IMG/VR virus record: IMGVR_UViG_3300046454_000346
Coordinates: 1-23,115 of that record
Reading direction: 5' to 3' (one strand)
Source of the DNA: a virus
DNA length: 23,115 nucleotides
Part shown: positions 1-23,115 of the stretch, in pieces
How positions within the stretch are numbered: position 1 is the stretch's first letter
Layout: every line of letters begins with the position of its first letter
The notes under the pieces: generated by a model
What the model saw: only the letters and a program-made list of their open reading frames with translations
Database searches by the model: none
Told to the model about the DNA's origin: nothing
Program-made: the position numbers and the translations under genes

Positions 1-3
1 AAT

Positions 4-534
4 ATGAATCAAGAAAAGAAGCAAATTCACGCGGTTTTAGCAATCGACCCAGGCGGAACTACCGGAATCGGCGCGGGGTACGTCGAGCTACGTCCGACAC
101 GCCGTGAGACGCTGTCTACGCTCTACCATCGCAAGGCCGTCGAGGTTACAGGCGACTGGCTAGAGCAGTCGGCACAACTCGCTCAGATGATGAACCGATT
201 TGTGTTCACCGCGAACGTCGAGAACAGCCTGCCGCTTGACAACATTCACATCTGCATCGAGGACTTCATCTTGCGGCGTCGGCAGGAGGGTGGAGCGACC
301 GGCAACCTCACCAGCTGTTGGGTCGCGGCCGGAGCTGTTGCGCTGTTCCAGACTGACCAAGGACTGGAAGTTGTCGAGGGTGTGATGCCGATCAAGTGGC
401 AGCAGCCGAGCCACGCAAAGACACTGATGACCGACGCGCGGCTGAAAAGCTATGGGTTGTGGGAGGTCGGCTCGGCACACCTTCGCGATGTGTGGCGTCA
501 CTTTGGTCTGAGGGTGGACGGCCTCATCATCTGA
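4..534 (+). CDS. RuvC-like Holliday junction resolvase / RNase H-fold nuclease
   Basis: This 176-residue protein looks like a RuvC-type resolvase, which cuts branched DNA such as Holliday junctions with metal-binding acidic residues. The N-terminus has the first beta strand and glycine turn of the RNase H fold (AIDPGGTTGIG, D15). A second acidic strand follows (ICIEDFIL, E86/D87), and the C-terminus has a HLRDVWRH segment (D162, H166) typical of the last catalytic helix. The spacing fits phage RuvC-like enzymes, which are about 150-180 residues long. The start is only 3 bases into the window, so its ribosome-binding site is not visible and an upstream in-frame start cannot be excluded. Phage resolvases usually clear branched replication products so that the terminase can package DNA; its position about 2.5 kb ahead of the terminase is consistent with that role. 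The fold is fairly sure, the exact substrate is inferred. Confidence 0.75.
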   Translation: MNQEKKQIHAVLAIDPGGTTGIGAGYVELRPTRRETLSTLYHRKAVEVTGDWLEQSAQLAQMMNRFVFTANVENSLPLDNIHICIEDFILRRRQEGGATGNLTSCWVAAGAVALFQTDQGLEVVEGVMPIKWQQPSHAKTLMTDARLKSYGLWEVGSAHLRDVWRHFGLRVDGLII

Positions 535-553
535 AATGCGTTATGCTTCCTGA

Positions 554-580
554 GTCAACCCCTACCAAAAGGAGCAAACC
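554..580 (+). promoter_or_regulatory. Start-associated leader repeat, copy 1
   Basis: The short gap before the gene at 581 contains GTCAACCCC (554-562) followed 6 bases later by AAGGAGCAA (569-577) and then the start codon. The same two blocks with nearly the same spacing lie before the gene at 2048. The second block is the ribosome-binding site; the first is not explained by it. A TATGCT at 542-547 could be a -10 box, but no good -35 was seen. Confidence 0.5.
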
Positions 581-934
581 ATGAGCATCGAGGATCTCGA
601 CATTCGCACAGCAGACGGTGAGGAAATCATCGTTGGTGAGTCGATCTACGCTGAAGATCCGGGCCGTCCGCCGCTGGAGGGAAAGGTGACCAACATCACC
701 GAGCCTGAAGGCGAGCTGAATGAGAGCGGGCAGATGATCGCTATTCATCCCAAGGTTTCGGTGGAGTGGAGCAACGGTGACAAAGAGGTGTTCGACGCGA
801 CGCCGCTGTTCATCGACCCGAACTGGGAAGCTGAGAAATATGAATGCGATGAACTGTACGACGACCGAGGGCTGGTTGAGAACATGCCGAGCGCTGACGA
901 CATGGCGAAGTCGGATGGGTTGGGTCTTCGATGA
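581..934 (+). CDS. Hypothetical acidic phage protein (117 aa)
   Basis: No family was recognised. The 117-residue product is strongly acidic, especially in its C-terminal half, and has no membrane segment or cysteine cluster. The middle (KVSVEWSNGDKEVFDA) reads like a small beta-rich domain. The ATG at 581 is preceded by AAAAGGAGCAAACC, a strong ribosome-binding site, and lies within the repeated leader described at 554. Its stop overlaps the start of the next gene by four bases (ATGA at 931-934), so the two are probably translationally coupled. Coding is supported by the clean start signal, the overlap and the GC-rich third positions. The function is unknown. Confidence 0.75.
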   Translation: MSIEDLDIRTADGEEIIVGESIYAEDPGRPPLEGKVTNITEPEGELNESGQMIAIHPKVSVEWSNGDKEVFDATPLFIDPNWEAEKYECDELYDDRGLVENMPSADDMAKSDGLGLR

Positions 935-1608
935 TTCCCGACTACGTGCTTGACACCAAATTCGGGGACATCGAGGTTCGTGAGCCACGCGGCTACTGGC
1001 GGACCGGCATCGTGTTCGAGCTGGATGGCATCGCCGTCGAAGTCGAATCGCCAGCACAAGGCGACGATGAGGTCAGCTGGGCGGAGCTGGAGATTCAAAA
1101 CTCCAGCTATCCACTCCAGGACATCGAGCGTCTGCTCAAAGTGATCGGCTTTGCTGGTGAGCTGGTCCGGATGATCAACGCAGCGAACGCCGACGCTGTT
1201 GCCGCTGTCGAAGAGGCCGAGGCGAAACAGGAGGAGCGCGAAGCCGAGGAGCGAGCCGCAAAGGATGCGCTCACCGACGAACGCAAGCAGATGTTGCTCA
1301 ACGAGCTGATGGGCGAGGTGGTCCGCGTTCGACACAGCACCTATCGCACGACAGCCAAAGCGACCGTCGAGTCGATTGGTCGCGACTACGACGACAACGC
1401 GGAGCCGACCCGATGGGAGCCGAGGCTCCGCTGGGACTCGCGCAACAACGCCAACCGGAGCACCACCGATGTCGAGAACTGGATGCTGCTCGATGTCAAG
1501 ACCGACAAAGGTTGGCGCAACGTCTGGGACGACGGTGCTCACGACATCGGTGGAGTGGCGCGCGGCAGCCGCGAGCGGATCAAGCCTTGGTCAGGCGGGC
1601 TGCGCTGA
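931..1608 (+). CDS. Hypothetical protein with central charged helix (225 aa)
   Basis: This 225-residue protein was not assigned to a family. Residues about 85-130 are almost entirely Glu, Ala, Lys and Arg and should form a long helix or coiled coil. They separate an N-terminal beta-like part from a C-terminal part rich in Trp, Arg and Asp (ENWMLLDVKTDKGW). There is no signal peptide or membrane segment. The start overlaps the previous stop (ATGA) and its own TGA shares a base with the next start (TGATG at 1606-1610), which places it in the middle of a three-gene operon (581-1877). A role in DNA metabolism or host take-over would fit the position but nothing in the sequence shows it. Confidence 0.75.
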   Translation: MIPDYVLDTKFGDIEVREPRGYWRTGIVFELDGIAVEVESPAQGDDEVSWAELEIQNSSYPLQDIERLLKVIGFAGELVRMINAANADAVAAVEEAEAKQEEREAEERAAKDALTDERKQMLLNELMGEVVRVRHSTYRTTAKATVESIGRDYDDNAEPTRWEPRLRWDSRNNANRSTTDVENWMLLDVKTDKGWRNVWDDGAHDIGGVARGSRERIKPWSGGLR

Positions 1609-1877
1609 TGGGCATCATCGAGGAGGCCGCGCAGTTCGTCGCTGCGGCCTGCGAGACCTCGCCGGACACCAACGCGGTATTGGAGTTTTGCGAAGTGAGG
1701 GACATCGACCCGGACGAATTGCGAGCGTACTGTGGGCAGGTCGGCGAGAAATGGTTGGATGAACGGCTGGCTGCCGGTGGGGTGAGCGTCGAAGACGCCG
1801 CCTTCCTGGTCTGCCTCGCCTTCCACGTCGGCTATGAGACCGCTGCTAAGCGTTACCTGGCTGATCCGCTAGGATGA
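1608..1877 (+). CDS. Hypothetical small protein (89 aa)
   Basis: This 89-residue, mostly helical, acidic protein has no recognised domain. The reading frame stays open upstream to 1413, but the ATG at 1608 is preferred because it overlaps the previous stop by one base (TGATG) and the upstream extension would lie wholly inside the preceding gene. It has three cysteines without a zinc-binding spacing. It is the last gene of the 581-1877 unit: after its TGA there is a weak 5-bp hairpin (GGAAC/GTTCC, 1883-1898) and then the strong terminator at about 1944. Confidence 0.65.
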   Translation: MGIIEEAAQFVAAACETSPDTNAVLEFCEVRDIDPDELRAYCGQVGEKWLDERLAAGGVSVEDAAFLVCLAFHVGYETAAKRYLADPLG

Positions 1878-1943
1878 CCTACGGAACCTCCCCGTTCCAC
1901 ACTTGCCGATGCTCAAGGGGTTGACATCGAGCGAGGCACAAAC

Positions 1944-1991
1944 GCCCCGTCGTCTGGTTGACTGGTCCAGGCGGCGGGGTGTTTGCTTTCT
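1944..1991 (+). terminator. Intrinsic terminator after the 581-1877 operon
   Basis: The arms CCCCGTCGTCTGG (1945-1957) and CCAGGCGGCGGGG (1967-1979) pair over 13 positions without a bulge, two or three of them G:U in RNA, around a 9-base loop. A T-rich stretch (TGTTTGCTTTCT) follows. This is the classical form of a factor-independent terminator and it sits in the largest gap of the first 3 kb. Confidence 0.85.
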
Positions 1992-2000
1992 GATGGTCAA

Positions 2001-2047
2001 TAGTCTATCGTGTGGGCATGAGGTCAACCCCGACGCAAGGAGCAACG
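2001..2047 (+). promoter_or_regulatory. Candidate promoter and start-associated leader repeat, copy 2
   Basis: Just after the terminator there is a possible -10 box TATCGT (2006-2011); a TTGCTT 17 bases upstream (1983-1988) is a poor -35. GTCAACCCC (2023-2031) and AAGGAGCAAC (2037-2046) repeat the leader found at 554-577. The AAGGAG block fixes the start of the next gene at 2048. The promoter call is weak; the repeat and ribosome-binding site are directly visible. Confidence 0.45.
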
Positions 2048-2353
2048 ATGAACTTCACCCAGGCTCTAGTCAACGCGGATCGCGAGCGCCAGCGCCAGGA
2101 CCGCGAGCAGGCCAGCGAACTCACCGAGGTTCGCCTAGACGAGCAGACGGTGCTGAAGGGTCCGTTCGACCTGAGCGATCCGGTCGGCGGGCAGGCGATC
2201 TTCGCGGTGGTCTTCGAGGACACCGGCGAGATTCGCGAACAGCTGGTTGACCGCCTCAACCTCCACCCGACTTGGACGGCGACCGTCGCGAAGCGCGCGG
2301 CGAAGATCGACCGCAACGAGCTGACCCCGCACTCGCTGGTTCCCCGCAAGTAA
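2048..2353 (+). CDS. Hypothetical small protein (101 aa)
   Basis: This is a 101-residue protein of unknown family, with a charged N-terminal helix rich in Arg, Gln and Glu (residues about 8-30) and a more mixed C-terminal part. An in-frame ATG at 2012 exists, but the ATG at 2048 has an optimal AAGGAG five bases upstream and is chosen. The gene stands between a terminator and the zinc-ribbon gene 50 bases downstream, so both probably belong to one transcript ending at the 2889 terminator. No catalytic motif, cysteine or membrane segment was seen. Confidence 0.7.
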   Translation: MNFTQALVNADRERQRQDREQASELTEVRLDEQTVLKGPFDLSDPVGGQAIFAVVFEDTGEIREQLVDRLNLHPTWTATVAKRAAKIDRNELTPHSLVPRK

Positions 2354-2403
2354 CTTCCACTCACCAACAACGTCGCAAAAACCAATCAAGGAGAACGATT
2401 CAG

Positions 2404-2853
2404 ATGGCCGCAACCAAAACCAAAAAAGCCGCAGGAGCCGGACTCGGCTCAGCGGGGAACAACGACGGGTCGCGCAGGCAGAAGACCCGTGACCAGGAGC
2501 GGTGCCAGTGGTGCCACACCAAGGTGCCGCTCACCGATCAGTTCGTCGTCTACAACGACATCCCCAACCAGAAGGTCATCAAGGCGAAGGACGCCACCAA
2601 GCCCAAGCACGTCAAGAAGAGCCACTACTGCTCGGACTGTGCGGACAAGCGGAAGGCGACCAAGGAGAAGTTTGACGAGGCCGTCAACCGAGGCAAGGGC
2701 GCGGTGAAGAAGGCCGCGAAGAAGGGCAAGGCCGCAGTCAAGAAAAAGGTCGCTGCCAAGCCCAAGTCCACCGAGTCGGCTCCCAAGAAACGTCGGGTGG
2801 TAAAGCGCAAAGCGAAAGCCGCCGAGGCCAAAGCGAGCGCGGAGCCTTTCTAG
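2404..2853 (+). CDS. Zinc-ribbon protein with histone-H1-like Lys/Ala tail
   Basis: The 149-residue product has two CxxC knuckles (C34/C37 in RCQWCHTK and C76/C79 in YCSDCADK) about 40 residues apart, the pattern of a zinc ribbon. From about residue 90 it changes to a low-complexity, very basic tail of Lys, Ala and Arg (AVKKAAKKGKAAVKKK), which resembles histone H1 tails and the tail of mycobacterial HU. The N-terminus (residues 1-30) is also basic and glycine-rich. Such a composition is expected to bind nucleic acid without strong sequence preference. The ATG at 2404 follows AAGGAG (2387-2392) by 11 bases; an upstream in-frame start at 2272 would lie inside the previous gene. Binding of phage or host DNA, or condensation of DNA, is an inference. 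Confidence 0.75.
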   Translation: MAATKTKKAAGAGLGSAGNNDGSRRQKTRDQERCQWCHTKVPLTDQFVVYNDIPNQKVIKAKDATKPKHVKKSHYCSDCADKRKATKEKFDEAVNRGKGAVKKAAKKGKAAVKKKVAAKPKSTESAPKKRRVVKRKAKAAEAKASAEPF

Positions 2854-2888
2854 GCCTCCTCCCAGCCTAGAACCCCGTAGCGTGAGCG

Positions 2889-2918
2889 GCCCGCCATCCG
2901 GCGGGTCGTTTGCGTTCT
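2889..2918 (+). terminator. Intrinsic terminator before the packaging module
   Basis: CCCGCC (2890-2895) and GGCGGG (2900-2905) pair perfectly around a 4-base loop, followed by TCGTTTGCGTTCT. The hairpin isolates the accessory block from the terminase genes. The octamer TCGTTTGC occurs both here (2906-2913) and again at 2923-2930. Confidence 0.8.
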
Positions 2919-2985
2919 AGCGTCGTTTGCAGGGATTTCGCTCTCACCACGCGGCTGTGGCATGCCTGGGTAGGCGTGGATCGGC

Positions 2986-2991
2986 TATGGT
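2986..2991 (+). promoter_or_regulatory. Candidate -10 box for the packaging/head operon
   Basis: TATGGT matches the actinobacterial -10 pattern and lies in the gap between a terminator and the first packaging gene, where a promoter is expected. No convincing -35 is present at 16-18 bases spacing. Transcription would begin around 2998, only a few bases before the ATG at 3003. The sequence context (CTATGGTGT) resembles that of the candidate at 2005 (CTATCGTGT). Confidence 0.4.
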
Positions 2992-3002
2992 GTCGCCCCG
3001 GA

Positions 3003-3665
3003 ATGGGGGCACACACACCAGCTGAAGTTGAGGCGGCAGTCAAACAGCCGCCCTCAGACATCGGCCCAGTCAAGCCGGACACCAAGTGCAACGCGACGTT
3101 GCGCGGCAAGGGCAAGCTCTGTGGGATGGCTGCTGGGGCTGGCACTGACCACAAGGGAGTAGGCCGCTGCAAGCTCCACGGTGGCGCCTCACCGTCGTAC
3201 CTGCCGGAGCTTCAAAGGTTGATCGCCACCCAGGCTGTCGAGAAGTACGGCATCCCGATCCAGACCGATCCTCAAACCGCTCTCGAAGAAGAGCTAGATC
3301 GCACAGCCGGTCATGTGGCGTGGCTGCGCATCCAGGTGGCAGAACTTGAGGAGCTGGGTGGGCCGGTCGGCAGCGAAGGGGTCAACGATGTCGGCGTGCG
3401 AATGCACCCGAGCTACAAACCTGACCTGATGTTGAGCCTGTACCAGACCGAGCGCAAACACCTGACGCAGGTAGCCAAGGCTTGCATAGAGGCGGGCATT
3501 GAAGAGCGCCGCGTCCGGCTAGCCGAAAGCCAAGGCGCGTTGATCGCCAAGGCCATCACAGGGATCCTCAAGGAGCTGGGTGTAGACATGACCAACCCGC
3601 AGACGCCCAAGGTGGTCCGCAAGCACCTTGCACTGCTAGAGCCTGGCGAGGCCGTAGCAGCATGA
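3003..3665 (+). CDS. Terminase small subunit
   Basis: The terminase small subunit recognises phage DNA at the packaging site and hands it to the large subunit. This 220-residue protein has the Cys/His motif common in small terminases of actinobacterial phages: C29, C40, then AGAGTDHKGVG with H50, and CKLHGG with C56 and H59. These residues probably bind zinc. The middle and C-terminal parts are helical (residues 90-200), suited to forming a ring. The large subunit 600 bases downstream supports the call. The frame is open from a TTG at 2910, but that start lies in the terminator, so the ATG at 3003 is chosen. It has only CCCCGGA upstream, no real ribosome-binding site, and may be translated from a nearly leaderless message. 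Confidence 0.8.
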   Translation: MGAHTPAEVEAAVKQPPSDIGPVKPDTKCNATLRGKGKLCGMAAGAGTDHKGVGRCKLHGGASPSYLPELQRLIATQAVEKYGIPIQTDPQTALEEELDRTAGHVAWLRIQVAELEELGGPVGSEGVNDVGVRMHPSYKPDLMLSLYQTERKHLTQVAKACIEAGIEERRVRLAESQGALIAKAITGILKELGVDMTNPQTPKVVRKHLALLEPGEAVAA

Positions 3666-3790
3666 GGATGCTAGGCACCCAAGCGAGCCGCAAGGTGTGC
3701 GCTTGTTGCCACGACACCAGAGGGCGGCGCGAACGTCGCAGGGTGAAGCGTCGCGAGCGTCAGCAACTACGTCGAGAGCTGGCTGCATGA
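3662..3790 (+). CDS. Small Cys/Arg-rich peptide (42 aa)
   Basis: This short gene overlaps the end of the terminase small subunit gene (ATGA at 3662-3665). The 42-residue product begins with about ten ordinary residues, then has a cysteine/histidine knot (KVCACCHDT; C13, C15, C16, H17), and the remainder is nearly all Arg, Glu, Lys and Gln (RGRRERRRVKRRERQQLRRE), probably a basic helix. It could bind nucleic acid or the terminase. There are too few ligands for a complete classical zinc finger within one chain. Coding is supported by the start-stop overlap and by the non-random composition; the function is unknown. Confidence 0.5.
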   Translation: MRMLGTQASRKVCACCHDTRGRRERRRVKRRERQQLRRELAA

Positions 3791-3990
3791 TCTCCAGGTC
3801 CACAGACGGTGGGCAAGCAGCTCAGGCAACCCTGCCTACCCGAGCGCGGCCTACGGACCTGGAGAGGGGTGGGGTTGAGCAGGCTACTGCGGCGGCTGCT
3901 CCCCCACCCCAACGTCCTGCTAGGACACGACAGCTGGTCGAGTCAGGCGGCTTGATCTGGGGAGGTGTGCTGTGGCCCCATCGACGGTGA
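3787..3990 (+). CDS. Doubtful ORF across the inter-terminase hairpin region (67 aa)
   Basis: An ATG overlaps the stop of the 42-residue gene (ATGA at 3787-3790) and the frame runs to a TGA at 3990, 19 bases inside the next gene. The overlap is typical of this operon, but the product is Ala, Pro, Gly and Arg rich with no domain. The DNA is mainly inverted repeats, which could explain the composition without coding. It may be real, or the region may be a non-coding site. Confidence 0.25.
   Translation: MISRSTDGGQAAQATLPTRARPTDLERGGVEQATAAAAPPPQRPARTRQLVESGGLIWGGVLWPHRR
3791..3926. repeat. Cluster of inverted repeats between the two terminase genes
   Basis: Three inverted repeats lie end to end. 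TCTCCAGGTCC (3791-3801) is the exact reverse complement of GGACCTGGAGA (3855-3865). Directly after it, GGGGTGGGG-TT-GAGCAG (3866-3882) pairs with CTGCTC-CCCCACCCC (3896-3910) over 15 bp with a two-base bulge and a 13-base loop. GTCCT/AGGAC (3914-3926) forms a small third hairpin. No T-tract follows, so a simple intrinsic terminator is unlikely. The position between small and large terminase genes is where phages often keep a cos or pac site; a regulatory RNA structure is the alternative. Confidence 0.6.
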
Positions 3991-4271
3991 TCACGCCAGA
4001 GAGCGAGCTGGGCAAGAGCAAGGCCATTCTTGAGTGGCTGGATGAGCATGGCGTAGCGAAGGGTGACTGCTACAAGATCGAGCATGTCGATGGTTCGGGC
4101 ATCGCGACGGTCTACTGCTTCAAGCGCAACGAGCATGGCGCCAAGTATGTCATCGGAGCAGACCTTGGATTGCTCAAGGGCGATCCGAGGCTGCCTCCAA
4201 ACGCTGGTGATGTTGCCGTCGAGGAGCCACGCGCTATCAACATGAAGCGTCCGCTCCCGGTGGCGCCATGA
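3972..4271 (+). CDS. Hypothetical protein between the terminase genes (99 aa)
   Basis: A GTG start at 3972 is preceded by GGGGAGG (3959-3965) six bases upstream, a good ribosome-binding site. The 99-residue product has a helical N-terminal part followed by a beta-like part (KIEHVDGSGIATVYCFKR) and a proline-rich C-terminus. No family was recognised. Its stop overlaps the start of the terminase large subunit by four bases (ATGA at 4268), so it is probably made together with the packaging motor. A role in packaging is suggested by position only. Confidence 0.65.
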   Translation: MAPSTVITPESELGKSKAILEWLDEHGVAKGDCYKIEHVDGSGIATVYCFKRNEHGAKYVIGADLGLLKGDPRLPPNAGDVAVEEPRAINMKRPLPVAP

Positions 4272-5764
4272 CAACCGCCTTCGCTGAGGCGGCTGACATC
4301 ATCGACCCGCCCATGGTCGGGGCTGCGTTGTACCATGATGACCCGAAAGGGTTTGTCCATGACTGCTTCATCTGGAAGGACGACGATCCCGGACCGACCG
4401 ACTACCAGGACGAGGTGCTGGACCGGATCGTCGCAGAGCATCGAGTCGCGGTGTGTGGCCCACACGGTCTGGGCAAGACCACCACGGCAGCGTGGATCAT
4501 CCTGTGGTTCAGCTTGACCAGGGATGCGATGGCTGAGGACTGGAAAGTGCCGACCACCGCATCGGTGTGGAGGCAGCTGGAAAAGTTCCTGTGGCCAGAG
4601 GTTCACAAGTGGGCAGCTCGGCTCAACTGGGAGCTGCTAGAGCGTCGGCCGTTCCGTGACGGTGAAGAGCTGCTCGACATGGCGATCAAGCTGCGCACAG
4701 GTGAGGCGTTCGCAGTCGCCTCAGACGACCCGGCGAAAATCGAGGGTGCGCACGCTGACCAGCTGCTCTACCTGTATGACGAGAGCAAGTCGATCAGCCA
4801 GGAGACCTTTGATGCCTCAGAGGGAGCGTTCTCCGGCGCTGGTATGGATACGTCGGCGGAAGCCTTCGCCCTAGCATCCAGCACCCCAGGAGAGCCGCAG
4901 GGACGTTTCTACGACATTCAAAAGCGGCGACCCGGCACCGAGGACTGGTCAGTCAAGAAGGTGACCAAGGAGGAAGTCCAGGCAGCCGGTCGGATGTCGA
5001 AGGAATGGGCCGAGCAACGCGAGAAGCAGTGGGGCAAGGAATCGGCGGTGTACATCAACCGCGTGCTGGGCGACTTCGCGTCCAGCGAGGAGGACACCGT
5101 CATTCCGCTGAGCTGGGTCGAAGCAGCCAACGAGCGTTGGCATGAGGAGCATGAGGACTGGAGCGCCGACCTAGAGAACGTCGGCTGCGACATCGCGCGG
5201 TCCGGCAAAGACAAGACCGTGCTCGCCCTGCGTCGAGGCAGCCTCTTGACTGAGCTACGCAGGTTCACCAGGCAGGGCACGATGGAGACCACCGGGGTGA
5301 TCAAGGGTGTGCTCCAAATAGATCCCGCAGCCATCGCGACGGTGGACGTCATCGGGATCGGCGCGGGCGTCGTAGACCGACTGCTGGAGATGGGGATGCC
5401 CTGCGAGCCGTTCAACGCGAGCGAGCGCACCGAGGTGCTGGACAGCACAGGCGAGCTGGGCTTTGTCAACTGTCGCGCAGCCAGCTGGTGGAACCTACGC
5501 GAGCTGCTGGACCCTGACAGCACCTATGACGCCATTGCGCTGCCGCCCGACGACATGCTTACCGGCGACCTGACCGCTCCGCACTGGAGGGTGATGAGCG
5601 GTGGACGTATCCAGGTCGAGTCCAAGCAGGACATCATCAAACGACTCGGCCGCAGCACCGACGACGGCGACGCCGTGGTCATGGCCTTCTGGGAAGGACA
5701 GCCGCGTGAACAGGAGCATGTCGAGGAGACATGGGAACCCGAAACGATTGGAGCAGACATATGA
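4268..5764 (+). CDS. Terminase large subunit (packaging ATPase and nuclease)
   Basis: The terminase large subunit pumps DNA into the prohead using ATP and cuts it at the start and end of packaging. The 498-residue protein has a Walker A loop (GPHGLGKTT, residues 64-72), a Walker B strand ending in acids (LLYLYDE, 166-172) and a coupling motif (ASSTP, 203-207). The C-terminal RNase H-like nuclease shows the first acid at D308 (GCDIARSGKDKT), the second at D360 (ATVDVIGIGAG) and a last acidic pair near D466/D468 (DDGDAVVMAFW). Length and order fit the family. The start overlaps the preceding gene by ATGA and the stop overlaps the protease gene at 5761 in the same way. Confidence 0.93.
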   Translation: MTTAFAEAADIIDPPMVGAALYHDDPKGFVHDCFIWKDDDPGPTDYQDEVLDRIVAEHRVAVCGPHGLGKTTTAAWIILWFSLTRDAMAEDWKVPTTASVWRQLEKFLWPEVHKWAARLNWELLERRPFRDGEELLDMAIKLRTGEAFAVASDDPAKIEGAHADQLLYLYDESKSISQETFDASEGAFSGAGMDTSAEAFALASSTPGEPQGRFYDIQKRRPGTEDWSVKKVTKEEVQAAGRMSKEWAEQREKQWGKESAVYINRVLGDFASSEEDTVIPLSWVEAANERWHEEHEDWSADLENVGCDIARSGKDKTVLALRRGSLLTELRRFTRQGTMETTGVIKGVLQIDPAAIATVDVIGIGAGVVDRLLEMGMPCEPFNASERTEVLDSTGELGFVNCRAASWWNLRELLDPDSTYDAIALPPDDMLTGDLTAPHWRVMSGGRIQVESKQDIIKRLGRSTDDGDAVVMAFWEGQPREQEHVEETWEPETIGADI

Positions 5765-6531
5765 GCTACGCCGCAGAGCTGTTGGGCATTCGCAACTACG
5801 GGTGGAAGCCCTCGCTTCCCGATGCCCGCGACATACAGGCGTTCGCCACGCCGCCCGCGCCGTTGGCTGTCGAGCTGCCCGACGAGTTCAGCTTGCGCGA
5901 CGAGATGCCCGGCGTCTACGACCAGGGACAGCTCGGCTCCTGCACAGCGAACGCCATCGCTGGTGCGCTCCAGTACGCGAACATCAAGGCGGGCCATGAT
6001 TTCGGTGTTCCGTCGCGGCTGTTCATCTACTACTGCGAGCGCTTGCGCGAGGGCAGCGTCACTCAGGACGCCGGAGCCTACGGCCGCGACGGATTCGCCT
6101 CGCTTCGCAAGACTGGCGCACCCCCAGAGACCGTCTGGCCATACGTCATCGAACGCTTCGCTGACAAGCCGAGCGACGAGGCGTATGCCGATGCCGGGGC
6201 GAACCGCATCAAGCACTACACACACGCTCGCACATCGGCGCTGGAGGTCAAGCTGTTGGTGGCCGACCACAAACCTGTCGCGTTCGGCATGAGCGTGCCG
6301 CAGTGCTTTGAGGGAGAAGCCTGCATGACGACCGGCATCATGCCGGAATTCACCAAGGGTGAATCCTTCATCGGCGGCCACGAGATGCTGATCATCGGAT
6401 GGAAACCCGGCTACTTTGAGGTGCGCAACAGCTGGGGTCCGAACGTCATGGACGCTGGCCACGTCTGGATTCCGGAGACATTCCTGTTCGGCGGCTACGC
6501 CAGCGACTTCAGGGCGATACAGGCGATCTGA
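5761..6531 (+). CDS. Papain-like (C1A family) cysteine protease
   Basis: This 256-residue protein carries the complete active site of the papain family: the oxyanion Gln and nucleophilic Cys in YDQGQLGSCTANAIAGAL (Q55, C61), the catalytic His in GGHEMLIIGW (H207) and the Asn in EVRNSWGP (N223). The order and spacing match known C1A peptidases. The N-terminus (GWKPSLPDARD) resembles the short lead-in of bacterial and archaeal members. There is no signal peptide, so it should act in the cytoplasm or as a virion part. The frame is open to an ATG at 5731, but the ATG at 5761 has a GGAG upstream and overlaps the terminase stop (ATGA), so it is chosen. Lying between terminase and portal, it could process a virion or host protein; the target is unknown. 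A separate prohead protease exists at 12694, so capsid maturation need not be its job. Confidence 0.85.
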   Translation: MSYAAELLGIRNYGWKPSLPDARDIQAFATPPAPLAVELPDEFSLRDEMPGVYDQGQLGSCTANAIAGALQYANIKAGHDFGVPSRLFIYYCERLREGSVTQDAGAYGRDGFASLRKTGAPPETVWPYVIERFADKPSDEAYADAGANRIKHYTHARTSALEVKLLVADHKPVAFGMSVPQCFEGEACMTTGIMPEFTKGESFIGGHEMLIIGWKPGYFEVRNSWGPNVMDAGHVWIPETFLFGGYASDFRAIQAI

Positions 6532-6686
6532 TGACCACCCTGCGCATGACGATGTTCCAATGCGTCGATGCCAAGTCGCAGGTGGCGTTGCATACAGCGG
6601 TCTACAGCGAGAAGCGTGCGCAGGACCAGGCCAACAAGAGCATCAAACGCGGCCGAGCCGCCATCGTGATCAGGGTCGAGCCGTAG
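6531..6686 (+). CDS. Small hypothetical protein (51 aa)
   Basis: The ATG shares a base with the stop of the protease gene (TGATG at 6529-6533) and the stop at 6684-6686 is four bases before the portal start. The 51-residue product has a beta-like first half (MTMFQCVDAKSQVALHTAVY), a basic helical stretch and a final beta-like strand (AAIVIRVEP). No family was recognised. Tight packing between two genes and the sensible composition support coding. It might work with the protease or with the portal. Confidence 0.55.
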   Translation: MTTLRMTMFQCVDAKSQVALHTAVYSEKRAQDQANKSIKRGRAAIVIRVEP

Positions 6687-6690
6687 ACGG

Positions 6691-8337
6691 ATGGCCGGAC
6701 CGATCCAAACATTGCGGGAGGCCATCACAGGCGGCGGCGGGGCTGTGCCGTCTCCTGGAGAGGTCGATCCGGTCGAGGCGTTGCATGAGCAGCTCAACCA
6801 GGAGCGTCTGAACAACGAGATCATCCAAGAGAACCTCCAGATGCTGGAGATGTCGATGGAGGAAGAAGGGTGGCGCCGGGCGGGCTGGCGCATGCAGAGG
6901 GAATTCTCCCGACGCGGCCTGGACAACATAATCAACCTGTCGCGCAGCTACTACCTGTCGCACCCGCTGATCCAGCGCGCCGTCAACATCGTCACCTTCT
7001 ACACCTGGGCACAGGGCGTCGAAATGAACGCCGTCGAGGACCAAGTGCAAAAAGAGGTGGTCGAGCCGCTGGAAGCCGACGACTACAACCAGATGGAGTT
7101 GTACTCGCACCAGGCTGCGCTGCTCACCCAAGTGGACAAGCTCGTTGACGGCAATGTGTTCATCGCGATGTTCACCAACTACGACGCCGACGTTTCGCTG
7201 CGCTCGATACCGGCCGACCAGGTGCGGCAGATCTTCACCAAAGACGGTGACTCGCGATTCATCAAGTTCTACCTGCGCGAATGGTCGGAAGTGGTGTTTG
7301 ACGACAAGACCGGAACGCAGACCACCGAGACCAAGCGCTGCCTGTACCCGGACTGGCGGTACTTCCCCAAACAGCAGCCCAAGACCATCGGCGGCATCGA
7401 AGTGATGTGGGACGCTCCGATCATCCACATGAAGACCGGCGGCTTGAAGTCGATGCTGTTTGGTGTGCCCGAGACATACAGCGCGCTGGACTGGGCGAGG
7501 GCGTACCGCAAATTCCTGGAGAACTGGCACTCCCTGGTGGCGTCGCTCGCCAAATTCGCCTGGAACGTCAAGACCAAGGGCAGCAAGATCAAACAGGCGA
7601 GGGAAAAACTCCGCTCGACTGTCAAGGACGGCGATGAAGCCCGCGAACAGAATGACATCGCGCCGGGCGCAGCGTTCGTTGGCAAAGAAGGCGATGAAAT
7701 CGCGGCCATCCCCAAGTCCGGCGCGACCACCTCTGCTGACGACGCGAAGCCGAGCCGACTGATGGTGGCATCGGGGATGAACATTCCCGACACCATCCTG
7801 AGCAACGACCCGCAGCAGGGCGCGCTCGCTACGGCGCAGACGCTCGACCGGCCGACCGAGCTGTACATACTGAGCGAACAGGAGACAGAAGCTCAACTGC
7901 GCCGCGACATCGTGCGGTACAACGTCGATGCCAAGATCAGGGTTGGCAAACTGCCTGGCGCAATCACCTGGGATGACGAGGGCAACCAGCACATCGAGCC
8001 GGGCATAGACCCGACGCTGGAAGTCAGCTTCCCGCCGATCCTGGAACACGACCAGCTGGCCGTCATCAAGGCCATCGTGGCTGCGGCGACCCTGGAAGGG
8101 CGAACCGAGGCAGGAACGATCCCACCGCACCAGCTGTCCGAAATGCTGATGGAAGTGCTGGGCGTCGAGGACATCGAAGACGCCATCAAAGAGCTGGACG
8201 AAGCGGAAGAGGACGAGCTGAAACAGAGCGTCGAAGATCTCAAAAACCAGCTCGCTGGCATCCAGGCAGCTCCTCCCGTCCCCGGCTCACCGCCGCCCAA
8301 GCCCGTCCCTCCACCACCGGCTGTGCCGCCCAAATGA
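6691..8337 (+). CDS. Portal protein
   Basis: The portal is a twelve-fold ring at one capsid vertex through which DNA enters and leaves, and to which the terminase and connector proteins dock. This 548-residue protein has the expected length and position (after terminase, before MuF). Features typical of the family are a helical N-terminal part (residues 27-56), a region with LSHPLIQRAVNIVTFYTW (about residues 89-106), a central mixed domain, and a long acidic helical C-terminal part. The last 25 residues or so are almost all proline, with glycine, valine and lysine, which suggests an exposed flexible tail. The assignment rests on these features and on context rather than on a single diagnostic motif. 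The stop overlaps the next start (ATGA at 8334). Confidence 0.85.
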   Translation: MAGPIQTLREAITGGGGAVPSPGEVDPVEALHEQLNQERLNNEIIQENLQMLEMSMEEEGWRRAGWRMQREFSRRGLDNIINLSRSYYLSHPLIQRAVNIVTFYTWAQGVEMNAVEDQVQKEVVEPLEADDYNQMELYSHQAALLTQVDKLVDGNVFIAMFTNYDADVSLRSIPADQVRQIFTKDGDSRFIKFYLREWSEVVFDDKTGTQTTETKRCLYPDWRYFPKQQPKTIGGIEVMWDAPIIHMKTGGLKSMLFGVPETYSALDWARAYRKFLENWHSLVASLAKFAWNVKTKGSKIKQAREKLRSTVKDGDEAREQNDIAPGAAFVGKEGDEIAAIPKSGATTSADDAKPSRLMVASGMNIPDTILSNDPQQGALATAQTLDRPTELYILSEQETEAQLRRDIVRYNVDAKIRVGKLPGAITWDDEGNQHIEPGIDPTLEVSFPPILEHDQLAVIKAIVAAATLEGRTEAGTIPPHQLSEMLMEVLGVEDIEDAIKELDEAEEDELKQSVEDLKNQLAGIQAAPPVPGSPPPKPVPPPPAVPPK

Positions 8338-9143
8338 GCACGACGATGACAAGGCGCTCGATGCTCCGCGAGGTACAGAGCATGCAGAACCAGGTGACGC
8401 CGGGAGCGGCTGTTGTCTACGCGCTCCGCAAAGTTGAGCCGCGCAAAGAAGCGATGATGCGCAGCGAACTGAAGCCGGTGCTGAGAGAGCTAGGTCCGAA
8501 AGTTGCCACAGCCGCTGCCTCTGTTGGCGGGCTACTGGTCGAGCTGGGCGCGAGCGAGTTGACGGCTGCCGAGGAGCAGCGGGTCGAGCTGATATTGGAG
8601 GCCAGCGGCCTGACTGGGTGGAAGCAGGACGTTCTGAAGCCGATATTCCAGCGGGCTTGGTTCCGGGGCGCGAACATGACGGCGCAGGTGCTGAAGCGCT
8701 ACGGCATCGAGCCGACGCTGCGCGACCAGTACGCCCAGAACATGCTGGCGCGGGGTGGCAAACGGATGGGCCTGGTGGACATCGCCGGGGACACCAAAGC
8801 TGCGCTGCTGAAGGCAGTAGACGACGGGCGCGCTCTCGGCGCGAACCCGAACGTCACCGCGAAGTTGATCAGGGCGTATGTGCCAGCGGGCCGCTTTACC
8901 AACGCCGGGTCCGGCTACCGCGCTCGGATGATCGCGCGCACCGAGACTCTCCACTCGGCTCGGATCAGCTCTCTTGAAGTCTACAGGTCGTCACCGCTGG
9001 TGCGCGAAGTTGTCGCATTCGATGGCGAGAGTGATGAGGAATGCGCTGCCCGTAACGGTGCGGTGTTCACCTTTGATGAAGCTGAAGCAGAGGCTAACGA
9101 CACCCACCCAAACTGCGTCCTGGCTTTCGGGCCGGTCGTGTAA
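8334..9143 (+). CDS. MuF-like minor head protein
   Basis: Minor head proteins of the Mu gpF / SPP1 gp7 family bind the portal and are packaged in small numbers. The 269-residue product shows the family's C-terminal pattern: the ARTETLHSAR helix (around residues 201-210), then a cysteine/acidic segment SDEECAARNG (233-242, C237) and a final THPNC (H258, C261), which together form a probable metal site. The N-terminal 150 residues are helical. Directly following the portal gene is the standard location. No toxin or enzyme domain is fused at the C-terminus, as is seen in some relatives. The start overlaps the portal stop by four bases. Confidence 0.8.
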   Translation: MSTTMTRRSMLREVQSMQNQVTPGAAVVYALRKVEPRKEAMMRSELKPVLRELGPKVATAAASVGGLLVELGASELTAAEEQRVELILEASGLTGWKQDVLKPIFQRAWFRGANMTAQVLKRYGIEPTLRDQYAQNMLARGGKRMGLVDIAGDTKAALLKAVDDGRALGANPNVTAKLIRAYVPAGRFTNAGSGYRARMIARTETLHSARISSLEVYRSSPLVREVVAFDGESDEECAARNGAVFTFDEAEAEANDTHPNCVLAFGPVV

Positions 9144-9155
9144 GGAGACCACCCC

Positions 9156-11873
9156 ATGGCATACCCTGCAACCCTTGACGCACTCCCCACCACCAGTAAA
9201 AACGAAGACCTCTCCAAAAACACACACCCGAAACTTCATAACGACGTCAATGACGCGATCAATCGACTTGAGGAAGTTCTTGGACTAGAACCCCAGGGAG
9301 GCTCCGGCACAGTTGGCGAACGCATTGCGGCCGTCGAGCAGTCCATCACCGCCATTGACCTTGTGCCAGAGAACTACGGCGCTAAAGGCGACGGGGTTAC
9401 CGACGACACGGAAGCCTTTGAAAAATGCAGCAAAGCCATCAAAGCCGCCCATTCAGGCAAAGGCGGCACGATGTTCTTGCGAGCGGTCACCTACATTCTT
9501 GACAACTTCATCTGGGAAAACAAGATCACGATAGAAGGGTCCGGCCAGCAGGCCACAACCCTGAAAGCCAAGGCCGGGTCCACGAACCCCGTAATCAGAA
9601 TTGGCGCTGGGAAGGTCGAAGGCGGCTGGAGGAACTTGCAAGTTGCCTCTAACGGGAATGCGGGACAGCACGGCTTCCAACTGCACGCAGTCGAAAACGA
9701 AACCGGCGGCGGAGTCTGGAACTCGGACTTCACCAACGTTCAGGTTGGCAGCTTCTCAGGTTGCCAGATGTGGTTCCAGGGCGGCGCGATAGGCGCAGGG
9801 GAACCGCACCAGAACGTCACATTCCACAATGTGTACCTGCGCCGTCCGGATACGGGGACCGGAGCAACCACCAGTCGCGGGTTCAAAGCGACAGGACAGT
9901 GTGCCAAGTTCTACTTTGACACCGACTGCGTGATTCAGGGCATTACCAATCTCGGCGAAGGCAAAGCCGTTGGAACCAACATCGAGCTGTCCCGTGAGTT
10001 CTTGCAGACGACCACGCTGAGCGCTGAAGCAGCGGCCGGGCAGAAAAAAGTCAAACTGACTTCAGTTGCGGGGCTGGAAGCCAACAAGCTGGTGTCCATT
10101 GGCGAGGGTGCCTTCAACGAGCTTTGCGAAATCGAATCCATCGCGGGTTCGGAAGTCACGATGAAAGCAAACCTTGAATTCACCCATGCCAACGGGGACA
10201 CTTTCTACGCCTTGTCAGGCACCGTTGGCGCTCCGGCCACCAAAGCTCCGGTCTTCTTCCTGTTCGACGGGGCAACAATTCAGAACGCCGATCTAGAGGC
10301 TCTGGTTGACTCCGCTCAGTGGGTCATCTTCAAGGCATGCGACGCGGAGAACCAGGCGCGCGTGATGAAGGTGAGGCACGAAGGCTTCCAGGTCCACTTC
10401 CAAGGTAATGTGTCCGGAGCTACTGAAGGAACCGCGCTCGGATCGGGAACACTCACACCCGGCTCCAAAATCATCACGGGCGCCAACGCTGGTTGGGTCA
10501 ACGGCGACAAAATCAACGGTCGCGGCATCCCGGCAGGAACCACCGTTGAATCGGGCGGTGGTGGCGCCGAAATTCACATCACCAACAACGTAGAAGAAAC
10601 TACGGGCGGCGAAACGGCCATGACCGGCGTCCCCCTGGTCAAGGGCGGCGAAGGCAAAGGATACATCGCAGACTACGGGGCTGGGTGCCAGGGCAGCGTT
10701 TCATATTTCCCGAATGGCGGGATTGACAACGCCGTCATCTGCCATGGGGAACATGGAGTGCGGGTCAAAGAGCTTGCGCGCAAATCCGCAACGACGTTCC
10801 AGAACACAACCGGCATCACGCGGAGCATGGGAACCGCTGAAGTGCTTAATCTTGGAGGAGCGCTGGCTGCGTCATTGACGAACGCCACCAACTCCATCAA
10901 GTTCATCTCCGGTACGCACGCAACCGGAGAGAGAATCCGCATCACCGCGACGGTGGCCGCCACCAAATTCATCACAGGCGGCAATATCACTTTGCCGGGC
11001 GGAGTTAACTTGACCCTCGCTGCAGGCGAGACGGTCAACCTGGAGAAGACAGACGCCGGGCCGACAACTTGGATAGTCATCGGGGTGCAGCGTACCAGCA
11101 CAGCCGTCCCTACTGCACCAACTATCGTCACCGCGACAAACGCCGCTCTGGCGGTGCCTGCGGGAGCTGGCCATGCGTTGGTCACCGTAGTCGGCGGTGG
11201 AGCTGGCGGAGGCGGCGGAGGAGCTGACGCAAAAGAATCTCCTGTGAACACTCAGGTTGGTGGCGGCGGTGGCGGGTCGGGTCAGTCGGTCACAAAGTTG
11301 ATCTCGCTGGCAGAAGCCGCGACCCTCAATGTCACAATCGGCGCGGCTGGGATCGGCGGTGCGGGCGGCGCAGCCAGCTCCAACAACGAAGGCCATGCCG
11401 GGGAAGAAGGCAAAGCCGCGAACACCGACACCACCGTGGCGGGAACAGGGTTCACAACGGTGACCGCGCGTGGTGGGTCTGGCGGTAAGGCTGGGGCTGC
11501 CAAATCAGCAGCAACAGTCAACGCCGGGGTATACGGCGGTCGTGCTACGGGTGGTCAGACCAGCACAAACTGGATGGCTGGAGGTGGAGGCGCAGCAGCC
11601 TCAGCGAGCGGAGGGGGTGGAGGTTCCGCCATAGGTGCGTCCGGCCGAGGTGGTGGGGCTGGAGGGCCAGCCAACGGCGCCAACGGCGGCAGCGCAGGAG
11701 CGGAAGGAACCATCTCTTCCAAAACAGGCACCACCGAAGGAGGCACACCAGGAAATGCTCCGGAAAACTCCGGTCAGGGTGGCGACGGTGGTGGCGGTGG
11801 CGCTCCGCAGGGCAAAGGCGGCTCAGGCGGAAACGGCGGTTCAGGCGTAGTGATCATAAGTTGGCTGCCGTAG
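9156..11873 (+). CDS. Spike/fibre-like protein: pectate-lyase-type fold with glycine-rich C-terminus
   Basis: This 905-residue protein is built like a receptor-binding spike. Residues 1-65 look like an attachment domain with a short coiled coil. YGAKGDGVTDDTEAFEKC (74-91) is the hallmark opening of the Pectate_lyase_3 beta-helix. The middle has beta repeats, including segments of the types LSAEAAAGQKKVKLTSVAG and GSGTLTPGSKIITG that recur in phage surface proteins. From about residue 676 to the end it is glycine-rich (up to six Gly in a row) and closes with GSGVVIISWLP, as in glycine-rich tail-fibre tips. The ribosome-binding site AAGGAGA is just upstream. Such genes normally follow the tape measure; here it sits inside the head module, so it may be a head fibre or a displaced tail spike. 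Many Lys codons are AAA, unlike the upstream genes. Confidence 0.8.
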   Translation: MAYPATLDALPTTSKNEDLSKNTHPKLHNDVNDAINRLEEVLGLEPQGGSGTVGERIAAVEQSITAIDLVPENYGAKGDGVTDDTEAFEKCSKAIKAAHSGKGGTMFLRAVTYILDNFIWENKITIEGSGQQATTLKAKAGSTNPVIRIGAGKVEGGWRNLQVASNGNAGQHGFQLHAVENETGGGVWNSDFTNVQVGSFSGCQMWFQGGAIGAGEPHQNVTFHNVYLRRPDTGTGATTSRGFKATGQCAKFYFDTDCVIQGITNLGEGKAVGTNIELSREFLQTTTLSAEAAAGQKKVKLTSVAGLEANKLVSIGEGAFNELCEIESIAGSEVTMKANLEFTHANGDTFYALSGTVGAPATKAPVFFLFDGATIQNADLEALVDSAQWVIFKACDAENQARVMKVRHEGFQVHFQGNVSGATEGTALGSGTLTPGSKIITGANAGWVNGDKINGRGIPAGTTVESGGGGAEIHITNNVEETTGGETAMTGVPLVKGGEGKGYIADYGAGCQGSVSYFPNGGIDNAVICHGEHGVRVKELARKSATTFQNTTGITRSMGTAEVLNLGGALAASLTNATNSIKFISGTHATGERIRITATVAATKFITGGNITLPGGVNLTLAAGETVNLEKTDAGPTTWIVIGVQRTSTAVPTAPTIVTATNAALAVPAGAGHALVTVVGGGAGGGGGGADAKESPVNTQVGGGGGGSGQSVTKLISLAEAATLNVTIGAAGIGGAGGAASSNNEGHAGEEGKAANTDTTVAGTGFTTVTARGGSGGKAGAAKSAATVNAGVYGGRATGGQTSTNWMAGGGGAAASASGGGGGSAIGASGRGGGAGGPANGANGGSAGAEGTISSKTGTTEGGTPGNAPENSGQGGDGGGGGAPQGKGGSGGNGGSGVVIISWLP

Positions 11874-11893
11874 TGACACCGCAGGAAGAAAAG

Positions 11894-12067
11894 ATGGGCG
11901 GCGTCCTGGATGGCAAGGGCATGCTCGGCTCCGACACGCTGGGCTTTGGCACGCTCGGCGCTAGCGGACCGAGTGCCATCTGGGATGACGCCGAGCTTGG
12001 AGTCGAGTTTGAACCCGGAACGGTGTTGTTGCGGGACTACGGATGTTTCTACCCCAGCGAAGCGTAG
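11894..12067 (+). CDS. Small hypothetical protein (57 aa)
   Basis: The 57-residue product is rich in Gly, Leu and acidic residues (GGVLDGKGMLGSDTLGFG) and has no known domain. The ATG at 11894 is chosen because GCAGGAAG lies about five bases upstream. A GTG at 11873 overlapping the spike stop (TAGTG) and a TTG at 11861 are alternative starts without a ribosome-binding site. It is followed 10 bases later by another small gene. It could be a chaperone or small partner of the spike; this is inference from position. Confidence 0.55.
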   Translation: MGGVLDGKGMLGSDTLGFGTLGASGPSAIWDDAELGVEFEPGTVLLRDYGCFYPSEA

Positions 12068-12077
12068 AAAGGAAAGC

Positions 12078-12281
12078 ATGCAAATCAGAATCACAAACGA
12101 CGCAGAGGGATGTCCCAAGGTGGAGGTCGTCAACCCAGGTGGAGACGGCACCCCAGAGCAGATCCTCTCAAGCGTCGAGTTGGCGCACAGCCAGCAGGTA
12201 ACCATCACAGCGGTCAACGCCCATGAGGCGTCCGACATCGAAGTCGGCTCAGTGACCGCGTCACCCGAGGAGACATCATGA
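12078..12281 (+). CDS. Small beta-rich hypothetical protein (67 aa)
   Basis: A good ribosome-binding site (AAAGGAAAG) precedes the ATG at 12078. The 67-residue acidic protein alternates short hydrophobic strands (MQIRITND, KVEVVNP, QQVTITAVNA) and looks like a compact beta domain. No family was recognised. Its stop overlaps the next start by ATGA (12278), which suggests the two are made together. Small beta domains in this part of phage genomes are often capsid surface proteins, but this one has not been tied to a family. Confidence 0.6.
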   Translation: MQIRITNDAEGCPKVEVVNPGGDGTPEQILSSVELAHSQQVTITAVNAHEASDIEVGSVTASPEETS

Positions 12282-12673
12282 AGAAGTTCCTGAAGACAAT
12301 CGGGCTTGCGCTCGGCGTCGCTTTGGCGATGTCGATGGCGGAAGTCCAGCGCGCTCGGCAGAAGACGGTCGCGGCCGGTGCCGAACCCGTCGTGGTCGAA
12401 CCTGCGGCCAACGATGTCAACCTGATCCCGAATGGGGACGGCGCAACATTGGTCCGCGTGACGGCTCCGGCGGAAGCCATCGAAGTAACGGTGATCACGC
12501 CAAATCAGGTCGGCGGGAATCCAATCGAAGACCTCAAAAACCCGATTGGTTCCACCAAAACCGAGGTCATGGGTCCGTTCGACCCGAGCGTCTACAACAA
12601 CGCCAACGGCCAGCTGGAATTGAAAGTCAACAAAGCGGCCTGCAAAATCGAGATCTTCAACGTCGCCTTCTAG
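12278..12673 (+). CDS. Possible surface/decoration protein with hydrophobic N-terminus (131 aa)
   Basis: The first 22 residues read like a signal peptide or membrane anchor: a basic start (MKKFLK), a hydrophobic core (IGLALGVALAMSMA) and then a charged segment. Residues about 45-131 form a beta-rich domain (LVRVTAPAEAIEVTVITP, EVMGPFDPSVYNNANGQL, KIEIFNVAF) similar in style to small actinophage head proteins that share a G-P-F-x-P-x-x-Y segment. The resemblance is from memory and should be treated as tentative. A hydrophobic leader is odd on a head protein. It is the last of three small genes between the spike and the prohead protease. Confidence 0.6.
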   Translation: MKKFLKTIGLALGVALAMSMAEVQRARQKTVAAGAEPVVVEPAANDVNLIPNGDGATLVRVTAPAEAIEVTVITPNQVGGNPIEDLKNPIGSTKTEVMGPFDPSVYNNANGQLELKVNKAACKIEIFNVAF

Positions 12674-12693
12674 GCCGACCGCGAACTGAAAGG

Positions 12694-14184
12694 ATGATGA
12701 TGACGACCGCTCAGCTAACAGAGATCCTGGAGGCGCGTGCCCGAACTCCATTCAGGGAGGGCGCAGCCGCCGGAGTGAAGCGGGAGATCACCATCATCGA
12801 AGCTGGGTGGGGTTCGTCCGGCTACTACTCCGAGCAGGTGCTGGAGCGCGACATACCGCGCATCTTCCCAATCGGGACCCATATGTACTTGGATCACCCG
12901 ACGCTGAGGGAGGACAAGGAACGTCCTGAGCGTTCTCTCCGCGATCTGGTCGGGGTAGTAGTCGAGACCCCGCGCATGTCCGGCATCGCCTCTGTGGCGG
13001 TGTGTGAAATCTTTGAGCACTGGGTTCCGGTGATCGACGCGCTCGCTGAGCACATCGGCACCAGCATCCGGGCGTTCGGCACCAGCGAGGAAGGCGACGC
13101 TGGCGGCAGGACCGGCCCGATCATCCACCAGCTCACCGAGGGCGTGTCAATCGACTATGTGACGCTGGCTGGTGCTGGCGGCAAGGTCGGCCCGCTGGTC
13201 GAGAGCGCGCAGGCGAAGGTGCTGCCGCTCATCGAGTCGGCGCGGGCTGCGCGATCTGTCGATGAGGCTCTCAACTCAGACCTGTCTACCAACCTGGAAA
13301 AGGCTGGCGAAGAAAAGTGGGGGTCCAAGGAACCGTACACCTATGTCTACGTTGAAGACTTTGACGTTGACGAAAACTGGGCGGTGTTCTCCGTCCGGCC
13401 GAGCGGCAACGACCGGGTGCTGAAGCGCATCTCGTTTGTCCGCAACACCGAGGGTGACGTTGCGCTAAGCGGTGATGGTGAAGAGGTCGAGCGCGTCACC
13501 ACCTATGAGCCAGCCGACGACGGCATGACCGTCGCAGAACTGAACATGGACACGGTGATGGCGTCGATGCCGCCGAGCTTCTCGGACAACGAGAAGTTCA
13601 AGGAGTCATTCAAAGACTTAATCCAAGAGTTTGACAACAGCGGCTCCGGCCGTGCAACCAAGGAGGCCCAAATGGGCGAGGAGAATCGCCAGCTGTCGGA
13701 GCTGCAAGAGTCGGTCCGGCGGCTGGAGGAGGCTCAGAAAGAGAACGACAAAAAAGTCGAGTCTCTGGAAGAGTCCAAAAAAGCGGAGACCGACCGCGCT
13801 GACCGTGCAGAGGAAGCTCTCCTGCGCGTCGAGGCCGAAAAGGTCATCGTCAAGGTTCTGGAAGATTCCGAGGGTCTGCCCAGCAAGGCGACCGAGCGGG
13901 TCATCGAGAACTCACTCCAAGGAGACCTGCCGGTCAACGAAGACGGCAAGCTCAAAAAGGAAACGCTGGAAGAGACCGCCCGCGCGAAGCTGCGCGAGGA
14001 GATCGAGTACATCGGTGAGGCCACCGGTCGCGGCAAGGTCCGCAACCACGGCTCCAGCGATTCCATCACAGAGTCGGGGTCCGAGGACGAGGACAGCGAC
14101 GATGACATCAAGGCTCTGGAGAAGTCGTTTGAAGAGAGCGGCATGTCCGAGGGCGAAGCTCGCATCGCGGCGAGAGGAAGGTAA
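12694..14184 (+). CDS. Prohead protease / scaffold fusion (capsid maturation protease)
   Basis: The N-terminal 170 residues look like a phage prohead serine protease. GTHMYLDHP supplies the candidate catalytic His (H63 or H68), HIGTSIRAFG the Ser (S124), and VSIDYVTLAGAGGKVG (D154) the last strand with a possible acidic partner. Residues about 300-496 are highly charged and helical, with a long coiled coil (LQESVRRLEEAQKENDKK and beyond), as expected of a scaffold that fills the prohead and is then degraded. At 496 residues it is much longer than a free protease, which supports the fusion. It lies just before the decoration and capsid genes. Three consecutive ATGs exist (12694, 12697, 12700); AAAGGA at 12689-12694 fits the third best, so the true protein may be two residues shorter. 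Confidence 0.8.
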   Translation: MMMTTAQLTEILEARARTPFREGAAAGVKREITIIEAGWGSSGYYSEQVLERDIPRIFPIGTHMYLDHPTLREDKERPERSLRDLVGVVVETPRMSGIASVAVCEIFEHWVPVIDALAEHIGTSIRAFGTSEEGDAGGRTGPIIHQLTEGVSIDYVTLAGAGGKVGPLVESAQAKVLPLIESARAARSVDEALNSDLSTNLEKAGEEKWGSKEPYTYVYVEDFDVDENWAVFSVRPSGNDRVLKRISFVRNTEGDVALSGDGEEVERVTTYEPADDGMTVAELNMDTVMASMPPSFSDNEKFKESFKDLIQEFDNSGSGRATKEAQMGEENRQLSELQESVRRLEEAQKENDKKVESLEESKKAETDRADRAEEALLRVEAEKVIVKVLEDSEGLPSKATERVIENSLQGDLPVNEDGKLKKETLEETARAKLREEIEYIGEATGRGKVRNHGSSDSITESGSEDEDSDDDIKALEKSFEESGMSEGEARIAARGR

Positions 14185-14190
14185 GCCAAC

Positions 14191-14535
14191 ATGGCGAAGA
14201 ACCGCAAGTACGACATTGGCAGCGCACCGCTGCCTCTGGTCGTCCCGGAAGGCGGAAAATCGGGTGACCCTGTAGTCATCGGGAACATCCCCGCTGTCCT
14301 CCTGCTGGACTCCCAGTACCCGGCTGCGACTGCCGTTGACACCGGAGGCGTCTACAACCTCCCGGTCGAAGGCAAAAACAAAGCCGGGGAAAAAGCCATC
14401 GAAATTGGGGACATCATCTACATCAAAGGTGGCGTCCTCAGTGTCAACAACGAAGAAGGCGTCAGGTTCGGATACGCGATGGGACCTGTCACCAAAAACA
14501 AAAAAGAAACGATCCCCGTCAAAATCGGGTACTAG
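14191..14535 (+). CDS. Head decoration protein (DUF2190-like)
   Basis: This 114-residue protein has the pattern of small capsid decoration/stabilising proteins: GDPVVIGNIPAV, then AVDTGGVYNLPVEG and AIEIGDIIYIKGG, a set of beta strands like the DUF2190 family. Such proteins trimerise on the mature capsid surface. It lies between the protease and the major capsid gene, the usual place. GGAAGG upstream of the ATG is the ribosome-binding site. Lysine is coded almost only by AAA (10 of 12 by hand count), in contrast to the start of the next gene. Confidence 0.75.
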   Translation: MAKNRKYDIGSAPLPLVVPEGGKSGDPVVIGNIPAVLLLDSQYPAATAVDTGGVYNLPVEGKNKAGEKAIEIGDIIYIKGGVLSVNNEEGVRFGYAMGPVTKNKKETIPVKIGY

Positions 14536-14552
14536 AAAGGAGACTGACTCTT

Positions 14553-15707
14553 ATGGCACAGGTGCTTGAGTTGGTCGAGCGGATGCGGGCCGAGGAGGCC
14601 AGCGTGTCCAAGCTCTTTGGTGGGGATGAGGGCGTACAAGTTCTCCGCCACTCCGCGCAGGATTTGGCGGAGGCCCAGAAGTTCCTAAGCGACATCAAGA
14701 CGGGCCGGAAGAAGTTCTGGCAGTTTGAGGAGGCAATGTCCACCTCTGACTTCCCGATCCTGATGGGCGACATCCTTGACCGGACGTTGCTCGCAGGCTA
14801 CCAGGAGATTTCGCCCTCCTGGCAGGGGTACGTCAAGAAAGGCACCGTTAACGACTTCCGCAAGGCCAAGAAGGTCGCGGTGGACGGTGCCGAGGGAGTG
14901 CTCGGAAAAGTGGGCGAGCAACAGCCCTACCCCGAGGACAGCGTGGCCGACAAGAAGGACGAATATTCCGTCTTCAAGTACGGGAAACGTCTGGCCATCG
15001 ACTGGGAGGACATGATCAACGATGATCTCGGTGGTCTCGACTCCCTTCCTCAGCGGCTCGCCCGTGCAGCTCGACGGACCGAGCAGAAGACAGCAGCGGA
15101 ACTCTGGGTTGGCAAAAAAGGCCCATCGGAAACGCTGTACAAAGCGGAATTCAAAAACGTCATCGAAAAAAATCCACCGCTGAGCATCGCGTCGTTGCAA
15201 CAGGCGCTGCTCCTCCTCTCAGAAATGAAGGACTTCGATGGGGAACCCATCGAAATCGGCGCGGTCACCCTGGTGATCCCGTATGCGCTGGAAGTGACGG
15301 CCAACAACATCCTCCACGCTCTGACGATTGACGTCAACGAGTTCGGCGGAACCGAAAAACAGCGGCTGCGCGCTCAGAACTGGATGAGCAACAAACTCAC
15401 CCTGGTGACCGAGCCGTACATTCCCATGATCGCCAACGAAGCGAATGGCAACACGACATGGGCGCTGTTCGCAACTCCGGGCACTTCGCGTCCGGCCTTG
15501 GAGCTGGGGTTCCTGCGGGGACACGAAGTCCCGGCGCTCTACGAAAAGGCACCCGACGCTCGCCTGGTCGGCGGCGGCGGAGATGCGAGGGAGTCGTTTG
15601 ACAACGACACCATTCAGTACCGCATCCGCCACGTGATGGGCGGCGTCCAGTACATCAACACAGGCGGTTACAAAACCACCGTGGCGTCCAACGGTTCCGG
15701 CGCGTAA
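14553..15707 (+). CDS. Major capsid protein (HK97 fold)
   Basis: The 384-residue protein is assigned as major capsid from its position after protease and decoration genes, its length, and a family-like layout: a helical N-arm (residues 1-60), then an E-loop/spine region (YVKKGTVNDFRKAKKV, EYSVFKYGKRLAIDWE, residues 92-153) and a C-terminal axial and peripheral domain ending in IQYRIRHVMGGVQYINTGGY. No long delta domain is present, in line with a separate scaffold. AAAGGAG at 14536-14542 is the ribosome-binding site. Codon choice changes inside the gene: up to about base 15110 Glu is GAG in 14 of 16 and Lys AAG in 13 of 16 cases; afterwards Glu is GAA in 11 of 15 and Lys AAA in 8 of 10 (hand counts). 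Confidence 0.85.
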   Translation: MAQVLELVERMRAEEASVSKLFGGDEGVQVLRHSAQDLAEAQKFLSDIKTGRKKFWQFEEAMSTSDFPILMGDILDRTLLAGYQEISPSWQGYVKKGTVNDFRKAKKVAVDGAEGVLGKVGEQQPYPEDSVADKKDEYSVFKYGKRLAIDWEDMINDDLGGLDSLPQRLARAARRTEQKTAAELWVGKKGPSETLYKAEFKNVIEKNPPLSIASLQQALLLLSEMKDFDGEPIEIGAVTLVIPYALEVTANNILHALTIDVNEFGGTEKQRLRAQNWMSNKLTLVTEPYIPMIANEANGNTTWALFATPGTSRPALELGFLRGHEVPALYEKAPDARLVGGGGDARESFDNDTIQYRIRHVMGGVQYINTGGYKTTVASNGSGA

Positions 15708-15710
15708 GAA

Positions 15711-15727
15711 CTGACCCCATGGGTCAG
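15711..15727. promoter_or_regulatory. Hairpin enclosing the start codon of the zinc-finger gene
   Basis: CTGACCC (15711-15717) and GGGTCAG (15721-15727) are exact reverse complements around the loop CAT. The ATG of the next gene (15719-15721) lies in the loop and first stem base. There is no T-tract and no clear ribosome-binding site before it. The hairpin could limit translation of the zinc-finger gene or protect the end of the capsid message. Confidence 0.55.
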
Positions 15728-15895
15728 CGACGCACAAGTGGCGGTTCCGGTCGGGAGAGCACCCACCCGGCCGGGCCGTCGCCTGCGTCACCTCCAAAAC
15801 TGCTCACCGGCCTGGCGCACACCTGCGACGGCTGTGGCATGAAATTCAGAACTGCAACCGAGCTGCGCGAACACAAGAGGATCGCACATGCCTAG
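15719..15895 (+). CDS. C2H2 zinc-finger small protein (58 aa)
   Basis: The product has a Gly/Ser/Pro-rich, probably disordered N-terminus (residues 1-34) followed by one textbook C2H2 finger: CDGCGMKF then a TATELREH helix and KRIAH, that is C-x2-C-x12-H-x4-H with the conserved Phe and Leu in the right places. Such fingers bind DNA, RNA or protein. The gene starts 11 bases after the major capsid stop and overlaps the next gene by eight bases (15888-15895), so it fits the operon. The ATG at 15719 is inside a hairpin and lacks a clear ribosome-binding site, which suggests low or coupled translation; a later in-frame start at the internal ATG (15839) would break the finger. The function is unknown. 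Confidence 0.75.
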   Translation: MGQRRTSGGSGRESTHPAGPSPASPPKLLTGLAHTCDGCGMKFRTATELREHKRIAHA

Positions 15896-16292
15896 TACAT
15901 ATGACGTCACAACCGACAACGGCAAGGTTCGTCTGCTGATCTCCGATGTTGGTGGAGCCGATGGCAAATCATTCATCTTTGAAGACAACGAGATCGAAGG
16001 CTTCATCAGCTTCAATCCAGACCTGCGCATCGCCGCAGCCACCGCGCTTAGGACGATGGCCGCCAACGAGGCGATGGTCTCCAAGTGCATTGAATTCCTT
16101 GAACTCAAGACTGACGGCGCGAAGGTCGCAGGGGCGCTCGAAAAACTGGCCGACAAACTTGAAGCGCAGGCCGATGGCGACTACGACTTTGAGATCGCGG
16201 AGATCGGCGCTGACTTTTTCAACCGCCGCGAGATGCGACTGGTGAACTGGCTTGAAGGTGGCGAAGGCGAAGAGATCGGTGAACGGCTGTGA
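15888..16292 (+). CDS. Head-tail connector (adaptor) protein
   Basis: The first gene of the connector block in long-tailed phages normally encodes the adaptor that binds the portal (HK97 gp6 / SPP1 gp15 type). This 134-residue, acidic and mainly helical protein fits: SFIFEDNEIEGFISFNPDLRIAAATALRTMA is typical of the family's start, with an acidic loop followed by the AAA-rich helix (residues about 28-60). The ATG follows AGAGGA by seven bases. The gene ends in GTGA, shared with the next start. The assignment rests on this pattern and on the order of the following genes. Confidence 0.7.
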   Translation: MPSTYDVTTDNGKVRLLISDVGGADGKSFIFEDNEIEGFISFNPDLRIAAATALRTMAANEAMVSKCIEFLELKTDGAKVAGALEKLADKLEAQADGDYDFEIAEIGADFFNRREMRLVNWLEGGEGEEIGERL

Positions 16293-16702
16293 CGCCGCGT
16301 GCGCTACCGGCGAAGTCCACCGGCCTACGTGGACCGGGACAGACGATCTTCCCTGAGGAGGCCAAGGAGGAGGCGCGTCGCGTCGGCCTGAAGCCGGAAG
16401 CCGCCCTAGTGTTCACCAAGGTCCAGGAAGACGACGGTGGCGGCGACGTTCGCAACACCTGGGTCCCGCAGGGCATGCGTGTGCGCGGGCGTATCGACGG
16501 GCTGCGCTCTCGGAGCCAGGCAACCCAGTTCGGTGACGCGGTTGACGAGTCCACCACACACATCATCACCCTGGATGCCGGAACGGTCGTCACCGCCAAG
16601 GACCACATTGAAATCGACGGTCAGATGTGGACGATCACCGCAGAGATGTTCTTCACAGACGAGGCTACCCAGCGTCTCCAGGTGAAAGAGTTGAACCCGT
16701 GA
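16289..16702 (+). CDS. Head closure / head-tail stopper protein
   Basis: A GTG start overlaps the previous stop (GTGA at 16289-16292). The 137-residue protein has a charged, probably flexible N-terminus and a beta-rich C-terminal half with RVRGRIDGLRSRS, VTAKDHIEIDGQMWTI and LQVKELNP, the pattern of the small barrel proteins that close the connector after packaging (SPP1 gp16 type). Position between adaptor and HK97-gp10-like protein supports this. Homology is judged by eye only. Confidence 0.6.
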   Translation: MTPRALPAKSTGLRGPGQTIFPEEAKEEARRVGLKPEAALVFTKVQEDDGGGDVRNTWVPQGMRVRGRIDGLRSRSQATQFGDAVDESTTHIITLDAGTVVTAKDHIEIDGQMWTITAEMFFTDEATQRLQVKELNP

Positions 16703-17013
16703 AGCTCTCGATTGAGGTGGCCATCGACTTGGACCAGAACCGCCGCGTCTGGATGGTCGGCTCGGCCGACGATGTGAAAGCAGACGAGGTGGACAAGGTC
16801 GCTCCGCAGCTGGTCGAGGCGACTACATCACACGCTGTGGCAGCCCATGCAGCCGCTGCCGAGCGTCTAGGGGTAGACCTGGAGCCGGACGGCGCTGCAA
16901 TCGCGAGAGCGGCTGCGGCATCGAGCGGGATACCGCTGGCCGAACGTGAGAAACGTCCAGAGGACCCAGACACGATGAGAACATTTGGGGATGGCGACGA
17001 TGACGCTAACTAG
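16699..17013 (+). CDS. Hypothetical protein in the connector block (104 aa)
   Basis: The start is taken as the GTG at 16699 because it overlaps the previous stop (GTGA); an upstream in-frame ATG at 16627 lies within the preceding gene. The 104-residue product begins with a beta segment (KLSIEVAIDLDQNRRVWMVG) and continues as an alanine-rich helix, ending acidic. No family was recognised. Its last bases overlap the next gene by about 23 bases. Confidence 0.65.
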   Translation: MKLSIEVAIDLDQNRRVWMVGSADDVKADEVDKVAPQLVEATTSHAVAAHAAAAERLGVDLEPDGAAIARAAAASSGIPLAEREKRPEDPDTMRTFGDGDDDAN

Positions 17014-17311
17014 TCGCTTCCCTCAGATCATCTTGTTGTCGCAGGCGAAAGTGACGACGGCGATCCGTCGAGCCATCTACAACATCACCCGCCGAGCGAT
17101 GGGTAAGAGCCGAGTGGCGACCGGCAACATGCGAGCGGGTTGGCAGGGTCAGCTGGTGAACGCCAACGAAGGTGTGGTGTTCAACTTGGTGGAATACACC
17201 ATCTACAACGAGTATGGAACGGTCTACATGTCAGCACAGCCGATGCTCCGGCCCGCTGTCGAGGAGACCCGTAGCTCGTTTGAGGCCGACATGGCGGGGA
17301 CTTACGTATGA
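16991..17311 (+). CDS. HK97 gp10-like tail/connector protein
   Basis: This protein of about 106 residues has the layout of the HK97-gp10 family: a helix with many Arg (IRRAIYNITRRAMGKSRVATGNMR) followed by a short beta part (GVVFNLVEYTIYNEYGTVYM) with the EYGT motif, then SAQPMLRPAVEE. Family members join head and tail. TTG (16985), ATG (16991) and ATG (17000) are all possible starts; GGGG before 16991 and GGGGATGG before 17000 are the only candidate ribosome-binding sites, so the start is uncertain by a few residues. The gene overlaps the previous one and its stop overlaps the tail terminator start by ATGA. Confidence 0.75.
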   Translation: MATMTLTSRFPQIILLSQAKVTTAIRRAIYNITRRAMGKSRVATGNMRAGWQGQLVNANEGVVFNLVEYTIYNEYGTVYMSAQPMLRPAVEETRSSFEADMAGTYV

Positions 17312-17703
17312 ACCCGGTCCGCGCAGCTCTGTCCAGGTACATGCGGGACGACCAGACGCTCTCTGGGTTGGTCGGCGGGCAGATATTCCATCGACACCCC
17401 GACGATGGAGCGACGCTGCCATATGTGATTTTCAACAAGGCGTCCGGTGTCCCAGAGTGGGCATTCTCCGGACCTCCAATCGACCAGGACGTGTGGCTGA
17501 TCAAGGGAGTCGGCCCGCGCGATCAGGTCGAGGAGATCGCCAAGCGCATCAAGCAACTTCTCAATGGTGCGACGCTGGCCATAGAAGGCAAGGCTCACCA
17601 GGATCTCCGCCACATCAACGATGTGGACTACGACGAGATTGTCAAAGGTGAGCGCATAGATCACGTCGGTGCTGAGTTCAAGCTCGACTCTGAAGACGAA
17701 TAA
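17308..17703 (+). CDS. Tail terminator protein (DUF3168-like)
   Basis: The tail terminator caps the tail tube and sets its final joining to the head. The 131-residue protein shows the family pattern: an N-terminal helix (NPVRAALSRYMRDD), a glycine turn before GGQIFHRHPDDGATLPYVIF, then mixed alpha/beta segments including DVWLIKGVGPRDQVEEIAKR and a final acidic strand. The position, directly after the gp10-like gene and before the major tail protein, is the standard one. The start overlaps the previous stop (ATGA at 17308). Confidence 0.75.
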   Translation: MNPVRAALSRYMRDDQTLSGLVGGQIFHRHPDDGATLPYVIFNKASGVPEWAFSGPPIDQDVWLIKGVGPRDQVEEIAKRIKQLLNGATLAIEGKAHQDLRHINDVDYDEIVKGERIDHVGAEFKLDSEDE

Positions 17704-17712
17704 GGAGGAAGC

Positions 17713-17913
17713 GTGAAGAAGTACAAGAACATCAGCACGCTGGAGCAGCTCGGCATCGAGCCGGGCGAGACCGGCGAACGCGAGATGCACAAAGACCAGG
17801 AGGACCGGATGGTTGCCCGTGGCGCCATCGAGGTCGTCACCACAAGCGGCAGCTCATCCGCTTCGACTTCGCCGTCGGCACCCGAGTCGGGCAAGCCGGG
17901 CGTGAAGGAGTAA
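17713..17913 (+). CDS. Small hypothetical protein before the major tail gene (66 aa)
   Basis: The GTG at 17713 has the best ribosome-binding site of the region (TAAGGAGGAAGC). The product is 66 residues: a helical, charged first half (KKYKNISTLEQLGIEPGETG) and a Ser/Pro/Gly-rich, probably unstructured end. It is separated from the major tail protein by three bases. No family was recognised. The strong start signal argues for high expression, so a structural or assembly role in the tail is possible. Confidence 0.65.
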   Translation: MKKYKNISTLEQLGIEPGETGEREMHKDQEDRMVARGAIEVVTTSGSSSASTSPSAPESGKPGVKE

Positions 17914-17916
17914 CAG

Positions 17917-18384
17917 ATGGCCAAGGAGATACTCAAGAAACCCGTCATCACCATTGACGGGACGAACCTCACAGGTCGCATCAGCCAGCTGGACATCGAC
18001 CAGCCGGACGACGAAGTTGATGTGACCACATTCGGCAGCGAATACAAACAGACAGAGACCGGAATGCGGGACGGCGCGATGACGTTCAGCATCTTCCAGG
18101 ACTTTGCTGCGGCGCAGGTGGACGCCGTGCTGTCGGTCATCAAGGCAACTGCCAAAAAGTTCATCACCAAGGTGCAGGCTCGATCCGGGGAAATCTCGGC
18201 CACGAACCCGTGCTACGTGATGGGCGGGAAGCTGTTCAACTACAAACCGCTGAGCGGTTCGGTCGGGGCGGCTTCCACCACAGAACCCACCATCAAAAAC
18301 GTGACACAGACGGGCATCGTGCGCTGCACGTCCGCCGCTGAAGTGGTCGAAAAAGAAGCGGCTATCGCCGCCGAATTGGTCTAG
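17917..18384 (+). CDS. Major tail (tube) protein
   Basis: This 155-residue protein polymerises into the tail tube through which DNA leaves. It is beta-rich with the characteristic opening VITIDGTNLTGRISQLDID and a DEVDVTTFGSEYKQTETGMRDG stretch, as in small tube proteins of siphoviruses, where a new set is named by a D-V-T-x-F-G segment. AAGGAG precedes the ATG. Position ahead of the chaperone pair and tape measure fits exactly. It lacks the C-terminal Ig-like domain found in some relatives. A weak hairpin lies across its stop codon. Confidence 0.8.
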   Translation: MAKEILKKPVITIDGTNLTGRISQLDIDQPDDEVDVTTFGSEYKQTETGMRDGAMTFSIFQDFAAAQVDAVLSVIKATAKKFITKVQARSGEISATNPCYVMGGKLFNYKPLSGSVGAASTTEPTIKNVTQTGIVRCTSAAEVVEKEAAIAAELV

Positions 18385-18394
18385 CCGTAGCTAG
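18381..18394. promoter_or_regulatory. Short hairpin after the major tail gene
   Basis: CTAGC (18381-18385) and GCTAG (18390-18394) pair around CGTA and span the stop codon of the tube gene. Without a T-tract this is at best a weak attenuator or message-stabilising structure. Confidence 0.25.
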
Positions 18395-18412
18395 ATCGGA
18401 ATAGGAGTCATC

Positions 18413-18871
18413 ATGGGTGCACCAACAGATGGATCGGGTTCCGAGCTGACGCCAGGACAGGCGTTGGCCGGAACTCAGTCCGGGGCGCTTCCGATTGGAA
18501 CCGTCAAGGCGATCCTGGAAAAGGCTCCGGCCGACATCCAGGAGAAGACGATTGACGTTCCCGAGTGGGAGTGTTCGGTCAAAATCCGTTCGTTCACGGC
18601 AGCTCAGTCGTCTGGCATTCGCCAGCGCGGGCTTGCCTTCCAGGGCGAAGAGACGAAAGTCGCCTGGGGCGAGATGGAGATCATGCAGTTCCAGCAGGGC
18701 GTGGTCGAGCCTCGCTTTGACGAGGATCAGGTGCGGCAGCTGCACCTCACGTCCGGTCGCGGGTTCTCCCGCGTCATCGAGGCTCTGGATGAGCTGAGCA
18801 ACATAGACAAGGAGGCTCTCGCGAAGGCTCGCGAGGAGTTTCCAAAATCCGAGGAGCCAGCTCAGGTTTGA
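18413..18871 (+). CDS. Tail assembly chaperone, short form (gpG-like)
   Basis: This 152-residue protein is the upstream member of the chaperone pair that holds the tape measure protein during tail assembly. It has the usual place between tube protein and tape measure, a disordered N-terminus (residues 1-28), and a central domain (TIDVPEWECSVKIRSFTAAQ, then the ALDELSNIDKEAL helix). AGGAG lies before the ATG. The end overlaps an open second frame (see the long form), which supports the identification. Confidence 0.8.
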   Translation: MGAPTDGSGSELTPGQALAGTQSGALPIGTVKAILEKAPADIQEKTIDVPEWECSVKIRSFTAAQSSGIRQRGLAFQGEETKVAWGEMEIMQFQQGVVEPRFDEDQVRQLHLTSGRGFSRVIEALDELSNIDKEALAKAREEFPKSEEPAQV

Positions 18872-19016
18872 GTTCTACCTAGCTGACAAACTCAAGAGAA
18901 CGCACGCAGAGCTGATGTCATCCATCTCAAACCCAGAGCTAGCTCTGTGGGGTGTCCTTTCGGAAGTCGAAGTTGAAGAGGCTAAGGCTGCCGAGAAGGA
19001 GGCGTTCAACAAATGA
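18413..19016 (+). CDS. Tail assembly chaperone, frameshifted long form (gpGT-like)
   Basis: From 18807 a second frame is open to a TGA at 19014-19016. It encodes RFEFYLADKLKRTHAELMSS and ends in a typical gpT-like part with PELALWGVL. It has no credible own start, so it is predicted to be made by ribosomal frameshifting into a fusion of 200 residues. The second frame is offset +1 from the first, so the shift must be +1 or -2, not the usual -1; the -1 frame reaches a TAG soon after the overlap. Possible sites in the overlap 18807-18871 are TTT-C (18839-18842), where tRNA-Phe pairs better after the slip, and GTT-TGA (18866-18871) with an AGGAG (18852-18856) upstream. The stop overlaps the tape measure start (ATGA). 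Confidence 0.7.
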
Positions 19017-22000
19017 TGCCCGCAGCGGTCCTGGCCGTAGTCGTCAAGGCACAGGGAGTCGGACCGACCAACGCTGAGTTGCGAACGGTTCAAGGCTCGC
19101 TGGAGAAGACAGACGCGGCCGGGATCGCGATGGGCAAATCCATGAAAAAGTCCGGCGCGATGATGACCAGCGCCGGGAAGACGATGACCAAGGCGATCAC
19201 CCTGCCGCTCCTTGGAATCGCGGCGGCTGCGGTAGATGTGAACCTCAAATTTGAACGCTCCATGAATCTCATCCAGACGCAGGCTGGAGCGTCGGCTAAG
19301 GAAACCAAGTACCTGCGCGGCGAAGTTCTCAAACTATCGCAAGCATCGAAGTTCGGACCAGACGAGGTTGCCAAAGCTCTGTTTCGCGTTCGCTCGGCTG
19401 GCTACAAAGGAGCCAAAGGAGTTCACGCCCTGTCCGAGGGGATCAAACTTGCGACGGTGGGCAACTCCGATCTGGAGATGACCACCAAAGCGCTCGTTGG
19501 TGCAGCGAAGTCGTTGGACATTCACGGCTCCAAAGCATTCAACCACCTCGCCGCCGAAATGAATGCGACAGTCGGCACCGGCGACATGCGGATGGAAGAA
19601 CTTCAGAGCGCGCTGTCCACCGGAGTGCTCCCGGCGTTCGTCGCTGCCGGTCTGGGCATGCGCGACTACGGCGCGGCGCTGACGGTGATGACCGACCGCA
19701 ACGTGCCAGCTCAGATGGCCAGCACCAGACTGCGAACCGCAATCACCATGCTGGTGCCGCACACCAAAAAGGCAGAAGAAGCTCTGGGCGGCATCGGGGT
19801 GAAGTCGGAAGCCCTCGCCAACATCATGCGCAACAAGGGGCTGCCGCAGGCGATCAAGTATCTGGCCGAACATCTGGACAAGCTCTCCAAGAATGAGGCC
19901 AATCGAGTTCAGATCGAAGCGTTCGGTGGCGCCAAATCCAGCGCGACCATCGAGATGCTCACCCAGAACTACCAGGAACTGTTTGAAAAAGAAAGCCTGA
20001 TCGGCAAAGGCATCCACAAATATGCGGGCGAGGTCAAAGCCGCAGAAGAAAATCCGCTGGTGGAACTCCAGAAGGCTTGGGCGAACATCCAGGTTGACCT
20101 GGTGAAGATCGGCAAAGTCCTGGTGCCTATCATCGTGCCAGCCTTCATCGCCGTCGCCGGAGTGATCAGCGAAGCGGCCGACGCCTTCGCTCACCTGTCT
20201 CACGGGAACCAGACGACTGTGTTGGCAATCCTTGCCACAGCCGCTGCGATAGGTCCGCTGCTCCGGCTGTTCGGCTACATGACGACGCAGGCTGGAACGC
20301 TGGTCCTCTGGTTGGAGCGCAACAACATGGTGCTGGGTCAGAACACCGTGGAGACCCAGGCAGCCGCCGCAGCGAACGCCGAGCTGGCTGCATCGCTCAC
20401 AGCGGTGGTCGGCGCGCAGAAGGAGCTGCTGATTGCGAACAGCTCCGGCGTCGTCACCTCCACGGTTCCCATAGCGGCAAGTACGGCAGCGACCACAGCT
20501 GAGTCGGGCGGCATGATGGCCGGGGCGCGCGGAGCGGCCACAGGGTTCGCAGGCGGACTCGCGAAAATGCTCCCGGCCGCGCTCGCCGTCGTCGGCATCG
20601 GGAACATCGTCAAGTCAGCAGTGGAAGGCGACTCCAAAGCGGCGCTCTACAAGGCAGGCGGGGCTGCGGCGGGAGGCATTGTCGGTGGCATCGTTGGCGG
20701 ATTGCCTGGTGCGATGGTCGGCTCTGGCATCGGCTCGATTCTCGGCGGGCTTCTCGAGAGCGCCGTCAGCGGAACCAAATTCACCGGTATGCAGGAAATG
20801 GTCCAGCGTCAGGCGAAGCATGCCGCTGATGCAATCCACACCCAGAAGGATGCGCTCAAGGGACTTCGCAACGCTGAAGACAACGTCGCCGCTGCGAGCA
20901 AGCGACATCACGCCGCGACAGACCGAGCGCGCCACGCTCACGAACACTACAACGCCGTGGTCAAGCGATTCGGCGCAGCCAGCGCTCCGGCTCTGAAGGC
21001 CGAGCATGAACTGACGATCCTCCAACACCGCGATCAGAAGACAGCGGAAGGTGCGGAACACGCTCACCGGCTCGCCGGTCACGCGCTGACTGACTACAAA
21101 CACAAAACGCTGCTGACCGTCGCCGCTGAAAAGGCTCGGCTGCCTGCTATCGAAGAGCAGGTCAAACACATGAACCACAAGTACGACGTGGAAAAGAAGC
21201 GCGGTCATGAAGCCTGGGGTCTGCTGCACAAACTGGTCGGCAAGGAAAATGAAGAAGGCAAGATCCGCCAGAGAATTCAAAGCGACGTTGCGGAAGCTGC
21301 TCAGGTCGGTGGCAAGAAGTTCGCGCACGCGCTCCGCGAAATCGGATCGGAACAGGCCGCACTAGGTCGCCACTTCCGAGGCATCACGATTGGCGCCAAG
21401 CACGTCAAAGAAGGCATGGAAGAATTTGCGACGGCTGGGACGCTTGCCAACAAACACTTTGCAGCGTCGGCCAGCAAAGGCTCAATCATCTTTCACGAAG
21501 ACGCAGTGAGGATCGCGGAATCATCCGGCCTCGCAACCCGGACTATCGAAAAACGTTTGGGCGCGGCGCTGGAGAAGATGGGTGTGTCCGCCGTCCAGTT
21601 CGGCTTCAAGAACAAGACCGAACACAAGGGCAAGCACCAGTCTGGCGGCATGATCGTCCCCGGCAACACTTCTGGCGACAAGGTGGCGATGACCGCGTTT
21701 GTCGAGCCGCATGAGGTGGTCCACGTGCTGAACAGCCGAGCCTCCAAGGACATGCGCAAGCTCGGCGCTCTGGAACACTTGAACAGCAACGCTCCGCGCT
21801 TCGCAGAAGGCGGCGTGATGGGGATGGGAGCCGCGCTATCCAAAGCCAAGGAAATCAACGCGCAGCATTTCCCCTACGTCTGGGGTGGAGGCCACGGCAG
21901 CTTTGTTGGCCCATACGACTGCTCCGGTGCTGTGTCGGCGGTGTTGAATGCAGCCGGGCTGCTGCAGAAGCCGATGGTGTCCGGCGAACTCGCCAGCTGG

Positions 22001-23115
22001 GGATCACCCGGCTCCGGTCCAATCACCGTCTACGCCAACGCCGTGCACGCCTTCATGAAAATAGCCGGGCAGTTCTTTGGCACCAGCGGCACGAACCCTG
22101 GTGGCGGCGCAGGCTGGTTCCCGTCGAGCGTCGGCCTGGGCGAGGTTGCTGAAGGCGACAGCGGCGGACCTTTCAATGTGCGGCACGCATCCGGCATTGG
22201 CGGGCTGGTATCAAGCATCAAAGAACTGGAAATGACCGGCCCGAATGGAGCCTTCAAGTCGCTGGCGCAAGGGGCGATCAAACAGCAGACTTCCGCCGCC
22301 AACAAGTATCTCAAATCACACACGCCTGGACGCTGGGGTGGCGGCGACTCCGAACTCAGTCTGAAAGGCGTCGGCGGCTCAGTGGCGAGCGAGGCTGCGC
22401 AGATCGTTAAGCGGGCGCACGCCGAATACGTACCCGCCCTGGCTCTTTTCGAGGCGCTGTGGGCCGAGAGCAGCATGGGGCAGTCGGCACCAGGCAATGT
22501 GCTGCAGGGGCTGGGGGCGGGTGGCGCACCGATTATGTCAGCGCCAGAGGAGATCAGCGGCTTCCTCACCGGCCATCCGACCTGGACCGGCCGTAGCGCC
22601 ATCGAACAGCACTCCAAGAATCCGGGGCTTCCCGCGAACGCCATCGCTCAGATCGTCCAGGCTTCCGGAGTGGGCGAAGGCAACGAAGGTCGAGCCAACT
22701 ACTTGCTCCAGAGGGACAGGGCCATCGCGACGATGAAACAGTTTGGCCTGTTCACAGGAGGCGGCGGTGGCGGCAAGGGTGGAGCGGAAGCCAGCTCTCT
22801 CAACCCGCTGATGAAAAAGAAGAAGCCGATTGGTCAGAGCATCGAACATGTCCTGAAGGGTCTGTCCAAAGGCAAGCACCAGCCGAAATACAAAGGCCAA
22901 CTGAAGAAGCTCGGCCGACGGATCGACGGTGTTGGCCTGGACAAAGCGCAGCTCAATCGCCTGGGTGAAATCACCAAAGAAGCCGAAAAATTTGGCGAGT
23001 ACGCAACCAGCGCGTCGTCGCTGTCGGTCACCAATGAAGAAGGCGAAACGAGCCAGGGCATCTTCCAGAACCAGGGCGAGGGGTACTGGCTCAACAAACA
23101 GCTGTCATCGCTGCT
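19013..23115 (+). CDS. Tape measure protein with NlpC/P60-like and lysozyme-like domains (3' end outside window)
   Basis: The frame is open from ATG 19013 to the window end, at least 1367 residues, as expected of the protein that sets tail length. The N-terminal 100 residues are of the tape measure type (KKSGAMMTSAGKTMTKAITL). Hydrophobic stretches lie near residues 372-392 and 553-580, and an Ala/His/Lys-rich helical region near 600-800. Around 953-1012 there is an NlpC/P60-like domain: YVWGGGHG, then YDCSGAVSAVL (C970 as nucleophile) and H1012. Around 1140-1240 a lysozyme/transglycosylase-like segment has ALWAESSMGQ (E1152 as candidate acid). These domains probably open the cell wall during DNA entry. 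A Gly-rich linker (about 1245-1255) precedes the last visible part. The start overlaps the chaperone stop by ATGA; a second ATG follows directly. Confidence 0.9.
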   Translation, partial: MMPAAVLAVVVKAQGVGPTNAELRTVQGSLEKTDAAGIAMGKSMKKSGAMMTSAGKTMTKAITLPLLGIAAAAVDVNLKFERSMNLIQTQAGASAKETKYLRGEVLKLSQASKFGPDEVAKALFRVRSAGYKGAKGVHALSEGIKLATVGNSDLEMTTKALVGAAKSLDIHGSKAFNHLAAEMNATVGTGDMRMEELQSALSTGVLPAFVAAGLGMRDYGAALTVMTDRNVPAQMASTRLRTAITMLVPHTKKAEEALGGIGVKSEALANIMRNKGLPQAIKYLAEHLDKLSKNEANRVQIEAFGGAKSSATIEMLTQNYQELFEKESLIGKGIHKYAGEVKAAEENPLVELQKAWANIQVDLVKIGKVLVPIIVPAFIAVAGVISEAADAFAHLSHGNQTTVLAILATAAAIGPLLRLFGYMTTQAGTLVLWLERNNMVLGQNTVETQAAAAANAELAASLTAVVGAQKELLIANSSGVVTSTVPIAASTAATTAESGGMMAGARGAATGFAGGLAKMLPAALAVVGIGNIVKSAVEGDSKAALYKAGGAAAGGIVGGIVGGLPGAMVGSGIGSILGGLLESAVSGTKFTGMQEMVQRQAKHAADAIHTQKDALKGLRNAEDNVAAASKRHHAATDRARHAHEHYNAVVKRFGAASAPALKAEHELTILQHRDQKTAEGAEHAHRLAGHALTDYKHKTLLTVAAEKARLPAIEEQVKHMNHKYDVEKKRGHEAWGLLHKLVGKENEEGKIRQRIQSDVAEAAQVGGKKFAHALREIGSEQAALGRHFRGITIGAKHVKEGMEEFATAGTLANKHFAASASKGSIIFHEDAVRIAESSGLATRTIEKRLGAALEKMGVSAVQFGFKNKTEHKGKHQSGGMIVPGNTSGDKVAMTAFVEPHEVVHVLNSRASKDMRKLGALEHLNSNAPRFAEGGVMGMGAALSKAKEINAQHFPYVWGGGHGSFVGPYDCSGAVSAVLNAAGLLQKPMVSGELASWGSPGSGPITVYANAVHAFMKIAGQFFGTSGTNPGGGAGWFPSSVGLGEVAEGDSGGPFNVRHASGIGGLVSSIKELEMTGPNGAFKSLAQGAIKQQTSAANKYLKSHTPGRWGGGDSELSLKGVGGSVASEAAQIVKRAHAEYVPALALFEALWAESSMGQSAPGNVLQGLGAGGAPIMSAPEEISGFLTGHPTWTGRSAIEQHSKNPGLPANAIAQIVQASGVGEGNEGRANYLLQRDRAIATMKQFGLFTGGGGGGKGGAEASSLNPLMKKKKPIGQSIEHVLKGLSKGKHQPKYKGQLKKLGRRIDGVGLDKAQLNRLGEITKEAEKFGEYATSASSLSVTNEEGETSQGIFQNQGEGYWLNKQLSSL

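Follow-up and report, generated by a model that had tools for sequence, protein, structure and literature searches.

A xylellain-type cysteine protease gene in the terminase-portal slot looks like mobile phage cargo and is tentatively linked to lysis

The protease gene and its neighbours

The window, i.e., the whole 23,115-nucleotide stretch analysed here (positions 1 to 23,115 of IMG/VR virus record IMGVR_UViG_3300046454_000346), comes from a phage that is represented by metagenomic sequence alone and encodes a papain-like protease in a slot that is bordered by the genes for the terminase large subunit (TerL) and the portal protein. The features of this region are:

4268..5764, + strand: terminase large subunit, bordering the slot on its left (phrog_2, 2.5e-29)
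5750..5753, + strand: probable ribosome-binding site GGAG of the protease, within the TerL gene (from sequence)
5761..6531, + strand: xylellain-type C1A cysteine protease, 256 aa (Pfam Peptidase_C1, 2.3e-9; 3OIS by phmmer, 8e-41; Foldseek TM 0.87)
5923..5925, + strand: codon of Gln55, oxyanion hole (invariant in 144 relatives)
5941..5943, + strand: codon of Cys61, nucleophile (invariant in 144 relatives)
6379..6381, + strand: codon of His207 (invariant in 144 relatives)
6427..6429, + strand: codon of Asn223 (invariant in 144 relatives)
6531..6686, + strand: gene for a 51-aa microprotein (TGATG overlap with the protease stop; also in a relative without the protease)
6691..8337, + strand: portal protein, bordering the slot on its right (phrog_10963, 3e-67)
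8334..9143, + strand: MuF-like head morphogenesis protein (phrog_2468, 1.6e-8; TIGR01641, 1.1e-6)
12694..14184, + strand: separate prohead protease with a C-terminal scaffold-like region (phrog_15531, 2e-25)

The protease ORF runs exactly from the ATG at 5761 to a stop codon ending at 6531, and its ATG overlaps the TerL stop (5762-5764) as ATGA. The ORF is real, and the preliminary description was right that it overlaps the terminase stop. An upstream in-frame ATG is also present at 5731; despite this alternative, the start MSYAAELLG is kept in the sister phage L001. The 256-aa sequence shows no visible hydrophobic N-terminal signal, in agreement with the earlier statement that a signal peptide is absent. 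The proposed setting, a packaging/head operon with its own prohead protease at 12694, was likewise confirmed by matches for TerL, portal, MuF-like protein, spike, decoration protein and MCP. An antisense ORF of 312 aa at 5524-6462 is presumably a shadow of the high GC content.

An intact protease of the xylellain type

Peptidase_C1 was the sole Pfam domain found in the 256 residues and scored well above its curated cut-off (E 2.3e-9; 38.1 bits versus 20.7), with the active-site residues aligned. The Gln-Cys-His-Asn order is intact (Q55, C61, H207, N223), and all 144 aligned relatives are identical at these positions, so that both the assignment to the papain family and the numbering of C61 in the preliminary description were correct. 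Xylellain (3OIS) is the best PDB match by sequence (phmmer E 8e-41). An AlphaFold2 model based on a 50-sequence alignment reached a pLDDT of 94.7, and a Foldseek search with this model again gave 3OIS as the top PDB hit (E 3.6e-26, TM 0.87) and also returned many cathepsins, as is typical of a papain fold. Since its closest match is xylellain and it lacks the long I29 propeptide, the protein is a short C1A protease of the xylellain type. No match to a head-maturation protease family was found with Pfam and PHROG profiles, nor did the protein contain a peptidoglycan-degrading or cell-wall-binding domain. Between the window and L001, dN/dS was 0.23 for the protease, 0.20 for the portal and 0.22 for MuF, showing that the protease is under purifying selection. 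Judged by its sequence, it is an intact enzyme of the C1A family and is predicted to be active.

Xylellain, a C1A protease of Xylella fastidiosa whose own substrate is not known (PMC12090721), shares the fold, the catalytic tetrad and the short form with the phage protease (36% identity in the structural alignment, TM 0.87). Because this alignment begins at residue 12, the N-terminal segment is partly common to both proteins. Xylellain is bacterial, whereas the phage copy is located in a head operon. Xylellain-type C1A genes in Caudoviricetes have been reported as horizontal acquisitions (PMC10380794) and the window protease belongs to this class of short bacterial C1A peptidases in tailed phages. 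Neither the terminase-portal slot nor a link to lysis is described in the accessible part of that paper. The presence of such genes in tailed phages is therefore already published and, measured against the accessible text, the head-operon slot and the lysis link are the new parts. Our search of the open-access literature found no paper on a phage papain-like protease in a terminase/portal slot or close to endolysin and holin genes.

Thermoanaerobacterium phage THSA-485A also encodes a C1A peptidase with an intact tetrad (Tsac_2838), but this protein is only 25% identical to the window protease, carries a C-terminal extension and has its gene flanked by those of a GH25 endolysin and a holin. 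The prohead protease of the phrog_15531 type, as found at 12694, is also a protease of the head operon; it belongs to another enzyme family and is present with or without the papain-like protease. A C1 peptidase is named as a potential lytic enzyme by the authors of the XacN1 study, whose list of enzymes packed in virions does not include it (PMC5852040). In our sequence search, XacN1 gave no match to the window protease.

The slot between terminase and portal varies

The order TerL-protease-portal was found in seven distinct phages (the window, L001, L018, L020, L021, L007, and L182), which shows that the gene is no isolated insertion and confirms that other phages share this arrangement. MuF and prohead protease genes follow in all of them apart from L182, in which MuF went undetected. 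Two types of TerL lie to the left of the slot, one in the window, L001, L020, and L179 and the other in L007, L018, L021, and L182-L186. The dissimilar terminases of the window (4268-5764) and L007 (L007:8395-9813) are encoded at the same site, next to portals that are related; their identity is 28% in a poorly aligned comparison, and this difference suggests a terminase replacement.

The microprotein has no Pfam or PHROG match. Homologues occur in each of the six further relatives that bear the protease, and L179/L180 retain one in the absence of the protease. The microprotein thus goes with the portal side, and we rejected the idea that it is a dedicated protease inhibitor. The terminase-portal junction of L186, another phage without the protease, holds a gene for a DUF6884 protein (L186:5237-5791), and the junction therefore appears to be an accessory site.

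Variation was also seen further downstream. A pectate-lyase-like spike with a glycine-rich C-terminal domain is encoded at 9156-11873, between MuF and the prohead protease; it has no counterpart in L001, and L007 carries other genes there, which marks this position as a variable insertion site. The MCP of the window (14553-15707) is 57% identical to that of L001, compared with 84% for the portal and 91% for TerL, while the MCPs of L001 and L018 are 82% identical. These values suggest recombination inside the head module.

The head module occurs with and without the protease

Phages whose portal is at least 47% identical to the window portal were treated as one portal family. The protease is present between terminase and portal in seven of these phages and missing from this position in five (L179/L180, L183, L184, L185, and L186), so that the slot provides a natural experiment in which the same head module can be compared with and without the protease. 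Searching the whole records of the protease-lacking relatives with the protease profile, including the 46-47 kb records of L179 and L184, returned nothing; parts of the genomes may be missing from these records, and L183 and L185 are represented by short ones. Mapped onto the portal tree, the distribution of the protease can be explained by no fewer than two changes, such as a single gain followed by a loss in L179.

The history of the protease differs from that of the portal. Matching identities had suggested strict co-inheritance of the two genes, which is weakened by their conflicting trees: the protease tree groups L007, L020, L182, and L019 without L021, whereas in the portal tree L007 and L021 form a fully supported pair. 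The neighbourhood of the L019 protease contains no counterpart of the window's structural genes. For the protease tree, the AU test argued against placing L007 and L021 together (p 0.031) and against a clade restricted to slot-borne proteases (p 0.008).

We also looked for a protein segment that accompanies the protease. Alignments of portal, MuF, and MCP contained no column that is present in all protease bearers and missing from all other phages, and thus no protease-dependent segment was found in these proteins. A tail spike as substrate was rejected, as L001 retains the protease without a spike counterpart. The preliminary description had suggested that the protease matures the portal, MuF or spike protein. 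This suggestion is not supported by the comparison: the papain-like protease is missing from relatives whose portal, MuF, and MCP belong to the same families, no segment tracks it, the spike is absent from the protease-bearing L001, and the protease and portal trees conflict. The enzyme is thus not required with the head module in the way a prohead protease is. Taken together, the slot, absence, tree, and alignment results speak against a function in assembling the head, and the protease looks like mobile accessory cargo that is horizontally exchanged and sits in a variable terminase-portal slot.

Proximity to lysis genes in other phages

In unrelated phages, xylellain-type proteases are often encoded close to endolysins. 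Pfam searches for Amidase_2, Phage_lysozyme, Peptidase_M15_4, PG_binding_1, and GH19 located an endolysin domain within 2.5 kb of the protease in 7 of 17 records, where random placement predicts 1.6 (p about 0.0003). Other cut-offs gave similar results (1 kb, p 0.001; 3 kb, p 0.0008; 5 kb, p 0.009), all of these distances having been picked after some cases were seen. The remaining 10 records, many of them from jumbo phages, show no such proximity. Insertion hot spots are located where late operons end. As random placement ignores these hot spots, the test speaks for proximity and not for function, and the proximity may reflect where cargo lands.

The gene order is GH25 lysin-protease-holin in THSA-485A and protease-small membrane protein-Amidase_2 in L083; further cases are L002, L006, and L034. 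L003 (endolysin-like phrog_669), L047 (GH25 downstream), L043, and L071 were kept out of the test. The latter two encode Tlde1-domain proteins close downstream of their xylellain-type proteases (L043:10238-10597 and L071:9603-9962). A GH108 search gave no match in any record and is uninformative.

Within the clade of the window, we compared the gene content of protease bearers (the window, G009, G010, G011, G012, G013, and G003) with that of phages lacking the protease (G001/G002, G005, and G007), leaving out the protease, ORFs antisense to known genes, and the microprotein, which is too short for reliable detection. A holin-like gene was present in all six bearers, not counting the truncated window, versus none of the lacking records. 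An Amidase_2 endolysin occurred in five bearers versus none of the lacking records, and the sister phage G001 has a GH24 lysozyme in its place. Amidase_2 is missing from G012, which does have the protease and the holin-like gene, and we rejected this endolysin as an obligate partner. The co-occurrence with the holin-like gene amounts to roughly a single independent event (G001), to which more distant relatives are added, and is only suggestive. The holin-like proteins (L197:6868-7329 in G011, L200:1159-1560 in G009, and L206:8844-9227 in G012) are 75-81% identical where the portals are about 50% identical (36% in G013), which indicates either unusual conservation or recent exchange. In this clade, the protease is far from the lysis genes and not part of a lysis cassette: in related genomes these genes lie at the far end of the tail genes, and the window ends before them.

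Possible roles of the protease

Our preferred reading, which is tentative, is that the enzyme is a late, cytoplasmic, host-directed protease that aids lysis by cleaving envelope or surface proteins, its putative targets, after the holin has opened the membrane. The protease would be translated together with the late head genes, remain in the host cytoplasm and act on host proteins late in infection. Its most likely contribution to lysis would be the cutting of envelope or surface proteins upon opening of the membrane by the holin, so that it could serve as the protein-cutting partner of the endolysin. A host protein as putative target, the other suggestion in the preliminary description, is favoured over targets in the virion. 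The distance from the lysis genes within the clade of the window and the lack of a cell-wall-binding domain in the protein count against this reading.

Host takeover or counter-defence, in which specific cytoplasmic proteins of transcription, stress or defence are cleaved and the slot merely provides expression, seems somewhat unlikely. It would agree with the patchy, mobile distribution across unrelated phages, with the intact active site and missing signal peptide, and with the argument from a jumbo-phage survey that peptidases of patchy occurrence among phages probably target the host (PMC7824862). However, late expression is expected from a slot in the packaging/head operon, and the proximity to endolysins is left unexplained. 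Processing of portal, MuF, spike or another virion protein besides the action of the prohead protease would suit the head-operon position in seven phages and a constraint similar to that of the portal, but the protease-free relatives such as L179, the lack of a protease-dependent segment, the conflicting trees, the missing spike of L001, and the prohead protease already present make it improbable.

Packaging in the head near portal and MuF, followed by delivery with the DNA and early action on host proteins, is slightly more improbable still. Proteins that are packaged and injected with DNA are known from other phages (discussed in PMC7824862), and the portal and MuF genes are close by. On the other side, we identified no packaging signal or prohead-protease target, L182 has the protease without a detectable MuF gene, and the XacN1 C1 peptidase, a protein not matched to the window protease, is not among the enzymes reported in virions (PMC5852040). 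Finally, close bacterial relatives of the protease are widespread, as would be expected of a captured bacterial gene without a selected role in the phage. Such a passing acquisition is highly improbable and largely refuted by the selection evidence, i.e., the dN/dS of 0.23, the invariant catalytic residues, and the repeated occupation of the same slot.

Extending our preferred role in lysis beyond the window, xylellain-type C1A proteases could be a widespread, unrecognised protein-degrading component of lysis that is released together with the endolysin, with some phages, including the window, encoding it within the head operon and not in the lysis cassette. We regard this generalisation as unlikely on present evidence. 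If the link to lysis is true, phage lysis would involve dedicated protein degradation besides the degradation of peptidoglycan, and a testable role could be proposed for a scattered set of phage peptidases that are so far unassigned.

Follow-up and report, generated by a model that had tools for sequence, protein, structure and literature searches.

Receptor-binding proteins are usually sought 3' of the tape measure gene, and phi29 has head fibres. Phage 7-7-1 carries capsid fibres (PMC12796354), and the capsid turrets of HFTV1 are built from a base, gp30, and a head, gp31, with carbohydrate-binding and deacetylase-like domains (PMC12494034). The HFTV1 turret genes are located between a tail completion gene and the tail tube gene, so the neighbourhood of a gene is no proof of where its product sits on the virion. 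Two papers describe large insertions between structural genes in general terms (PMC7302621; PMC5513430). The titles and abstract beginnings of the literature searched hold no description of a spike gene within the head module, which may still be in print.

The window analysed here is a stretch of 23,115 nucleotides of the IMG/VR virus record IMGVR_UViG_3300046454_000346; it stops within the tape measure gene and does not cover the tail tip of this phage. The original prediction placed a large protein gene between the genes for MuF and the prohead protease, and ORF calls combined with Pfam and PHROG scans do find a 905-codon frame there, 3' of the former and 5' of the latter. The features of the region are as follows:

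8334–9143, + strand: MuF-like head morphogenesis protein, left neighbour of the block (Phage_Mu_F and PHROG head-morphogenesis families)
9148–12277, + strand: inserted block, comprising the spike gene and small genes 1 and 2 (blastn against L004)
9156–11873, + strand: spike-like protein, 905 aa (ORF call; Pfam; 684-aa protein at the equivalent place in L002)
11873–12067, + strand: small gene 1, 64 aa, most likely starting at the GTG at 11873 (83–87% identity to L002 7399–7578; TLGFGTLG repeat)
12078–12281, + strand: small gene 2, 67 aa, start ATG 12078 (78% identity to L002 7591–7800)
12278–12673, + strand: core small gene “g131”, hydrophobic leader, beta-sandwich protein, outside the block
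12694–14184, + strand: prohead protease, right neighbour of the core small gene (phrog_15531, E 2e-25)

The Phage_Mu_F score of the left neighbour is 22.6 bits, under the cutoff of 29.6, and the protease gene is followed by those for the decoration protein and then the major capsid protein (MCP). The spike frame is not a product of chance, since 200 Markov shuffles of the window gave stop-free runs of 558 codons at most, against its 905; a ribosome-binding-like sequence, TAAGGAGA, lies upstream of its ATG.

That the region is a cassette, with borders to be sought by comparing relatives that lack it, is borne out by L004, whose blastn alignment covers window positions 5761–9147 and starts again at 12278, with a gap of 5 nt in L004. 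This empty site puts the borders sharply at 9148 and 12277, and in nine of 11 relatives sharing the head module the block is missing and nothing is inserted. The ORFs scanned contain no mobility domain, and no repeat of at least 14 nt, direct repeats included, pairs the two borders.

Three small genes had been assigned to the cassette, of which two belong to it, but the third is kept in L004, which has neither the spike nor small genes 1 and 2. The starts of these two were set by their homologues in L002, and by this small gene 2 is the 67-aa frame rather than the 123-aa ORF at 11910–12281. Scans of viral contigs with either gene matched in L002 only. The third gene, with its hydrophobic leader, is a core gene of the phage group: homologues precede the protease in 11 of the 11 relatives examined, and across 13 loci of relatives, the window not counted, 14 ORFs were labelled as such, two of them weak. 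Its distant homologue from L102 had no tblastn match in phages. The AF2 model of its product is good (pLDDT 77.5), and the fold proved to be a generic beta-sandwich whose top matches are mostly unrelated proteins.

Two relatives, L002 and L022, carry an anchor protein at the equivalent place. The 684-aa protein of L002 has only the N-terminal anchor in common with the spike, and part of its C-terminus weakly matches the minor tail protein family phrog_3285 (E 0.0015); the anchor and both small genes are 67–83% conserved between L002 and the window. Strictly, then, close relatives have either nothing at this site or an equally divergent spike, rather than a standard tail spike. Among named phages, neither a near DNA search with the window nor tblastn with the 905 residues gave a match, nor did a scan of viral contigs with the full protein. 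A prophage scan with the MCP yielded 10 loci, five of them in isolates of actinobacteria or Alkalicoccus and the others mainly in metagenome bins. Their ORFs hold no match to the anchor profile, and no fibre insert occurs between called MuF and called protease, one of the two being uncalled in most loci.

The spike starts with an anchor, continues with a pectate-lyase-type stretch and has a C-terminus rich in glycine:

9156–9284, + strand: anchor, residues 1–43 (67% identity to L002 residues 1–43; profile from four tail-module N-termini)
9285–9350, + strand: linker to the beta-helix, residues 44–65 (aligned in L113 and L095, mostly missing in L002)
9372–9590, + strand: pectate-lyase-like beta-helix start, residues 73–145 (PF12708; 7chu)
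11142–11864, + strand: glycine-rich C-terminal domain, residues 663–903 (PF21722; composition)

Both distal domains are of a carbohydrate type and score above their Pfam cutoffs: Pect-lyase_RHGA_epim with E 4.2e-7, and Gly_rich_2 with E 1.2e-8 and 35.7 bits (cutoff 24.3), glycine making up 33% of residues 661–905. A phmmer search of the PDB matched 7chu, a putative pectin lyase (E 3.5e-6). The AF2 model of the spike has a mean pLDDT of 40 and was not used for a fold search; it shows the linker, at low confidence, as partly helical. The label “beta-helix” originally given to the protein is therefore backed by Pfam for residues 73–145, to which the likeness to pectate-lyase-type depolymerases is confined, but not by so poor a model for the rest.

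Four other phages have proteins that start with this anchor and are encoded in a tail or baseplate module. In L004 it starts a 452-aa protein of the tail module that has a polysaccharide deacetylase domain (PF01522, E 1.8e-10) and no PDB match by phmmer at E 0.01; its gene has that of the tail hub on one side and that of a 638-aa protein, located after the tape measure, on the other. In L113 the anchor-bearing protein is 321 aa long and combines Collagen, Tail Collar and Gp10_C domains, and its gene is flanked by Baseplate_J and Tail_P2_I genes. The genes in L114 and MT835568 (732 aa) lie 3' of the tape measure; tblastn with the MT835568 N-terminus found only itself, and the MuF-protease junction of this phage has no insert. 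When 2750 frames are searched with a profile of these four N-termini, the top three are those of the window (E 4e-20), L002 (E 2e-6) and L022 (E 0.006), in this order, and the window anchor outscores all 500 of its shuffles. The four proteins were picked by anchor likeness, and only their gene position is therefore independent. Six of seven relatives without the block have an additional gene, or an extension, at their tail tip (four of the six with a carbohydrate-type Pfam match, one of the four below cutoff). Neither of the two with the block, L002 and L022, does; their tail modules were read and show no extra domain at the tip. The sole anchor protein of L002 is its head-module spike.

A candidate docking partner for the anchor, suggested by its distribution, is a GTxG repeat that occurs on small block proteins or on the N-terminus of the tail hub. 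The motif, whose definition followed on examples from the window, L002, L004 and L022 and preceded the 44-aa frame of L022 and the negative L126, is present in six of 22,530 frames, all within the four anchor-carrying phages of the group. Among the carriers are the tail hubs of L004 and L002, which have it at the N-terminus. The repeat was not found in the L022 tail hub, nor in its strict form in L113, L114 and MT835568.

With moderate confidence, the 905-aa protein can be read as a virion receptor-binding spike of the tail-fibre type, encoded at an insertion site of the head module together with two small partner genes, which probably helps the virus adhere to its host. Its first ~43 residues would attach it to the virion. 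The tail tip is the most likely site, and the contact may be made by the GTxG-repeat segment of the tail-hub N-terminus or of small gene 1. The pectate-lyase-type beta-helix would bind or cut surface polysaccharide, the glycine-rich C-terminus would be the distal tip, and phages would swap the distal part and keep the anchor constant. We infer a trimeric state, docking, a sugar target and a tail location, and the tail-fibre-like mounting end makes the tail a likelier site for the spike than the head. The spike gene itself is outside the tail module, with MuF on one side and the core small gene and protease on the other, and for this reason the protein is said to work like a tail spike, with no claim of membership. 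The original prediction of a head fibre or capsid-attached adhesin with accessory factors is right about a large adhesin-like protein and its accessory genes, but its mount on the head is on balance disfavoured, because the anchor also begins tail- and baseplate-encoded proteins.

A capsid-mounted adhesin, a head fibre or turret docked on the core beta-sandwich protein, the decoration protein or the small block proteins and making a first reversible glycan contact, is doubtful against that evidence, and keeps some probability in view of the allele type that the block has in common with the decoration protein and MCP. Identity between the window and L002 is 82% for the core gene, 77% for decoration and 78% for the MCP, against 68, 55 and 57% with L004, and the block is also L002-like; for portal, MuF, protease and connectors, as for those tail genes that the window includes, the likeness is to L004. 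Such co-inheritance with capsid surface proteins would be expected of a capsid mount and argues against the tail reading. These genes lie within 6.6 kb, and linkage alone may account for their co-inheritance. The position of the gene in the head module of three phages is also in keeping with a capsid mount, as is an L022 block protein in which GTxG repeats and a core-gene-like domain are joined. Furthermore, HFTV1 provides a known capsid system with a deacetylase-like domain, a domain type shared by the L004 anchor protein, and Foldseek pairs the core protein model weakly with the HFTV1 turret chain 8qpg_TD (E 0.034, prob 0.90, TM 0.34/0.38), but this is one of many weak matches and is absent from the 50 entries of a further listing. 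Rather unlikely is a broader proposal, in which anchor and GTxG repeat form a portable plug and socket for adhesins. By swapping one gene block, related phages could then place unrelated sugar-active heads on either tail or capsid; the socket would belong to the tail hub in L004 and L002, and to small proteins encoded next to capsid genes in the window, L002 and L022, and the spike here would be mounted on the capsid or on both.

A spike carried at the head-tail junction, as a neck or collar appendage, would suit a tail-fibre-like N-terminus next to head genes, and tblastn with residues 1–90 matches preneck appendage proteins of Bacillus phages. These matches span residues 26–90 or 44–90, mostly the GDGVTDDT stretch and not the first 25 residues, and vanish with residues 1–65 alone; no neck protein partner was found, which leaves this option improbable. 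It is more improbable still that the gene is a non-structural or decaying passenger, such as a free depolymerase or a remnant: its GC3 is 0.65, compared with 0.77–0.81 in terminase, portal, MuF, protease and MCP, but glycine codons by themselves may depress GC3, the 905-codon frame is intact, and the conservation with L002 extends over the anchor and both small genes. The source record has no close relative among named phages, and an assembly chimera could have put a tail gene next to capsid genes; the same arrangement in the L002 and L022 contigs, and the conserved small genes that connect spike and core gene in L002, largely refute this, making it scarcely credible.

If the protein is a receptor-binding spike of the tail-fibre type, a search based on position would miss the attachment protein of this phage and of two relatives. 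The anchor and the GTxG repeat form a concrete docking pair open to testing, and the clean empty site of L004 offers a natural control for host-range work with laboratory phages.

Compared with known systems, the head fibres of phi29 and the capsid fibres of 7-7-1 correspond to the earlier model of a capsid-attached fibre. No capsid fibre or turret homologue of the spike is among the matches listed for phmmer with the 905 residues against the PDB or for the anchor profile. The HFTV1 turrets likewise pair a large head protein of carbohydrate type with a small partner, encoded away from tail fibres, but have no sequence match to spike or anchor, and for the spike a place on the capsid is hypothetical. 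In Arthrobacter phage Jasmine, gp18, a tail spike by its deposited annotation, is encoded directly beside the major capsid gene, on the opposite flank; the similarity is one of position. Pectate-lyase-type tail spikes (PF12708) are encoded after the tape measure gene, unlike the spike between MuF and protease, whose full beta-helix and catalytic residues are putative; they share with it the Pect-lyase_RHGA_epim domain behind a short N-terminal anchor and a distal part swapped among relatives. The tail proteins of L004, L113, L114 and MT835568 differ in their tail or baseplate gene position and in their deacetylase or collagen/collar distal domains, but their first 43–65 residues are homologous to the spike, and the MT835568 protein also has a short GDGVTDDT-like stretch behind the anchor.

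A modular spike, a familiar kind of protein, is encoded at an unusual gene position in the window, which is laid out there as follows:

8334-9143, the MuF gene
9156-11873, plus strand, the spike, 905 residues
11873-12067, small gene 1
12078-12281, small gene 2
12278-12673, the core small gene, 131 residues with a hydrophobic leader
12694-14184, the prohead protease, followed by the decoration protein and the major capsid protein (MCP)

The spike frame is far longer than chance would give, 558 being the longest stop-free stretch in 200 shuffles. Above the Pfam cutoff, residues 73-145 match Pect-lyase_RHGA_epim and residues 663-903 Gly_rich_2, and the matches listed by a PDB sequence search include 7chu, annotated as a putative pectin lyase (E 3.5e-6), and 7sg7, "Gene 14 protein" (E 0.0022), as well as a match of the glycine-rich part to "Tail wing brush, gp33" (9d93, E 0.0043) that is based on low-complexity sequence. 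The AF2 model of the spike was of too low a quality for use.

The borders of the insertion are given by the related viral contig L004, whose portal is 84% identical and whose alignment runs to 9147 and restarts at 12278, with a gap of five bases in L004, so that the inserted block comprises 9148-12277. The original prediction of a cassette of the spike and three small genes holds for the spike and two of these; the third, whose product has the hydrophobic leader, is beyond the block, where the alignment has restarted. Neither a mobility gene nor a repeat pairing one border with the other turned up for the block. A minus-strand ORF of 325 residues (11774-12751), antisense over the block end and without Pfam match, is probably a shadow frame. 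Elsewhere in the head module, between terminase and portal, lies a papain-family cysteine protease gene (PF00112; 5731-6531, E 2.6e-9), which is found in the same gap in L022 (3514-4299, E 1.8e-13) and is conserved also in L002, L003 and L004.

A protease scan yielded 76 loci, 11 of them without a protease called by the ORF method, and the core small gene precedes the protease in 10 of the 65 left; together with L022, an uncalled locus read by hand, this gave 11 relatives for comparison, two of which (L020 and L049) look alike. Large ORFs separate MuF from the core gene in L002 (also sampled as L028) and L022, and are absent from this junction in the other nine; the site likewise holds no fibre-sized gene in five more distant phage records (L005-L008, L095). 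The 684-residue protein of L002 resembles the spike over its first ~90 residues only (44%; 67% over residues 1-43, the anchor), and identity to the window reaches 83% for small gene 1 and 78% for small gene 2. A 144-residue ORF of L002 between spike and small gene 1 (6972-7406; basic N-terminus, no Pfam match) has no counterpart in the window. The L022 insert encodes a 286-residue protein with the anchor, a 460-residue protein and two frames with a repeat motif, GTxG. The MuF-protease junction accepts mobile elements in another phage, L026, where an HNH endonuclease and a TnpB-like IS605 OrfB gene are inserted (6873-9608). Among distant relatives, large ORFs lie beside MuF or protease genes in L033 (2-5242; Laminin_G_3), L037 (4822-8724; Gly_rich_2 and Laminin_G_3), and L042 (3151-6027), L055 (6036-8468) and L024 (7109-8530), the last three without Pfam match; a 104-residue gene follows in L033, L042 and L024, with C-terminal ends alike by eye. 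Adhesin genes within head modules may be recurrent.

Whole-contig searches found the anchor in 3 of 16 relatives, in the head module of L002 and L022 and in the tail module of L004, and a viral-contig scan reduced 75 pattern matches to four confirmed loci (L002, L004, L113, L114). Two records of named phages match spike residues 1-65, MT835568 and Bacillus phage KLEB27-3, the "tail fiber protein" of the latter over residues 29-63 only. KLEB27-3 aside, the anchor proteins outside the head-module block stand in these contexts:

L004, between the hub and a 638-residue protein encoded downstream of the tape measure
L113, flanked by Baseplate_J and Tail_P2_I and carrying Collagen, Collar and Gp10_C domains
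L114 and MT835568, in both downstream of the tape measure with a single ORF in between

All four are therefore placed in tail modules. With a profile built from their N-termini, the three top-ranking frames out of 2750 are those of the window, L002 and L022. As the four proteins were picked up through their resemblance to the window, that resemblance is not independent evidence; their gene position is.

The GTxG motif, T[ILFYVM]G.G[TL][ILFYVM][GE], was defined post hoc. Among 22,530 stop-free frames from non-duplicate loci, six contain it:

Small gene 1 of the window and of L002
Hub N-termini of L002 and L004, as extensions lacking on the hubs of L015, L018 and L022
Two frames downstream of the spike genes in L022

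It is thus present in all four anchor-carrying phages of this group, in none of eight others (L003, L015-L020, L126; L017 being a 13.7-kb piece) and in none of three anchor phages outside the group. Anchor and repeat are a candidate for a new docking pair. The sole anchor protein of L002 is its head-module spike and its hub bears the repeat, which we take as a hint that a spike may dock on the tail even when its gene lies in the head module.

The tail-tip region was read in nine relatives (L002, L003, L004, L015, L016, L018, L019, L020, L022), "hub" and "tail tip" being named from gene order after the tape measure, as neither protein matches Pfam or PHROG. An extra gene or long extension at the post-tape-measure protein or hub occurs in six of seven relatives without the block, L015 having neither, and in neither of the two with it, an inverse pattern that is suggestive only (p = 0.08 by hand). 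The L002 tip comprises a 641-residue protein and a 586-residue hub. Carbohydrate-type Pfam matches were obtained at the tips of L004, L016 and L018, below cutoff in L019, and not at those of L003 and L020.

No close relative of the 23-kb record was found among named phages. Its best MCP relatives in bacterial genomes are from Nocardioides, Glycomyces and Micromonospora, and its portal relatives from phages of Arthrobacter and other actinobacteria and a Methanoculleus virus, on the strength of which we infer an actinobacterial host.

Judged by its alleles, the window is a mosaic. The resemblance is to L004 for the portal, MuF, the protease, the connectors and those tail genes that are visible (71-95%, with 71-98% per 100-residue stretch of the tape measure), and the core small gene, decoration protein and MCP are closer to L002 (82, 77 and 78%) than to L004 (68, 55 and 57%). 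L004 and L015 share 81% in the decoration protein and 83% in the MCP. The L002-type decoration protein and MCP (14191-15707) follow an L004-type protease, giving two exchange tracts one gene apart. The block is therefore co-inherited with capsid-surface alleles, with the L004-like protease in between, as a spike mounted on the capsid would predict, although linkage over 6.6 kb can produce this too. Head fibres do occur, as in phi29. For mounting on the tail we see roughly an even chance and consider mounting on the capsid about half as likely, a weighting that follows from the co-inheritance together with the precedent of HFTV1, in which, according to the published account, a capsid turret bears a deacetylase-like head and its genes adjoin tail genes (PMC12494034).

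Follow-up and report, generated by a model that had tools for sequence, protein, structure and literature searches.

Both C2H2 zinc fingers and structured ends of capsid genes are known kinds of element. Classical fingers touch DNA bases through positions -1, 2, 3 and 6 of their helix, as described by a recognition code, and the eukaryotic regulator GAGA factor illustrates that one finger together with basic residues can suffice for DNA binding. The small zinc-finger protein Com of phage Mu, which has four cysteines, acts on mom; on a structured mRNA, its gene overlaps with the one downstream. In open-licence papers, searched in part with narrow queries, no description was found of C2H2 proteins encoded behind a capsid gene or of a double hairpin like the one reported below. 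Here we analyse such an arrangement in 23,115 nucleotides of viral DNA (IMG/VR record IMGVR_UViG_3300046454_000346), the whole of which is called the window in the following. Judging from sequence comparisons, the gene at positions 15719-15895 of its plus strand is real and accessory and encodes a C2H2 protein with a single finger and predicted zinc ligands. The reading that we prefer, with a probability of roughly 50%, is that this gene is expressed in step with the capsid gene and that its product is most likely a small nucleic-acid-binding helper at head assembly.

The open reading frame (ORF) runs from ATG to TAG and encodes 58 amino acids, in which CDGCGMKFRTATELREHKRIAH forms a C-x2-C-x12-H-x4-H motif at residues 36-57, with Phe43 and Leu49. 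Both the ligands that characterize the C2H2 class (C-x2-4-C-x12-H-x3-5-H) and its hydrophobic core are present. Pfam PF00096 (zf-C2H2) matches residues 34-57, i.e. the codons at 15818-15889 (plus strand), with 26.0 bits, just over the cut-off of 25.2, and AlphaFold2 predicts a beta-beta-alpha finger, with a block-mean pLDDT of 84-85 for the last 18 residues and of 75 for the preceding block. The nearest solved folds found by Foldseek for this predicted finger are classical DNA-binding fingers, with Zif23-GCN4 on DNA at the top (0.8 A over 26 columns; E 0.12 with so short a protein). The canonical finger of this spacing, with its conserved Phe and Leu, that a first-pass annotation had read from the letters alone is thus borne out by motif, Pfam score and structure prediction. 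The same annotation had proposed a disordered N-terminus, and the N-terminal half is indeed uncertain in the AlphaFold2 model (pLDDT 53-54 across residues 1-30); most of this stretch, however, reflects a conserved RNA double hairpin that is read as protein.

The gene starts 11 nt past the stop of the gene for the major capsid protein (14553-15707, plus strand; Phage_capsid_4, 1.8e-40), which is itself preceded by a gene for a head decoration or cement protein (14191-14535, plus strand; Phage_cement_2, 8.5e-7). At its other end it overlaps by 8 nt with a head-tail connector-like gene (15888-16292, plus strand), which occupies the corresponding position after the finger in L004, L005, L003 and L011 and matches phrog_18316, a family of unknown function, at 1.7e-15. 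The sequence AAGAGGA at 15875-15881 (plus strand), with a spacing of 7 nt between AGAGG and ATG, probably serves as ribosome-binding site for the connector gene; in the finger frame it reads as Lys53-Arg54 plus one base, and the connector ATG overlaps the codon of the zinc ligand His57. The last finger codons are therefore likely to supply both the ribosome site and the start codon of the head-tail gene, and the conservation of His52-Ala58 may partly be owed to this overlap. In L060 and L029 the ligands are kept although the finger gene meets the next gene in another register (an ATGA overlap). The finger ORF has no clear ribosome site of its own.

The capsid and connector proteins, together with two capsid alignments (A2 and A3), served as queries to collect relatives among named phages, bacterial genomes and viral contigs. 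Of 204 records read, 203 had a match to a capsid query; records in which no stop was found or which had fewer than 250 bases past the stop were excluded, and records identical over the 540 bases around the capsid stop were merged, which left 129 distinct loci. A finger ORF occupies the post-capsid slot in 10 of these 129 (the window, L016, L014, L013, L020, L060, L029, L027, L184 and L199). Twelve loci had a loose motif match, from which L057 and L093 were dropped because the match was in another frame; L011, where the finger is present and the capsid gene is not on the contig, stands outside this count. The strict finger pattern occurs nine times in the 129 slots (46,440 bases), where 0.08 matches would be expected by chance; elsewhere in these loci (1,139,226 bases) it occurs twice, both times on the minus strand.

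Residues C36, C39, F43, H52 and H57 are invariant in all nine aligned finger proteins, the others being 22-88% identical to that of the window, and in L016, L014, L013 and L011 the protein is retained in the same slot. A loss of Cys or His residues in related phages, which the first-pass annotation had held to speak against its proposal, was not seen where the gene is present, and a free-standing C2H2 gene right after the major capsid gene proves to be real and conserved. A conserved C2H2 spacing at this position in other phages, which had been suggested as a check, was found in part: the ligands are kept, but L013 and L011 have a C-x1-C spacing, and in other capsid relatives the whole finger gene is missing. 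Between the window and L016, the finger half differs by 7.0 synonymous and 3.0 non-synonymous changes (dN/dS 0.10), a pattern that points to purifying selection at the protein level. In L020, two overlapping finger ORFs (2138-2305 and 2295-2447) lie in tandem behind the capsid gene. Fingers also occur elsewhere in phages, as L206 has a C2H2 protein that is not in the post-capsid slot and adjoins a 547-aa terminase-like ORF. No relatives of the finger protein were found in genome contigs or in 50,697 phage records, where a search up to E 10 gave eight weak places, all of them at E 1 or above.

At the RNA level, the first half of the gene has a second layer of organization. A double hairpin, which starts a few bases past the capsid stop and covers codons 1-27 of the finger ORF, is common to six loci, i.e. 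the finger-bearing window, L016 and L014 and the fingerless L022, L025 and L017. In the consensus fold of these six, hairpin 1 (CTGACCC-CAT-GGGTCAG; 15711-15727, plus strand) has a helix that is paired in 100% of cells, with both-side changes in 3 of 7 pairs, and the start codon of the finger ORF (15719-15721) lies within its 3-nt loop plus the next base. Hairpin 2, a long GC-rich stem with an outer stem (15729-15789, plus strand; consensus fold and covariance model R1), overlies the codons of the disordered N-terminus. Both-side changes are found in 15 of the 32 pairs of the double hairpin, a count that none of 500 shuffles reaches and that falls to 2-4 when the partner strand is slid; covariation was counted here on six sequences, with alignment and structure derived from the same data. 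Model R1 finds the double hairpin again at the capsid stop of L015 (E 2.7e-4), a locus outside the model, whereas the other 122 loci searched gave no capsid-stop match below E 0.01. Rfam has no match in the window. That hairpin 2 is a standard intrinsic terminator was considered and rejected, as a terminator scan of the plus strand from 14100 to 16500 returned no terminator-like site.

The double hairpin also explains why synonymous sites in codons 1-27 are nearly silent between the window and L016: there is 1.0 synonymous change over 22.2 sites, compared with 45.5 over 86.2 in the connector gene (Fisher 2e-5). Between the window and L014, the same codons show no such silence (dS 1.6), which we read as probable change by compensation.

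What does an RNA element of this kind do at a capsid stop? The start codon displayed in the loop of hairpin 1 is ATG in six aligned loci, GTG in L012 and TTG in L015. In the fingerless L022, L025, L017, L012 and L015, a frame of 24-31 codons opens at this loop start and ends between -4 and +5 nt from the next start codon, and it can be read as a bridge by which translation passes from the capsid gene to the one that follows. These five cases were chosen after being seen and include related phages (L025/L017 and L012/L015), so that the product of 2.7e-4 is a guide only; in L017 the gene after the bridging ORF is not the connector, and L002 has a hairpin and no frame of 24-31 codons. We infer that ribosomes finishing the capsid gene would restart at the start codon in the loop of hairpin 1, pass through the double hairpin and stop on the connector start codon. 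In fingerless phages, the 24-31-codon ORF would form the bridge in the same way, and in finger phages some 25-30 more codons would add the finger. Through such coupled translation, synthesis of the 58-aa protein would keep pace with that of the capsid protein.

The window is a mosaic around this junction. Its major capsid protein is 78% identical to that of the fingerless L002 and 57% to that of the finger-bearing L004, and its cement protein is 77% identical to that of L002 and 55% to that of L004. Terminase, portal, finger, connector and the following genes, however, match L004 at 84-95% (head protease 71%), and the switch between the L002-like and the L004-like parts falls at the capsid stop and hairpin. 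The cement and capsid genes (14191-15707) therefore look as if they had been exchanged as a cassette relative to an L004-like backbone. In the capsid tree, the window belongs to a clade of 11 members (support 99), with the finger in five and absent in six, and over all 129 loci the presence of the finger requires at least seven changes on this tree, which was built with FastTree only and has long branches flagged. The finger is thus patchy, has not moved with the change of cement and capsid genes and has stayed on the portal-connector backbone next to capsids of different lineages; these comparisons make it accessory and speak against an essential part of the capsid.

Other genes of the window are noted for themselves. 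A papain-family cysteine protease (5731-6531; Peptidase_C1, 2.6e-9) is encoded in an unusual place, between the terminase and portal genes. A 905-aa protein with pectate-lyase-like and glycine-rich domains (9156-11873) lies between a minor head gene and the head protease. A second putative zinc protein (2404-2853) has C-x2-C ... C-x2-C followed by a Lys/Ala-rich, histone-like tail, with no Pfam match at E 0.01.

Further out among the relatives, a family of small proteins occupies the slot between capsid and connector genes. A profile trained on 13 slot proteins with basic tails matches in 34 of the 129 loci (13 of them being the training rows) and in none of 7,742 control ORFs, and it recovers held-out proteins, i.e. 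the finger proteins of L027 (5e-9), L060 (2.5e-7) and L029 (2e-4) as well as a helix-hairpin-helix protein (1e-9). What members share is an N-terminal helix (consensus LPxPVTxTExYLxAILxELRxLR) and a VELxEP motif. Their ends vary: most carry a basic tail, those of L027, L060 and L029 a C2H2 or C2HC finger, and those of L157/L024 a helix-hairpin-helix (HHH_8 3.6e-4, below the cut-off). AlphaFold2 predicts helix, linker and finger for the L060 protein, whose finger passes the cut-off of the double-stranded-RNA-binding Pfam family zf-C2H2_jaz (23.0 versus 22.6 bits). The family spans viral contigs from soil, prophages of actinobacteria and a virus of a methanogen; its alignment found nothing in the PDB (two matches, E 1.1 and 2.4), and tblastn against phage records gave nothing for the slot proteins of L060, L105 and L165 and weak matches only for that of L199. 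The last (5114-5524) begins with a finger-like stretch whose loop is longer, followed by a coiled coil, and by eye its C-terminal end is possibly HeH/SAP-like, which Pfam did not confirm. L184 resembles the family by eye (short helix, LKEP, finger) and is not among the profile matches.

The proteins of the window, L016, L014, L013 and L020 do not have the N-terminal helix of this family and give no match to its profile, and that of the window does not have the VELxEP motif either; its gene is all the same a small one between capsid and connector. What links these proteins to the family is position and finger, and not sequence similarity. Since the ends of the slot family are basic tails, C2H2 fingers or helix-hairpin-helix modules, a nucleic-acid-binding helper is the most likely role for the window protein, i.e. 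the 58-aa product may act as a minor head or DNA-handling factor. This swapping of modules, as far as it can be read from the proteins' sequences, is the main argument in favour of nucleic-acid binding. The product may be a late regulator, a host-directed factor or a minor virion protein, the three roles that the first-pass annotation had put forward.

A serious rival, to which we would give a real if smaller chance, is that the finger binds protein, docking on a head, neck or host protein with no nucleic-acid contact; in its extreme form, the product would be accessory cargo directed at the host or its defences. Helix positions -1, 2, 3 and 6 of the window finger, read off the sequence, are Thr, Thr, Glu and Glu, with no Arg, Lys, Asn or Gln, and the Glu at positions 3 and 6 recurs in the alignment in L016, L014 and L020. 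Such residues at the base-contact positions would fit a protein-binding finger as well, as would its patchy presence and the fact that it stayed with the portal/connector backbone through a change of capsid gene. The position, however, is fixed at the junction between capsid and connector, where the finger gene runs into that of the connector, and the other modules of the slot family, basic tail and helix-hairpin-helix, are nucleic-acid binders by type.

Somewhat more speculative is an extended form of the preferred reading, in which the junction would be a plug-in site: the loop start would couple a small ORF to the capsid gene, phages would swap nucleic-acid-binding ends, a DNA- or RNA-handling protein would be made in fixed proportion to the shell, and the finger may bind the hairpin of its own gene. 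As a whole, we regard this chain as unlikely.

Still more doubtful is a role like that of phage Mu Com, in which the protein would regulate the mRNA that encodes it, with the finger binding the double hairpin there and setting the amount of connector relative to capsid. A small zinc-finger gene that runs into its neighbour on a strongly folded mRNA would suit this, and so would the jaz-type score of the L060 finger; the window finger, by contrast, is not called jaz by Pfam. The same RNA element occurs without a finger in L022, L025, L017 and L015, whereas L184 and L199 have fingers yet weak structure (z -1.0 and -1.7). A Com-like hiding of the connector start was rejected, as no stable structure was found there in any of five finger loci (z +0.29 to +1.73; window, L016, L014, L013 and L011). 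With the element existing without the finger and the connector start unhidden, such regulation is possible and not favoured.

It seems improbable that only the RNA element and the translation bridge matter, the finger being a passenger on a leader-like ORF. Element and bridging ORF do persist without the finger, and strong structure behind the capsid stop is general (z < -3 in the first 110 nt in 52 of 129 loci, versus 3 of 129 controls within the capsid gene and 1 of 119 farther along), but most changes in the finger half are silent, and no ligand is lost even at 22-40% identity. Finally, a chance ORF or a capsid-finger frameshift fusion, to which the shortness of the ORF, its want of a clear ribosome site and a finger frame open into the capsid gene in the window might point, is hardly credible, since the finger is slot-specific and conserved and its frame relative to the capsid gene is not (offset 11 in the window versus 10, 10 and 4 in L016, L014 and L013), so that no conserved shift can produce a fusion.

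Overall, 177 bases appear to combine three overlapping functions, i.e. an RNA element, a zinc finger and the start of the next gene, and phage head-junction genes of fewer than 60 codons are easily overlooked. The finger gene points to an unnamed slot family of small proteins; if their products bind nucleic acid, they would form a testable and little-studied class of head-coupled proteins.

Compared with known systems, the predicted protein is like the classical C2H2 finger (PF00096, e.g. Zif268) in ligand spacing, in its Phe and Leu core and in predicted fold, whereas, in contrast to fingers of the Zif268 type, it is a single finger in 58 amino acids, encoded in a phage head operon and with no Arg or Lys at the usual base-contact positions. 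Another comparison is with the GAGA factor type, a single finger with a basic flank; GAGA factor is a eukaryotic regulator, and DNA binding by the phage protein would be putative. Like that of phage Mu Com, the locus has a small gene for a zinc-finger protein, which shares bases with its downstream neighbour on a structured mRNA, but the finger is of the C2H2 type, the hairpin lies inside the finger gene and is present also where there is no finger, and the start of the next gene is not hidden. In Methanoculleus virus Blf4 (PMC8540584), ORF15 (QXM18632.1, a hypothetical protein) is a member of the slot family in the same slot, between the capsid gene ORF14 and the head-tail adapter gene ORF16; it differs from the window protein in having 46 amino acids with a helix and a short basic end, and no finger.
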